Positions 1 to 64,000 of a stretch of DNA of 64,000 nucleotides are shown in pieces (position 1 is the first letter of the stretch; every line of letters begins with the position of its first letter). A program made the translations under genes and the position numbers. The stretch spans positions 4,097,001-4,161,000 of the forward strand of contig NZ_CP073104.1 of assembly GCF_018138145.1 (NCBI RefSeq), given 5' to 3'. This DNA comes from Pseudomonas sp. SCA2728.1_7. GTDB lineage: Bacteria > Pseudomonadota > Gammaproteobacteria > Pseudomonadales > Pseudomonadaceae. The notes under the pieces were generated by a model, which did no database searches, had not been told where the DNA came from, and saw only the letters and a list, made by a program, of their open reading frames with translations.

Positions 1-756
1 CTGCTCGTTCTGGCCGGTTGTGCCAGCAGCCCGCGTTATGACACCAGCCATCCTTCGGCCAATTACGACAGCCGCATTCAGTTTGTGGTCGTGCATTACA
101 CGTCGGCCTCGCTGGAGCGCTCGCTGCAACTGCTGACCCACGGCGAAGTCAGCAGCCATTACCTGATCGGCGACGACAAGAGCGGCACTGTCTACAAGCT
201 GATGGATGAAAACCAGCGCGCCTGGCACGCCGGCGAAAGCCAATGGCAAGGCCGCACCTGGCTCAACTCCAGCTCGATCGGCATCGAAATCGTCAATCCG
301 GGCTTCAAGGACACGCCGACCGGGCGGCTGTGGTATCCGTACAGCGAAGCGCAGATTCAATCATTGATCGTCCTGCTCAAAGACATCAGCAAACGCAATG
401 GCATCAGCCCGCGACACATCATCGGCCATAGCGACATCGCGCCGCTGCGCAAGCTTGATCCCGGGCCGTTGTTTCCGTGGAAACGCCTGGCCGCGGAGAG
501 TTTGGGTGTGTGGCCGAATGAACAGGCAGTGGCGCGCCAGCAAATGCTCTTCACCAACGGCGAACTGCCGAGCATCAGTTGGTTCCAGGCGCAATTGGCG
601 CACCTTGGTTATGACACGCCGCAAACCGGCGAACTGGACGTTGCGACGCGCCACGTCCTCGCAGCCTTCCAGATGCACTTCCGGCCTTCGCGCTTCGACG
701 GCACGCCGGATGCGCAAACGGCAGCGCTGCTGCTGGTCCTCAATCAGACAAAATAA
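1..756 (+). CDS. ampDh2: N-acetylmuramoyl-L-alanine amidase, AmpDh2-like lipoprotein (5' end outside window)
   Basis: This zinc amidase cleaves the MurNAc-L-alanine bond of peptidoglycan or anhydro-muropeptides, probably from the periplasmic face of the outer membrane. The frame is open from base 1 and begins with the end of a lipoprotein signal, LVLAGC, so the true start lies upstream of the window. An amidase_2 fold follows. The likely zinc ligands are His in VVHYTSAS (codon 32) and the His and Asp of HSDIAPLRKLDPG (codons 143 and 153). The last 60 residues (SWFQAQLAHLGYDTPQTG onward) look like a peptidoglycan-binding repeat. In P. aeruginosa ampDh2 also neighbours kinB/algB, which supports the name over ampDh3. 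The end is a TAA at 754-756. Confidence 0.88.
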   Translation: MLVLAGCASSPRYDTSHPSANYDSRIQFVVVHYTSASLERSLQLLTHGEVSSHYLIGDDKSGTVYKLMDENQRAWHAGESQWQGRTWLNSSSIGIEIVNPGFKDTPTGRLWYPYSEAQIQSLIVLLKDISKRNGISPRHIIGHSDIAPLRKLDPGPLFPWKRLAAESLGVWPNEQAVARQQMLFTNGELPSISWFQAQLAHLGYDTPQTGELDVATRHVLAAFQMHFRPSRFDGTPDAQTAALLLVLNQTK

Positions 757-829
757 TGACGCCCGCCCGACGGTCAGGGCGAAATCGCAATCAGCAGCTA
801 TAACTCATTGGTAATTCTTCGGATATTCC

Positions 830-2446
830 ATGATGGTTGCTACCCGAGAGACGCTGCGTAGCTGGTTCTATCGCCCGTGGTTTTTGGCGATGATCGCGGC
901 TGTCCTCAGTGCCTGCCTGCTGATCGCCGGCGGAATGTTCGTGGCCATGCGTCAGGTCGAGCAAAGCGAAAGTCAGGAAATGAACGCGCAAGGCGAACGT
1001 TTCCTCGCCCGCCTCGAACAATTGTTCGGCCAGTTGCGCGAAAGTCTCGACGATCTCGAAGCGCAGCCATTGCGCAGTTGTGACGATGAAATGATCGCGA
1101 CCCTGCAGCAAGTCACCTTCAACTATCGCTTCGTCTACGAAGCGGCTTACATGGACGCCACGCGTATCTGCTCCAACCGCCCACGTCAGGAAGGCGTGTC
1201 GGTGGTACGGGCGCCGGATATCAGAGGGCCGACTTACAGCTATTGGCTCAATACCACCACCGAACCCGATGAAAACCGCGCCGCGCTGATGCTGGGTCGC
1301 GGCAATTTTCGTGTGGCCACATCACGCGGGCATCTGACCGACATGGTCGATCTGTCGCCCGGCAGCAGCCTACTGGTAGTACTCGATCATGGTACCCGGG
1401 CGATCCCGGTGCTCGGCACGGCGCAGGCCTGGCCACCGACCGAACATTGGCCACCGAAAAGTCGCGAGTCATTACAGGTCACTCAGACTCGGCTGATCTA
1501 CCGCATGCCCACCAACAATCCGGAATATCAACTGGTGCTGATCACGCCGCGCACCGGCATGCACATCCCTGCGATCTGGTGGTGGATGGTTCCGGCCTGC
1601 CTATTGCTCGGCGCATTCTTAGGGTTCTTTGTGTTCTTGCTGGTGCGCCAGCGCCAATCGCTGGACGCAGAACTCAATGGCGCCATTCGTCGGGGCGAGC
1701 TGCAGGTGCTCTATCAGCCGATCTTCGATCTCGACAGCCGCAACTGCGTCGGCGCCGAAGCCCTGCTGCGTTGGCGCCGCCCGGACGGCACGCTGACCAG
1801 TCCCGACCTGTTTATCCCCATGGCGGAGAACACTGGGCAGATTCGCCAGATGACCGACTTTGTCCTCCAGCGTTTGCTGGAACAACTGGGTCCGGTGCTG
1901 CGGGCCAATCCGCAACTGTATATCTCGGTTAACCTCGCCGCCTGCGACGTGATGGTGCCGCGCATCGGTCTGGTCATGGCGCGCTTGCTCACATTGCATC
2001 GAGTCGCCGCACGGCAGATTGCCTTCGAGGTCACCGAACGTGGCTTGATTGACGTGGTGGTGGCGCGGGAAAACCTGCAAGCCTTGCGCGATGTCGGCCA
2101 TCAGGTATTGATCGACGATTTCGGCACCGGCTATTGCAGCCTCGCCTACCTGCAAACCTTGCCGGTCGATTGCCTGAAGATCGACAAGGCCTTTATCGAC
2201 GCCCTCGGCCATGACGCAGCGAGCAGCGGCGTCGCCCCGCACATCATTCATATGGCCCAGGCGCTGGATCTGAAGGTGATTGCCGAAGGCATCGAACTGG
2301 AATCACAGGCTGAACTGCTCAGTAGCGAAGGGGTGAAATTCGGTCAAGGCTGGTTGTTCGCCCATGCGCTGAGCGCGGTGCAGTTCATCGAACTCATCAC
2401 TCGTGGCCGACGCCTCGCGGGAAGGCGTATGGACGACGAAGCCTAA
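830..2446 (+). CDS. CSS-motif EAL-domain cyclic-di-GMP phosphodiesterase
   Basis: This inner-membrane c-di-GMP phosphodiesterase has a periplasmic sensing domain. Transmembrane segment 1 is near residues 20-42. The periplasmic part carries Cys in PLRSCDDEM and in RICSNRP, matching the redox-sensing CSS domain family. A second transmembrane segment near 245-270 leads to an EAL domain. The EAL residues look complete: EALLRW (about 310), SVNLA, FEVTER, DDFGTGY (about 429), KIDKAF, IAEGIE and GQGWLF. It is therefore probably active, and there is no GGDEF partner domain. No clear Shine-Dalgarno precedes the ATG at 830. Its stop codon overlaps the kinB stop on the other strand. P. aeruginosa has ampDh2 directly beside kinB, so this gene is an extra at this site. 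Confidence 0.9.
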   Translation: MMVATRETLRSWFYRPWFLAMIAAVLSACLLIAGGMFVAMRQVEQSESQEMNAQGERFLARLEQLFGQLRESLDDLEAQPLRSCDDEMIATLQQVTFNYRFVYEAAYMDATRICSNRPRQEGVSVVRAPDIRGPTYSYWLNTTTEPDENRAALMLGRGNFRVATSRGHLTDMVDLSPGSSLLVVLDHGTRAIPVLGTAQAWPPTEHWPPKSRESLQVTQTRLIYRMPTNNPEYQLVLITPRTGMHIPAIWWWMVPACLLLGAFLGFFVFLLVRQRQSLDAELNGAIRRGELQVLYQPIFDLDSRNCVGAEALLRWRRPDGTLTSPDLFIPMAENTGQIRQMTDFVLQRLLEQLGPVLRANPQLYISVNLAACDVMVPRIGLVMARLLTLHRVAARQIAFEVTERGLIDVVVARENLQALRDVGHQVLIDDFGTGYCSLAYLQTLPVDCLKIDKAFIDALGHDAASSGVAPHIIHMAQALDLKVIAEGIELESQAELLSSEGVKFGQGWLFAHALSAVQFIELITRGRRLAGRRMDDEA

Positions 2447-4233
2447 ACGGCGAGCGCCATATAGAACTGCGTACCCTGCCCCGGCCGCGAATAAACGCCC
2501 ATGCGTCCGCCATGCAACTGGACGATTTCTTTGCACAGCGCCAGACCAAGCCCGGCGCCGCCCTTTTTGCGGCCGACCTGCACGAACGGCTCGAAGATCC
2601 GTCCTTGCTGGCCGTAGGCGATGCCTTCGCCATTGTCTTCGACGCTGATGATCACTCGCTCGCCATGTCGTCGCGCCTGCAAACGGATCTGACCGTCGCG
2701 GGCGGTATGGCGCAGGGCGTTGTCGATCAGGTTGTCGAGCACGCGATCGAGTTGCGCCTGATCGGCCTGCAAACGTGGTAGCGGTCCCTGTACTTCGACA
2801 TTCAGGGCGATGCCCTTGGCCGCCGCCGAGTCGGCAAAACGCAATTGCGCCTGCTCCAGCAAATCTTCGATGGAGCACGGCGCCAGTGTGAGTTTCTGCA
2901 GGCCATTCTGATAACGCGAGAAGTTGAGCAAGTCATTGATCAACTGCATCAGACGCTGCATTTCCTCGTTCACGGTGTCGAGCAGATCAGCCTCGCGGGA
3001 CTCCGCTGGAAACTTCGCCCGCTCGCGGAACAAACCGAACGCCATGTGCATACCGGTGACCGGCGTGCGCAGTTCGTGGGAGGCGCGCAAGACGAATTCA
3101 CTGCGCACCCGCTCGAAGGCGCGCTGCTCGGTGACATCGTGCAGCACCATCACCGCGCCGAGAATATGCCCTTGGGTGTGACTGACCGGGGTCAGGCTGT
3201 AGGTCAGCAGGCGTGATTCGCCGTCGACCTCGATACTCAAATCTTCCGGCGCCCGCTCCAGCGTGCCGCCGCGCAGCACCAGTTGCAGCTGCGCATCCAG
3301 CTCTGGGCGTTCCAGCGCCGTGCCCAGCCCCTGGCCAAGACGATCATCGTCCCAGCCCAATTGGCGCTGAGCCACTGGATTGAGGTGCTCCAGATTTCCC
3401 TGACGGTCGATCATCAGCAAGCCGTCATCGATGCTGTCGAGCACCGCTTGCAAGCGTTGCTGGCCGGCGAGCAATTCATCGACGTTGGTCGCCTGATGCT
3501 CGCGCAGTGCCTCAGCCATCAGGCCGAAGCGTTTGGTCAGCTGATTCATTTCCATCGCTGACGAAATCGGCAGGGTCACTTCAAAATTGCCTTGGCCGAT
3601 ATTGTCCGCCGCTTTCGCCAGCGCCTCGATCGGCGCGCCAAAACGCCTGGCAATGCCGTGGGCCGTGATGAAACCGATGATCAGCACCGCCAACCCGACA
3701 AATCCCAGCAGACCGGCAATCAACAAGGCACGGTCACGCGCCTCACGCTGTACCGCGTTGATGTTGTCCAGTGCATGCTTGTGTTCGGTGATCAGTCCGT
3801 TGCGCAACGTGTTGAAGCGCTCCCGGAATTCGGCGCTGCTACTCATCGAGCTGGCCGGGTCACGGGACAAATCGAAAGCTTCGAGGAAACTCAGATAATC
3901 CGCTTTTGCCCGACTGAAGCCGTATAGCCGACCATCGCCCTCTTGCTCTTGGGCGATGCCTTGGTCCAGCAATTCGAAGTAATGCTGTTTTGACGCTTCG
4001 AACGCCACGGGATCAGGCTTTTCCGCGAGCATGATGATCAGTTGATCACCCAGCGTCTGGCGCAACTTGAGCCCCAGATCCAGAGTGACGAAGTTGCTGC
4101 GCACCAACGCTTCTTGAGTGCCGGCCATCTGCATCACGCTGACCAGCCCGAGCAACAGCCCGAGCAAGGCCACGGTGATCAGCGCGGAAATGCTCAAGAA
4201 CAAACGGGTCCGCAACTTCATCGCCAGTTTCAT
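2443..4233 (-). CDS. kinB: Sensor histidine kinase KinB
   Basis: This is the membrane sensor kinase paired with AlgB, which controls alginate and virulence genes in P. aeruginosa. The protein is 596 aa (the P. aeruginosa protein is about 595). It has a transmembrane segment near 10-30, a periplasmic helical domain, a second transmembrane segment near 165-190, HAMP, and a PAS domain (VLDSIDDGLLMIDRQGNLEH). The HisKA H-box SHELRTPVTG has His near 385. The ATPase domain has an N-box (DNLIDNALRH), DNGEGIAYG and GAGLGLAL. ATG 4233 lies 10 bp after the algB stop; ATG 4221 (MKLRTRLFL) is a possible alternative. The frame is open further upstream into algB, but that extension is not protein-like. kinB is translated after algB in one operon. 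Confidence 0.95.
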   Translation of the reverse strand: MKLAMKLRTRLFLSISALITVALLGLLLGLVSVMQMAGTQEALVRSNFVTLDLGLKLRQTLGDQLIIMLAEKPDPVAFEASKQHYFELLDQGIAQEQEGDGRLYGFSRAKADYLSFLEAFDLSRDPASSMSSSAEFRERFNTLRNGLITEHKHALDNINAVQREARDRALLIAGLLGFVGLAVLIIGFITAHGIARRFGAPIEALAKAADNIGQGNFEVTLPISSAMEMNQLTKRFGLMAEALREHQATNVDELLAGQQRLQAVLDSIDDGLLMIDRQGNLEHLNPVAQRQLGWDDDRLGQGLGTALERPELDAQLQLVLRGGTLERAPEDLSIEVDGESRLLTYSLTPVSHTQGHILGAVMVLHDVTEQRAFERVRSEFVLRASHELRTPVTGMHMAFGLFRERAKFPAESREADLLDTVNEEMQRLMQLINDLLNFSRYQNGLQKLTLAPCSIEDLLEQAQLRFADSAAAKGIALNVEVQGPLPRLQADQAQLDRVLDNLIDNALRHTARDGQIRLQARRHGERVIISVEDNGEGIAYGQQGRIFEPFVQVGRKKGGAGLGLALCKEIVQLHGGRMGVYSRPGQGTQFYMALAV

Positions 4234-4243
4234 CGCCGGACAC

Positions 4244-5590
<1,347 letters not shown>

Positions 5591-5828
5591 TTTTCCTACG
5601 CTCCATAGTGATTGGTCTTGGGTTAGTCCCGGAAAAATCGGGCAAGTTGCATGGTTGATTCTGAACGATGCCAGCCATAGGAGGGTAGCTCTCTCCTGCC
5701 TTTACGGCCAATACGTTGATTTTGTTGGTTTTTTAAACAAATACCGATTTGCAGGGAATTCCCTGCGTACTTTTCTGACATCTGCGCCCCGCTCTCAATT
5801 CCATAAGAATGAAATCTCCTACGAAAAA

Positions 5829-5847
5829 ATCGTGCATTGCGCACGAT
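5829..5847. promoter_or_regulatory. 19-bp palindrome, candidate enhancer site for the sigma-54 promoter at 5940
   Basis: ATCGTGC, 5 bp, GCACGAT is a perfect inverted repeat. A second ATCGTGC half-site lies at 5860-5866. The centre is about 128 bp upstream of the predicted start site, a typical place for an enhancer-binding protein. AlgB, encoded next door with an intact GAFTGA loop, is the obvious candidate, but this is inference. Confidence 0.55.
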
Positions 5848-5899
5848 CCCAGATGACCCATCGTGCAGGATGCGTCGCAAACGATTTTCTGCATACGCA

Positions 5900-5912
5900 T
5901 AACTTATTGATT
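5900..5912 (-). promoter_or_regulatory. IHF binding site (consensus match)
   Basis: TAACTTATTGATT fits the IHF consensus YAA-N4-TTGATW exactly and sits in an AT-rich stretch. It lies between the palindrome at 5829-5847 and the -24/-12 element at 5940-5956, where IHF bending would bring an enhancer-bound activator to sigma-54 polymerase. Confidence 0.55.
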
Positions 5913-5939
5913 TTATTGGATATTTTTCAATTAAAAAAC

Positions 5940-5956
5940 TGGCATGCAGGCTGCAA
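5940..5956 (+). promoter_or_regulatory. Sigma-54 (RpoN) promoter, -24/-12 element
   Basis: TGGCATGCAGGCTGCAA has the GG-N10-GC spacing of RpoN promoters and is close to TGGCAC-N5-TTGCW, with CTGCA in place of TTGCA. The predicted start is near 5966, about 50 bp before the gene at 6018. With the palindrome and IHF site upstream, it forms a full enhancer-dependent promoter. The remaining 427-bp gap between algB and 6018 holds no gene that I can support. Confidence 0.65.
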
Positions 5957-6017
5957 TATCTTACTCAGCCCGGGCAGAAATGAACTGCCCCAACCGAATA
6001 AGAGTGAGGAACCCAGG

Positions 6018-6302
6018 ATGACTCGCCAACGTGCCGCCCAAGTGCGTATCTCGCCACTGCACATCCAGCAAGGTCTGTTTGGCGTATTGGCGCTGTTGAT
6101 CACCCTGATCGCCTGCCAGCAATACCTGCGCTGGGAAAACAGCCAGCAGGCTGAGCCGCTGATTTCGATCCAGCACAACACGCAAACGCACTTCAGCGCC
6201 GTAAGCAGCAGCCAGGCCGAGAGCGCCTCGATGCGCATGATGGATGTCGATCAGGCGCAGCCACTGGATCAACTGCCACGTGAAGAGCGTTGGGTTTTCT
6301 AA
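6018..6302 (+). CDS. Small single-pass membrane protein of unknown function
   Basis: I do not recognise a named family. The protein is 94 aa: a basic N-terminus (MTRQRAAQVR), one hydrophobic segment near residues 19-34 (GLFGVLALLITLIACQQ), then a soluble polar tail rich in Gln and Ser, ending EERWVF. The topology suggests a tail in the periplasm. ATG 6018 has the Shine-Dalgarno AGTGAGGA upstream. The frame is open further upstream, but that part would cover the sigma-54 promoter and is not protein-like. It is the first gene after that promoter and is followed by a DUF1328 gene and an Ivy-type inhibitor, so an envelope-stress role is plausible. In P. aeruginosa a hypothetical gene occupies the same place between algB and the Ivy gene. 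Confidence 0.7.
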   Translation: MTRQRAAQVRISPLHIQQGLFGVLALLITLIACQQYLRWENSQQAEPLISIQHNTQTHFSAVSSSQAESASMRMMDVDQAQPLDQLPREERWVF

Positions 6303-6539
<237 letters not shown>

Positions 6540-6541
6540 CG

Positions 6542-7006
6542 ATGAGTGCTTTGAAGACACTGGCAGCCGCCCTGCTTCTGGGCGGTAGTGCCATGGCGAT
6601 GGCGGCCAACGACGGCCAGGCGCGGGTCAACGAACTGCTCGCCTCTGACGAGCAGTACCGTGAAACCTGGGAAGGCGTAATCAAGAAAGAAGAGCGCGTA
6701 CCGGAATGGGTGATCAACCTGTCCGGGACCTCCGAACAACAGATGAACGCGGTTACTGAGGACGACGAGAAATACTTGGTCGGCCCGCTCTGCGAGAATC
6801 AGGACAAGTGCCTGAATCATCGATTGATCGTCGCATTCAGTTTTGACAAGGATGACGCCTACGCCATGCTGGTTGATGTGCCTGAAGGCCTTCCGCAAGA
6901 CAAGTCACCGACGCGACATGCGACCTATCGCTTCTTCGGCAAACCCGACCAAGGTATGCAGGATCTACTGATGGAAACCCTGAAGAAAGATCCGAAGTGG
7001 TATTGA
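6542..7006 (+). CDS. Ivy-type periplasmic C-type lysozyme inhibitor
   Basis: A secreted inhibitor of vertebrate C-type lysozyme that protects peptidoglycan. The protein is 154 aa with a signal peptide (MSALKTLAAALLLGGSAMAMA, cleavage near residue 22). The mature part carries the two-cysteine loop CENQDKC where Ivy proteins have their inhibitory CKPHDC loop, then HRLIVAFSFD and a conserved C-terminus (KKDPKWY). It resembles the second P. aeruginosa Ivy homologue, which is also next to algB. ATG 6542 is 2 bp after the DUF1328 stop; an in-frame TTG lies 6 bp earlier. Being last in a unit with a sigma-54 promoter next to algB-kinB suggests envelope defence under KinB/AlgB control (inference). Confidence 0.85.
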   Translation: MSALKTLAAALLLGGSAMAMAANDGQARVNELLASDEQYRETWEGVIKKEERVPEWVINLSGTSEQQMNAVTEDDEKYLVGPLCENQDKCLNHRLIVAFSFDKDDAYAMLVDVPEGLPQDKSPTRHATYRFFGKPDQGMQDLLMETLKKDPKWY

Positions 7007-7424
7007 TTTGAACATGAGGGCAGCGCCCTGCTGCCCTCCATTGCGCCCACCTGAGGAAGGCCGGCGCATGACCAAGGGGCCGGGACGTTCTGACTGTTGC
7101 AGGGTCGGAGTGACCTACGGGTACAGGGAGTGCCTGCGCAAGGGCCGGGTCAGGGTAAAAGCTGCGCCGCAGGTTCGCCGACCCACAGTGGTTCGACGGA
7201 CTTGCGCTGAGCTTTCAATCAGATAAAACGTTGATCCAGAGCGTCCAGCTCGTTCCTTTTATCGCTGACACTGCGCGCGAAAACATTACGCGGTGTTTCC
7301 TGGCGACCGTATATCGACAAAAAAACCGTTTAAACAGTAGGACTTCTAGTCTTCCAACGTAGGCTTTTTCCTAAGTTTTTAGTCGATTTTTCTTGTTCAA
7401 AAAACAACCAACCTTCGCTGTGAT
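7007..7424. other. Non-coding stretch after the Ivy gene
   Basis: No convincing gene. 7020-7230 is GC-rich with several short self-complementary pieces (for example CCTGCGCAAGG) and a 72-codon plus-strand frame, rich in Arg and Cys, which I do not believe is translated. 7230-7424 is AT-richer, with runs of A and T. I could not match it to a known RNA family. Confidence 0.4.
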
Positions 7425-7578
7425 GACCGGTTCACGGCACTTATGCCGGCCGAAATGTCACAATCGAACCGGTTGGGACGCCAGTTTCATTAAAAAAAGC
7501 TCATGCCGATTCGGCATAGGGTAGGCGTTTACGGCATTAGACGGCGCAACCTTGCATCGGAATAGTTGCGCCTTTTTT
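7425..7578 (+). ncRNA. Structured leader or small RNA ending in an intrinsic terminator, upstream of gltP
   Basis: CCGGTTC near 7428 pairs with GAACCGG near 7467. Within it GGC and GCC arms can pair, then ATGCCG-att-CGGCAT forms a hairpin at 7503-7517. The stretch ends in a textbook terminator: GGCGCAAC (7543-7550), a 14-nt loop, GTTGCGCC (7565-7572) and TTTTTT (7573-7578). It lies 130 bp before the gltP start and 540 bp after the previous gene, so it is unlikely to be the terminator of the Ivy operon alone. It could be an attenuated gltP leader or an independent sRNA. I cannot identify a promoter with confidence. Confidence 0.5.
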
Positions 7579-7707
7579 CGCCTGCCGAAGAGCCGTAATC
7601 ACGCGCTTCGGGGCACCTTATACGGAGGCAGATGCACAGACTTTTCCGCTAATGAGCGTTCCAGTTCCTGCATGTGCCTGAGTCAAACGCAAGTAAGGGT
7701 AAAGATA

Positions 7708-9039
7708 ATGAAGAAGGCAAAAATTAGCCTCGCCTGGCAGATCCTCATCGGTCTGGTTTTGGGTATTGCAATTGGTGCGTTGCTCAACCATTTCAGTGCC
7801 GAGAAGGCCTGGTGGATCAGCAACGTCCTGCAACCGGCAGGCGATATCTTTATCCGTCTGATCAAGATGATCGTGATTCCGATCGTCATCTCTTCCCTGA
7901 TCGTCGGCATCGCCGGCGTGGGCGACGCCAAGAAGCTCGGGCGTATCGGCCTGAAGACGATCATCTATTTCGAAATCGTCACCACCATCGCCATCGTCGT
8001 AGGCCTGCTGCTGGCCAACCTGTTCCATCCGGGCACAGGCATCGACATGAGCACCCTCGGCACGGTGGATATCTCCAAGTACCAGGCAACCGCCGCCGAG
8101 GTACAGCATGAACACGCGTTCATCGAGACCATCCTCAACCTGATCCCGTCGAACATCTTCGCGGCCATGGCCCGCGGCGAAATGCTGCCGATCATCTTCT
8201 TCTCCGTGCTGTTCGGTCTCGGTCTGTCGAGCCTGCAGTCGGACCTGCGCGAGCCGCTGGTGAAGATGTTCCAGGGCGTCTCGGAAAGCATGTTCAAAGT
8301 CACCCACATGATCATGAACTATGCGCCGATCGGCGTATTCGCACTGATCGCGGTGACCGTCGCCAACTTCGGCTTCGCCTCACTGCTGCCGCTGGCCAAA
8401 CTGGTGATCCTGGTTTACGTCGCCATCGCCTTCTTCGCCTTCGTGGTGCTGGGCCTGATCGCCAAGCTGTTCGGCTTCTCGGTGATCAAGCTGATGCGCA
8501 TCTTCAAGGATGAGCTGGTGCTGGCCTACTCCACCGCTTCTTCGGAAACCGTGCTGCCACGCGTGATCGAGAAGATGGAAGCCTACGGCGCGCCGAAAGC
8601 CATCTGCAGCTTCGTGGTACCGACCGGTTATTCGTTCAACCTCGACGGTTCGACCCTGTACCAGTCCATCGCGGCGATCTTCATCGCTCAGCTGTACGGC
8701 ATTGATCTGTCGATCAGCCAGCAGCTGCTGCTGGTCCTGACCCTGATGGTCACCTCCAAAGGCATCGCCGGCGTACCGGGCGTGTCCTTCGTGGTGCTGC
8801 TGGCGACCCTCGGCAGTGTTGGTATTCCGCTGGAAGGTCTGGCGTTCATCGCCGGTGTCGACCGCATCATGGACATGGCGCGTACTGCACTGAACGTGAT
8901 TGGTAACGCCCTGGCGGTACTGGTTATCGCACGTTGGGAAGGCATGTACGACGATGCCAAGGGCCAGCGCTACTGGAACTCCCTGCCGCACTGGCGCAGC
9001 AAGGAAAAACTGCCAGCGGGCGAAATCTCGAAGAACTGA
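7708..9039 (+). CDS. gltP: Glutamate/aspartate:proton symporter (DAACS family)
   Basis: An inner-membrane SLC1/DAACS carrier for dicarboxylic amino acids, 443 aa with about eight membrane segments. Family signatures are visible: AYSTASSETVLPRVIEKME (re-entrant hairpin 1), TGYSFNLDGSTLYQSIAAIF (transmembrane segment 7) and SKGIAGVPGVSFVVLLATL (hairpin 2), then IAGVDRIMDMARTALNVIG (transmembrane segment 8) with the substrate-binding Asp and Asn. ATG 7708 (MKKAKISLAWQ) follows the Shine-Dalgarno AAGTAAGGG. A longer open frame from 7552 runs through the leader terminator and is rejected. P. aeruginosa gltP lies in the same place relative to algB. A structured leader (7425-7578) may regulate it. 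Confidence 0.93.
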   Translation: MKKAKISLAWQILIGLVLGIAIGALLNHFSAEKAWWISNVLQPAGDIFIRLIKMIVIPIVISSLIVGIAGVGDAKKLGRIGLKTIIYFEIVTTIAIVVGLLLANLFHPGTGIDMSTLGTVDISKYQATAAEVQHEHAFIETILNLIPSNIFAAMARGEMLPIIFFSVLFGLGLSSLQSDLREPLVKMFQGVSESMFKVTHMIMNYAPIGVFALIAVTVANFGFASLLPLAKLVILVYVAIAFFAFVVLGLIAKLFGFSVIKLMRIFKDELVLAYSTASSETVLPRVIEKMEAYGAPKAICSFVVPTGYSFNLDGSTLYQSIAAIFIAQLYGIDLSISQQLLLVLTLMVTSKGIAGVPGVSFVVLLATLGSVGIPLEGLAFIAGVDRIMDMARTALNVIGNALAVLVIARWEGMYDDAKGQRYWNSLPHWRSKEKLPAGEISKN

Positions 9040-9049
9040 CACAAATCCC

Positions 9050-9140
9050 TGTAGGAGTGAGCCTGCTCGCGATGAGGGCTGTACATTCAACATCTCTGTT
9101 GTCTGATACACCACGATCGCGAGCAGGCTCACTCCTACAG
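9050..9140. repeat. REP doublet (REPIN), head-on type, copy 1
   Basis: TGTAGGAGTGAGCCTGCTCG is followed about 40 bp later by its inverted copy. The spacer holds a small second inverted repeat (TCAACA / TGTTG). It lies between the gltP stop and its terminator. Confidence 0.85.
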
Positions 9141-9160
9141 TGGACCGAGTCAGCCATACG

Positions 9161-9186
9161 AACCCCGGAGAAATCCGGGGTTTGTC
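9161..9186 (+). terminator. Intrinsic terminator after gltP
   Basis: AACCCCGGA-gaaa-TCCGGGGTTTGT: a GC-rich stem with a short T run, 120 bp after the gltP stop and 50 bp before the next start. Confidence 0.7.
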
Positions 9187-9237
9187 GTTTCTGGCGACCC
9201 CGCTATCATTCGCGGCATTCTTCGGGGGATTTGACTG

Positions 9238-10467
9238 ATGCTTAATGGCCTGTGGCTTGGCTTCTTCATCGTGGCAGCCGTATCGGCGCTGGCGCAGTGG
9301 CTGATCGGCGGCAACGCCGGGATCTTTGCGGCGATGGTGGAAAGCATTTTCGCCATGGCCAAGCTCTCGGTCGAAGTCATGGTGCTGCTGTTCGGCACCC
9401 TCACCCTGTGGCTGGGCTTTCTGCGCATCGCCGAGAAGGCCGGGATCGTCGAGTGGCTGGCCAAGGTACTCGGCCCGCTGTTCCTGCGGCTGATGCCGGA
9501 AGTCCCGGCCGGTCACCCTGCCCTTGGCCTGATCACTCTGAACTTCGCCGCCAACGGTCTGGGCCTCGACAACGCGGCCACGCCCATCGGCCTGAAAGCC
9601 ATGAAGGCGCTGCAGGAGCTCAATCCCAGTGCCACTATCGCCAGTAACGCGCAAATCCTCTTCCTGGTGCTCAACGCCTCCTCCCTGACCCTGCTGCCGG
9701 TGACGATCTTCATGTACCGCGCCCAGCAAGGCGCGCCGGACCCGACGCTGGTGTTTCTGCCAATCCTGCTGGCGACCAGTTGCTCGACGATTGTCGGCTT
9801 CCTCTCGGTAGCGTTCATGCAGCGGCTGCGGATCTGGGATCCGGTGGTGTTGGCTTATCTGGTTCCCGGCGCGCTGATTCTCGGTGGCTTTATGGCGCTG
9901 CTGGGCACGCTTTCGGCGACGGCTTTGGCGGGATTGTCGTCGATCCTCGGCAATCTCACGCTGTTCGGGTTGATCATGCTGTTCTTGCTGATCGGCGCGC
10001 TAAAGAAGGTCAAGGTCTACGAGGCGTTTGTTGAAGGCGCCAAAGAAGGCTTCGATGTCGCGAAGAATCTGCTGCCGTATCTGGTGGCGATGCTCTGTGC
10101 GGTGGGCGTACTGCGTGCGTCCGGGGCCTTGGACTTTGGCCTGGACGGCATTCGCCATCTGGTCGAGTGGGCCGGTTGGGACACACGATTTGTCGATGCG
10201 TTGCCGACGGCGATGGTCAAACCGTTCTCTGGCAGTGCGGCGCGGGCGATGTTGATCGAGACGATGAAGACGTCCGGTGTCGACAGCTTCCCGGCGTTGG
10301 TCGCGGCGACGATTCAGGGCAGTACCGAGACCACGTTCTATGTGCTGGCGGTGTATTTCGGCGCGGTGGGGATTCAGCGCGCGCGGCATGCGGTGGGGTG
10401 TGCGTTGCTGGCGGAGTTTGCTGGTGTGGTGGGCGCGATCTTCGTCTGCTACTGGTTCTTCGGCTGA
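9238..10467 (+). CDS. Nucleoside-recognition (Gate) domain membrane protein, SpmA-SpmB fusion type
   Basis: A 409-aa polytopic inner-membrane protein whose two halves resemble the Bacillus spore maturation proteins SpmA and SpmB, each with a nucleoside_recog/Gate domain. The first half includes TLTLWLGFLRIAEKAGIVEW and NFAANGLGLDNAATPIGLKA; the second half includes FVEGAKEGFDVAKNLLPYLV and FSGSAARAMLIETMK. It was named for spore dehydration but is widespread in non-sporulating bacteria, where its substrate is unknown. ATG 9238 follows TTCGGGGGATTTG. P. aeruginosa has a homologue (near PA5478) next to gltP. It stands alone, bounded by REP elements on both sides. Confidence 0.85.
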   Translation: MLNGLWLGFFIVAAVSALAQWLIGGNAGIFAAMVESIFAMAKLSVEVMVLLFGTLTLWLGFLRIAEKAGIVEWLAKVLGPLFLRLMPEVPAGHPALGLITLNFAANGLGLDNAATPIGLKAMKALQELNPSATIASNAQILFLVLNASSLTLLPVTIFMYRAQQGAPDPTLVFLPILLATSCSTIVGFLSVAFMQRLRIWDPVVLAYLVPGALILGGFMALLGTLSATALAGLSSILGNLTLFGLIMLFLLIGALKKVKVYEAFVEGAKEGFDVAKNLLPYLVAMLCAVGVLRASGALDFGLDGIRHLVEWAGWDTRFVDALPTAMVKPFSGSAARAMLIETMKTSGVDSFPALVAATIQGSTETTFYVLAVYFGAVGIQRARHAVGCALLAEFAGVVGAIFVCYWFFG

Positions 10468-10481
10468 ACAAATATCCAAAC

Positions 10482-10572
10482 TGTAGGAGTGAGCCTGCTC
10501 GCGATAGCGGTTTATCAGTCGCCATCATCGGTGACTGTCAGTCCGCTATCGCGAGCAGGCTCACTCCTACAG
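10482..10572. repeat. REP doublet (REPIN), head-on type, copy 2
   Basis: The unit TGTAGGAGTGAGCCTGCTCG appears in direct and inverted copies around a spacer that itself folds (CAGTCGCCAT / ATCGGTGACTG). It lies between two convergent genes, 14 bp after one stop and 16 bp from the other, so it may serve as a bidirectional transcript end. Confidence 0.85.
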
Positions 10573-10588
10573 GGGGATTGTGTTGGGC

Positions 10589-11212
10589 TTAAGGTCTTTG
10601 GGGGGCTAGTTTCTGGCCCTGGTCGACGGCCCAGGCCACGACTTTCGCGGTCAGGCGATCACTGGCCTGGCCAAAGCCTGCGACCACTGCCGGCACCTGC
10701 ACATCGTTCAACGGCTGGCGCTCTTCAAACCGTCGACTGGCCAGAATCCGCTGGTCATAACCACGCACGAGCAACGCATCAACCCGCACCACGACGCTGG
10801 CCTGCGTGCCCTGATACTCGGTCTGAAACGCCTGCAAACTCCCGCCCAATTCCAGATCCGCAGCAAAGTTGCTGTCATCGGTACTGAGCAACGTCACCCG
10901 ACCATCACGCTGAAACCCATCCAGCAGACGATTACGCACCAGCACCGGCGCCGGATCGCTCCAGCGCGAGCCCTTGTAGCTGCTGATCACATCGCCCTGC
11001 GGAATCACCGCAATCGTCGGCCGGTTCAACGCCTCACTGGCCTGCAACTTGTTCAGCCGCAACGACCACCGTTGCGTCGCCGCTGAACTGGCCGAGGCGG
11101 GCGCCTGTGCGGCCGGCAGGCGATAGACATCCGACGGCTCGGATTGCGGCAGAATCGAACAGGCGCTGATCAGCGTGAAGCCGGCGAGGAGGGCAAGTCG
11201 AGTCAGCTTCAT
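10589..11212 (-). CDS. PqiC/ABC_trans_aux-type outer membrane lipoprotein of an Mla-like transporter
   Basis: A 207-aa lipoprotein: the signal MKLTRLALLAGFTLISAC ends in the lipobox ISAC. The mature part fits the ABC-type transport auxiliary family (PqiC-like): an early YRLPA, RWSLRLNKLQASEALNRPTI, then SRRFEERQPLNDVQVPAVVA and a late VAWAVDQG. It probably receives or couples the MCE protein at the outer membrane. Its ATG overlaps the stop of the mlaD-like gene by 4 bp (ATGA), so it is the last of four co-translated genes. The operon resembles the PA3211-PA3214 type rather than the main mlaFEDCB operon. Confidence 0.85.
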   Translation of the reverse strand: MKLTRLALLAGFTLISACSILPQSEPSDVYRLPAAQAPASASSAATQRWSLRLNKLQASEALNRPTIAVIPQGDVISSYKGSRWSDPAPVLVRNRLLDGFQRDGRVTLLSTDDSNFAADLELGGSLQAFQTEYQGTQASVVVRVDALLVRGYDQRILASRRFEERQPLNDVQVPAVVAGFGQASDRLTAKVVAWAVDQGQKLAPQRP

Positions 11213-12147
11213 GGCGTGAATTCCTTGTTCTTGTCACGGCCCAGCAGGTAGCCGCTGGGGTTGGCCTCAAGGCGTTGCGAGATGGCGCGCAGCGAGGTCA
11301 GCGTTTCACGCAGTTCGCGGATCGCCGGGGCCAGGCCATTGAGGCCCTGCATGCCATTGTCGAGGGAGTTTTCGTTTTTGCTGAGCAGGGTGCTGATGGT
11401 GGTCGTGCTTTGCTCCAGCGACTTCATCGCCTGCTCGGCGCTGCCCAGTGCCTGTTTGCCCTGGTCGTTGATCAGGCCGTTGGCGTTGCGCATCAGCAGT
11501 GAGGTCTGTTCGAGCATGCTGCCGGCCTGTTTACCGACGGTCGCCAGTTGCTGCATGGCTTGCTTGATGTCACCGCGCTGATCGTTGATGGTGCCGGTGG
11601 TCTGCTCCAGATGGGCGAGGGTTTTGCTCACACGCTCGACGTTCTCGGCAGAGAACATCTGATTGGCGTTCTGCAGCAGCGCAGTGATGCCGGTCATCAA
11701 ATCGTTGGAGTCATTGAGCAAGCGCGAAATAGGCGAGGGCGAGGCGACGATGGTCGGCAGATTACCGTCATGCCCACGCAGTTTCGGGCTTTCCGGTGTG
11801 CCGCCGCTGAGCTGGATGATCGAAGTGCCGGTGATCCCGGCCAGTGCCAGTTTGGCCTGGGTGTCTTCCTTGACCGGCGTATCACCGGCCAGACGAATCC
11901 GCGCCAGCACCCGCCGCGGATCCTTTGGATCAAGGCGCAGGTTGATCACATCGCCAACCTTGATCCCGCTGTACTGCACCGGGCTGCCCTTGGACAAGCC
12001 ACTGACCGCCTCGCTGAAGACAATCTCGTAATCCTTGAACTCGGTATCGACGCTGGACTTGGCCAGGAACAGACCGAAGAGCAGGGCGCCTGCCACCACG
12101 ATCACGGTGAACAAGCCGATCAACACATGATGCGCTCGGGTTTCCAT
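11209..12147 (-). CDS. MlaD/MCE-domain periplasmic lipid-binding protein
   Basis: A 312-aa protein with an N-terminal anchor (METRAHHVLIGLFTVIVVAGALLFGLFL). An MCE domain follows (residues about 40-115: DYEIVFSEAVSGLSKGSPVQYSGIKVG...), including the usual GTSIIQLSGGTPESP stretch. The C-terminal part is a long helical, coiled-coil-like segment with many Gln and Asn (NANQMFSAENVERVSKTLAHLEQ; TSLLMRNANGLINDQGKQAL). In MCE systems this subunit forms a hexameric ring that carries lipid between membranes. ATG 12147 sits just before the ATPase stop at 12149. The frame is open upstream, but that is the shadow of the ATPase gene. Confidence 0.9.
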   Translation of the reverse strand: METRAHHVLIGLFTVIVVAGALLFGLFLAKSSVDTEFKDYEIVFSEAVSGLSKGSPVQYSGIKVGDVINLRLDPKDPRRVLARIRLAGDTPVKEDTQAKLALAGITGTSIIQLSGGTPESPKLRGHDGNLPTIVASPSPISRLLNDSNDLMTGITALLQNANQMFSAENVERVSKTLAHLEQTTGTINDQRGDIKQAMQQLATVGKQAGSMLEQTSLLMRNANGLINDQGKQALGSAEQAMKSLEQSTTTISTLLSKNENSLDNGMQGLNGLAPAIRELRETLTSLRAISQRLEANPSGYLLGRDKNKEFTP

Positions 12148-12148
12148 G

Positions 12149-12952
12149 TCAGACCTCGTTGAGCAATTTGGCGGCGTCCAGCGCCGAGCGGCCGCGCGGG
12201 CCGTGGAAGTATTCGTGAATCCACGCGTCGTCGGTTTCCGAGACGACGTCGATAGGTCCTGCGACCAAGACCTTTTTCTGCGCCAGCACCGCCACACGGT
12301 CGGTAATGGTGTAGAGCGTGTCGAGGTCGTGGGTCACCAGAAACACGCTAAGGCCGAGTGCATCGCGCAGGGTCAGGATCAATTGATCGAACTGCGCCGC
12401 GCCAATCGGATCGAGGCCGGCAGTAGGTTCGTCGAGAAACAGGATGTCCGGATCCAGCGCCAGGGCCCGGGCCAGCGCGGCGCGTTTGATCATGCCGCCA
12501 GAGAGCGACGCCGGGTATTTGTCCGCCGCTGACAGTGGTAATCCGGCCAGCGCCAGTTTCACGGCAGCCAAGTGCTCAGCGTCGTTGCGACTGAGGCCGG
12601 CGTGTTCGATAAGGGGCAGGGCGACGTTCTCGGTGACCGTCAGCGAGGAGAACAGCGCGCCTTTCTGGAACAGCACACCGAAGCGCCGCTCAACCAGTGA
12701 GCGCTCATGCTCGGACAGGCTCGGCAGGTTCTTGCCGAACACTTTGACCATGCCTTCGCTGGGCCGGCGTAATCCGACAATGCTGCGCAGCAACACCGAT
12801 TTGCCGCTGCCGGAGCCGCCGACCACGGCGAGGATTTCGCCTTTGTACAAATCCAGATCGAGGTTCTCGTGCACACTCTGGCTGCCAAAGCGATTGCACA
12901 GGCCACGGACTTCGATCACCGCCTCCGAGGGCGCGCGGGGTAGACGACTCAC
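12149..12952 (-). CDS. ABC transporter ATP-binding protein, MlaF-like
   Basis: The ATPase of the Mla-like lipid transporter, 267 aa. It has Walker A VGGSGSGKSVLLRSIVGL, Q-loop VLFQKGALFSSLTV, signature SLSGGMIKRAALARAL (SGGM as in MlaF), Walker B DILFLDEPTAGLDPI and switch His VTHDLD. I choose GTG 12952 (VSRLPRAPSEAVIEVRG), which overlaps the permease stop TGA by 4 bp. The upstream open frame lies over the permease and is not protein-like. It is the second gene of the operon; the C-terminal extension after the switch region (YFHGPRGRSA) is also MlaF-like. Confidence 0.9.
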   Translation of the reverse strand: MSRLPRAPSEAVIEVRGLCNRFGSQSVHENLDLDLYKGEILAVVGGSGSGKSVLLRSIVGLRRPSEGMVKVFGKNLPSLSEHERSLVERRFGVLFQKGALFSSLTVTENVALPLIEHAGLSRNDAEHLAAVKLALAGLPLSAADKYPASLSGGMIKRAALARALALDPDILFLDEPTAGLDPIGAAQFDQLILTLRDALGLSVFLVTHDLDTLYTITDRVAVLAQKKVLVAGPIDVVSETDDAWIHEYFHGPRGRSALDAAKLLNEV

Positions 12953-14097
12953 CAGCCCATCTCCATGAAGAACAGCGCGGCCACCGCGTCGAGCACGATC
13001 ACCACGAAAATCGATTGCACCACAGCGGACGTGGTGTGGGCGCCGACCGACTCGGCACTGCCGCTGACCTTGAAGCCTTCCAGGCAACCAATCGCGGCAA
13101 TGATGAAGGCGAAGATTGGCGCCTTCACCAAGCCGACCAGAAAGTGCTGCACGCCGATGTCCGACTGCAACAGCGTCAGGAACATCGCCGGCGAGATATC
13201 CAGTGACACCGCGCAGACCACGCCGCCTCCGATGATCCCGCAAAGCATGGCGAGGAAGGTCAACATCGGCAGCGCCACCAGCATCGCCAGCACACGCGGT
13301 ACCACCAGCAACTCCATCGGGTCGAGGCCAAGGGTGCGGATCGCATCGATTTCTTCGTTGGCCTTCATCGAGCCAATCTGCGCGGTGAACGCGCTGGCGG
13401 TGCGCCCGGCCATGAGGATTGCCGTGAGCAACACACCGAATTCCCTCAGGAACGAGAAGCCCACCAGGTCCACAGTAAAAATCGTCGCGCCGAAACTGGC
13501 CAGCACCGTGGCGCCGAGAAACGCCACCACCGCGCCCACCAGAAAAGTCAGCAAAGCCACGATTGGCGCGGCGTCGAGACCGGTCTGTTCGATGTGCGCG
13601 ATCATCGGCGTGATCCGCCAGCGCTTGGGCCGGAACAGGCTACGAGCGATAGTTTCCATAATCAGGCCGACGAAGCCGAGCAATTGCAGGGTGTCTTGCC
13701 AGACGGTGTCGACGGCGCGACCGATGCGGGTGAGCAATTGCACGCTGACGCTGATTTCCGGCTCTTTGATCGGCACGCAGAAATCGGTCATCGAGCAATA
13801 CACGGTTTGCAGCAGCGCGCGGTCGGCGGAGGTCAGGGTGCAATCGGGGTGTTCGGCGGATTCACCGAGGCGTTCGGAGCCGAGCAGTTCGACCAGCAAC
13901 GAGGCGCCAGCGGTGTCGAGGGCGCCGAGACTGTTGAGATCGATCGGCGTATTGGCATCGTACTGGCCGTGGAGCTTTTCACTCAGTTGCTTGAGTTCGG
14001 CGTAATGGGCAAGCGTCCAGTCCCCCGTCACCCGCAAGCGGGCAGGACTGATCGACGTGTCCAGTTGGGCATTACCGCTGATCGAGCTGCTGGTCAT
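12949..14097 (-). CDS. MlaE-type lipid ABC permease with N-terminal STAS domain
   Basis: A 382-aa permease, first gene of the four-gene Mla-like operon. Residues about 15-110 form a STAS-like domain (LRVTGDWTLAHYAELKQLSE; PIDLNSLGALDTAGASLLVE). The rest is the MlaE fold, with AHIEQTGLDAAPIVALLTFL and the conserved cytoplasmic segment GRTASAFTAQIGSMKANEEI plus DAIRTLGLDPMELLVVPRV. In the main Mla system the STAS protein (MlaB) is a separate subunit, so here it is fused to the permease. It acts with the ATPase, MCE protein and lipoprotein downstream to move phospholipid or a similar hydrophobic substrate across the envelope. Confidence 0.9.
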   Translation of the reverse strand: MTSSSISGNAQLDTSISPARLRVTGDWTLAHYAELKQLSEKLHGQYDANTPIDLNSLGALDTAGASLLVELLGSERLGESAEHPDCTLTSADRALLQTVYCSMTDFCVPIKEPEISVSVQLLTRIGRAVDTVWQDTLQLLGFVGLIMETIARSLFRPKRWRITPMIAHIEQTGLDAAPIVALLTFLVGAVVAFLGATVLASFGATIFTVDLVGFSFLREFGVLLTAILMAGRTASAFTAQIGSMKANEEIDAIRTLGLDPMELLVVPRVLAMLVALPMLTFLAMLCGIIGGGVVCAVSLDISPAMFLTLLQSDIGVQHFLVGLVKAPIFAFIIAAIGCLEGFKVSGSAESVGAHTTSAVVQSIFVVIVLDAVAALFFMEMGW

Positions 14098-14151
14098 AAG
14101 CTCCGTGCTTGTTCGTCTGCTAAGCGAACTAACGTAATAGCACGAACCGGG

Positions 14152-15180
14152 TTACTTTTCTTTGATCGCTGTGCTGTCCGTGACTTCGAAGCGCAGCACG
14201 CCGATCACCTGGCCGTCTTCGGTCAGCACCCGCACTTGCCACTTGCCCGCCGGGTTGCCGGGGAAATTCTGCTTGTGCGTCCAGGCGCGGTAGCCTTCCT
14301 TGCGCCCGCCATGGATATCGAGGGCGATGCGGTCGACCTCTTTGCCGTTGAATTGCCAGACGTGATAGATCCGCTCATCGAGCCCGCGCGGCGCGTTGAT
14401 CGCGGTGTAGGCGTAGAGGCCATCGCCACGAATCTGCTCGGCGCTGACCGTGTCGAGGCTGGCGCCGGGGGTGCGGTCCTGCATTTGCGTGCTGATCGCC
14501 ACGTCGGTCATCCACAGCGTCGCCGGCGGCACCCACGAACGCAACGCCCAACCGACGCCACCGATACCGACGGTGATGCACAAGATCGCCAGGGCATTGC
14601 GCACCGTGCGGATCGGGAAGATCGACGCCAGACTCGGGAACGACAACAGCACAGCAATGCCCAGCGCCCATTTGAAGCTCTGCGCCGTGGTCAGGTGCAT
14701 GATCACCGGCAACGCGGTGAGCAGGGCGGCGAACAGGGTCAGGGTGTGCAGCGCGAGAAACGCCCAGCGCCGTGGCGCCAGCCATTTGTAATAGAGCGGG
14801 TCGACGATGGAAATCAGGGCGGCGACGCTGAGCAGGCCGGTGAAGAACAACTGGCCGCTGTTCCAGGTCGTGGTGATGAAGAAAAACGGCAGGACGAAGA
14901 ACAGGCTTTCCTGATGGATCATCTGCGTCGCGTAACGCAGCAGCGGCTGGGGAATCTCGCGTTTGAACACGCGGGTGAAGAGGCCGGTGAGGGTGTTTTC
15001 CAGCATCAGCCAGATCCAGCTGAGCAGCATGATCACGGTGATCCAGCTCGCCAGCCCTTGCTGACGATCGACCATGATGAAACTGCCGACCCCGGAAATG
15101 AAACCGCCAAGCGCAATGACCCCGGGATAGCGCTTCATCAGTTCGAGGATGCGCTGGATCAGGAGCTGTATTTTCGGCAT
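14152..15180 (-). CDS. DUF5924 family membrane protein with C-terminal DUF2914-like domain
   Basis: A 342-aa protein of unknown function. Seven or so hydrophobic segments fill residues 20-220 (for example GVIALGGFISGVGSFIMVDR; WITVIMLLSWIWLMLENTL; SLFFVLPFFFITTTWNSGQL). The last 110 residues form a soluble domain (LYAYTAINAPRGLDERIYHV ... GKWQVRVLTEDGQVIGVLRF) of the DUF2914 type, probably periplasmic. I recognise the combination as the DUF5924 family but know of no tested role. ATG 15180 (MPKIQLLIQRILELM) has no strong Shine-Dalgarno. The gene lies 54 bp upstream of the Mla-like operon on the same strand and may be cotranscribed with it. Confidence 0.78.
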   Translation of the reverse strand: MPKIQLLIQRILELMKRYPGVIALGGFISGVGSFIMVDRQQGLASWITVIMLLSWIWLMLENTLTGLFTRVFKREIPQPLLRYATQMIHQESLFFVLPFFFITTTWNSGQLFFTGLLSVAALISIVDPLYYKWLAPRRWAFLALHTLTLFAALLTALPVIMHLTTAQSFKWALGIAVLLSFPSLASIFPIRTVRNALAILCITVGIGGVGWALRSWVPPATLWMTDVAISTQMQDRTPGASLDTVSAEQIRGDGLYAYTAINAPRGLDERIYHVWQFNGKEVDRIALDIHGGRKEGYRAWTHKQNFPGNPAGKWQVRVLTEDGQVIGVLRFEVTDSTAIKEK

Positions 15181-15265
15181 TTGGGCGGTTCACGACTGGA
15201 TAGGAAAAAACCTCGACAGAGTAGCGCCCGCAAGGCTGATGGTCACTTAAAACCAGCACATACCC

Positions 15266-15356
15266 CTGTAGGAGTGAGCCTGCTCGCGATTGCGGTCTTT
15301 CAGTCACTGTTTATGCGGCTGATACACCGCTATCGCGAGCAGGCTCACTCCCACAG
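15266..15356. repeat. REP doublet (REPIN), head-on type, copy 3
   Basis: Direct and inverted copies of TGTAGGAGTGAGCCTGCTCG around a 41-bp spacer. The right copy has CCCACAG instead of CCTACAG. It ends 2 bp before the stop codon of the M16 peptidase gene. Confidence 0.85.
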
Positions 15357-15358
15357 GA

Positions 15359-16750
15359 TTAGTGTTCGGCGGGTTTTCGGCGGTGGTGCAGGCGCCAGCC
15401 GATCAGGACCAGCAACACCAGGCCCAAGCCACCCGCACTCAACCACAACACCTGATCATCACTGATCAACGGCTTCTCGATCCGCAAATACCCCGGTTGC
15501 AACAGCAACTCACGCATGGCCTTGTTCGCCGCTTCCAGGGTCACCCCTTGCAGCTCCCGCGCCGGGTTGGCAAAACGGCCGTCCTCGTAATCGCCCAGTG
15601 CACTCCAGTAGTAATCCGCCATCGCGCTGTTACCCTGCACCGCCCAGGCCTGATGGGCGATAGAAGCCTGTTTGATCCGCGCGAAGGTGTCCGGGTCGAG
15701 GCCGTTTTTCAGCAGATCAGCCTTGAGGTCTTCCAGCACCTGAATGGCTTCATCGACGTCATCACGATCGAGGTCGGCATTCAGGCTCATGAAACCGACG
15801 CCGCCAAACACCTCACGCTCGGCCCATGGCCCGTAGGACAAGCCGTGGTTGAGACGAATCTGCCGGTACAACGCCCAGTCGAGATAATCCTTGAGAATGT
15901 CGAAGGTCTGATCGTATTGATCATCGATCACCGGTTCCGGCACCAGCCAGTGCAGCTTGGCGCTGTCGCCGATAAAACCACGGGTGAGGGTGCGTTCATG
16001 GGCGGCGCTGGTGCTGATGTCCGGCAGTGGCCGATGCTCGCTCGGCTCGACCGCGTCGAGCGCGCCCCACGTGCGCTCCAGATACGCCGGTAGCAGTTTG
16101 TCGAGTTCGCCGACGACGATCAGGGTCATGTTGTTTGGCGCGTACCAGGCTTTGCGCACCTTTTCCAACTGCTCCTGAGTCAGGTGACCGACTTCAGCAC
16201 GCTGCGGGCATTTCAGGCCCAGTTCGACGGCGAGCTGATTGCTCGCGGTGTGGCCGAGATCCTGACGATCGAGAAAGCGTTGCAGGCGTGTGTAATGGCC
16301 GCCGTCCTCGCGCTCGACCACACGCTTGGCGGCGTTGATTGCGTTGTCGTCGATGCGCGTTTGTGTGAGCAGAGCGAGCAGCAGGTCGAGGACTTTGCGC
16401 TGATTTTTCGCCGGCGCTTCGATGACGAAGGTGGTATCGGCGTTGCTGGTGAACGCATTCCAGTCACCGCCCAGCGCTTGCATGCGTTCTTCCAGCCCCC
16501 CTTCGCCAGTGGCGTCGATGCCGCTGAACAACAAGTGCTCAAGCAGGTGCGGCAGCTCCTTGTCATCGCAATCGAAATCATCGAGGCCGACGCCGACCAC
16601 CAGCCGGATCGCCACGTGCCCGCGCTCAGTGCCGGGTTTGAGCAGCAACTGCAAACCGTTGGGCAACGCATAGCCTTCGACCTGAAAACGATCCAGGGCA
16701 AAGGCGGGCAGGGAACCGAGCAACAGACAGGCGAACAACAGGCAACGCAT
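15359..16750 (-). CDS. M16 (insulinase-family) zinc peptidase with C-terminal membrane anchor
   Basis: A 463-aa M16 metallopeptidase. The signal peptide MRCLLFACLLLGSLPAFA is followed by an inverted zinc motif HLLEH (in ELPHLLEHLLFSG, near residue 68) and the downstream Glu in RVVEREDGG. A second, non-catalytic M16 half follows (NNMTLIVVGELDKLLPAYLE; HGLSYGPWAEREVFGG). A C-terminal hydrophobic segment (VLWLSAGGLGLVLLVLIGW) then ends in a basic tail, HHRRKPAEH. The enzyme is therefore probably anchored in the inner membrane and faces the periplasm, where it could degrade peptides. It stands alone between two REP elements. No partner M16 gene is adjacent. Confidence 0.88.
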   Translation of the reverse strand: MRCLLFACLLLGSLPAFALDRFQVEGYALPNGLQLLLKPGTERGHVAIRLVVGVGLDDFDCDDKELPHLLEHLLFSGIDATGEGGLEERMQALGGDWNAFTSNADTTFVIEAPAKNQRKVLDLLLALLTQTRIDDNAINAAKRVVEREDGGHYTRLQRFLDRQDLGHTASNQLAVELGLKCPQRAEVGHLTQEQLEKVRKAWYAPNNMTLIVVGELDKLLPAYLERTWGALDAVEPSEHRPLPDISTSAAHERTLTRGFIGDSAKLHWLVPEPVIDDQYDQTFDILKDYLDWALYRQIRLNHGLSYGPWAEREVFGGVGFMSLNADLDRDDVDEAIQVLEDLKADLLKNGLDPDTFARIKQASIAHQAWAVQGNSAMADYYWSALGDYEDGRFANPARELQGVTLEAANKAMRELLLQPGYLRIEKPLISDDQVLWLSAGGLGLVLLVLIGWRLHHRRKPAEH

Positions 16751-16802
16751 AACAGGCTTCCGTACGGCTGATTTGGAGATCCGTGTCGTCAGTCAGGCCC
16801 CC

Positions 16803-16872
16803 ATCGCGAGCAGGCTCACTTCTACATTTGCAATGCGTCCCACTGTAGGAGTGAGCCTGCTCGCGATAGCGG
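16803..16872. repeat. REP doublet, tail-to-tail type with short spacer, copy 4
   Basis: Here the inverted unit comes first and the direct unit second, separated by only about 17 bp (TTTGCAATGCGTCCCAC). The same arrangement and nearly the same spacer occur at 39393-39460. Confidence 0.82.
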
Positions 16873-16918
16873 CCTGAAGGCTGAATCAATGTAACTGACT
16901 AACCCCAGCCCCAGACGT

Positions 16919-18577
16919 TCAAGGCGAATGCGTTATGTCGGCCATATCATCCGACTCCAGCGCCCCGGTATCCGCCGTTTCCAGCACCACATACGCACTG
17001 CCGCAAAACAGCGAATTGAGCCGCTTCATATCGGCAATCAACTCCAGGTGCAACGAACTGGTTTCCAGACTCTGGACGATCTTGCGTTGCAAACGGCTGA
17101 CATGCGCATGGGCCAAACGGCGTTCCTGTGCGCGAAAACGGCGTTTCTCGCGCAGTAGCTGGCGGGCGCTTTCGCGGTCACCACTGAGAAACACCGACAG
17201 CCCCAAACGCAGATTAGCGATCAATTGCTGCTGCAACCCAGCCAGATCCTCCAGACCTTCTTCGGAAAAGGAGCGGCGCTGCGAAGTCTTCTGCTGCTGA
17301 ATCTTGCGCAGCATGCGTTCGATCAGGTCGGCAGCCAATTTGAGGTTGATCGCCAGCTCGATGATCTCGGCCCAGCGCCGACTGTCCTGCTCGCCGAGGT
17401 CTTCGCGGGGCATCTGCGCCAGGTACAGCTTGATTGCGCTGTACAGCGCTTCGACGTCATCGGTCAGCCGACGCATTTCCTGGGTGACAGCGGTCTGCTT
17501 GCCGCGCAGCACATCGAGGGTGGCGTCGAGCATGTTGTCGAGCAGATCGCCCATGCGCAGGGTTTCCCGCGCGGCATTGGCCAAGGCCAGACTTGGCGTG
17601 ACCAGCGCGGTAGCGTCGAGGTGGCGCGGTTTGGCAGTACCGTTGACCTCCGGCCGCTCCGGGAGCAACCACGCGCAGAGCCGCGCCATCGGCCCCACCG
17701 ACGGCAGCAGAATCAGGCAGCGCACGGTGTTGTAGAGCAGGTGAAAACCGATGACCATTTCCTGCGGGCTGAAATCGAGGCTGTCGATCCAGTGCACCAG
17801 CGGATCGAGCACCGGGATGATCAGCAGCAGGCCGATCAATTTGTACAACAGGCTACCCAGCGCCACTTGCCGGCCGGCGGCGTTCTGCATGCTGGTGCTC
17901 ATGAACGCAAGAATGCCGCTGCCGATGTTGGCGCCGATCACCAGACCAATTGCCACCGGCAGACTGATCACACTGGCACCGGCGAGAGTCGCCGTGAGCA
18001 GTACGGCGGCGAGGCTGGAGTAGGAAATCATCGCGAACAGCGCGCCGACCAAGGCGTCGAGGAGGATGTCGCCAGTCAACGAGGCGAAAATCACCTTCAC
18101 ACCTTGGGCATGGGTGATCGGCGCGGCGGCCTCGACGATCAGTTGCAGCGCGAGAATGATCAGCCCGAGGCCAATGGACACCCGGCCCATCTGCCCGAGG
18201 CGCGTCTGTTTGCGTGACAGAAAGAAAATCACCCCGAGGAAAATCAGCAGCGGCGACAGCCACGACAGGTCGAACGTCAGCACCCGTGCCATCAGCGCGG
18301 TACCGACGTCGGCGCCGAGCATGGTCGCCAGCGCCGGGGTCAGCGCCATCAGGCCCTGGCCGACGAAGGAGGTGACGAGCATAGCGGTGGCGTTGCTGCT
18401 CTGCACCATCGCGGTGACGACGATGCCGGCGACAAAGGCGAGCCAGCGCTTGGACATGTTCTGGCCAATCACATGGCGCAGGTTGGTGCCGTACACCCGC
18501 AGGATGCCGGTTCGGACGATGTGCGTACCCCAGATCAGCAGGGCGACGGCGGAAAGCAGATTGAGCAGGGTGAGCAT
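16919..18577 (-). CDS. Na/Pi cotransporter family protein with PhoU-like C-terminal domain
   Basis: A 552-aa membrane protein of the PNaS/NptA type. Two inverted repeats carry the QSS signature: VTAMVQSSNATAMLVTSFVG in the first and a degenerate MISYSSLAAVLLTATLAGAS in the second. Eight or more hydrophobic segments lie within residues 1-300. Residues about 330-540 form a helical PhoU-like cytoplasmic domain (LANAARETLRMGDLLDNMLD; DDVEALYSAIKLYLAQMPRE). It probably moves phosphate with sodium, but PhoU-fused members in bacteria are mostly untested and could be regulatory. The start ATG 18577 follows GGGATTTGT. No pst or pho genes are nearby. Confidence 0.88.
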   Translation of the reverse strand: MLTLLNLLSAVALLIWGTHIVRTGILRVYGTNLRHVIGQNMSKRWLAFVAGIVVTAMVQSSNATAMLVTSFVGQGLMALTPALATMLGADVGTALMARVLTFDLSWLSPLLIFLGVIFFLSRKQTRLGQMGRVSIGLGLIILALQLIVEAAAPITHAQGVKVIFASLTGDILLDALVGALFAMISYSSLAAVLLTATLAGASVISLPVAIGLVIGANIGSGILAFMSTSMQNAAGRQVALGSLLYKLIGLLLIIPVLDPLVHWIDSLDFSPQEMVIGFHLLYNTVRCLILLPSVGPMARLCAWLLPERPEVNGTAKPRHLDATALVTPSLALANAARETLRMGDLLDNMLDATLDVLRGKQTAVTQEMRRLTDDVEALYSAIKLYLAQMPREDLGEQDSRRWAEIIELAINLKLAADLIERMLRKIQQQKTSQRRSFSEEGLEDLAGLQQQLIANLRLGLSVFLSGDRESARQLLREKRRFRAQERRLAHAHVSRLQRKIVQSLETSSLHLELIADMKRLNSLFCGSAYVVLETADTGALESDDMADITHSP

Positions 18578-18766
18578 ACAAATCCCCTGTAGTAGCAGCG
18601 CCCCAGAGGGGCAAGTGGACGGTACCGCGCGGTTTCTACGTTTTTGATACTTAAGCTGTAGTTGGCTAACGGTCTGGGCGCCAGCATTGCACAGCTAAAG
18701 TGTGGATTGAAACAAAAGTGTCATGAAAAGCGCTTCATACACCCACCTGAATCCACCACAAACAAA
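18578..18766. other. Gap upstream of the Na/Pi transporter gene
   Basis: Together with the REP doublet that follows, this makes a gene-free stretch of 305 bp. I see an AT-rich part near 18640-18720, likely the promoter of the minus-strand Na/Pi gene, and no clear Pho box or other operator. Confidence 0.4.
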
Positions 18767-18856
18767 TGTAGGAGTGAGCCTGCTCGCGATAGGGCCATCA
18801 GCCTCAACATTGATGTTGACTGACAGACCGCTATCGCGAGCAGGCTCACTCCTACA
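18767..18856. repeat. REP doublet (REPIN), head-on type, copy 5
   Basis: Direct and inverted copies of the REP unit. The spacer contains its own perfect inverted repeat, TCAACAT-tg-ATGTTGA. It lies 26 bp from the terC-like stop codon. Confidence 0.85.
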
Positions 18857-18882
18857 AGGGGTGTTGCCTGAAGACTACCGGG

Positions 18883-19650
18883 TTACTGGCCCGGGATGTC
18901 CTTGCGCAGTTTCACCGGGTCTTGCTGCTGCTTTTTCTTGGCCATCGCGCCGCGCAGCTTGATGTTGATCGCCTCAACCGCCAGCGAGAACGCCATGGCG
19001 AAGTAGACGTAGCCCTTCGGCACATGCACGTCGAACGACTCGGCAATCAATACGGTACCGACCACCAGCAGGAACGACAGCGCCAGCATCTTCAGCGACG
19101 GGTGCTTGTCGATGAACTCGCTGATCTTGCCCGAGGCCAGCATCATCACCAGCACGGCCACAACGATCGCCGCAACCATCACCGGCACGTGGGAAACCAT
19201 GCCCACGGCAGTGATCACCGAATCCAGCGAGAAGACGATGTCGATGATCGCGATCTGGATGATGGTGTAGAGGAAGTTGCCGCCCTTGCCGCCGGGGGTG
19301 TCATCACTCTCATCTTCGCCTTCCAGCGCGTGGTACATCTCTTGCGAGCTCTTCCACAGCAGGAACAGACCACCGAAGAACAGGATCAGGTCGCGACCCG
19401 AAATGCCTTGGCCGAACACTTCGAACAGGTCAGCGGTGAGGCGCATGACCCAGGTGATCGACAGCAGCAACAGGATGCGGGTGATCATGGCCAGGCCAAG
19501 ACCGAAGATCCGGGTGCGCTGCTGCATGTGCTTGGGCATGCGGCTGACCAGGATCGAAATCATGATGATGTTATCGATGCCGAGGACGATTTCCAGGGCG
19601 GTCAGGGTGAAGAAGGCAACCCAGATTTCGGGGTTGGTCAGCCATTCCAT
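18883..19650 (-). CDS. TerC family integral membrane protein
   Basis: A 255-aa polytopic protein of the TerC family. Conserved acidic residues sit in membrane segments: LEIVLGIDNIIMISILVSRM at the start and DIVFSLDSVITAVGMVSHV in the middle, and the C-terminal VHVPKGYVYFAMAFSLAVEA is typical. Family members export metals such as manganese, often loading secreted enzymes, and some are linked to tellurite resistance; which applies here is not clear. A polar loop (EGEDESDDTPGGKG) separates two halves. There is no ter operon around it and I see no yybP-ykoY-type riboswitch in the short upstream gap. Confidence 0.9.
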   Translation of the reverse strand: MEWLTNPEIWVAFFTLTALEIVLGIDNIIMISILVSRMPKHMQQRTRIFGLGLAMITRILLLLSITWVMRLTADLFEVFGQGISGRDLILFFGGLFLLWKSSQEMYHALEGEDESDDTPGGKGGNFLYTIIQIAIIDIVFSLDSVITAVGMVSHVPVMVAAIVVAVLVMMLASGKISEFIDKHPSLKMLALSFLLVVGTVLIAESFDVHVPKGYVYFAMAFSLAVEAINIKLRGAMAKKKQQQDPVKLRKDIPGQ

Positions 19651-19679
19651 GTGTATTCCTTTGAGCGATTGTTAAACCG

Positions 19680-19714
19680 AAAAAGGTCCGGGCTTCAAAC
19701 CGCGAAGCCAGGAC
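19680..19714 (-). terminator. Intrinsic terminator after the CitMHS transporter
   Basis: Read on the minus strand, GGTCCTGGCTTC, a 7-nt loop, GAAGCCCGGACC and TTTTT form a 12-bp stem (one mismatch) with a T run. It separates the citrate transporter from terC. Confidence 0.8.
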
Positions 19715-19735
19715 CCGAAACGGTGAGTCTTGGGC

Positions 19736-21043
19736 TTATAGAGTGCTGAACACCGGGAAAGTCCCCAACAGCAGTGCAGCAATCAGGATGCAGATACACA
19801 CCAGGATCGCCCATTTCAGGGTGAAACGCTGGTGATCACCGAAATCAATGCCGGCCAGAGCCACCAACAGATACGTCGATGGCACCAACGGGCTCAGCAA
19901 GTGGACGGGCTGACCGACGATCGAGGCACGGGCCATTTCCACTGCGGTGATCCCGTAGTGACTGGCGGCTTCGGCCAACACCGGCAACACGCCATAGTAG
20001 AACGCATCGTTGGACATGAAGAAGGTGAACGGCATGCTCACCAGCGCCGTGATCACGGCCAGATACGGGCCGAGAAAATCCGGAATCACTGCCAACAGGC
20101 TCTTCGACATCGCATCGACCATGCCGGTGCCGGACAGGATACCGGTGAAGATACCCGCCGCAAAGATCAGCCCGACCACTGCCAGCACGCTACCGGCGTG
20201 AGCGGCGACGCGATCCTTCTGCATCTGCAGGCAAGGGTAGTTGACGATCATGGCAATACTGAACGCCACCATGAACAGCACCGGCAACGGCAGCAGACCG
20301 GCGATCAGGGTGCACATCAGGCCGAAGGTCAGGGCGCCGTTGAACCAGATCAGTTTCGGACGGCGGGCATCCGGGAACTGCGACACGCTGATTTCGCTGT
20401 GATCGATATCATCGCCAACCAGATGCAACTCACCTAGACGCGCACGTTCACGTTTACCGTAGAAATAAGCGATCAGCAGAATCGCCACCACACCCGCGGC
20501 CATGGCCGGAATCATCGGCACGAAAATGTCCGACGGATCGACATGCAACGCACTCGCGGCACGGGCAGTCGGGCCGCCCCACGGGGTCATGTTCATCACG
20601 CCACCGGCGAGGATGATCAGACCGGCCATGATCCGCGGGCTCATGCCAATGCGGCTGTACAGCGGCAGCATGGCGGCCACGCAGATCATGTAAGTGGTCG
20701 CGCCGTCACCATCGAGGGAAACGACGAGCGCCAGTACGGCGGTGCCGACCGAAACCTTCAGCGGGTCGCCCTTGACCAGTTTGAGGATCTTGCGCACGGC
20801 CGGGTCGAACAGGCCGGAGTCGATCATCAGGGCGAAATAGAGAATGGCGAACATCAGCATCACGCCAGTCGGCGCAAGCTTGGTAATGCCTTCGAGCATC
20901 ATCGGGCCGATCTTCGGCGCGAAACCACCGAACAAGGCGAAGACAATCGGGATGATGATCAGAGCGATCAGCGCGGACAGGCGCTTGGTCATGATCAGGA
21001 ACATGAACGTGATGACCATGGCGAAGCCAAGGAAAGTCAGCAT
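19736..21043 (-). CDS. CitMHS family citrate-metal:proton symporter
   Basis: A 435-aa inner-membrane carrier with about 11-12 hydrophobic segments, of the CitMHS/CitM-CitH family, which imports citrate complexed with divalent metal. Characteristic segments include MLTFLGFAMVITFMFLIMTK, VVSLDGDGATTYMICVAAML, MNMTPWGGPTARAASALHVD and FFMSNDAFYYGVLPVLAE. ATG 21043 follows a good Shine-Dalgarno (TGGAGTATTCCC). A 130-nt leader contains a 26-codon reading frame with a CA motif at its start (see 21095-21175), which suggests catabolite control by Hfq/Crc. No dedicated two-component system is adjacent. Confidence 0.9.
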   Translation of the reverse strand: MLTFLGFAMVITFMFLIMTKRLSALIALIIIPIVFALFGGFAPKIGPMMLEGITKLAPTGVMLMFAILYFALMIDSGLFDPAVRKILKLVKGDPLKVSVGTAVLALVVSLDGDGATTYMICVAAMLPLYSRIGMSPRIMAGLIILAGGVMNMTPWGGPTARAASALHVDPSDIFVPMIPAMAAGVVAILLIAYFYGKRERARLGELHLVGDDIDHSEISVSQFPDARRPKLIWFNGALTFGLMCTLIAGLLPLPVLFMVAFSIAMIVNYPCLQMQKDRVAAHAGSVLAVVGLIFAAGIFTGILSGTGMVDAMSKSLLAVIPDFLGPYLAVITALVSMPFTFFMSNDAFYYGVLPVLAEAASHYGITAVEMARASIVGQPVHLLSPLVPSTYLLVALAGIDFGDHQRFTLKWAILVCICILIAALLLGTFPVFSTL

Positions 21044-21094
21044 GGGAATACTCCAGGCGTAGCGCGGCTAGTTAAATGAGCAGATCGGACGGGA

Positions 21095-21175
21095 TCAGCG
21101 CAGAACGGCAAGCACGAGACGTACGGGCGGAGTTGAAGCGAGGAGGCGGGTTACAGAGGACATCAGAATCACCAT
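21095..21175 (-). CDS. Possible 26-aa leader peptide with Hfq/Crc-type CA motif, upstream of the citrate transporter
   Basis: On the minus strand an ATG at 21175 opens 26 codons (MVILMSSVTRLLASTPPVRL...), ending in TGA at 21095-21097, 51 bp before the transporter start. Immediately before and over the start lies AACAACAACAATGG, which fits the AANAANAA catabolite-activity motif bound by Hfq with Crc. No canonical Shine-Dalgarno is visible, so translation is uncertain. It may be a regulatory upstream frame, or only the motif may be functional. The rest of the 322-bp gap (to 21365) shows no other gene. Confidence 0.4.
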   Translation of the reverse strand: MVILMSSVTRLLASTPPVRLVLAVLR

Positions 21176-21365
21176 TGTTGTTGTTAATTGGGCCGTCCGT
21201 GCGAGATATCACACGCGTTGGCCAACCGGTCTGTTGCCGGAAGTGGAGGCGATCCTAATCGCGCAAGCTTTCAGCTACCTTTCGCTGCAGAAAGCTTTGA
21301 ATGAACGGTCAACCGGCCGTCGGATGCGAACCAGAGTCAATAAACACGGGAAGGGGAGCTTCGAA

Positions 21366-21767
21366 ATGAACGAATTGCACAGCGGCGGCTGCCATTGCGG
21401 ACACATTCGTTATCAGTTCAGCGGAGCGTTGCACGACATCGCCCACTGTCATTGCTCGATTTGCCGCAAAGTCAGCGGCGGGATTGTCACGACGTGGATC
21501 ACCGTGCCGGCGGTGAGTTTTCAATGGCTGGCCGGTAAGCCCGCGCGTTATGACTCATCCGCCAGTTGCGCGCGGTACTTCTGTGCGCAGTGCGGCGCGC
21601 AACTGGCGTTGGTGACGCGGCTCAGTCCCGAGAGCATCGACGTGACCATCGCCACGCTGGATCACCCGGAACTGGCGCCCGCCGAACGGCATATCTGGAC
21701 GGACAGCCAATTGCCCTGGCTGCATCTGGACGAGCATCTACCGGGTGAAGCCGAAGAAACGATTTGA
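21366..21767 (+). CDS. GFA (glutathione-dependent formaldehyde-activating) family zinc protein
   Basis: A 133-aa Mss4-fold zinc protein. Cysteine pairs are GGCHCGHIRY near the start, AHCHCSICRKVSGG, and CARYFCAQCGAQLAL: the standard GFA pattern with two zinc sites. The family includes an enzyme once thought to join formaldehyde to glutathione, but most members have unknown substrates. ATG 21366 follows the Shine-Dalgarno GGGAAGGGGAG; the open frame upstream to 21234 is ignored because of that site. It converges on the next gene with no intervening base. Confidence 0.88.
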   Translation: MNELHSGGCHCGHIRYQFSGALHDIAHCHCSICRKVSGGIVTTWITVPAVSFQWLAGKPARYDSSASCARYFCAQCGAQLALVTRLSPESIDVTIATLDHPELAPAERHIWTDSQLPWLHLDEHLPGEAEETI

Positions 21768-22094
21768 TTAAAAAATAGACAGATCCAGCGGGCGAATCGC
21801 GCCCATCCAGATCGCGTGCTCAGTGTGGTCGAGCAAGTCATTCCCCGTGTCCGGATGCAGAAACACCACCAGGCCTTTGCGATTCAGCGCCAGCCACGGC
21901 AGCACATCGGCAATCAGGTCGGGGCCGAAGGCCAGTTGGCAACTCCAGTCCGGGTGCGGGCCGACCGGGCGTTCGTGGACGCGGCCCATTTTCAACGGAA
22001 ACAACTGCGCGGCCTGCTCGCACAAGGCCCGCGCCTGCGCAATGCTGCTGGCGTCAAAATAGACGTGGGCGTGATAACCCTTGATCGCTTGCAT
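21768..22094 (-). CDS. DOPA 4,5-dioxygenase family protein
   Basis: A 108-aa protein of the DOPA-dioxygenase-like family, a small ferredoxin-like fold with His metal ligands: YHAHVYFD at residues 7-14, HERPVGPHPDW in the middle and VFLHPDTGNDLLDH near the end. Fungal and plant relatives open catechol rings extradiolly in betalain synthesis; the bacterial substrate is unknown. It ends at the base next to the GFA stop codon on the opposite strand. ATG 22094 has the moderate Shine-Dalgarno AGAGGCTTTCCG. Confidence 0.85.
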   Translation of the reverse strand: MQAIKGYHAHVYFDASSIAQARALCEQAAQLFPLKMGRVHERPVGPHPDWSCQLAFGPDLIADVLPWLALNRKGLVVFLHPDTGNDLLDHTEHAIWMGAIRPLDLSIF

Positions 22095-22176
22095 CGGAAA
22101 GCCTCTGAATCGGTTCGAACCCTCGGCGTTGCCCGTATGTCACACGCCATACAAGGGATAAGAAAAGGGATCAGCC

Positions 22177-22839
22177 ATGAAAAATGCCGAAACCCCGGCG
22201 GTAAAAGTGGTGCTCTATGGTGCCATGAGTAGCTTGGGCAGCGCGTTGATGGCTGAGTTGCTGCGCCGTCAGCACGAAGTCATTGCCATCCTCGACGATT
22301 TGACCGCACTGGCACCGCGTCCGGGTTTGCGCACCAAAACAGGCGATTTGTTCGACTCGGAGCGGATCAATCAGAGCGTGGCCGGTAGTTCGGCGGTCAT
22401 CTGTTTATTGGATGCGCCGGGGTTGCCGTTCAGCAGCGATCAGGTGGAACGGGCCGTCGTGCTCGGCCCGGTCGAACAGGTGCTGGCCGTCGACGCACTG
22501 GTCGATGGGCTGCAAGCGGCCAATGTGTCGCGGCTGTTTCTGGTGGGGGATTTTGCCGTGCTCGATGAGCCGGATGTCGATGATCGCCTGCAACGTCACG
22601 CCGCCGAGGAAATACGTGAAGCCGTGCAAAGCAGTCCGCTGCACTGGACGCTGGTCAATGCGCCCCATGGCGTGGCCGGGCTGACGATTGAGCATTTCAG
22701 TCAGGTCGGCGGCAATCTGGAACCGGGTCTGGCCGAACCGCTGGAGCGATTGAACCGCGTGGCGGTGGGGATTGCTGATGAGCTGCGGTTGAATCTGCAT
22801 GTGGGTCAGCATGTGAATTTTGTGGCGGTCAGCGAATAG
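22177..22839 (+). CDS. NAD(P)-binding, NmrA/SDR-like protein
   Basis: A 220-aa Rossmann-fold protein. The N-terminal beta-strand and nucleotide loop read KVVLYGAMSSLGSALMAELLRR, a variant of GxxGxxG. Then come IAILDDLTAL, a GDLFDSERINQSVAGSSAVI motif like the NmrA 'DxxD...V' region, and LFLVGDFAVL. There is no clear YxxxK catalytic pair, so it may be a sensor or isomerase-like protein rather than a dehydrogenase. The reaction is unknown. ATG 22177 follows AAGGGATCAGCC. It ends 4 bp from the convergent LysR gene. Confidence 0.75.
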   Translation: MKNAETPAVKVVLYGAMSSLGSALMAELLRRQHEVIAILDDLTALAPRPGLRTKTGDLFDSERINQSVAGSSAVICLLDAPGLPFSSDQVERAVVLGPVEQVLAVDALVDGLQAANVSRLFLVGDFAVLDEPDVDDRLQRHAAEEIREAVQSSPLHWTLVNAPHGVAGLTIEHFSQVGGNLEPGLAEPLERLNRVAVGIADELRLNLHVGQHVNFVAVSE

Positions 22840-22843
22840 GCCG

Positions 22844-23794
22844 CTATACGGCAATGGAAGGCAGCGCGAGTCCATTGAGGGATTTTGCGCTGCTCGCCTG
22901 TTCCGCCATCAGCCAATCAACAAACTGCTGAATCAACGCGCCCCGGCGTTTGCGTTGCGGGAGCACTACGTAATAACCGAGGCGCGACAGGGTCGTTTCG
23001 GCGATGGGCCGGCACAGCAAACCCTGACTCAGCAAGTTATCCACAAGGTGGCGCCAGCCAATCGCCACGCCTTGACCGCCAATCGCCGCTTGAATCAGCA
23101 GCGTGTAATTATCGAAGCGCAATTGCCCCGGCGCCGGCGGTGTATTGATACCGAGTTCACGGAACAGACCACTCCAGTCAAACCAGTTGCTGCTGTTTTC
23201 CCCGCGCAGGTGCAACAACGGAAACTCCAGCAACGCCTGAGCAGGCAGGGGCAGGGCGCGATCCTTGAGCAATTGCGGACTGCACACCGGGAACACTTCC
23301 TCGCTGAACAACCAATGGCTTTCACCCTGTTTAAAGCGCCCGTCGCCAAACAGGATCGCCACGTCGATATCGGGGCGCAGCATGTTGTGGTTGCGTTCAC
23401 TGGTCACCAGGCTCACGTCGACCTGCGGATTGGCTTCGTGAAAACGGTGCAAGCGTGGCATTAACCAATAAGCGGCGAAGGCAAAATCGGTGGCAACTTG
23501 CAGGACCTCGTGTTGCTGTTGTGCGCTGATCGCGCTCAATCCTGCGTCGATGTTCTGCAAACCAAGAGTAACTTGCTCAAACAGTATCGCGCCGACTTCG
23601 GTCAACTCGATCCCTCGGTAAATCCGATCAAACAGCCGCGTGCCGAGCTGTTCTTCCAGCCGTTTGATCTGCTGACTGATCGCCGGTTGCGTGGTGCCAA
23701 GCTCAACCGCGGCAGCAGTGAAACTGCGCTGCCGAGCCGCCGCTTCGAAGGCGCGGAGCAGGTCGAGCGACAGATCACCCAAGGCTTCATACAT
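22844..23794 (-). CDS. LysR-family regulator of choline-O-sulfate utilisation
   Basis: A 316-aa LysR regulator. The N-terminal helix-turn-helix is LRAFEAAARQRSFTAAAVELGTTQPAISQQIKRLEEQLGTRLF, interrupted by no gap; the C-terminal half is a substrate-binding domain (PQVDVSLVTSERN; DIDVAILFGDGRF). It is divergent from betC with a 114-bp gap, the usual layout for an activator and its target. A palindrome, ATAAGC-TGT-GCTTAT, overlaps its own start codon, so autoregulation is likely. In P. aeruginosa and P. putida a LysR gene sits in the same position next to betC. The inducer is presumably choline sulfate or choline (inference). Confidence 0.88.
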   Translation of the reverse strand: MYEALGDLSLDLLRAFEAAARQRSFTAAAVELGTTQPAISQQIKRLEEQLGTRLFDRIYRGIELTEVGAILFEQVTLGLQNIDAGLSAISAQQQHEVLQVATDFAFAAYWLMPRLHRFHEANPQVDVSLVTSERNHNMLRPDIDVAILFGDGRFKQGESHWLFSEEVFPVCSPQLLKDRALPLPAQALLEFPLLHLRGENSSNWFDWSGLFRELGINTPPAPGQLRFDNYTLLIQAAIGGQGVAIGWRHLVDNLLSQGLLCRPIAETTLSRLGYYVVLPQRKRRGALIQQFVDWLMAEQASSAKSLNGLALPSIAV

Positions 23795-23807
23795 AAGCTG
23801 TGCTTAT
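23793..23807. promoter_or_regulatory. LysR-type palindrome at the betC-regulator divergent gap
   Basis: ATAAGC-TGT-GCTTAT is a perfect inverted repeat and contains the T-N11-A pattern of LysR operators. It overlaps the regulator's ATG (23792-23794) and lies about 100 bp upstream of betC. Confidence 0.6.
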
Positions 23808-23908
23808 CCTAGTCATTGTCCGGCACGGGCTTTACCGGATTCAGCATGGGCTCCATGCTCGATCGCAGCAATGTCGCATAAATATTCACTATGGAATGCC
23901 GCGATCAC

Positions 23909-25423
23909 ATGAAGCGCAAGAATATTCTTTTCATCATGGCCGATCAGATGGCCGCGCCAATGTTGCCGTTCTACGGCCCTTCGCCGATCAAATTGCCCAA
24001 TCTTTCCCGCCTCGCCGAACAAGGCGTGGTGTTCGACGCCGCTTACTGCAACAGCCCGCTGTGCGCGCCGTCGCGTTTCACCCTGGTCAGCGGCCAGTTG
24101 CCGAGCAAGATCGGCGCTTATGACAACGCCGCTGATTTCCCTGCCGATGTGCCGACTTACGCCCATTACCTGCGCCGCCTCGGCTACCGCACCGCGCTGT
24201 CGGGCAAGATGCATTTCTGCGGCCCCGATCAGTTGCACGGCTACGAAGAACGCCTGACTAGCGACATCTACCCGGCCGACTATGGCTGGGCAGTGAATTG
24301 GGATGAGCCGGATGTGCGGCCGAGCTGGTATCACAACATGTCCTCGGTGCTGCAGGCCGGACCGTGTGTACGGACCAATCAGCTGGATTTCGATGAAGAG
24401 GTGGTGTTCAAGGCGCAGCAGTATCTGTTCGATCATATTCGCGAGGACGGCGACCAGCCGTTCTGCCTGACCGTATCGATGACTCACCCACACGACCCGT
24501 ACACAATTCCCAAGGCTTTTTGGGATTTGTACGACGATGCCGAAATCCCGTTGCCTACAACGCCGGATCAACATCAACTCGATCCGCACTCGCAGCGTTT
24601 GCTCAAGGTTTACGACCTGTGGGACAAGCCACTGCCTGTGGATAAGATTCGCGATGCGCGTCGGGCGTACTTCGGTGCGTGCAGCTATATCGACGCCAAC
24701 GTCGGCAAACTCCTGCAAACACTGGAAGAAACCGGGCTGATCGATGACACGATCATTGTGTTCTCCGGTGACCACGGCGACATGCTCGGCGAAAAAGGTC
24801 TCTGGTACAAAATGCACTGGTACGAAATGGCTGCCCGCGTGCCCCTGTTGATAAGTGCGCCGGGGCAGTTCGAGTCAGGCCGCGTCAGCGCTGCCGTGTC
24901 GACCGCCGATCTGCTGCCGACCTTCGTTGAACTGGCCGGCGGCACGCTGGAACCAGGCTTGCCGCTGGACGGCCGCTCACTGGTTTCACACCTGCAAGGG
25001 CAGGGCGGTCATGACGAAGTGTTCGGCGAATACATGGCCGAAGGCACCATCAGCCCGTTGATGATGATCCGTCGCGGCACCTACAAATTTATCTACAGTG
25101 AAAACGACCCTTGCCTACTCTTCGATGTGAGCAACGATCCGCGTGAGCTGGAAGAACTCAGTCAATCGCCGCAACATCGCCAGCTATTCGACGATTTTCT
25201 CGCCGAAGCGCGGGCCAAGTGGGACATTCCGGCGATTCACCGCCAAGTCCTATCCAGCCAACGGCGCCGGCGCTTTGTTGCCGACGCGCTGACCATCGGC
25301 AAGCTGAAGAGCTGGGATCACCAGCCGCTGGTGGACGCCAGTCAGCAGTACATGCGCAACCACATCGACCTCGATGATCTGGAACGCAAAGCACGTTATC
25401 CACAACCCTGCCAAAACCAATAA
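23909..25423 (+). CDS. betC: Choline-sulfatase
   Basis: This enzyme hydrolyses choline-O-sulfate to choline and sulfate in the cytoplasm, supplying choline for glycine betaine. It is a 504-aa type I sulfatase. KNILFIMADQMAAP carries the first metal Asp. The formylglycine site is LCAPSR (Cys near residue 52), matching CxPxR, and VFSGDHGDMLGEKGLWYK carries the other metal ligands. The C-terminal choline-sulfatase region ends RKARYPQPCQNQ. I prefer ATG 23909 (MKRKNILF), which matches the length of other BetC proteins; ATG 23891 adds MECRDH and has no better Shine-Dalgarno. It is followed 16 bp later by the choline-binding protein gene, in the same direction. Confidence 0.93.
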   Translation: MKRKNILFIMADQMAAPMLPFYGPSPIKLPNLSRLAEQGVVFDAAYCNSPLCAPSRFTLVSGQLPSKIGAYDNAADFPADVPTYAHYLRRLGYRTALSGKMHFCGPDQLHGYEERLTSDIYPADYGWAVNWDEPDVRPSWYHNMSSVLQAGPCVRTNQLDFDEEVVFKAQQYLFDHIREDGDQPFCLTVSMTHPHDPYTIPKAFWDLYDDAEIPLPTTPDQHQLDPHSQRLLKVYDLWDKPLPVDKIRDARRAYFGACSYIDANVGKLLQTLEETGLIDDTIIVFSGDHGDMLGEKGLWYKMHWYEMAARVPLLISAPGQFESGRVSAAVSTADLLPTFVELAGGTLEPGLPLDGRSLVSHLQGQGGHDEVFGEYMAEGTISPLMMIRRGTYKFIYSENDPCLLFDVSNDPRELEELSQSPQHRQLFDDFLAEARAKWDIPAIHRQVLSSQRRRRFVADALTIGKLKSWDHQPLVDASQQYMRNHIDLDDLERKARYPQPCQNQ

Positions 25424-25439
25424 TGTTAAGGGGAAGTCC

Positions 25440-26360
25440 ATGCGTAAGTTATCCACAGTAGTGACGGTTGGCCTGCTCGCGCTGAGCAGCGCCTCGGCCT
25501 TCGCCGAGCAAAGCTGCGACACGGTGAAAATGGCCGACCCGGGCTGGAGCGATATTGCCGCGACCAATGCGATCACCGGGTTTCTGCTGGACGGCATGGG
25601 CTACAAGGCCAAGGTCGACACCCTTGCGGTGCCGATCACCTTTGGCGGTTTGAAGGATGGCCAGGTGGACGTGTTCCTCGGCAACTGGATGCCGGCGCAA
25701 CAGGGCTTCTATGACAAGTTCGTCGCCACCGGCGATGTCACGCAACTGGCGAAAAATCTCGACGGCACCGAGTTCACCCTCGCCGTGCCGGACTACGTGT
25801 GGGACGCGGGTGTGCATAACTTTGCCGACCTGAACAAATATGCGGACAAGTTCGAGCGCAAGATCTACGGCATCGGCTCCGGCGCGCCGGCGAATATCTC
25901 GCTGCAGGAAATCATCAAGAAGAATGACTTCGACATGGGTCAGTGGAAGCTCATCGAATCCAGTGAACAGGCGATGCTGGCTGAAGTGTCGCGGGCGGTG
26001 AAGAAACAGAAATTCGTCACCTTCCTCGGCTGGACCCCGCACCCGATGAACGTGCAGTTGAAGATGCATTACCTCAAGGGTGGCGAGAAGTATTTTGGCG
26101 ATACCGGCAGCGTGTTTACGTTGACGCGCAAGGGCTACGCCGAAGCCTGTCCGAATGTGGGTAAGTTGCTGAGCAATCTGTCGTTCACTCAGGAGATGGA
26201 GAACAGCATCATGGCTGAGGTGGTGAACAAGAAGGTCACTAATGCCGAGGCGGCGAAGGCTTGGATCAAGGCGAATCCGGCGGTGCTGGATAAGTGGCTG
26301 GATGGGGTGAAGACTGCGGATGGCAAGGATGCGTTGGCGGCGGTGAAAGCGAAGCTTTGA
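25440..26360 (+). CDS. Choline/betaine ABC transporter substrate-binding protein
   Basis: A 306-aa periplasmic protein of the OpuAC type, close to ChoX. The signal peptide is MRKLSTVVTVGLLALSSASAFA; after it comes QSCDTVKMADPGWSDIAATNA. Trp and Asp/Tyr residues for a quaternary-amine pocket are visible (GNWMPAQ; VPDYVWDAGVHN; TFLGWTPHPMN). A Shine-Dalgarno, AAGGGGAA, lies 5 bp before ATG 25440. No ATPase or permease gene is next to it, so it must use a transporter encoded elsewhere. The place after betC is the same as in P. putida and P. aeruginosa, which suggests capture of choline for the same route. Confidence 0.88.
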   Translation: MRKLSTVVTVGLLALSSASAFAEQSCDTVKMADPGWSDIAATNAITGFLLDGMGYKAKVDTLAVPITFGGLKDGQVDVFLGNWMPAQQGFYDKFVATGDVTQLAKNLDGTEFTLAVPDYVWDAGVHNFADLNKYADKFERKIYGIGSGAPANISLQEIIKKNDFDMGQWKLIESSEQAMLAEVSRAVKKQKFVTFLGWTPHPMNVQLKMHYLKGGEKYFGDTGSVFTLTRKGYAEACPNVGKLLSNLSFTQEMENSIMAEVVNKKVTNAEAAKAWIKANPAVLDKWLDGVKTADGKDALAAVKAKL

Positions 26361-26400
26361 TTGTGGGTTTTTTTGAATTTTGCTCGGCTTGAGATTTTTG

Positions 26401-26564
26401 CCCCCTCACCCCAGCCCTCTCCCCCAAGGGGGCGAGGGGGAAAGGGAGCCGATCGTTGTTTGATTCGAGACCTGAGTTCGACGCTGATTCCTCAGGTCGA
26501 TGTAGTCAGTCCAATCACCTCGATCAGTCCCCTCTCCCTCCGGGAGAGGGCTAGGGTGAGGGGC
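26401..26564. repeat. Nested palindromic intergenic element (CCCTCACCC type)
   Basis: CCCTCACCCCAGCCCTCTCC at the left end is matched by GGAGAGGGCTAGGGTGAGGG at 26541-26560. Inside are a second arm (GATCG near 26451 and CGATC near 26520) and an inner ACCTGAG / CTCAGGT pair. The whole fills the 256-bp gap between the choline-binding protein gene and the SulP gene. Elements with this sequence are common in gammaproteobacteria and differ from the REP family in the rest of the window. Confidence 0.75.
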
Positions 26565-26616
26565 CTTTCCCCTGGCACCCTGATAACCTTGAACAAAACC
26601 CCAACCGCGAGGACCC

Positions 26617-28185
26617 ATGGCCTTCCCCAGCCGCCACTCTCTCTTGCCCTTCCTCACCTGGCTACCGCGGCAAACCCGCGCCAGCGTAGGACGGGATCTG
26701 ATCGTCGGCCTCAGCGGCGCAATTCTCGCGTTACCCCAGTCGATTGCCTACGCGTTGATCGCTGGCCTCCCACCCGAGTACGGACTGTATGCCGCGATCA
26801 TTCCGGTGCTGATCGCCTGCCTGTGGGGCTCGTCGTGGCATCTGATCTGCGGCCCGACGGCAGCGATTTCCATTGTGCTGTTTGCCAGTGTCAGTCCTTT
26901 AGCGGTTCCGGCGTCGCAGGACTACATCACCCTGATCTTGTTGCTGACGTTTCTGGCCGGGATTTTCCAGTGGCTGCTCGGTTTACTGCGTTTCGGCGCG
27001 CTGGTGAATTTCGTCTCGCATTCGGTGGTGCTGGGGTTCACCCTCGGTGCCGCTGTGGTGATCGCCATCGGGCAACTGCCGAACCTGCTTGGGCTGGAGT
27101 TGCCGGCGAAAGCCACGGCGCTGGCGAGTTTGATGGATCTGCTGCAACACCTCAGGGCTGTGGATAAACCTTCGTTGGTACTCGGTGTGGCGACGGTGGT
27201 TGTCGGTGTGGTGTTGAAACAATTGCTGCCGCGCTGGCCGACGCTGTTGATAACCCTCGCTTTGGCCAGCCTGCTGGTGTGGCTGTGGCCGGCGATGTTC
27301 GGCCACGTGCATCTGGTCAGCGCGTTTGTCGGGCGGTTGCCGCCGTTCAGTGCGTTGCCGCTGGATCTGGATTTGATCTTGCGCCTGCTGCCGAGCGCTG
27401 TGGCGGTGGGCATGCTTGGACTGGTCACCAGTCTGTCGATTGCCCGCTCGATTTCGGCACGCTCGCAGCAATTGCTCGATGCCAATCAGGAAGTCCGCGC
27501 GCAGGGCTTGTCGAATATCGTCGGGGCGTTCTTTTCCGGATCGTTGTCGGCCGGATCGTTCACTCGCTCGGGATTGAGTTACGAGGCGGGTGCCTGTTCG
27601 CCATTGGCCGGGGTGTTTTCGGCGATCTGGGTCGCGCTGTTCGCGATATTCGGCGCGGGGCTGATTGCGCACATTCCGATTCCGGCGATGGCGGGCAGCA
27701 TTCTTTTGATTGCCTGGGGCCTGGTCGATCATCGCGGAATTCGCGCCTTGCTGCGGGTCAGCCGCGCCGAGTTCGTGGTCATGGCCCTGACCTGCCTCGC
27801 GACGTTGCTGCTGGAATTGCAGACGGCAATCTACGCGGGCGTGTTGGCCTCGCTGTTCTTCTATCTCAAGCGCACCTCGCAACCGCGCGTGCAGCATTGG
27901 CGCGACGGTGAGGACGATGTGCTGCGCGTCGGCGGGTCGATCTTTTTCGGCGCCAGTCATTACCTGCAAGTGCGTCTGCAACGGACGCATGGCGCGCGGG
28001 TGGTGATCGAGGCGCAGCAGATCAATTTCATCGATTATTCGGGGGTGGAGATGCTGCATCAGGAGGCGCGACGCCTGCTGGGCCAGAATCGCAGCCTGAC
28101 CTTGCGCCGGGCGCGGCCGCAGGTGGTGGAGGAGTTGCGCAAGCTTGAAGGGCCGGAGAAGTGTCCGATCCGGTTTGAGGATTGA
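26617..28185 (+). CDS. SulP family anion transporter with C-terminal STAS domain
   Basis: A 522-aa SLC26/SulP membrane protein. RDLIVGLSGAILALPQSIAY and AGLPPEYGLYAAIIPVLIAC are the family signature at residues 28-66, CGPTAAISIVLFASVSP is transmembrane segment 3, and GLSNIVGAFFSGSLSAGSFTRSGL lies near residue 300. A STAS domain follows at residues about 430-520 (VIEAQQINFIDYSGVEMLHQ). SulP members carry sulfate, bicarbonate or other anions. Its place after betC and a choline-binding gene suggests export of released sulfate or import of choline sulfate (inference). The ATG follows GCGAGGACCC. Confidence 0.9.
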   Translation: MAFPSRHSLLPFLTWLPRQTRASVGRDLIVGLSGAILALPQSIAYALIAGLPPEYGLYAAIIPVLIACLWGSSWHLICGPTAAISIVLFASVSPLAVPASQDYITLILLLTFLAGIFQWLLGLLRFGALVNFVSHSVVLGFTLGAAVVIAIGQLPNLLGLELPAKATALASLMDLLQHLRAVDKPSLVLGVATVVVGVVLKQLLPRWPTLLITLALASLLVWLWPAMFGHVHLVSAFVGRLPPFSALPLDLDLILRLLPSAVAVGMLGLVTSLSIARSISARSQQLLDANQEVRAQGLSNIVGAFFSGSLSAGSFTRSGLSYEAGACSPLAGVFSAIWVALFAIFGAGLIAHIPIPAMAGSILLIAWGLVDHRGIRALLRVSRAEFVVMALTCLATLLLELQTAIYAGVLASLFFYLKRTSQPRVQHWRDGEDDVLRVGGSIFFGASHYLQVRLQRTHGARVVIEAQQINFIDYSGVEMLHQEARRLLGQNRSLTLRRARPQVVEELRKLEGPEKCPIRFED

Positions 28186-28205
28186 CCTGATATCACCGCA
28201 TAACC

Positions 28206-28295
28206 CTGTAGGAGTGAGCCTGCTCGCGATAGCGGAGTGTCAGTCGATAAGATTTTATCTGACACTCCGCTATCGCGAGCAGGCTCACTCCTACA
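28206..28295. repeat. REP doublet (REPIN), head-on type, copy 6
   Basis: Direct and inverted REP units. The spacer continues the pairing (GCGGAGTGTCAG with CTGACACTCCGC), giving one very long hairpin. It lies between convergent genes and ends 5 bp before the aroE stop codon. Confidence 0.87.
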
Positions 28296-28299
28296 AGGA

Positions 28300-29121
28300 T
28301 TATTGCGCCAGTTGGCGGCGCAGTTCGGCTAATACTGGCGCTGTGTCCGGGCGCACACCGCGCCACAAAAAGAACGCCTCGGCGGCCTGCTCGGCGAGCA
28401 TTCCCAAGCCATCCATCGACACTGCCGCGCCCTGTTCACTGGCCCAGCGGCAGAACGCCGTCGGTTCCTTGCCATACATCATGTCGTAGCACAGGGTCTT
28501 GCCCGGCTCGATCAGGCTCGGTGCAATCGGCGGCACTTCACCGGTCAGGCTAGCCGACGTGGCGTTGATGATCACGTCCACCGGCTCGCGCAGCCAGTCG
28601 AAACCACTGGCCGACACCGGCCCCAGGTCGCAGAACAACTCCGCCAGCAGCTCAGCCTTGTCCACCGTGCGATTGGCGATGATCACCGATGCCGGTTGTT
28701 CCGCCAGCAACGGCTCCAGCGCACCGCGCACCGCGCCACCAGCGCCGAGCAACAGGATGCGTTTGCCGCTCAGGCTGAACCCGGCATTCACCGTCAGATC
28801 ACGCACCAGCCCCGCGCCGTCGGTGTTGTCACCGAGCAGCGAACCGTCGGCGAGTTTGCTCAAGGTATTCACCGCACCAGCACGCTGCGCCCGCGCCGTC
28901 AGGCTGTTGGCCAAACGGTAAGCGTCTTCCTTGAACGGCACAGTAACGTTGGCGCCGCGACCTTCCTGGAAAAACGCCGTGGCGCAACCAGCGAAATCAT
29001 CAAGCGGCGCCAGCAGGGTGCTGTAGTCGAGGTGCTGGCCGGTCTGTTCGGCAAACAGCTTGTGAATCATCGGCGATTTGCTGTGACCGATCGGGTTACC
29101 GAAAACGACGTAACGATCCAT
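28300..29121 (-). CDS. aroE: Shikimate dehydrogenase (NADP+)
   Basis: Reduces 3-dehydroshikimate to shikimate in aromatic amino acid synthesis. The protein is 273 aa, normal for AroE. The substrate site is [17 protein letters not shown] at the start, the catalytic Lys is in [11 protein letters not shown] (near residue 65), Asp is in [10 protein letters not shown], and the NADP loop is [16 protein letters not shown] with NRTVDKAE. It is the second gene after hemF on the same strand, 9 bp apart, as in other pseudomonads. Confidence 0.97.
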
Positions 29122-29130
29122 CAGAAATCC

Positions 29131-31172
<2,042 letters not shown>

Positions 31173-31189
31173 TACCTTCCGGCGTCCGG

Positions 31190-31221
31190 CCAGTCAGGGT
31201 TTCACAACCATGACTGACTGG
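31190..31221. repeat. Hairpin between two convergent genes
   Basis: CCAGTCA pairs with TGACTGG across 18 nt. It has no T run, and lies between the qor stop and the stop of the convergent gene at 31237. It may mark transcript ends. Confidence 0.4.
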
Positions 31222-31236
31222 ACGATTCAGGCGCGT

Positions 31237-31911
31237 TCAGAACCTCGGTAGATGACTCGCCAATGGTTTTTGCGCCCAATGACCGACCGTTGTGTGATCA
31301 GGCTGTTGAACCGCTGCGAGGATTTGCCGCCACTCGGCTGACAACACCCAGTAATCACCGCGTGCGCGGTGTTCAATCTGCAAGGGATTGGAGGCGACCG
31401 GCATCAGACCGAAACGCTGGTACAGGCGCAACTGCGATGCCCTGCACAACGCTGTGACACCTTGATAGCCCTGTTTTATCGCCCACTCGGCAGCCGCCGC
31501 CAGCAAACTGTTGACGGCAATGGGCTGTTGGCTGGGCACCTGCGAGATCAAGCGACTGAGTTCGACATGGCGTGACAACGCCACCGTGGGCGATACATGT
31601 TGCCGCGCCAGCGATGCCCACTCGAACGGCGCCGGAGTGGCCCTCAATACCGCCAGCAACTGCTCGTGCCGATACAACAGAAAGTGGGTACTGCGCGACC
31701 TTGTCGCCAGTTGCGTTTCGAGCATCCGCGCCCGGGACGTCAACATGTAGTGCTGCAGCCGAAGCCGAAATTGCCGATCGATAAACCGATCGAACACTTG
31801 GGTATCCGATCCCGCTTCAAGCATCACGATACGACAGCCCTCATGATGACTGTTTAATGTCACCTGAAGCGTCTGCAGGTAATCCGTGAGTTGCAAATCC
31901 GTAGTGTCCAT
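31237..31911 (-). CDS. GNAT-fold protein resembling N-acyl amino acid synthases (FeeM-like)
   Basis: A 224-aa protein with no fully certain family. The pattern resembles the FeeM/autoinducer-synthase branch of the GNAT fold: FRLRLQHYMLTSRARMLETQ, a beta-rich centre (STHFLLYRHEQLLAVLRATP), VELSRLIS near residue 120, AEWAIKQGYQGVTALCRASQ, and LRLYQRFGLMPV as in GNAT motif B. FeeM proteins join long-chain acyl groups from acyl carrier protein to amino acids. No acyl carrier or lux-type regulator is adjacent, so the product is unknown. It faces qor convergently and is followed upstream by a 240-bp gap before tsaC. An ordinary acetyltransferase is the main alternative. Confidence 0.55.
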   Translation of the reverse strand: MDTTDLQLTDYLQTLQVTLNSHHEGCRIVMLEAGSDTQVFDRFIDRQFRLRLQHYMLTSRARMLETQLATRSRSTHFLLYRHEQLLAVLRATPAPFEWASLARQHVSPTVALSRHVELSRLISQVPSQQPIAVNSLLAAAAEWAIKQGYQGVTALCRASQLRLYQRFGLMPVASNPLQIEHRARGDYWVLSAEWRQILAAVQQPDHTTVGHWAQKPLASHLPRF

Positions 31912-32095
31912 TCTTTCTCCGCAGACCTTAACTTATCGAAGTGTTCCGAGTGCAGGGAAAGGATGGTTGCTTTTGGCGATACCGCCACGAAACGCTGTCT
32001 GATAATCAGGTGGGAAAATTCAGCTAATCCAAGCAGTTGAGGATTTCTCCGACGCAACAAACAGCATCATTGCAGGATAAATCGCAGGCACGCGT

Positions 32096-32126
32096 AGTAC
32101 TCCTCGCCATCGAGGCGAGGAGTACT
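32096..32126. repeat. Perfect 13-bp inverted repeat downstream of tsaC
   Basis: AGTACTCCTCGCC-atcga-GGCGAGGAGTACT forms a strong hairpin 26 bp after the tsaC stop (minus strand). There is no T run on either side, so it may act as an mRNA 3' end stabiliser or as a binding site. The rest of 31912-32151 shows nothing more. Confidence 0.6.
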
Positions 32127-32151
32127 CACGTTACAAATGTTCGAGGCTGGT

Positions 32152-32709
32152 TCAGTCGGGACGAATGACTTTGCCGGTTGCCAGATCACGGATCACGCTG
32201 GGGTTCTTGCGCCCACCCAGTTGCCCGCCCAGTATCAGATCGATCTGCCCGCGGAAATATTGCTCGACACGTAATCGCGTGCGCGCCGCCGGGCGACCCT
32301 GCGGGTTGGCCGAGGTGGAAATCAACGGCCCGACCATCGAACACAGATCGCGCACTTGCGGATGATCACTGACCCGCAGCGCCACGGTGTCGTGCACGCC
32401 GGTCACCCACTCAGGCAACAAGCCCTGGTGCGGTACCAGCCAGGTATTCGGCCCCGGCCAGGTGCTGGCCATGCGGTCGATCCATTCTTGCGGGAAGTCT
32501 TCGAACAGGAAGTCGAACTGGCGAATATTGTCGGCAACCAGAATCAACCCTTTGACCACCGAACGATTCTTGATCGCCAGCAATCGATCCACTGCCTCCT
32601 CGTTCCACGGGTCGCAACCCAGCCCCCAGACGGCTTCGGTTGGATAGGCAATCACCGCCCCGGCGCGAATCTCTCGTGCGGCTTGTTGCACACGCCAACT
32701 GTTAACCAT
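32152..32709 (-). CDS. tsaC: Threonylcarbamoyl-AMP synthase (TsaC/YrdC)
   Basis: Makes threonylcarbamoyl-AMP from threonine, bicarbonate and ATP for the t6A37 modification of tRNAs that read ANN codons. The 185-aa length fits the short TsaC form without the Sua5 tail. Conserved parts are [17 protein letters not shown] (residues 18-34), the basic [15 protein letters not shown] and [17 protein letters not shown] 32709 ([14 protein letters not shown]) has a weak AGAG Shine-Dalgarno. It follows dprA on the same strand with 55 bp between them, the usual dprA-tsaC order. Confidence 0.95.
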
Positions 32710-32764
32710 GAAAAAACTCTCCGCAAACAGGTTTCGCGCAGTTTACCGATCTTCCTTGTAAAAC

Positions 32765-33865
32765 CTAGCTCGTCCTGGCCAACCAGCGACCGTTTTCGCA
32801 AACCGCACGGCCATCCATTTCCAGTTCGGTCAGGGCCGCCAGCACTTTCGGTAATGCCCAGCCGCTGCTGTCGGCCAAGCCTTCGCTGGTGTGCGGCGCC
32901 GCGTGGAGCAGAATAAGTAGTGGATGATCGACTTTCGCAGTGTCCGTGGACAACGGCAAATGCTGCCAACCGCGCAGGGCTTCGAGGATATGTTCGATGG
33001 TTTCCACCAACACCGCACCGTCGCGAATCAACTGGTGACAACCGCGCGCGCCGGGGTGATGAATCGAGCCGGGAATCGCATACACCTCGCGCCCCTGTTC
33101 CGCTGCCAGCCGCGCGGTGATCAATGAACCGCTAGCGACACTGGCCTCGACCACCAACACACCAAGGGACAAACCGCTGATGATGCGGTTGCGGCGCGGG
33201 AAGTTGCTCGCCGTCGGCCCGGCATCCAGCGGAAACTCGGAAAGCACCGCGCTGCCCGAGGCAATCATCGCGTCAGCCAGACGCCGATTGCGCTGTGGAT
33301 AAAAGTTTTCCAGCCCCGTGCCGAGAACACCGACCGTCAACCCGCCAACATCCAGTGCGGCCTGATGCGCGGCGGCATCAATACCCAGCGCCAGACCGCT
33401 GGTAATGACAAAACCGGCCCCGGCCAGGCAGCGGGAAAACGCCGCAGCGGTGTCCATTCCCGGGCGCGACGCGCGGCGGCTGCCGACCATCGCCAGTTGC
33501 GGTTTTTCCAGGATCAGCGGATCACCCGCAACGAATAACAGTGGCGGCGGGTCAGAAATCTGCGCCAGCAATGCTGGATAATCCGCCTGGTCCCACATCA
33601 GCAAATGATGCTCCGGCCGCTCTAGCCAGCGCATTGCGTGACTGGCGCCGTCGCGAACGTCGGGGCAGCGCCGCGCTTCGGCGCACGCCGCTGGTAAACC
33701 CAGCGAACGCCAGGCGCTGGCCGGCGCGCTGATGGCTTTGGAGGCCGAGCCAAAGGCTTCGAGCAATTTGGCAAAGCGTTTCGGGCCGACATCCGGCAAG
33801 CGGTGCAAGCGCAGACGCGCTTCCAGTTCCGCTGGGGAAACCGGCGTACAGACAGGCAATATCAT
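32765..33865 (-). CDS. dprA: DNA-processing protein DprA (Smf)
   Basis: Binds incoming single-stranded DNA and loads RecA during natural transformation; it also occurs in bacteria not known to be competent. The 366-aa protein has an N-terminal helical domain, a Rossmann-like core (AMVGSRRASRPGMDTAAAFS; VITSGLALGIDAAAHQAALD; GVLGTGLENFYPQRNRRL; FPRRNRIISGLSLGVLVVEA; GREVYAIPGSIHHPGARGCHQLI) and a C-terminal winged-helix (TSEGLADSSGWALPKVLAAL). ATG 33865 (MILPVCTPVSPAELEARLRL) follows GGATGATCC. An exact DnaA box lies at 33294-33302 inside it. Confidence 0.95.
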   Translation of the reverse strand: MILPVCTPVSPAELEARLRLHRLPDVGPKRFAKLLEAFGSASKAISAPASAWRSLGLPAACAEARRCPDVRDGASHAMRWLERPEHHLLMWDQADYPALLAQISDPPPLLFVAGDPLILEKPQLAMVGSRRASRPGMDTAAAFSRCLAGAGFVITSGLALGIDAAAHQAALDVGGLTVGVLGTGLENFYPQRNRRLADAMIASGSAVLSEFPLDAGPTASNFPRRNRIISGLSLGVLVVEASVASGSLITARLAAEQGREVYAIPGSIHHPGARGCHQLIRDGAVLVETIEHILEALRGWQHLPLSTDTAKVDHPLLILLHAAPHTSEGLADSSGWALPKVLAALTELEMDGRAVCENGRWLARTS

Positions 33866-33945
33866 GGATCATCCTTGATCGTTATAAGCCCCGAACCATT
33901 CGGAACAAGCTGTGGATAACTCTGTTGGTAACTTGTTAAGCAAGC

Positions 33946-34971
33946 TTACGGATTTCGCACCTTGTCGAGCACCGCCAGCGAGCGCGATGCGTTGAGAACG
34001 AGGCCATAACTGAGTTTGTCGTAGGTGCGGAACACCATCAGCAAGCCGGCGCGTTCGTCGGGAATTTTCAGTGGCTGGCCGGTAATGCGGTCACGCACGG
34101 TTTCGCCGGTTTTCATCACCACCAGTACGTTGCCCTCAGCCAGACCGTCGCGCTTGCCTTTGTTCAGGGTAACCACGTCCATCACACCAATCTGGGTGAC
34201 GCCGCGCGGTACATCGATGATCACGCCGTTGATGCTGGTCGTTGGCGCGCTGGGCATGAAGGTCGAATTGATCGAACGCTCTTCGCCGCTGAACAAGCGG
34301 TCGCCAAGGCGCACTTCCTGTGTGGTGCGTTGCAGGGCGAGCGTGGCGACGTCGCCTTCGGTGGCGACGATTTCACCGCCGCCGATGTCATCGGCGTTGA
34401 TCCCCAGAAACTCCTTGGTCTGCGGATCGGTGTAGACCTTGCCCTGACGGAAGATCCCATAGACCGGTTGATCAGGATCAAAATGGCCGCGAGCGAAAAT
34501 TCGGTCACCGGTGCCGCTGAGCACGCGTTCAGCATCGCCGGCGACGATGTACGGCGCCTTATCGAAGTCCTCGACCTTGTCGACGATGCGGTTGCTCAGC
34601 AAAAAGCTGTTGATGGACTTCAGCGGAATGCTCGGAATCGCCTCGGCCACCGGGCTGGTGCGGATTCGTGGCGAGAGCTTGATGGTGCCGCGTGACTCAC
34701 CACGATTGAGGGTCAGACGCGGTTGGCCGTCGACATAGCTGAGCGTCAGCGTGTCGCCGGGATAGATCAGGTTGGGGTTTTCGATTTGCGGATTGGCCCG
34801 CCACAGTTGTGGCCACTGCCAGGGCTCGCGCAGGTATTTGCCGGAAATGTCCCAGAGCGTATCCCCCGAAACCACCGTGTATTGCTGTGGAAAACCATCC
34901 CTGAGTTGCACTTGCCCTTGTGCCACGCCGGCCGAAGCCAACAGCAGCAGGGCGAGTAGTGTTTTCCTCAT
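33946..34971 (-). CDS. Secreted LysM-domain protein
   Basis: A 341-aa exported protein. The signal peptide is MRKTLLALLLLASAGVAQG; one LysM peptidoglycan-binding repeat follows at residues about 30-78 (QYTVVSGDTLWDISGKYLRE, PQIENPNLIYPGDTL). The remaining 260 residues have no domain I can name but are conserved in pseudomonads next to def and dprA (the PA0020 type). ATG 34971 is chosen for the clean signal peptide; the frame upstream runs into the def promoter region. The divergent gap to def is 160 bp. A cell-wall-associated role is likely; its activity is unknown. Confidence 0.9.
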   Translation of the reverse strand: MRKTLLALLLLASAGVAQGQVQLRDGFPQQYTVVSGDTLWDISGKYLREPWQWPQLWRANPQIENPNLIYPGDTLTLSYVDGQPRLTLNRGESRGTIKLSPRIRTSPVAEAIPSIPLKSINSFLLSNRIVDKVEDFDKAPYIVAGDAERVLSGTGDRIFARGHFDPDQPVYGIFRQGKVYTDPQTKEFLGINADDIGGGEIVATEGDVATLALQRTTQEVRLGDRLFSGEERSINSTFMPSAPTTSINGVIIDVPRGVTQIGVMDVVTLNKGKRDGLAEGNVLVVMKTGETVRDRITGQPLKIPDERAGLLMVFRTYDKLSYGLVLNASRSLAVLDKVRNP

Positions 34972-35131
34972 GCAGTGAATCCCTTTATCATGTGCATTCG
35001 CGTGAACCGTCAGAGCCCCCGTGGCTCGCTTGTGCAAAATGCACAAGCTACGCTTCACAACGGTAGCCTGCATCTTCGGACCTGCCAGGCCATCGCCCGA
35101 CTTTACTCAACGTGTGCAGCAATCAAAGCCT

Positions 35132-35638
35132 ATGGCCATTTTAAACATCCTCGAATTCCCGGACCCGCGTCTGCGCACTATCGCCAAGCCTGTGGCTGTA
35201 GTGGACGACGAAGTGCGTCAGTTGGTCGATGACATGTTTGAAACAATGTATGAAGCGCCGGGCATCGGCCTTGCCGCGACCCAGGTTAACGTGCACAAAC
35301 GTATCGTCGTGATGGACCTTTCCGAAGACCGCACCGAGCCGCGGGTGTTCATCAACCCCGAGTTCGAGTCGCTGACCGAAGAAATGGACCAATACCAGGA
35401 AGGCTGCCTCTCGGTGCCGGGTTTCTACGAAAACGTCGATCGCCCGCAAAAGGTCAAAATCAAGGCGCTGGACCGCGACGGCAAGCCCTATGAGCTGATC
35501 GCCGAAGGCCTGCTCGCGGTGTGCATCCAGCACGAATGCGACCACCTCAACGGCAAATTGTTCGTCGATTACCTGTCCACGCTCAAACGCGACCGGATCA
35601 AGAAGAAACTGGAAAAGCAGCACCGCCAGAACGCTTGA
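35132..35638 (+). CDS. def: Peptide deformylase
   Basis: Removes the formyl group from the N-terminal methionine of new proteins. At 168 aa it has all three motifs: GIGLAATQ (residues 44-51), EGCLS (90-94, metal-binding Cys92) and HECDH (134-138, the HExxH-type metal site). ATG 35132 ([15 protein letters not shown]) matches other Def proteins; the frame is open to 35021 but is not conserved-looking. An intrinsic terminator follows before fmt, so def and fmt may also be transcribed separately. Confidence 0.97.
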
Positions 35639-35651
35639 TGCCCCTCCTTCA

Positions 35652-35680
35652 AAGGCTTGCTGCGGCAAGCCTTTTTCTTT
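35652..35680 (+). terminator. Intrinsic terminator between def and fmt
   Basis: AAGGCTTGC-tgcg-GCAAGCCTT followed by TTTCTTTTT. It lies within a 58-bp gap inside what is usually described as the def-fmt operon. Confidence 0.8.
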
Positions 35681-35696
35681 TTATGAGACGCCCTTC

Positions 35697-36656
35697 ATGA
35701 CTGAGCCACTGCGCATCGTTTTTGCCGGCACCCCGGAATTCGCCGCCGAACACCTCAAGGCCCTGCTGAACAGCCCTTACGAGATCGTTGCGGTCTACAC
35801 CCAACCGGATCGTCCGGCCGGTCGCGGGCAAAAACTGATGCCGAGCCCGGTCAAACAGCTGGCCCTGGAAAATAATATCCAGGTGTTGCAGCCACCGACT
35901 TTGCGTAACGCCGACGCCCAGGCTGAACTGGCTGCGCTGAAACCAGACTTGATGGTGGTGGTTGCCTACGGCCTGATCCTGCCGCAAGTGGTGCTGGATA
36001 TTCCGCGTCTGGGCTGCATCAACAGTCACGCGTCCCTGCTGCCACGCTGGCGCGGTGCGGCGCCGATTCAACGCGCCGTGGAACACGGTGACGCGGAAAG
36101 CGGCGTCACCGTGATGCGCATGGAAGCCGGCCTCGACACCGGGCCGATGCTGCTCAAGGTCGTCACCCCGATCAGCGCTGAAGACACGGGCGGCAGCCTG
36201 CATGACCGCCTCGCCGCAATGGGCCCGCCGGCCGTGGTGCAAGCGATTGCCGGTCTGGCTGCCGGCACCCTGGAAGGCGAAGTGCAGAACGACGAGCTCG
36301 CCACCTACGCACACAAGCTGAACAAGGACGAAGCACGCATCGACTGGAGCCGTCCGGCGGTTGAGCTGGAGCGACTGGTGCGCGCCTTCAACCCATGGCC
36401 GATCACCCACAGCACCCTTAACGGTGAAGCATTGAAAGTGCTGGCGGCGACACTTGCCGAAGGCAAAGGCGCGCCGGGTGAAATCCTCAGCGCCAGCAAG
36501 GACGGTCTGATCGTCGCCTGCGGCGAACAAGCGCTGTGCCTGACCCGCCTGCAATTACCGGGAGGCAAAGCACTGAACTTCAGCGACCTGTTCAACAGCC
36601 GCCGGGAGAAATTCGCGGTCGGCACGGTGCTCGGCGCAGCGGTGGACGCACAATGA
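35697..36656 (+). CDS. fmt: Methionyl-tRNA formyltransferase
   Basis: Transfers formyl from 10-formyl-THF to initiator Met-tRNA. It is 319 aa. The N-terminal domain has [19 protein letters not shown] and the catalytic Asn-His region [19 protein letters not shown] (residues about 108-126), with Asp in GLDTGPML. The C-terminal OB-like domain includes [20 protein letters not shown] and [11 protein letters not shown] 35697 is 17 bp after the terminator. Its stop overlaps the rsmB start (ATGA), so the two are translationally coupled. Confidence 0.97.
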
Positions 36657-37963
36657 ATCCGCGTCTGGCCGCCGCCAAGGCACTCGCCGCCGTGCTCAGC
36701 GGCAAAGCCTCGCTGAACAGCTCCCTGCCGACGCAACTGGACAAGGTCGAGGATCGTGATCGCGGCTTCACTCAGGATCTGGCCTTCGGCACCGCGCGCT
36801 GGCAGCCACGTCTTTCGGCATTGGCCGAGAAACTGCTGCAGAAACCGTTCAAGGCTGCCGACGCCGATGTCGAAGCGTTGCTGCTGGTCGGCCTCTACCA
36901 ATTGCTCTACACCCGCGTCCCGGCTCACGCCGCCATCGGCGAAACCGTCGGTTGCGCCGACAAGCTGAAAAAGCCATGGGCCAAAGGCCTGCTCAACGCC
37001 GTGTTGCGCAATGCTCAGCGCGAAAGCGAAACGATTTTCGCCGAACTGGAACGTGATCCGGTGGTGCGCACCGCTCACCCGCGCTGGCTGCAAAAATCCC
37101 TGAAAGCCTTCTGGCCGGAACAGTGGGAAGCGATTTGCGAGGCGAACAATGCGCATCCGCCGATGATCCTGCGGGTCAACCGCCGCCATCACAGCCGCGA
37201 CGCCTACCTCGGCTTGCTGACTGAAGCCGGGATTGCCGCGACGCCGTGCGTTTACAGTCGCGACGGCATCATCCTCGAAGCCGCCGCCGATGTGCGCAGC
37301 CTGCCGGGTTTTGCAGAAGGCTGGATCAGCGTGCAGGACGAAGCCGCGCAACTGGCCGCCGACCTGCTCGATCTGGCGCCGGGGCAACGCGTGCTCGACG
37401 CCTGTTGCGCGCCCGGCGGCAAGACCTGCCACATCCTCGAAGCCGAACCGGCGCTGGCCGGCGTAGTCGCGGTGGATCTGGAAGCCAAGCGTCTGGTGCG
37501 CGTTAAGGAAAACCTTGAACGACTTGGTCTGAATGCCGAACTGATCGCCGCTGACGGTCGCGATATCGAAAAGTGGTGGGACGGCAAACCGTTCCAGCGC
37601 ATCCTGCTCGACGCCCCGTGCTCGGCCACCGGCGTGATTCGTCGCCATCCGGACATCAAGCTGACCCGTCAGCCGGACGACATCGTCGCCCTCGCGCAAT
37701 TGCAAGGCGAACTGCTCGACGCCATGTGGAAAACCCTCGAAGTCGGCGGCATCCTGCTCTACGCCACTTGCTCGACGCTGCCGACCGAAAACACCGAAGT
37801 CATCGCTGCGTTCCTCGAGCGTACGCCGGGTGCCCGCGAACTGGATCTGGCCACCAGCGCCGGGATCAAGCAGCCCCATGGTCGCCAATTGCTGGCCCAG
37901 CAGGGCGGGCATGACGGGTTCTACTACGCCAAGCTGATCAAGATCGCTGCCGCGCGCGGCTAA
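36653..37963 (+). CDS. rsmB: 16S rRNA (cytosine(967)-C5)-methyltransferase
   Basis: Methylates C967 of 16S rRNA. The 436-aa protein has a NusB-like N-terminal RNA-binding domain (residues about 1-135) and a SAM methyltransferase domain: SAM loop [18 protein letters not shown], motif [20 protein letters not shown] with the release Cys, and the catalytic Cys in [16 protein letters not shown] 36653 ([11 protein letters not shown]) overlaps the fmt stop by 4 bp. An open frame upstream covers the end of fmt only. Confidence 0.96.
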
Positions 37964-37985
37964 ACGGATTCAATGGAGTGACTGG

Positions 37986-39362
37986 ATGAAAATCATCATC
38001 CTCGGTGCGGGACAGGTCGGCGGCTCGCTGGCCGAGCATTTGGCCAGCGAGGCCAATGACATCACCGTGGTCGACACCGACGGCGAGCGCCTGCGCGATC
38101 TCGGCGATCGCCTCGATATTCGTACCGTGCAGGGCCGTGGCTCGCTGCCGTCAGTGCTGCGTCAGGCCGGCGCCGACGACGCCGACATGCTGGTGGCGGT
38201 GACCAACAGCGACGAAACCAACATGGTCGCCTGTCAGGTCGCCCACACCCTGTTCCACACCCCGACCAAGATAGCCCGGGTGCGCGAAGCGTCTTACCTC
38301 CATCGCGAAGAACAGCTGTTCCAGAATGAAGCGATTCCGGTTGACGTGCTGATCAGCCCCGAGCAAGTGGTGACCAACTACATCAAGCGCCTGATTCAGC
38401 ATCCCGGCGCCTTGCAGGTGATCGACTTCGCCGAAGGCGCGGCGCAACTGGTGGCGGTGCGAGCTTATTACGGCGGGCCGCTGGTGGGTCAGCAATTGCG
38501 TCAGTTGCGCGAACATATGCCGAATGTCGAGACGCGCGTGGCCGCGATTTTCCGCCGTGACCGACCGATCCTGCCCCAGGGCGATACGGTGATCGAGGCG
38601 GATGACGAAGTCTTTTTCATCGCCGCCCGTGAGAATATTCGCGCGGTCATGAGCGAAATGCGCCGCCTCGACGAAACCTACAAACGCATCGTCATTGCGG
38701 GCGGCGGGCAGATCGGTGAACGTCTGGCCGAGGCCATCGAAAGCCGCTATCAGGTGAAGATCATCGAGATGAACCCGGCGCGTTGCCGCTATCTGTCCGA
38801 CACCCTCGACAGCACTGTGGTGTTGCAGGGCAGCGCCTCTGATCGCGACTTGCTGTTGGAAGAAAACATCGCCGACGCCGATATCTTCCTCGCACTGACC
38901 AATGACGACGAAGCCAACATCATGTCGTCGCTGCTGGCCAAACGGCTGGGGGCGAAGAAGGTCATGACGATCATCAATAACCCGGCGTATGTCGACCTGA
39001 TTCAGGGCGGCGACATCGACATCGCCATCAGCCCGCAACTGGCGACCATCGGCACGCTGCTGGCCCACGTGCGTCGTGGCGATATCGTCAGCGTGCATTC
39101 ATTGCGGCGCGGCGCGGCGGAGGCGATCGAGGCGATTGCTCACGGTGATGCGAAGTCGAGCAAGGTCATCGGCAAACCGATCGAGAAGATCGGCCTGCCG
39201 CCCGGCACCACGATTGGTGCGGTGATCCGCAACGAACAGGTGATCATCGCCCACGATGACACGGTGATCGAAGCGGGCGACCATGTGATTCTGTTCCTTG
39301 TGGATAAAAAGCATATTCGCGATGTGGAGAAGCTGTTCCATGTGGGGTTGAGCTTCTTCTGA
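37986..39362 (+). CDS. trkA: Trk potassium uptake regulatory subunit TrkA
   Basis: A cytoplasmic, NAD-binding regulatory subunit of the Trk potassium importer. The 458-aa protein is a duplication: RCK-N domain 1 begins [24 protein letters not shown] 1 follows near residue 140, RCK-N 2 begins [20 protein letters not shown] near 233, and RCK-C 2 lies near 370-458 ([20 protein letters not shown]). ATG 37986 has a Shine-Dalgarno, TGGAGTGACTGG. It follows rsmB by 22 bp. No trkH or trkG gene is in the window. An exact DnaA box lies at 39299-39307. Confidence 0.97.
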
Positions 39363-39392
39363 TCCGGATTTTTGGGTGATCAGACTGGCGCC

Positions 39393-39460
39393 ATCGCGAG
39401 CAGGCTCACTCCTACATTTGGAATGCGTTCCCTGTAGGAGTGAGCCTGCTCGCGATAGCG
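39393..39460. repeat. REP doublet, tail-to-tail type with short spacer, copy 7
   Basis: The inverted REP unit precedes the direct unit, separated by about 16 bp (TTTGGAATGCGTTCCC). It is almost identical to the copy at 16803-16872. It follows the trkA stop by 31 bp. Confidence 0.82.
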
Positions 39461-39511
39461 TTATCCCATAGCAAGACTCATCCCTGACACACCTCATTCA
39501 AGGAATCTCTC

Positions 39512-39826
39512 ATGCTCGAATCCCTGGAAAAAATGCTCGCCAAGGGTGTGGATAACTCATTGCTGCGCTTCGGCCTGGGCAAGGGTTATCTGGATCTGGG
39601 CGAAAACGCCAAGGCTGCCGAGCATTTCCAGCGCTGTGTCGGTTTTGATCCGAAGTATTCGGCGGCATGGAAACTATTGGGCAAGGCGCATCTGGCGCTG
39701 GGCGATCACGCCGCCGCGCGGCAAGCGTGGGAACAAGGTCTGGAAGCCGCCCGCGCCCATGGCGACAAACAGGCCGAGAAGGAAATGACGGTGTTTCTGA
39801 AGAAACTGGATCGTCAGCCGCAGTGA
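39512..39826 (+). CDS. Small tetratricopeptide-repeat protein
   Basis: A 104-aa soluble protein with about two TPR units: LLRFGLGKGYLDLGENAKAA, HFQRCVGFDPKYSAAWKLLG, KAHLALGDHAAARQAWEQGL. TPR modules mediate protein contacts, and no partner is identified. ATG 39512 (MLESLEKMLAKGVDN) follows the Shine-Dalgarno AAGGAA. The gene is conserved near trkA in pseudomonads. An exact DnaA box lies over codons 12-15 (39547-39555). It ends 1 bp from the convergent PilZ gene. Confidence 0.85.
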   Translation: MLESLEKMLAKGVDNSLLRFGLGKGYLDLGENAKAAEHFQRCVGFDPKYSAAWKLLGKAHLALGDHAAARQAWEQGLEAARAHGDKQAEKEMTVFLKKLDRQPQ

Positions 39827-39827
39827 A

Positions 39828-40067
39828 TCAAAGGTAACGAAGGCCGATACCGTCGGCATCCACTGTCACCACTTCCATCCGTACCCGCGGCGCGCCGGTG
39901 GGTAAGTCCTGCACCTGGCCGTAAACCACTGCGCCTTTGGGCAAGGAAGCCAAAACCGGATGCTGCACAAATACTCCGGTAGGCGACAGATTGCGCGTCT
40001 GCCCGAGGCATTCGCCAAAACTGTCGTGGGTGATTTTGATGCGGAAGGATTTGCGGTGTTCGGACAT
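39828..40067 (-). CDS. Single-domain PilZ protein, c-di-GMP receptor
   Basis: A 79-aa protein that consists of one PilZ domain. The binding motifs are intact: RKSFR (Arg5 and Arg9, the RxxxR pattern) and NLSPTG (residues 26-31, the [D/N]xSxxG pattern). It should therefore bind cyclic-di-GMP. Its target is not shown by the sequence. ATG 40067 (MSEHRKSFRIKITHD). Directly upstream is a palindrome of two DnaA boxes (40093-40124), beyond which lies the 3' end of the lpxL-like gene. P. aeruginosa has a PilZ gene at the same place. Confidence 0.88.
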   Translation of the reverse strand: MSEHRKSFRIKITHDSFGECLGQTRNLSPTGVFVQHPVLASLPKGAVVYGQVQDLPTGAPRVRMEVVTVDADGIGLRYL

Positions 40068-40092
40068 CTTGTTGCGCCCTTTGAAGAACGGT

Positions 40093-40124
40093 TGTGGATA
40101 ACCTCGCCCGTGAGGTTATCCACA
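40093..40124. repeat. Palindrome of two DnaA boxes (13-bp stem)
   Basis: TGTGGATAACCTC-gcccgt-GAGGTTATCCACA: two exact, facing DnaA boxes (40093-40101 and 40116-40124) that also form a strong hairpin. It sits between the lpxL-like stop (40141) and the PilZ start (40067), on the minus strand. Confidence 0.8.
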
Positions 40125-40140
40125 GATCATGCCAATCAGC

Positions 40141-41028
40141 TCAGTACCAGCGCTCTTCGCCCGGCGGACGCTTTTTGAAGCGCTTCATGCTCCACATGTA
40201 CTGGCTCGGGTACGCCGCCACGTAACGCTCGACGACTTTACTCATCGCTGCGCAGGATTCGGCGGTATCGGTGCTGTACATCGCTTCTGGCGCGGCTTCG
40301 AGGATGACTTTATAGCCAGAACCGTCAGGCAGGCGCAGCGCATGCAGGAACACGCCAACGGCTTTGCCACCGGCGAGCATGTTCGGCACGAATTTGCTGG
40401 TCAGCGCTTGAGTCGCGAAGAATGGCACAAAGATCCCGGCGGATTCGGCCGGTTCCGGGTCAGCGGGAATGCCCACTGCACCACCTTTGCGCACTTCCTT
40501 GATGACGCTGAGAATGCCTTCCTTGGTGGAAGCAGCGACTTTGTTGCCCAGTTGCACGCGCTGCTTGCGCAGCAATTCATCCACAGCCTTGAGCTTCGGC
40601 GGACGGTAGAAAATGATCGGTTTGCACTGGCTGCAATAGAAATGATTGAGCACTTCCCAGTTGCCGAGGTGACTGGTGATGCCGACCACGCCTTTGCCCG
40701 AGGCCAGCGCATCCTTGAGAACGTCGAGACCTTCGACTTCACGCACCAGGTCGATCGAACGCTGCGCCGGCCAGATCCACGCGCAGGCGCTTTCGGTCAG
40801 CGACTTGCCGATGTCTTTCAGGCTCTGCCCGACCAGACGCTCACGTTCGGCCGGATCCATCTGTGGAAAACATTTGGCGAGGTTGATCCGCACCACGTCG
40901 CGGGAGCGGTTGGGGGTTTTCCACATGATCCAGCCGATCGCCGAACCCACGGCCTGCACGGCCCGCCATGGCAGCAGGGCAAACAGCCGCAGAGCGCCTA
41001 CCAGCAAGGCGCCTTTAAACTTTTCCAC
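40141..41028 (-). CDS. Lipid A biosynthesis lauroyl acyltransferase (LpxL/HtrB family)
   Basis: An inner-membrane acyltransferase that adds a secondary acyl chain to lipid A. The 295-aa protein has an N-terminal anchor (LLVGALRLFALLPWRAVQAV), catalytic HLGNWE (in GITSHLGNWEVLNHFY, an Hx4E motif near residue 120), FYRPPKLKAVDELLRKQRV and a PADPEPAESAGIFVPFFA block. It resembles the P. aeruginosa HtrB-type gene PA0011 at the same locus. Which paralogue number applies is not clear, so I leave the symbol empty. ATG 41028 has the Shine-Dalgarno AGGAGTGACC. Confidence 0.92.
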   Translation of the reverse strand: MEKFKGALLVGALRLFALLPWRAVQAVGSAIGWIMWKTPNRSRDVVRINLAKCFPQMDPAERERLVGQSLKDIGKSLTESACAWIWPAQRSIDLVREVEGLDVLKDALASGKGVVGITSHLGNWEVLNHFYCSQCKPIIFYRPPKLKAVDELLRKQRVQLGNKVAASTKEGILSVIKEVRKGGAVGIPADPEPAESAGIFVPFFATQALTSKFVPNMLAGGKAVGVFLHALRLPDGSGYKVILEAAPEAMYSTDTAESCAAMSKVVERYVAAYPSQYMWSMKRFKKRPPGEERWY

Positions 41029-41068
41029 AGGTCACTCCTGATCTTGTGCGGTGCGCGAGGCGGCCATT

Positions 41069-41626
41069 CTAACCGCCGTTGACGAGCTGCGCGTAGCGGT
41101 CGCAATCCTGGGTGTGATCCATGACCATGCCCGAGGCCTGCATCAGCGCGTAGCAAATGGTCGGTCCGACGAACGTGAACCCGGCCTTTTTCAAGGCTTT
41201 GCTCATCGCCAGCGCTTCGGGGGTGATCGCCGGGACTTCGCTGCGATCCTTGAAATGATTGATGATCGGTTGGTCGTTCACGAACGACCAGAGCAACGCC
41301 ACCGGATCCTCCAGCGCCAGCCAGGCCTGGGCATTACGGCGGGCGGCGTTGAGTTTGAGGCGATTGCGGATGATCCCCGGATCGAGCATCAATTCGTCGA
41401 TTTCGGCGTCGCTCATCTGCGCCACGCGCTGCACGTCGAAGCCGAACAACACCTCGCGATAACGCTCGCGTTTGCGCAGCACGGTGATCCACGACAGCCC
41501 GGCCTGGAACCCTTCGAGCAAAAGCAACTCGAACAAACCCTGCGCATCGCGTAGCGGCGTGCCCCACTCCTGGTCGTGATAAGCCATGTACAGCGGATCT
41601 TCGGTACACCAAAAGCAGCGTGGCAT
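41069..41626 (-). CDS. tag: DNA-3-methyladenine glycosylase I
   Basis: Excises 3-methyladenine from alkylated DNA. The 185-aa protein has the zinc ligands Cys4 and His17 ([20 protein letters not shown]) and a C-terminal pair in HTQDCDRY. Glu38 ([13 protein letters not shown]) and the aromatic pocket are conserved. ATG 41626 is the true start. The frame remains open far upstream, but only because it lies antisense to glyQ. It is divergent from glyQ with an 81-bp gap, so the two promoters must overlap. Confidence 0.95.
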
Positions 41627-41707
41627 AAGGCTCCAGGGGGCGTGCGCAGCAATGAATCGGGTATACTCCCGCTCTTTAAATCGCAGCCCAAGAAACAGGT
41701 GAATTTC

Positions 41708-42661
41708 GTGAGCCAGCCTACGCCAGCCGTGCGTACCTTCCAAGACTTGATCCTCGCGCTCCAGCAATACTGGGCCGAACAAGGTTGCGTGGTACTTCAG
41801 CCCTACGATATGGAAGTAGGCGCCGGCACTTTCCACACCGCGACCTTCCTCCGCGCCATCGGCCCGGAAACCTGGAACGCCGCCTACGTGCAGCCAAGCC
41901 GCCGTCCGACTGACGGCCGCTACGGTGAAAACCCTAACCGTCTGCAGCACTACTATCAGTTCCAGGTCGTCCTCAAGCCGAACCCGGACAACTTCCAGGA
42001 ACTGTACCTGGGCTCGCTCAAGCATGTCGGTCTGGACCCGCTGGTCCACGACATTCGCTTCGTCGAAGACAACTGGGAATCGCCGACCCTCGGCGCCTGG
42101 GGTCTGGGCTGGGAAGTCTGGCTGAACGGCATGGAAGTGACTCAGTTCACTTACTTCCAGCAGGCGGGCGGCATCGAGTGCTACCCGGTGACCGGCGAGA
42201 TCACTTACGGTCTCGAGCGTCTGGCCATGTACCTGCAAGGCGTGGATTCGGTCTACGACCTGGTCTGGGCTGACGGCCCGATGGGCAAAGTCACCTACGG
42301 CGACGTGTTCCACCAGAACGAAGTGGAGCAGTCCACTTACAACTTCGAGCACGCCAACGTCGACAAACTTTTCGAACTGTTCGACTTCTATGAAGGCGAA
42401 GCCAAGCGTCTGATCGAACTCGACCAGCCGCTGCCGTTGCCGAGCTACGAAATGGTTCTGAAGGCGTCGCACACCTTCAACCTGCTGGATGCGCGCCGGG
42501 CGATCTCGGTGACCGCGCGTCAGCAATACATTCTGCGCGTTCGCACCCTGGCGCGTTCCGTTGCGCAAGCCTACCTGCTGGCACGCGCCAAGCTGGGCTT
42601 CCCGATGGCGACCCCGGACCTGCGTGACGAAGTACTGGCCAAGCTGGAGGCAGCACAATGA
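41708..42661 (+). CDS. glyQ: Glycyl-tRNA synthetase alpha subunit
   Basis: The catalytic alpha subunit of the bacterial alpha2beta2 glycyl-tRNA synthetase. It is 317 aa and highly conserved: [82 protein letters not shown] 41708 (then [10 protein letters not shown]) fits the usual N-terminus; another GTG lies 9 bp upstream. A -10-like TATACT is at 41662-41667. Its stop overlaps the glyS start by 4 bp. Confidence 0.96.
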
Positions 42662-44712
42662 GTGCGCAAGATTTTCTGGTTGAACTGGGCACCGAAGAAC
42701 TGCCACCGAAAGCCCTGAACACCTTGGCTGACGCGTTCCTCGCCGGTATCGACAAGGGCCTGCAAGCCGCTGGCCTGAGCTACGAAACCAAAACCGTCTA
42801 CGCCGCACCGCGTCGTCTGGCTGTGCTGATCACCGCGCTGGCTACCCAGCAGCCGGATCGCAGCATCAACCTCGACGGCCCGCCACGTCAGGCGGCGTTC
42901 GACGCTGACGGCAACCCGACTCAGGCAGCATTGGGCTTTGCCAAGAAGTGCGGCGTTGATCTGAGCGAAATCGACCAGAGCGGCCCGAAACTGCGTTACA
43001 GCCAGAGCATCGCTGGCAAGCCGACCGCGAGCCTGCTGCCGACCATCGTCGAAGATTCGCTGAACGACCTGCCGATCCCGAAACGCATGCGTTGGGGTGC
43101 GCGTAAGGAAGAGTTCGTGCGTCCGACCCAATGGCTGGTGATGCTGCTCGGCGACCAGGTCATCGACTGCACCATCCTCGCGCAGAAGGCTGGCCGTGAC
43201 TCCCGTGGTCACCGTTTCCATCACCCGGAAAGCGTGCGCATCGGTTCGCCGTCGAGCTACCTCGCTGACCTGCGTGCCGCTTATGTGCTGGCCGACGCCA
43301 ATGAGCGTCGCGAGATCATCAGCAAGCGCACCGAAGAGCTGGCCACCCGTCAGGAAGGCACGGCCATCGTTCCGCCGGCACTGCTCGACGAAGTGACCGC
43401 GCTGGTTGAATGGCCGGTGCCTCTCGTGTGCTCGTTCGAGGAGCGTTTCCTCGACGTGCCGCAAGAAGCACTGATCACCACCATGCAGGACAACCAGAAG
43501 TATTTCTGCCTGCTGGATGCCGACGGCAAGTTGCTGCCACGTTTCATTACTGTGGCCAACATCGAAAGCAAAGACCCGCAACAGATCATCGCCGGTAACG
43601 AGAAAGTGGTTCGCCCACGCCTGACCGACGCCGAGTTCTTCTTCAAGCAGGACAAGAAGCAGAAACTCGAAGCTTTCAACGATCGCCTGAAGAACGTGGT
43701 GTTCCAGGAAAAACTCGGCAGCGTCTACGACAAGGCCGAACGCGTATCGAAACTGGCTGCGTACATCGCCGCGCGCATCGGTGGCAACGCCTCGTGGGCC
43801 GCTCGCGCTGGCCTGCTGTCGAAGTGCGACCTGGCCACCGAAATGGTCGGCGAGTTCCCGGAGATGCAAGGTGTCGCCGGTTACTACTACGCCCTCAATG
43901 ACGGCGAGCCGGAAGACGTCGCGCTGGCGCTCAACGAGCAGTACATGCCTCGCGGTGCCGGTGCAGAACTGCCGGCGACCCTGACCGGTGCAGCCGTCGC
44001 GATCGCTGACAAGCTCGACACCCTGGTCGGTATCTTCGGTATCGGCATGCTGCCAACCGGTAGCAAAGACCCGTATGCCCTGCGCCGTGCGGCACTCGGC
44101 GTGCTGCGTATCCTCATCGAGAAGAAACTCGATCTGGACCTGAACGATGCCGTGGCGTTCGCCGTGGCCGCATTCGGTGCCAAGGTCAAGGCTGCCGGCC
44201 TCAACGAGTCCGTGCTGGAATTCATCTTCGACCGTCTGCGTGCACGTTACGAAGACGAAGGCGTTGAAGTGGCCACTTACCTGTCGGTTCGTGCTTTGAA
44301 GCCGGGTTCGGCGCTGGACTTCGATCAGCGTGTGCAAGCGGTGCAAGCCTTCCGCAAACTGCCGGAAGCGGCAGCGCTGGCGGCGGTGAACAAGCGTGTA
44401 TCGAACCTGTTGAGCAAACTCGAAGGCGCGGTGCCGACAGAGGTGCAAGCCAAGTACTTCGACAACGCCAACGAGTTCTCGCTGTACTCGGCGATCCAGC
44501 AAGCGGATCAAGCGGTGCAGCCAATGGCCGCGGCGCGTCAGTACAACGAATCGCTGGCACGCCTGGCGGCATTGCGTGAGCCGGTGGATGCGTTCTTCGA
44601 CGCGGTGATGGTCAATGCCGACGACGCCAATGTGCGGGCCAACCGTTACGCGCTGCTGGCGCGCCTGCGTGGTCTGTTCCTCGGCGTTGCCGACATTTCG
44701 CTGCTGGGTTGA
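42658..44712 (+). CDS. glyS: Glycyl-tRNA synthetase beta subunit
   Basis: The beta subunit that binds tRNA-Gly. The 684-aa protein has the expected N-terminus ([20 protein letters not shown]), the conserved [20 protein letters not shown] block near residue 140, an HD-like region in the middle ([20 protein letters not shown]) and a C-terminal DALR anticodon-binding domain ([20 protein letters not shown]). Translation is coupled to glyQ by ATGA. The very long open frame on the opposite strand is a coding shadow. Confidence 0.97.
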
Positions 44713-44722
44713 GGGATTGCTG

Positions 44723-45256
44723 TTGAAACTGCTGATTCTTGATCGGGACGGCGTGATCAATTACGACTCCGACGCTTACATCAAGTCGGTGGCGGAGTGG
44801 ATTCCGTTGCCCGGCTCGATCGAGGCGATTGCGCAGTTGAGCAAGGCCGGCTGGACGGTGGCAGTGGCCACCAACCAGTCGGGCATCGCTCGCGGCTACT
44901 ACGACCTCGCCACTCTCGATGCCATGCACGCGCGTTTGCGCGAACTGGTAGCGGAGCAGGGCGGTGAGGTCGGGCTGATCGTGTACTGCCCGCATGGGCC
45001 GGACGAAGGCTGCGATTGCCGCAAGCCGAGACCAGGGATGTTGAAAACCATCGCGGCGCATTACAACGTCGAGCTGACCAATGTCTGGTTCGTCGGCGAC
45101 AGCCTTGGTGACCTGGAGGCCGCCAAAGCCGTCGATTCACAGCCAGTTTTGGTAAAGACCGGAAAAGGCGCGAAGACTCAGGGCAAAACCCTGCCGGTTG
45201 GCACTCTGATTTTTGACGATCTGGCGGCGATTGCCGCAGAACTTATCCACAACTAG
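44723..45256 (+). CDS. gmhB: D-glycero-beta-D-manno-heptose 1,7-bisphosphate 7-phosphatase
   Basis: Removes the 7-phosphate in ADP-heptose synthesis for the lipopolysaccharide inner core. The 177-aa HAD phosphatase has the nucleophile and acid Asp in ILDRDGVIN (Asp7 and Asp9), ATNQSGIARGYY, a zinc loop CPHGPDEGCDCRKPRPGM, and FVGDSLGDLEAA. I choose TTG 44723, with GAGG 8 bp upstream; no ATG fits before the catalytic motif. The gene follows glyS by 10 bp. The last codons contain an exact DnaA box (45243-45251). Confidence 0.93.
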   Translation: MKLLILDRDGVINYDSDAYIKSVAEWIPLPGSIEAIAQLSKAGWTVAVATNQSGIARGYYDLATLDAMHARLRELVAEQGGEVGLIVYCPHGPDEGCDCRKPRPGMLKTIAAHYNVELTNVWFVGDSLGDLEAAKAVDSQPVLVKTGKGAKTQGKTLPVGTLIFDDLAAIAAELIHN

Positions 45257-45339
45257 AGTACTTCTGAAGTTCCTGACCAGGGATTGATCGGGAGTGCGCT
45301 TGAACACTCGGGCATTGCCCCGTCACGGTAAACGTCACT

Positions 45340-46119
45340 ATGTCGATACTGCGGGCCATCAGGATTTTTCTCTTTTACCTGCTGCTGGGCACCACCTCCC
45401 TGCTGTGGTGCAGCTTGAGTTTTTTTATCGCGCCGTTTTTGCCGTTCAAGGCGCGTTATCGTTTTATCAACGTGTACTGGTGCCGTTGCGCCTTGTGGCT
45501 GACCAAGGTGTTCCTCGGTATTCGTTACGAAATCAAAGGCGCTGAAAACGTGCCTGACCGGCCCTGCGTGATTCAGTCGAACCACCAGAGTACCTGGGAG
45601 ACGTTTTTTCTCTCCGCTTATTTCTCGCCGTTGAGCCAGGTGCTCAAACGCGAACTGCTGTACGTGCCGTTCTTCGGCTGGGCGATGGCCATGCTGCGGC
45701 CGATCGCGATTGACCGCGACAACCCGAAAGCGGCGCTGAAACAAGTCGCGGCGAAGGGTGATGAGCTGCTGAAAGACAACGTTTGGGTGCTGATCTTCCC
45801 GGAAGGTACACGCGTTCCTTACGGCACTGTCGGCAAGTTCTCCCGCAGTGGTAGCGCGTTGGCGGTGAATGCGGCGCTTCCTGTGCTGCCGATTGCACAC
45901 AATGCCGGCAAGTTCTGGCCGAAAATCGGTTGGGGCAAGAAGTCCGGCGTGATCACCGTAGTCATCGGTGAGCCGATGTATGCCGAAGGCACAGGCCCGC
46001 GCGCCATCGCCGAGCTGAACGACCGGGTGCAAGCCTGGAACGAGAAGACTCAGCGCGAAATGGGCTCACTGCCACCGGCCCCGCAGGCACCTGCTGCAAG
46101 CGATCAAGTGGCTGTCTGA
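45340..46119 (+). CDS. plsC: 1-acyl-sn-glycerol-3-phosphate acyltransferase (PlsC family)
   Basis: Acylates lysophosphatidic acid to phosphatidic acid. The 259-aa protein has an N-terminal membrane helix (IRIFLFYLLLGTTSLLWCSL), an Hx4E motif, NHQSTWE (H near residue 80, Glu in place of the usual Asp), and FPEGTRVPYGTVGKFSRSG as the glycerol-phosphate site. The homologue at the same place in P. aeruginosa (PA0005) is called LptA or PlsC. ATG 45340 lies 83 bp after gmhB. A bidirectional terminator follows. Confidence 0.93.
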   Translation: MSILRAIRIFLFYLLLGTTSLLWCSLSFFIAPFLPFKARYRFINVYWCRCALWLTKVFLGIRYEIKGAENVPDRPCVIQSNHQSTWETFFLSAYFSPLSQVLKRELLYVPFFGWAMAMLRPIAIDRDNPKAALKQVAAKGDELLKDNVWVLIFPEGTRVPYGTVGKFSRSGSALAVNAALPVLPIAHNAGKFWPKIGWGKKSGVITVVIGEPMYAEGTGPRAIAELNDRVQAWNEKTQREMGSLPPAPQAPAASDQVAV

Positions 46120-46248
46120 GATTTTGTGGATAACCTGTGTACGGTTTTGTTGAAAACGCTTGAATGTTGACAATAAGTGATTGATTTACTTATATATTTC
46201 TCAAGCTCATAAAAGACCGTAAAAGGTGCATAAGTTTTTTTCGGATGT

Positions 46249-46279
46249 AAAAAAACCGGCTGATATAGCCGGTTTTTTT
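46249..46279. terminator. Bidirectional intrinsic terminator
   Basis: AAAAAAACCGGC-tgatata-GCCGGTTTTTTT works in both directions between plsC (plus) and the convergent histidine kinase gene (minus). Confidence 0.88.
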
Positions 46280-46287
46280 GTGCCTGA

Positions 46288-47820
46288 TCAGTCGGGGACA
46301 AGCGGTAACTCAAGCAGGAAGGTGGTGCCTTGATCAACCACGCTGCGGCATTCGATTTTGCCGCCGTGATGATCGACTACCGCTTTGACCATCGACAAGC
46401 CGAGGCCCACGCCGTCGATGCCCTGCGCGGAAGAAAAACGTCGGTATTGACTGAACAGGTCGGGCAATTCATCAGCGGCGATGCCCTTGCCTTGATCGAT
46501 CAATTCACAGTGCAACCATTCCTCACGGCAACTGACGCGCAGGGTGATAGTGGTATCTGCCGGGCTGTACTTGATCGCGTTCTCCAGCAGGTTGAACAGC
46601 GCGCGGGTCAGCAAGCCCTGATCAGCATTGATCAGACGTTCCTGCGACTCTTCATCCATGTCATGCAGCAGCTCGATACGTTTCTGCTGGGCGATGGGCA
46701 ACGCTTGATCCAGTACGTCCAGCACCAACATCGCGAACAGCGTCGGCTGAAATTGGTAAGCCTCGGATTCGGCCCGCGCCAACAGAACAAACCCGTCAGT
46801 CAGATCCAGCGCGCGACGTACCTGGCGTTCGATTTGTTCGAACAACGGCGCATCGGCCCCGACTTGATGACGGTGCACATCGAGCAGGGCGAGGATCGCC
46901 GAGTGCGGCGCGCGCAGGTCGTGGGAAAGAAAGCGCAGCAACACGCTACGTTGTTCCTCGGCCGCGCGTTCGGCACTGAGGTCGGTGAGGCTCAGCAGCC
47001 AGCCAATTGGCGTGTCACCGTCCACCGGAAGGAGGGCGGCACGTTCCAGACGCAGGCTGCGCTCCTTGTGATCACGGAACTCCAACAGCGGCAGGGCGGA
47101 AAGCGGCGGGCGCAGCTCTGTGGATAACTCCGGGTAACCGAGCCACTCGAGTTGATCGAGGACGTCATCCCCCACCAGGTTGTTATCGAAGAGCTGGCGA
47201 GCCTTGCGATTGCCCAACAGTATCTGCCCCTTGGGGTCACTGATCAGTGTGGCAACCGGCAGGTACTCCAGACCGTCGGCGATAAAACGCCGGGTATCGC
47301 GGGTGCGGCTCATGGCTTGTTCGAGCGCCATGATCTGACCCTGCAGGCGGTCAGCCCCGGTGAATTGCGAGCGACGGCGCTCGGGGAAAACTTTCGGTTC
47401 ACTGTCCAGTCGTGCCAATTCCCAACCGAAATAGGTCAACACCACACTCAGGCGCCGCCAATTCCAGATCAGATAACCGAACAACATGCCCAGCACTGCC
47501 GGCGTCGGCGACCACCAAAGGCGCATTTCTGCCAGAGCCGCACTGGCTAGCAGTGCACACGCCATGCCGATCAACGTGACCCAAAGCGCCCAGCGCGGGC
47601 GCCATAACAGCAGCCCTAGACTGCCTGCCACCCAAGCGACCGACAACAATGCGCCCGTCGCCGGGTGCGCATTGTGCAAGTTGATCTGCGCACGGTAAGA
47701 CAGCAGCGCAGTCAGCGGCAACAGCACTAGACTTATCCACAACCACTCACGCACCAACTGTCGAAACAGTCGCTGCACCTGACTCGGCTCACGGCTTTCG
47801 CGCCGGCGCTGATTGTTCAT
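46288..47820 (-). CDS. Sensor histidine kinase with integral membrane sensor and PAS domain
   Basis: An inner-membrane histidine kinase of 510 aa. About five hydrophobic segments lie at residues 25-150 (WLWISLVLLPLTALLSYRAQ; GALLSVAWVAGSLGLLLW), with little periplasmic sequence, so it may sense within the membrane. A PAS domain follows at about 195-265 (LEYLPVATLISDPKGQILLG). The H-box is LSHDLRAPHSAILALLD (His near 300), then come the N-box LFNLLENAIKYSP, IDQGKGIAADELP and GVGLGLSMVKAVVDHHGG. ATG 47820 is the most likely start. Its response regulator is divergent (47990). I know of no such pair at this site in P. aeruginosa. Confidence 0.88.
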   Translation of the reverse strand: MNNQRRRESREPSQVQRLFRQLVREWLWISLVLLPLTALLSYRAQINLHNAHPATGALLSVAWVAGSLGLLLWRPRWALWVTLIGMACALLASAALAEMRLWWSPTPAVLGMLFGYLIWNWRRLSVVLTYFGWELARLDSEPKVFPERRRSQFTGADRLQGQIMALEQAMSRTRDTRRFIADGLEYLPVATLISDPKGQILLGNRKARQLFDNNLVGDDVLDQLEWLGYPELSTELRPPLSALPLLEFRDHKERSLRLERAALLPVDGDTPIGWLLSLTDLSAERAAEEQRSVLLRFLSHDLRAPHSAILALLDVHRHQVGADAPLFEQIERQVRRALDLTDGFVLLARAESEAYQFQPTLFAMLVLDVLDQALPIAQQKRIELLHDMDEESQERLINADQGLLTRALFNLLENAIKYSPADTTITLRVSCREEWLHCELIDQGKGIAADELPDLFSQYRRFSSAQGIDGVGLGLSMVKAVVDHHGGKIECRSVVDQGTTFLLELPLVPD

Positions 47821-47989
47821 GGGGAAAAAGGGCAGGGCAGGGTGAATGCTTTCATAGGTCAAAGGTCTGAGACGTAGACCCGAAGAATCATAGCGGACGT
47901 CGACCAACGGCGGGCCGCTTACTTTCAAGGTGATGACCAAGCGACTATGGTTGACGCCCAACTGCCCAAGCAACAAGGAACCACCGCGT

Positions 47990-48709
47990 ATGCGCGTTGC
48001 GATACTGGACGACGAACCCGCCGAACTGCGCCGGGTCGAACAAACCCTGCAGCAAATGGCCGATGCCGGCGAACAGCCGTGGTCACTGCACAGCTTCGAG
48101 CGTGGTGAAGACCTGTTGCGACAGCTACGCCGGGAGACCTTCGACCTGCTGATCCTCGACTGGCAACTGCCCGACCTCACGGGTCTATCCCTGCTGCGCT
48201 GGACCCGCGAGCACATGGAAGCGCCACCGGCAGCGATCATGCTGACCAGTCGCGATGGTGAGAGCGATATTGTTCAGGCGCTGAACGCCGGGGCTGATGA
48301 TTACGTTAGCAAGCCGTTTCGGCCCAATGAGCTGAAGGCGCGAGTGGCTGCGGTGCTACGGCGACATGCCCAACAACGCACCGCCGCGAGCGAAGTGCTG
48401 AGCTTCAACGACCTGGCCTTCGATGACGCCGAACTGACTGTTACCCGCGAGGGAAAACCCATCGTCATGACCGAGCGCGAGTATCGACTGGCGCGGTGTC
48501 TGTTCAGCAATCTGGGCCGGCCGTTGTCGCGGGATTATCTCTATGAGCGGTTCTGGCCGCATGAGGAGATGGCGTCATCGCGACCGTTGGATACGCATAT
48601 CTATCGTCTGCGCAACAAGCTCGGGCTGACGGCGGAGCGGGGTTGGCAACTGCTGACCATTTATGGGTATGGATATCGACTGGAAAGTGTCACGGCAACG
48701 AGCGAGTGA
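47990..48709 (+). CDS. OmpR/PhoB-family response regulator
   Basis: A 239-aa response regulator. The receiver domain has the acidic pair ILDDEP, phospho-acceptor Asp57 in LLILDWQLPDLTGLSLL, Thr in MLTSRDGE and Lys in YVSKPFRPNEL. The C-terminal winged-helix DNA-binding domain includes MTEREYRLARCLFSNLGRPL and RPLDTHIYRLRNKLGLT. ATG 47990 follows the Shine-Dalgarno AACAAGGAACC. It is divergent from its likely kinase with a 169-bp shared promoter region, rather than in a regulator-kinase operon. Target genes are unknown; the DUF6311 gene next to it is one candidate. Confidence 0.9.
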   Translation: MRVAILDDEPAELRRVEQTLQQMADAGEQPWSLHSFERGEDLLRQLRRETFDLLILDWQLPDLTGLSLLRWTREHMEAPPAAIMLTSRDGESDIVQALNAGADDYVSKPFRPNELKARVAAVLRRHAQQRTAASEVLSFNDLAFDDAELTVTREGKPIVMTEREYRLARCLFSNLGRPLSRDYLYERFWPHEEMASSRPLDTHIYRLRNKLGLTAERGWQLLTIYGYGYRLESVTATSE

Positions 48710-48756
48710 AGAGGGAAGGCCAACGGCATTGCGTTGGCCCCGGCTGGCACCACTGA

Positions 48757-50880
48757 TCAATGAAAGGTCAATGCCAGCAAACCAATCGCCAGTTTGCGGA
48801 TGTCTTCTCCCCAGCCGAGATCATGCGGACTGACTGCCAGCGGGAAATGCAGCTGGATACGCAGCACACCTTGTTGCGCGACGAGGGCCTGCACCTCGGC
48901 GGGCAGGTTGATATTGATTGCATTGCTGGTGGCGTTGGTCAGGCTGGCAGAGATTACCGGCACGTTATTGATGCTGATATCCACCGTTTGGCGCGGCGTT
49001 TTCTCAGACAGGAACGCGTTGGTTTCAAGCGTCAGTGAACTCACGCCAGCCTTGGGGCGCAGGATGATCTCGGCATCCGGCCCTACCGATCCGGTGCCCC
49101 ACGCCTCGGCAAACCACCAGCCTTTTCCAAGTGCATCCGTGCCCCGGCTCCCCTCCACAAACTGCAGCTTTTCGCCGGTGTCGAATGAAGGGATCAAATC
49201 CCGGGGAGCACCGGCCATGAGTGGCAGACAGTCAGCGCAGCGCTTCCAGCCCGGTGCCAGCACATGGAAGCCGTCAATCCTGGCCAGCATATCGCTGTCG
49301 CCATCCACGTTTAGCGCCGCTTGCAGCGCTGTCCGCTGCTCAAGCACGTAGAGGGTATCGCGCTCATACTTGCCGGAGTCGATGGTTCTGGCGGCAGTAC
49401 GCTGCAGATCCTCCTGCGCTTGCGCACTCACCCGGCCCAGGTACACCGCATCGGTGGCGAGATGATTGCGGCCCGCGTAATCGGAGAGGGTCATCCAATG
49501 CGTCGTCAGGTTCTGCGGAATCACGTAGCGGACCTTCTGATAGTGCGCTGCCGCGCTTTGCCAGAACGGATTGACCATCGGGGTTTTCCAGGTCGCAGCA
49601 GGTGTGACCATCTGCTGCCGGCGTATGCCTGCCCAACCGGCGCGGGTGTCGAAGACCTGTACCAGAAGGGCTGTCACCAGCAGCAACAGCGCAGTCCGTG
49701 GCGCCGCGTTACGCGCGATCAGGAACACCACCGCAAAGATCGCCGCGTACATGACCGGCCAGATCATCCGCCCCGAAGCGCGGAAAATACCGGCCATGGA
49801 AATGACGGGGTCAGGCAACCAGTAGACGAACTCGAGCGGTCCGACGCCGATCCTGTTGGAGAATGCAAAAAGCATCAGTCCAAACAGTGCCAGCAGCAAT
49901 AACCAGCGTTTGCGCATCGTTGCAACGATCTGGCCTTCGCCTGAGCAAATGAACCACAGCGCGCAAACGAGCAGAAACATCACCCCCAGCCCCGGGAAAG
50001 CCATGCCGGCCGAATCCCCAGGTACGCCAGGTATATCGCCGAGGACGCGAGACCATCCAGCGGGGTCGAAAAACGTCAGCACATTGGCGCGAAACAGTCC
50101 GAATCCGAATGAAGCCAGTCCCTCACCTTCAACGGTGAAATAGCCTGCTTGCCAGCAACACACCCCGGTCAGCAACAGCAGGCCAACCAGCTCGACAAAC
50201 GCCTTTTTCAGCAGCAGCTGCCGCCTCAATGATCGGGCCAGCAAGTCGGCGAGCCAGATCAAGCCAACCATTGCCAACAGATAAGCGTGTATCAAGGCCG
50301 CGACCGCCAGCAACGTGCCCCAGGCCGGACAACGCCGCTCGACATGAGGGCGCAGGGCCAGATACAGGGCGGCCAGGATCAGGAAGTGCCCGGCGAGAGA
50401 TAAATGCTCTGCCATCCGCGAAATCAGCGCCGGGTTGAACAGAAACAGTGCCGCCCCCAGCAAACGCAGCGCAATGTTGGCGGTGGCCAGGCCCATCAGC
50501 TTCCAGGCAAACCAGCCCTGCAACACAAAACACAATAACAGCCACAGGCCAAAGTACTGGAAAGGCTCGGGAAGCCATGCGGCAAAGGGTTTGAAGATCA
50601 ACGCCAGCAGCGGGTTCGAATCCGAGTAGATGATCGCGCTGCTCAGCTCCAATCCATACGAAGGATTGAGCCCCAGCGGCAACGACCAAGGCGAATGCCT
50701 GAAAAACACCCAGCCAAGATAGTGCGTCGCCGGATCACCGCTGCCCAGCCACGCAATGTTTTGCGGGTTTAGCGCCCTTGGACCGATGACGATAAAAAAG
50801 GCCAGAATCCCCAACAGCAGGGGCAGCACATTGACCGATAGACGTGTGACGGAATCCTTCCTGACGCATTGATGAGTCAA
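48757..50880 (-). CDS. DUF6311 family large membrane protein, GT-C glycosyltransferase-like
   Basis: A 707-aa protein with about eleven hydrophobic segments in the first 430 residues and a soluble C-terminal part. I recognise the DUF6311 type. The layout is like GT-C glycosyltransferases: an early periplasmic loop with Asp (AWLGSGDPATHYLGWVFFRH, near residue 46) and ELSSAIIYSDSNPLLALIF after it. The last 170 residues are beta-rich (SLTLETNAFLSEKTPRQTVD, ISINNVPVISASLTNATSN). A role in transferring a sugar to an envelope glycan or protein is possible but unproven. ATG 50880 (MTHQCVRKDSVTRLSVN). It lies alone between a response regulator gene and gyrB. Confidence 0.72.
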   Translation of the reverse strand: MTHQCVRKDSVTRLSVNVLPLLLGILAFFIVIGPRALNPQNIAWLGSGDPATHYLGWVFFRHSPWSLPLGLNPSYGLELSSAIIYSDSNPLLALIFKPFAAWLPEPFQYFGLWLLLCFVLQGWFAWKLMGLATANIALRLLGAALFLFNPALISRMAEHLSLAGHFLILAALYLALRPHVERRCPAWGTLLAVAALIHAYLLAMVGLIWLADLLARSLRRQLLLKKAFVELVGLLLLTGVCCWQAGYFTVEGEGLASFGFGLFRANVLTFFDPAGWSRVLGDIPGVPGDSAGMAFPGLGVMFLLVCALWFICSGEGQIVATMRKRWLLLLALFGLMLFAFSNRIGVGPLEFVYWLPDPVISMAGIFRASGRMIWPVMYAAIFAVVFLIARNAAPRTALLLLVTALLVQVFDTRAGWAGIRRQQMVTPAATWKTPMVNPFWQSAAAHYQKVRYVIPQNLTTHWMTLSDYAGRNHLATDAVYLGRVSAQAQEDLQRTAARTIDSGKYERDTLYVLEQRTALQAALNVDGDSDMLARIDGFHVLAPGWKRCADCLPLMAGAPRDLIPSFDTGEKLQFVEGSRGTDALGKGWWFAEAWGTGSVGPDAEIILRPKAGVSSLTLETNAFLSEKTPRQTVDISINNVPVISASLTNATSNAININLPAEVQALVAQQGVLRIQLHFPLAVSPHDLGWGEDIRKLAIGLLALTFH

Positions 50881-50979
50881 TTGATTGCTCTTTTTTTAGT
50901 CGTTTTTCTACAATCTGGCCGCCGCCTGTCTGCGACGAAAGAGCCGCATCGTATCGCGCTTCAAGACGAAATTGAACGC

Positions 50980-51006
50980 AAAAAAAAGCCCGCTTGCGCG
51001 GGCCTT
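50980..51006 (-). terminator. Intrinsic terminator after gyrB
   Basis: On the minus strand AAGGCCCGC-gcaa-GCGGGC is followed by a run of eight T. It lies 20 bp after the gyrB stop. Confidence 0.85.
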
Positions 51007-51026
51007 TCCTGTGCGGAGTCGGCAAC

Positions 51027-54553
<3,527 letters not shown>

Positions 54554-54567
54554 CCAGAGTCAGCTGA

Positions 54568-55671
54568 TTACAGACGCATCGGCATGACAACGTAAGCCGA
54601 ATCGTCGTTGTCAGACTCTTGCACCAGCGCACTGCTGTTGGAGTCGGACAGGATCAGACGAACCTGCTCGGTGGTCATCACGCCCAGCACGTCAAGCAAG
54701 TAGCTCACGTTGAAGCCGATTTCCAGCGAGCCGCCGTTGTATTCAACGCCGACTTCTTCTTCCGCTTCTTCCTGCTCCGGGTTGTTGGCCTGGATCTTCA
54801 ACTGACCGCTGGCCAGTTGCAGACGGATACCGCGGTACTTCTCGTTGGACAGAATCGCGGTACGGCTGAACGCTTCACGCAGCGCCTGGCGATCGCCGAG
54901 TACCAGTTTGTCGCCGCCCTTCGGCAGAACGCGCTCGTAGTCCGGGAATTTGCCGTCGACCAGTTTCGAGGTGAAGGTGAATTCGCCGGTGGTCGCGCGG
55001 ATATGATGCTGACCCAGGACGATGCTGACGTTGCCGTCGGGCTCGGTGAGCAGCCGTGCCAGTTCAAGGATACCTTTGCGCGGCACGATCACTTGATGGC
55101 GATCAGGCTGGCCGATATCGGCTTTCATCGAGCACATGGCCAGACGGTGACCGTCGGTGGCCACGGCGCGGATGATGCCTTCGGACACTTCCAGCAGCAT
55201 ACCGTTGAGGTAATAACGCACGTCCTGCTGAGCCATGGCGAAGCTGGTGCGTTCGATCAGGCGACGCAGTTTGCTTTGCTCAAGGCTGCAGGTCAGAGAG
55301 CCCGGACCTTCTTCAACGGTCGGGAAATCGTTGGCCGGCAAGGTCGACAGGGTGAAACGGCTACGGCCGGCTTTTACCACCAGCTTCTGCTCGTCGACCT
55401 TGATGTCGATCAGCGCATCATTGGGCAAGCTTTTGCAGATATCCATCAGCTTGCGCGCAGGCACAGTGATGGAACCTGTTTCAGCCGGCTCTTCAAGTTG
55501 CACACGACCGACCAGCTCGACTTCCAGGTCGGTACCGGTCAGCGACAGTTGCTGGCCTTCGACAACCAGCAGCACGTTGGAGAGTACCGGCAAGGTCTGT
55601 CGGCGCTCGACAACGCCTGCGACCAGTTGCAGGGGTTTCAACAGGGCTTCGCGTTGAATGGTGAAATGCAT
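54568..55671 (-). CDS. dnaN: DNA polymerase III sliding clamp (beta subunit)
   Basis: The ring-shaped processivity clamp. The 367-aa protein has three clamp domains: MHFTIQREALLKPLQLVAGV at the start, LNGMLLEVSEGIIRAVATDG at the second, and EKYRGIRLQLASGQLKIQAN at the third. It ends SDNDDSAYVVMPMRL, the hydrophobic tail typical of beta clamps. It follows dnaA by 39 bp. Confidence 0.98.
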   Translation of the reverse strand: MHFTIQREALLKPLQLVAGVVERRQTLPVLSNVLLVVEGQQLSLTGTDLEVELVGRVQLEEPAETGSITVPARKLMDICKSLPNDALIDIKVDEQKLVVKAGRSRFTLSTLPANDFPTVEEGPGSLTCSLEQSKLRRLIERTSFAMAQQDVRYYLNGMLLEVSEGIIRAVATDGHRLAMCSMKADIGQPDRHQVIVPRKGILELARLLTEPDGNVSIVLGQHHIRATTGEFTFTSKLVDGKFPDYERVLPKGGDKLVLGDRQALREAFSRTAILSNEKYRGIRLQLASGQLKIQANNPEQEEAEEEVGVEYNGGSLEIGFNVSYLLDVLGVMTTEQVRLILSDSNSSALVQESDNDDSAYVVMPMRL

Positions 55672-55710
55672 GGTCTAGTCCCTTGCCTTAATAAGCTGCG
55701 CTGGTGTTCA

Positions 55711-57237
55711 TCAAGTGGTCAGTGTACGCAGCAGGTTCTTGTAGTCCTCGCGGATGTCCGCGTCGGATTCCTTAAGTTCGTTGATCTTGCGGCAGGCGTG
55801 CAACACGGTGGTGTGGTCACGGCCGCCAAACACATCGCCGATTTCCGGCAGGCTGTGGTTGGTCAGTTCCTTGGACAAGGCCATGGCCACCTGACGCGGA
55901 CGCGCCACCGAGCGCGAACGGCGCTTGGACAGCAAGTCCGAGATCTTGATCTTGTAGTACTCGGCGACGGTGCGCTGAATGTTATCCACAGAGACCAGTT
56001 TGTCCTGCAACGCCAACAGGTCTTTCAGGGATTCGCGAATCAGTTCGATGGTGATGTCGCGGCCCATGAAGTGCGAGTGGGCGATCACGCGTTTCAGCGC
56101 GCCTTCCAGCTCTCGGACGTTGGAGCGAATGCGCTGGGCAATAAAGAACGCGGCGTCGTGCGGCAACTCGACTTTGGCCTGGTCGGCCTTCTTCATCAAG
56201 ATCGCGACGCGGGTTTCCAGTTCCGGCGGCTCGACGGCTACCGTCAGGCCCCAGCCAAAGCGGGATTTGAGGCGCTCTTCAAGGCCTTCGATTTCTTTCG
56301 GGTAGCGGTCACTGGTGAGAATGACCTGCTGGCCACCTTCAAGCAGGGCGTTGAAGGTGTGGAAAAACTCTTCCTGCGAACGCTCTTTGCGGGCGAAGAA
56401 CTGAATGTCGTCGATCAGCAAGGCATCCACCGAACGGTAGAAACGCTTGAACTCGTTGATCGCGTTCAGTTGCAGCGCCTTGACCATGTCGGCGACGAAA
56501 CGCTCGGAATGCAGGTACACGACCTTGGCATTCGGGTTCTTCTTTAATAGGTGGTTACCCACCGCGTGCATCAAGTGGGTTTTACCCAGGCCGACACCAC
56601 CATAAAGGAACAGTGGGTTGTAACCGTGCTTGGGGTTGTCCGCCACTTGCCAGGCCGCCGCGCGGGCGAGCTGGTTGGATTTACCTTCGACGAAGTTTTC
56701 AAAGGTAAAGGTGCGGTTCAGATAACTGGTGTGCTTGAGCGCACCTTCGACCTGCACGGTGCGCTGTTCGGCACGGACCGGGGCCTGTTGCGAAGCAGCG
56801 CCGGACATCGGGTCGAAACTGTCGCGAGACGGTTCATCGCTGATTTCAGGGCTTTTCTGCGTAGAGCGCTTGGCCGTCGGTGCAGGCGTCTGCGAGGGTG
56901 CCGGCGTGTTCGCAGGCGCGGCATTGGCCTGAGCCTGAGAAACCTGTGCGGCGGCCAGCGGCGCATTCGGTGCGGCACGCGGAGCGGAACTGCGTTTGCT
57001 GCCTATTAATAAGGAAAGCGCAGGCGCCATGCCGTTGCCGTGCTCATCCAGCAGTTCAAGGACCCGTCCCAGGTACTTTTCGTTGACCCAGTCCAGCACA
57101 AAACGGTTCGGTGCGTAGACGCGCAACTCGTCGCCTTCGGCTTCGACCTGTAGTGGACGGATCCAGGTGTTGAATTGTTGGGCAGGCAGCTCCTCGCGCA
57201 AAAGCTCCACGCACTGCTGCCAAAGTTCCACTGACAC
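55711..57237 (-). CDS. dnaA: Chromosomal replication initiator DnaA
   Basis: Binds DnaA boxes at oriC and opens the origin. The 508-aa protein has domain I ([20 protein letters not shown]), a long Ala/Pro/Gln-rich linker (residues about 85-165), AAA+ domain III ([17 protein letters not shown] near 205-221; [20 protein letters not shown]), and domain IV with the DnaA signature [18 protein letters not shown] 57237 lies about 70 bp from an exact DnaA box (57305-57313), consistent with autoregulation. Another exact box lies inside the gene at 55982-55990. Confidence 0.98.
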
Positions 57238-57714
57238 GGATATCCCCTAAGTTGAAAGCCGGTGAGGCAAAAACAAGCGGCCATTGTAGCGGCGAGCCGT
57301 CCACTTATCCACATGCAGGTTGCCGGGTGAGCATGATTTATCAACGCGTTAAATCAGAAAAAGGCGACCAACGGTGTGTGAATAAGCTCTGTGGATAACC
57401 GCCTCTAAGGGCACTGGACAACTGGGGGTTGAACTCGGTGGATAACCTGCCTGTGGATAACAGCCCATTCCACGCACAGGTTATCCGATAGCGCAGCACA
57501 GGCTGATCACGGTTTTCCACTGTAGTTGTCATTCTCTGTACAGCAGGTAAAACATGGGCTGCTGCCACTTATCCACAGAAGAAGGCGTGCCTAGCTTTTA
57601 TAAGCTTTACAGAAAAGCTTTAAATAATTCCCTTCTTTATTTTTATGTATGGCGAGCAGGTGATCAGGCAAAGAACACCTTGAGATCTATTTATAAGGAA
57701 ACGTTGGTTGGAAA
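57238..57714. other. oriC: Chromosomal replication origin region (oriC)
   Basis: A 566-bp gap between dnaA and rpmH, the known origin position in pseudomonads. Exact DnaA boxes lie at 57305-57313 (plus), 57390-57398 (minus), 57452-57460 (minus) and 57569-57577 (plus). A one-mismatch box (GGTGGATAA) is at 57437-57445, and a partial match, TTATCCGAT, at 57481-57489. The AT-rich stretch at about 57596-57660 (TTTATAAGC, CTTTAAATAATT, CTTTATTTTTATG) is the likely unwinding element, on the rpmH side. The dnaA promoter must also lie here on the minus strand. Confidence 0.9.
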
Positions 57715-57743
57715 TTGACCTGAAGGCTTGCTTTCTCTAGAAT
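57715..57743 (+). promoter_or_regulatory. Sigma-70 promoter of rpmH
   Basis: TTGACC (57715-57720), a 17-bp spacer and TAGAAT (57738-57743): near-consensus -35 and -10 boxes 60 bp before the rpmH start. Confidence 0.8.
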
Positions 57744-57803
57744 CCCCGGTCTCTTAAAACGGGGGCCATTCCGGCCCGTTGTGGACGAACCAGGTAACAC
57801 GAC

Positions 57804-57938
57804 ATGAAACGTACTTTCCAACCAAGCACTATCAAACGCGCCCGTACCCACGGTTTCCGTGCTCGCATGGCTACCAAGAACGGCCGTGCTGTCCTGTCGC
57901 GTCGCCGCGCCAAAGGTCGTGCGCGTCTGGCAGTTTGA
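57804..57938 (+). CDS. rpmH: 50S ribosomal protein L34
   Basis: A 44-aa ribosomal protein with the almost invariant sequence [20 protein letters not shown] and ending [13 protein letters not shown]. It is very basic, as expected. It starts after a consensus sigma-70 promoter and is followed 16 bp later by rnpA, the usual order next to oriC. Confidence 0.98.
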
Positions 57939-57954
57939 TAATCCGGTACTGGAG

Positions 57955-58356
57955 GTGAGTCAGGACTTCAGTCGGGAAAAGCGTCTGCTTACCCCCCGGC
58001 ATTTCAAGGCAGTCTTTGACTCCCCTACCGGCAAGGTTCCGGGGAAAAATCTCCTGCTCCTTGCACGCAACAACGATCTCGATCACCCCCGTCTCGGGCT
58101 GGTTATCGGGAAAAAGAGCGTAAAGCTCTCCGTTGAGCGCAATCGCCTCAAACGTTTGATGCGCGAATCGTTCCGTCTGCACCAGGATTCACTGGTCGGC
58201 TGGGATATCGTTATCGTCGCGCGCAAAGGTCTGGGCGATGTAGAAAACCCCGAATTGATTCAGCATTTCGGCAAGCTCTGGAAGCGTCTGGCACGCAGCA
58301 AGCCAGTTCCAGAAGTCAAAACCGAAACTGTAGGGGTAGACAGTACCGATGCGTAA
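57955..58356 (+). CDS. rnpA: Ribonuclease P protein component
   Basis: The protein cofactor of RNase P, which matures tRNA 5' ends. About 133 aa: [20 protein letters not shown] at the start, and the RNR signature in [22 protein letters not shown] 57955 (then [11 protein letters not shown]) fits other pseudomonads, though a proper Shine-Dalgarno is not clear because GGAG lies directly before it; coupling to rpmH is likely. The C-terminal tail ([16 protein letters not shown]) is variable in the family. It overlaps yidD by 8 bp. Confidence 0.95.
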
Positions 58357-58594
58357 ACTGGCCCTCGTTCCGATCCAGTTTTATCGCTATGCCATTAGTC
58401 CTTTGATGGCCAGTCACTGTCGTTTCTACCCCAGTTGTTCCTGCTACGCGTATGAAGCCATTGAAAATCATGGCCTTCTGCGCGGTGGCTGGCTGACCTT
58501 TCGTCGTTTAGGTCGCTGTCATCCGTGGAATCCCGGTGGTTATGACCCGGTTCCACCTATCCCTACCTCCCGTTCTTCTTCGATGGCCGAGTAA
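58349..58594 (+). CDS. yidD: Membrane protein insertion efficiency factor YidD
   Basis: An 81-aa peripheral inner-membrane protein that helps YidC-dependent insertion. It has the family pattern: [16 protein letters not shown], three cysteines in [15 protein letters not shown], and [18 protein letters not shown] 58349 overlaps the end of rnpA; yidC starts 2 bp after its stop. Confidence 0.95.
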
Positions 58595-58596
58595 TC

Positions 58597-60279
58597 ATGG
58601 ATATCAAACGCACGATCCTGATCGTCGCCCTGGCAATCGTGGCCTACGTTATGGTCCTTAAATGGAACCAGGACTATGGTCAGGCTGCCCTGCCGACTCA
58701 GAATGTTGCTTCCAGTACGACTACATCCGGTTTGCCGGACACCGCCACTGGCAATAATGCTGCCGCCAGTGACGATATTCCGCGCGCCGCTAGCGATACC
58801 AGCGCACCTGCCGAAACGCCGGTAGCCGCCAGCAAGGATCTGATCCAGATCAAAACCGATGTGCTCGATCTCGCGATCGATCCACAAGGTGGCGATGTCG
58901 CTCAACTGACCTTGCCTCTGTATCCGCGTCGTCAGGATCGTCCTGATGTCCCGTTCCAGCTGTTCGATAACGGCGGCGAACGTGTTTATCTGGCCCAAAG
59001 CGGTCTGATCGGCACCAACGGCCCGGATGCAAATCCGGCCGGTCGTCCGGTCTACTCCGCGGAGAAGAAGACTTATCAACTGGCTGACGGTCAGGACCAA
59101 CTGGTCGTCGACCTGAAGTTCAGCAAGGACGGCGTCAATTACATCAAGCGTTTCACCCTGAAACGCGGCCTGTATGACGTAGCCGTTTCCTACATTGTGG
59201 ATAACCAGAGCGCTCAGCCCTGGAACGGCGCAATGTTTGCTCAGTTGAAGCGCGACAACAGCGCTGATCCTTCGTCCACGACTGCTACTGGCACCGCGAC
59301 TTACTTGGGCGCTGCCCTGTGGACAAGTTCGGAGCCGTACAAGAAAGTGTCCATGAAGGACATGGACAAGGCACAGCTGAAAGAAACCGTCACTGGTGGT
59401 TGGGTAGCCTGGCTGCAACACTACTTCGTGACCGCGTGGATTCCGGCCAAGGGCGAAAACAACATCGTCCAGACCCGTAAAGACAGCAAAGGCAACTACA
59501 TCATCGGTTACACCGGTCCGACACTGACCGCTGCACCGGGTGCCAAAGTTGAAACCAGCGCTGTGCTGTACGCCGGTCCGAAAAGCCAGGCTGTACTGAA
59601 AGAGTTGTCCCCAGGTCTGGAACTGACCGTCGACTACGGCATTCTGTGGTTCATTGCCCAGCCAATCTTCTGGCTGCTGCAACACATCCACGCCATTGTC
59701 GGAAACTGGGGCTGGTCGATCATCTTCCTGACCATGCTGATCAAGGGTCTGTTCTTCCCTCTGTCGGCTGCCAGCTACAAATCGATGGCGCGCATGCGTG
59801 CCGTTGCACCGAAACTGGCTGCTCTAAAAGAGCAACATGGCGATGATCGGCAGAAAATGTCGCAAGCCATGATGGAGCTGTACAAGAAAGAGAAGATCAA
59901 TCCGCTGGGTGGTTGCTTGCCGATCCTCGTGCAGATGCCGGTTTTCCTTTCGCTGTACTGGGTTCTGCTGGAAAGCGTGGAAATGCGCCAGGCGCCATTC
60001 ATGCTGTGGATCACTGACCTGTCGATCAAGGATCCGTTCTTCATTCTGCCGATCATCATGGGCGCAACCATGTTCATCCAGCAGCAGCTGAACCCGACTC
60101 CGCCGGATCCGATGCAGGCGAAGGTCATGAAAATGATGCCAATCATCTTCACCTTCTTCTTCCTGTGGTTCCCGGCAGGTCTGGTGCTGTACTGGGTTGT
60201 GAACAACTGCCTGTCGATTGCACAACAGTGGTACATCACGCGTAAGATCGAAGCGGCGACGAAAAAAGCCGAGGCGTAA
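58597..60279 (+). CDS. yidC: Membrane protein insertase YidC
   Basis: Inserts proteins into the inner membrane, with or without SecYEG. The 560-aa protein has an N-terminal signal anchor (IKRTILIVALAIVAYVMVLK), a low-complexity Thr/Ala linker, a large periplasmic domain (residues about 80-350), then the conserved Oxa1 core: IFWLLQHIHAIVGNWGWSII, FPLSAASYKSMARMRAVAPK, NPLGGCLPILVQMPVFLSLY and a last transmembrane pair before the basic tail KIEAATKKAEA. ATG 58597. A DnaA box lies inside (59196-59204). Confidence 0.97.
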   Translation: MDIKRTILIVALAIVAYVMVLKWNQDYGQAALPTQNVASSTTTSGLPDTATGNNAAASDDIPRAASDTSAPAETPVAASKDLIQIKTDVLDLAIDPQGGDVAQLTLPLYPRRQDRPDVPFQLFDNGGERVYLAQSGLIGTNGPDANPAGRPVYSAEKKTYQLADGQDQLVVDLKFSKDGVNYIKRFTLKRGLYDVAVSYIVDNQSAQPWNGAMFAQLKRDNSADPSSTTATGTATYLGAALWTSSEPYKKVSMKDMDKAQLKETVTGGWVAWLQHYFVTAWIPAKGENNIVQTRKDSKGNYIIGYTGPTLTAAPGAKVETSAVLYAGPKSQAVLKELSPGLELTVDYGILWFIAQPIFWLLQHIHAIVGNWGWSIIFLTMLIKGLFFPLSAASYKSMARMRAVAPKLAALKEQHGDDRQKMSQAMMELYKKEKINPLGGCLPILVQMPVFLSLYWVLLESVEMRQAPFMLWITDLSIKDPFFILPIIMGATMFIQQQLNPTPPDPMQAKVMKMMPIIFTFFFLWFPAGLVLYWVVNNCLSIAQQWYITRKIEAATKKAEA

Positions 60280-60303
60280 CTTGCACTGTGGATAACACCA
60301 CTC

Positions 60304-60329
60304 AAAACGCCCCCTAGTGGGGCGTTTTG
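60304..60329. terminator. Hairpin terminator between yidC and mnmE
   Basis: AAAACGCCCC-ctag-TGGGGCGTTTT is a palindromic GC stem with A and T flanks. An exact DnaA box (60287-60295) lies just before it. Confidence 0.75.
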
Positions 60330-60360
60330 CTATCTGCCACTTTTGTCTGGATTCCGGTTT

Positions 60361-61731
60361 ATGAGCACACCTCGTGAAACCATCGCCGCCGTTGCCACCG
60401 CTCAAGGTCGTGGTGGTGTGGGCATCGTCCGTATTTCCGGGCCGTTGGCCAGTGTCGCGGCAAAAGCGATCAGCGGCCGCGAACTGAAACCGCGTTACAC
60501 CCATTACGGGCCGTTTTTCAGCGAAGACCAGCAAGTCCTCGATGAAGGTCTGGCGCTGTATTTCCCGGGGCCAAACTCGTTCACCGGCGAAGACGTGCTG
60601 GAACTGCAAGGCCACGGCGGCCCGATCGTTCTGGACATGTTGCTCAAGCGCTGCCTGGAACTGGGTTGCCGTTTGGCGCGTCCGGGTGAATTCAGCGAAC
60701 GCGCCTTCCTCAATGACAAACTCGACCTGGCCCAGGCCGAGGCGATTGCCGATTTGATCGAAGCCAGTTCTGCACAGGCCGCGCGTAATGCTCTGCGTTC
60801 TCTGCAGGGTGCGTTTTCCCAGCGTGTGCATAACTTGACCGAACAGCTGATCGGTTTGCGTATCTACGTCGAAGCTGCCATCGACTTTCCGGAAGAAGAA
60901 ATCGACTTCCTCGCCGATGGCCATGTGCTGAGCATGCTCGACAAAGTCCGTGATGAGTTATCCACAGTATTGCGCGAAGCCGGGCAGGGCGCGTTGTTGC
61001 GTGATGGCATGACCGTGGTGATTGCCGGGCGTCCGAATGCCGGTAAATCCAGCCTGCTGAATGCGTTGGCCGGTCGCGAAGCTGCAATCGTGACTGAGAT
61101 TGCCGGCACCACGCGAGATATCCTGCGCGAACATATCCACATTGACGGCATGCCGCTGCACGTTGTCGATACTGCAGGTTTGCGTGATACCGATGATCAT
61201 GTGGAAAAGATCGGCGTTGAACGGGCGTTGAAAGCCATTGGCGAGGCAGATCGGGTGTTGCTGGTGGTCGATGCGACCGCTCCGGAAGCACTTGATCCGT
61301 TTGCCCTGTGGCCTGAATTCCTCGAAACCCGGCCAGATCCGGCCAAAGTTACTTTGATCCGCAACAAGGCCGATCTAACGGGCGAAGCCATTGTTTTGGA
61401 AACCAGCGAAGACGGGCACGTGACGATCAGCCTCAGCGCCAAGTCGGCCGGTGAAGGTCTGGACTTGCTGCGCGATCATCTCAAGGCCTGCATGGGTTAC
61501 GAGCAAACGTCGGAAAGCAGCTTCAGTGCACGTCGTCGCCATCTCGAGGCTCTGCGCCATGCCAGTGCCGCGCTGGAACACGGCCGTGCGCAGCTGACAT
61601 TGGCGGGTGCCGGTGAATTGCTCGCCGAAGATTTGCGTCAGGCCCAGCATTCTCTGGGTGAAATCACCGGGGCTTTCAGCTCTGATGATCTGCTGGGAAG
61701 AATCTTTTCCAGCTTTTGCATCGGCAAATAA
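60361..61731 (+). CDS. mnmE: tRNA modification GTPase MnmE (TrmE)
   Basis: Works with MnmG to place 5-carboxymethylaminomethyl on U34 of certain tRNAs. The 456-aa protein has an N-terminal THF-binding domain ([20 protein letters not shown]), a helical domain, a G domain with [14 protein letters not shown] (near 223-236), [17 protein letters not shown] and NKAD, and the C-terminal catalytic Cys in FSSFCIGK. I choose ATG 60361 ([11 protein letters not shown]); an upstream start adds only MSGFRF. Confidence 0.97.
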
Positions 61732-61733
61732 CA

Positions 61734-61770
61734 AAAAGGGGCTGTGGAAATTTATCCACAGCCCCTTCTT
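61734..61770. terminator. Bidirectional terminator after mnmE with an embedded DnaA box
   Basis: AAAAAGGGGCTGTGG pairs with CCACAGCCCCTTCTT. The right arm includes part of an exact DnaA box (61752-61760). It separates the convergent mnmE and TonB-receptor genes. Confidence 0.8.
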
Positions 61771-61774
61771 CGTT

Positions 61775-64000
61775 TTACCAATTGTAAGAGACCGTACCGA
61801 GCAAGGTGCGGTCTTCACCCCAGTAGCAGCGACCGGCATCGTTGCATCCCGACACATACTCCTTGTCGAACAGGTTTTTCGCGTTCAGGTCGACGCTCCA
61901 GTGCGTGTCGATCTGATAGCCGATCGCCGCATCTACCAACGTGACATCGCCGGCATCGAGCTTTCCGTACAGAGAAGGCGAGGTGTAAGCGAAGGCACTG
62001 TCGAAATAACGCACACCGCCCCCCACATACAGACCTTTCAGATCGCCATCGAGGAAACGGTATTTCGCCCAGACCGACGCCTGATTACGTGGCACGCCGG
62101 TCATTTGATGGCCTTTGACCAATGACGTCGCGGCATCCTTGGTAATGCGCGCATCGGTGTAGGTATAAGCGGCAGTAACATTGAGGTTCTGGGTCAGGTT
62201 GCTGTTCAGTTCCAGTTCCACACCTTTGGAACGGCTTTCGCCGACCTGACGATAGGTCGACGTGGTCGAATCGAAGTAGGTGTCGTCCTTTTTGCGCAAG
62301 TCATACACCGACGCGGTGAACGCAGTATCCCAGCCGATCGGTTCGTACTTCAGGCCCACTTCATATTGGCTGCTGGTGATCGGGTCGAGCGGAGTGCCGG
62401 CATTGGAAATCTGCTGCACCGGTACGAACGAGGTGGAGTAGCTGACATACGGCGTCATGCCGTTGTCGAACTGGTACATCACCCCACCTTGATAAGTGAA
62501 TTTCTTGTCCTCGGAGCTGATGTTGCTGCCCTTGGCCACCTTGTCGCGGAAATCACTGTCGACCCAGTCCTGACGGCCACCGAGCAGGAACAGCCAATGG
62601 TCGTACTTGCTCTGGATCTGTGCATAAACCCCTTTCATCTGTTGCTCAAGCAAGGTGTTTTGCACCGCGATCGGCGTGGTCGGGTCGCGCAGGTAAACCG
62701 GGTTATACACATCGATCGGCCCGACGATGCCGGCATTCCAGTCCTGATTGAACGAAGTACGATCGTAGCTGGCGCCGAACAGCACGGTGTTTTCCAGCTC
62801 ACCGAGCTGGAATTTGCCTTCCAGTTGGTTATCCAGCGAATACACCATCGATTTGTTGTAGCGATCGTAGGCCGTCATGTTCAGGCGTGTGCCGAAACCG
62901 GCATTGTTGAGGTTGCCTGGCCAGGTTTCGTGGCGGGTAATGCGCGACTGCATGTAGCGCGAGTTCTGGCGGAACTGCCAGTCGTCGTTGAATGAGTGGC
63001 TGAATTCGTAACCGGTGCTCCAGGTTTCCCGCTCGAAAGTGTTCCAGTCCGGGTCGCCGAGCATGGTGTCCTTGGATAACTTGCCGTTGGGGTTTGTCAG
63101 CAAAGTCCCGGCCGCCGGTAGGCCAAGTTCCATGTTGGTGTGATCCTTCTGGTAGTTGGCCAGCAGGGTCAGGGTGTTGAAGTCGTCGATATTCAGGGTC
63201 AGCGAAGGGGCGATGTAGAGGCGGTCATCCGGGACGTGATCGGTCTGGGTGTCGGCCTTGCGACCGAGCATGACGATGCGCCCGAGAATGTTGCCGCTGT
63301 CGTTGAGTGGCCCCGACACGTCGACGCCGATCTGCCGACGGTTGTTCGAGCCATAGCCCAGTTGCACTTCGCCTTGCGGTGCAGCGGTTGGCCGTTTGCT
63401 CACCAGATTGACCAGGCCGCCGGGGGCGTTTTCGCCGTACAGCAGAGAAGACGGGCCGCGGAAAATCTCCACTCGCTCAAGACCGTAAGGCTCGGTACTG
63501 GTGTCATAGCGGTTTCCTTGCACACGGAGTCCATCGCGCAGCAGGCCGTAGCCGTAATCGGTGGCGTTGAAACCGCGAATGAAAAACAGATCGCCGGCCA
63601 GACTGTCGCCGGCGGCAAACGGAGGAGCAAAGATCCCCGGCACGTAGCCAAGCACCTCGGTGAGCGTCTGAGATTTCTGATCTTTCATGCGTTGCGCGGT
63701 TACGACTGACACCGAGCGCGGCGTTTCCGACAACGGCGTGCTGGTTTTCGTACCGATCCGGCTGTTCTGCGCTTTATAGCCGACGTCGGCGGCGTAATCG
63801 AGATTCATCGGGTTAGCCAACTCACCGTTGATGTTGGTCGGGGCCAGCTCCAGTGAATCGCCGTTCGGCAGTGCCTGCAGAATGTAGCTGCCCGGCGCCT
63901 GCGGTACGGCTTGCAACCCCGAGCCTTGCAGCAGTTGGGCGAATCCCTGGTCGACGGTGAAGTTGCCGTTCAGCCCGGCGCTGCGCAAACGGCTGGTCTG
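61775..64000 (-). CDS. TonB-dependent siderophore receptor with N-terminal STN signalling domain (5' end outside window)
   Basis: An outer-membrane ferric-siderophore receptor of the FpvA type. The visible 741 codons begin inside an STN domain (NGNFTVDQGFAQLLQGSGLQ), which in such receptors signals to an anti-sigma factor. A plug follows (TPRSVSVVTAQRMKDQKSQT; EIFRGPSSLLYGENAPGGLVN), then a 22-strand barrel, ending in the aromatic RTLLGTVSYNW. The ligand cannot be read from the sequence; pyoverdine or another hydroxamate is possible. The signal peptide and any Fur box or sigma/anti-sigma genes lie beyond base 64000. It converges on mnmE. Confidence 0.92.
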   Translation of the reverse strand, partial: QTSRLRSAGLNGNFTVDQGFAQLLQGSGLQAVPQAPGSYILQALPNGDSLELAPTNINGELANPMNLDYAADVGYKAQNSRIGTKTSTPLSETPRSVSVVTAQRMKDQKSQTLTEVLGYVPGIFAPPFAAGDSLAGDLFFIRGFNATDYGYGLLRDGLRVQGNRYDTSTEPYGLERVEIFRGPSSLLYGENAPGGLVNLVSKRPTAAPQGEVQLGYGSNNRRQIGVDVSGPLNDSGNILGRIVMLGRKADTQTDHVPDDRLYIAPSLTLNIDDFNTLTLLANYQKDHTNMELGLPAAGTLLTNPNGKLSKDTMLGDPDWNTFERETWSTGYEFSHSFNDDWQFRQNSRYMQSRITRHETWPGNLNNAGFGTRLNMTAYDRYNKSMVYSLDNQLEGKFQLGELENTVLFGASYDRTSFNQDWNAGIVGPIDVYNPVYLRDPTTPIAVQNTLLEQQMKGVYAQIQSKYDHWLFLLGGRQDWVDSDFRDKVAKGSNISSEDKKFTYQGGVMYQFDNGMTPYVSYSTSFVPVQQISNAGTPLDPITSSQYEVGLKYEPIGWDTAFTASVYDLRKKDDTYFDSTTSTYRQVGESRSKGVELELNSNLTQNLNVTAAYTYTDARITKDAATSLVKGHQMTGVPRNQASVWAKYRFLDGDLKGLYVGGGVRYFDSAFAYTSPSLYGKLDAGDVTLVDAAIGYQIDTHWSVDLNAKNLFDKEYVSGCNDAGRCYWGEDRTLLGTVSYNW

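Follow-up and report, generated by a model that had tools for sequence, protein, structure and literature searches.

A conserved sigma-54-type promoter beside algB in Pseudomonas precedes a gene for a likely AlgW activator with an RWVF tail

What does the intergenic region upstream of algB control in Pseudomonas, and is its target separate from alginate, as a first-pass annotation had proposed? The window analyzed here is a stretch of 64,000 nucleotides from Pseudomonas sp. SCA2728.1_7. In this window, algB, encoding an NtrC-type response regulator with a GAFTGA motif (4244..5590, minus strand), and kinB, encoding a sensor kinase (2443..4233, minus strand; PF16767, KinB_sensor), run opposite to an operon whose first gene (6018..6302, plus strand) encodes a 94-aa small protein without a Pfam match. 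The codons of its C-terminal RWVF lie at 6288..6299 (plus strand), and this protein is the proposed AlgW activator. It is followed by the genes for a 54-aa DUF1328 protein (6375..6539, plus strand; PF07043) and an Ivy-type inhibitor of lysozyme and lytic transglycosylase (6542..7006, plus strand; PF08816, 142.5 bits with a cut-off of 21). Ivyp2 is identified with PA5481 in the accessible part of PMC10746161. The reading that I favor, with a probability of roughly 0.7, is that AlgB and RpoN would drive this operon from a sigma-54 promoter, that the RWVF tail of the first product would activate AlgW, and that DUF1328 and Ivy would protect the envelope.

Enhancer dimer sites, an IHF site, and a sigma-54 element make up the general architecture of NtrC-type promoters. 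The region from 5829 to 5955 resembles such promoters in having two dimer sites about three turns apart, a bend site, and a TGGCAY..TGCA element, all in the same order and spacing. Enhancer dyad 1, ATCGTGC-N5-GCACGAT (5829..5847), is a proposed AlgB dimer site, on the basis of its sequence and of 107 loci described below. It had been annotated as a perfect 19-bp palindrome; the position was right, but only the 7-bp arms are perfect, and since the 5-bp center is not palindromic, the full 19 bp are not either. The supposed extra half-site, ATCGTGC at 5860-5866, does exist, but it is not isolated; it forms one arm of a second, degenerate dyad, ATCGTGCAGGATGCGTCGC (5860..5878), 31 bp or about three helical turns from dyad 1. 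The exact IHF consensus, WATCAANNNNTTR, was found on the minus strand at 5900..5912, between the enhancer and the promoter, as had been claimed. The predicted GG-N10-GC element was likewise recovered, as a sigma-54 -24/-12 element TGGCATG-CAGG-CTGCA on the plus strand (5940..5955; GG at 5941-5942 and GC at 5953-5954), which in the window matches TGGCAYG-N4-TTGCW at 11 of 12 positions. Transcription would be expected to start near 5966. A sigma-70 scan found no sigma-70 site in 5580-7720. In a whole-genome pattern search, the exact dyad 1 palindrome was found at a single place in the 6.78-Mb genome, and for the two other palindromes of that genome that differ from it by one mismatch, no -24/-12 element scoring 9/12 or more lies at the right distance.

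Is this layout conserved in the genus? Of 149 sampled genomes of the same genus, 107 have the 94-aa protein. The gap was compared across Pseudomonas, a check that the annotation itself had suggested, and both dyads and the -24/-12 element proved to be kept in all 107 upstream regions with near-fixed spacing. Dyad 1 scores 11-12/12 in 104 regions and 9 or 10 in the other three, the -24/-12 element scores 10-11/12 in every region, and the second half-site TCGTGCA matches 7/7 throughout, at an offset of +31 (89 loci) or +32 (18 loci). The distance from dyad 1 to the start of the -24 element is 109 bp (3 loci), 110 bp (54), 111 bp (28), 112 bp (21), or 114 bp (1), so that the claimed order and spacing of enhancer and promoter hold within 109-114 bp in 107/107 loci. 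The weakest element is the IHF site, which is exact in 64/107 regions and has at most one mismatch in 104/107. The composite pattern is present in 131 of the 149 genus genomes, and a reversed-pattern control gave one match in all of them. A chance layout was ruled out by the single genomic palindrome, by the difference between 131/149 genomes and one reversed match, and by the 107/107 conservation. As far as a comparison of sequences can tell, the promoter is real and conserved beyond chance. The dyad sits between divergent genes and might therefore be an autoregulatory operator of algB-kinB beside an incidental GG-N10-GC match. This is extremely improbable, as the -24/-12 element stands at its near-fixed distance from the dyad in every locus, 22 of the 107 loci retain the pair even though the algB start is absent from the approximately 1 kb fetched, and similar units are found at distal genes.

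Which regulator would act on this promoter? It departs from other NtrC-type promoters in that its activator is probably AlgB; for algD, the known AlgB target, control is described as independent of sigma-54. In the accessible text of PMC8041468, no AlgB motif is given. AlgB was found in 144 of the 149 genus genomes, three (G075, G092, and G106) being partial matches. The composite pattern occurs in 131/144 AlgB-positive genus genomes and in 0/5 AlgB-negative ones (Fisher 1.5e-5, with no correction for relatedness); these five also have no DUF1328 match. In a sample of the family, AlgB is present in 89/119 genomes and the composite in 48/119, all 48 of which are AlgB-positive, while the reversed pattern is found in none. 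This gives 48/89 AlgB-positive versus 0/30 AlgB-negative family genomes (Fisher 1e-8, again with no correction for relatedness). Some genomes belong to both the genus and the family sample, relatives do not count as independent observations, and part of the co-occurrence with AlgB reflects shared ancestry.

A further 37 genus genomes have AlgB and no match to the small ORF. In 33 of these 37 loci, a unit starts at most 120 bp from the algB start, and a more distal unit is present in 23; reversed sequences gave none. Because the composite tracks AlgB and the layout is conserved, AlgB is the likely activator of the promoter via RpoN, as the annotation had suggested; the unit beside algB and the GAFTGA motif, found intact as stated there, speak for the same assignment. 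An enhancer-binding protein other than AlgB might activate the promoter, the adjacency of algB being historical. For P. aeruginosa, PMC10418997 gives a figure of up to 22 enhancer-binding proteins, and some units lie far from algB. Such an activator is quite unlikely, given that the composite is found in none of 35 AlgB-negative genomes (5 from the genus and 30 from the family) and that the unit lies so close to algB in 33/37 loci.

In a sample of the order, the composite was found in 11/293 genomes, 9 of which belong to the family. The 2 matches in 279 order genomes outside the family are near chance, since the reversed pattern also matched once there. A composite match with a double dyad lies outside the family (G344:C28:11147-11273); it may be a sign of an AlgB-like system in another part of the order, or a chance match. 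In G092 (L080 and L149), only AlgB residues 148-448 were matched, about 15 kb from the operon. The composite promoter is still there, and algB looks broken or displaced.

What does the first gene of the operon encode? The 94-aa protein has one hydrophobic helix (residues 14-32), preceded by three positive and no negative residues, as judged by hydropathy only, and a hydrophobic helix near the N-terminus was found in 5/5 small proteins checked. Its C-terminus is PREERWVF. An early count of C-termini favored VF endings, and the tails were recounted by homology frame in 103 copies (the 107 loci minus 4 without a tblastn hit). The tail is WVF in 100/103 copies and WMF, WTF, or WIF in one each. Thus W at position -2 and F at position 0 are kept in 103/103, V at -1 in 100/103, and R at -3 in 87/103, while position -5 is Q in 70/103 and E in 21/103. 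Sixteen chosen relatives are only 15-49% identical to the window protein, and when 17 chosen copies are aligned, M1 and the final F alone are invariant, with W kept in at least 90%.

The tail was also found outside these copies. In 21 of the 37 further genus loci, the unit is followed by an ORF ending in WVF. Among the 79 named-genome loci listed, 53 were examined; a tail ORF lies behind the unit in 38 of them (37 WVF and one WIF), including loci of P. putida NBRC 14671, P. chlororaphis, P. fragi, and Stutzerimonas stutzeri, while 10 have the unit only and 5 have neither, three of these five being outside Pseudomonadaceae. In other genera, a tail ORF was found in 14 of 20 algB loci, which are a choice from 76 AlgB genomes and include 11 from one genus. 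Across the genera compared, the WVF tail recurs on highly diverged small proteins. The tail protein is missing in some species, which counts against the favored reading. Protein searches with small ORFs gave no functional name. Among 120 listed of 397 matches, "hypothetical protein" is the usual name, with "Lipoprotein" given to a few and "SURF1-like protein" to one; two further searches (12 and 26 hits) gave only "hypothetical protein" or no name.

The tail resembles the signal of a known system. The available parts of PMC3819740 and PMC8545111 describe MucE as a dedicated AlgW activator, whose RWVF tail binds the PDZ domain of AlgW and whose WVF activates AlgW and thereby leads to MucA cleavage and AlgU release. 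When AlgW was crystallized with the MucE decapeptide SVRDELRWVF, the -3R was seen to contact E285 and the -5E to contact K287 (PMC8545111, accessible text). Like MucE, the window protein is a small envelope protein with a C-terminal RWVF, and its tail also has -3R and -5E; the two were compared by tail only. AlgW and a MucA-type protein are also encoded in the window's genome. The AlgW (E 4e-193 to 7co3) keeps W281, L282, E285, M342, and R374 and has the substitutions V284 to I, Y311 to F, and K287 to Q, while an RseA_N/MucA-type protein is encoded about 1.8 kb from an HtrA-type gene. Thus the small WVF protein, whose tail the annotation had passed over and which is the most interesting part of the locus, is likely to be an AlgW activator. 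The two systems differ in their control. According to the accessible text of PMC3819740, MucE orthologues are reported only in P. aeruginosa, and of five sigma factors overexpressed, AlgU, not RpoN, raised the mucE promoter. In contrast, the window gene lies behind a sigma-54 layout together with DUF1328 and ivy. Another comparable case is PilA108 of strain PAO579, an RpoN-driven product whose aromatic-x-Phe tail, FTF, activates AlgW (PMC3684759, in the part available). PilA108 shares with the window protein an RpoN-type gene and such a tail, but it is a mutant pilin of one strain, whereas the window gene is dedicated and conserved. A lysozyme defense separate from alginate was rejected as the main reading on this tail evidence. 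With a first gene ending in the RWVF by which MucE is known to activate AlgW, the operon points toward the pathway of AlgW, MucA, and AlgU. It would fill in a step on the way from KinB-AlgB-RpoN to AlgW, and the annotation's phrase "separate from alginate" is therefore probably wrong.

How might the pathway run? According to the accessible parts of PMC13001231 and PMC6932827, AlgB is active when the KinB phosphatase is off; the phosphorylation state of the active form is one that I infer. AlgB would bind the dyads as two dimers 31 bp apart, the DNA would be bent, probably by IHF, between the enhancer and the -24/-12 element, and RpoN would transcribe the operon from the promoter at 5829-5955. 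The first product would be a small inner-membrane protein with its RWVF tail in the periplasm, where the tail may bind the PDZ domain of AlgW and activate it. Activated AlgW would cut MucA, so that AlgU would be released, while the co-produced DUF1328 and Ivy would protect the wall. On balance, I also lean toward a wider statement, held a little less firmly, that AlgB and RpoN control, across the family, a set of dedicated small membrane proteins that are highly diverged and have in common only the task of presenting AlgW with a WVF-type tail. By synthesizing a mimic of the misfolded-porin signal, a two-component system would then switch on an ECF sigma factor, and this would be the missing step from KinB-AlgB-RpoN to MucA cleavage.

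If true, a conserved sigma-54 gene next to algB whose product carries the AlgW signal would account for the input of KinB-AlgB and RpoN into AlgU throughout Pseudomonadaceae, and a WVF gene behind an activator-dependent promoter suggests how one signaling system could turn on another. The accessible text of PMC13001231 names no ligand that AlgB supplies to AlgW, and in that of PMC6932827, the repression of biofilm by phosphorylated AlgB is inferred to run through the activation of a gene still to be identified. A literature search found no earlier report of a link among AlgB, a tail protein, and AlgW, although subscription journals may hold one. Several published results fit less simply. PMC10418997 disagrees with other accounts on which form of AlgB promotes alginate; there, algD is activated by AlgB in its unphosphorylated state, and phosphorylated AlgB is a repressor of alginate. 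Alginate production is normal in an algB mutant of Azotobacter vinelandii, a species without a KinB homologue (PMC6979010). In P. fluorescens F113, one and the same second flagellum is derepressed in kinB and in algU mutants (PMC5031763), a result not readily reconciled with KinB as an AlgU brake. RpoN is reported to drive algW itself (PMC3684759, accessible part), and RpoN could for that reason be required even if no tail protein took part, although in the window's genome no sigma-54-like site upstream of algW scores above 9/12. The MucE tail pattern, sought in order to locate P. aeruginosa, gave 0 matches in 18 + 25 genomes of two genera, and P. aeruginosa is not among the 79 named-genome loci listed. 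Since P. aeruginosa was not located in the genomes searched, the link to its kinB phenotype is indirect.

What else lies behind such units? The gene behind the algB-proximal unit encodes a BON-domain or DUF2383 protein in the loci read. Units of other genomes lie in front of BON genes with CsbD genes after them, of a DUF3509 gene, or of the gene for a 309-aa protein without a Pfam match. DUF1328 lies within the fetched stretch in 31 of the 37 further loci. In L121, L198, L239, and L248, the unit leads directly to DUF1328, and in L122, a distal unit and DUF1328 are present but a tail ORF is not. This target set fits envelope stress. The annotation's idea of an envelope-defense regulon is supported by comparison, with DUF1328 and Ivy here and BON, CsbD, and DUF2383 genes behind like units elsewhere. 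It may be asked whether AlgB-RpoN controls a regulon of pure envelope defense, in which the small protein is an unrelated envelope protein and RWVF serves something else, such as stability or membrane packing. The Ivy, DUF1328, BON, CsbD, and DUF2383 targets do look like envelope or stress proteins, and some units have no tail protein behind them. This remains unlikely, because very few positions besides the W and F of the tail hold across genera, both residues are present in all genus copies, the tail matches the crystallized AlgW ligand including -3R, and WVF recurs on highly diverged bodies. An AlgW-activating role of the small protein is accordingly the reading that I prefer.

The window itself has the remains of a second, algB-proximal unit. 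Its decayed dyad, TCGGGCAAGTTGCATGG (5638..5654), is intact before the BON/DUF2383 gene in other species. An IHF-like site lies near it at 5709-5721, and inspection of the window sequence found no GG-N10-GC at the matching distance from the decayed unit (5638-5721).

A second composite unit was found elsewhere in the window's genome (L180; G000:C1:5789527-5789652, minus strand). It precedes the genes for a 78-aa protein ending in EHLVF and a 59-aa protein, both without a Pfam match, and similar units and genes are present in three other sampled genomes (L181-L183). In three genomes (L195-L197), a unit lies about 2.5 kb past the 3′ end of algB, where kinB is expected, and precedes the genes for a different protein of 100-103 aa ending in PRWVF and a 61-aa protein.
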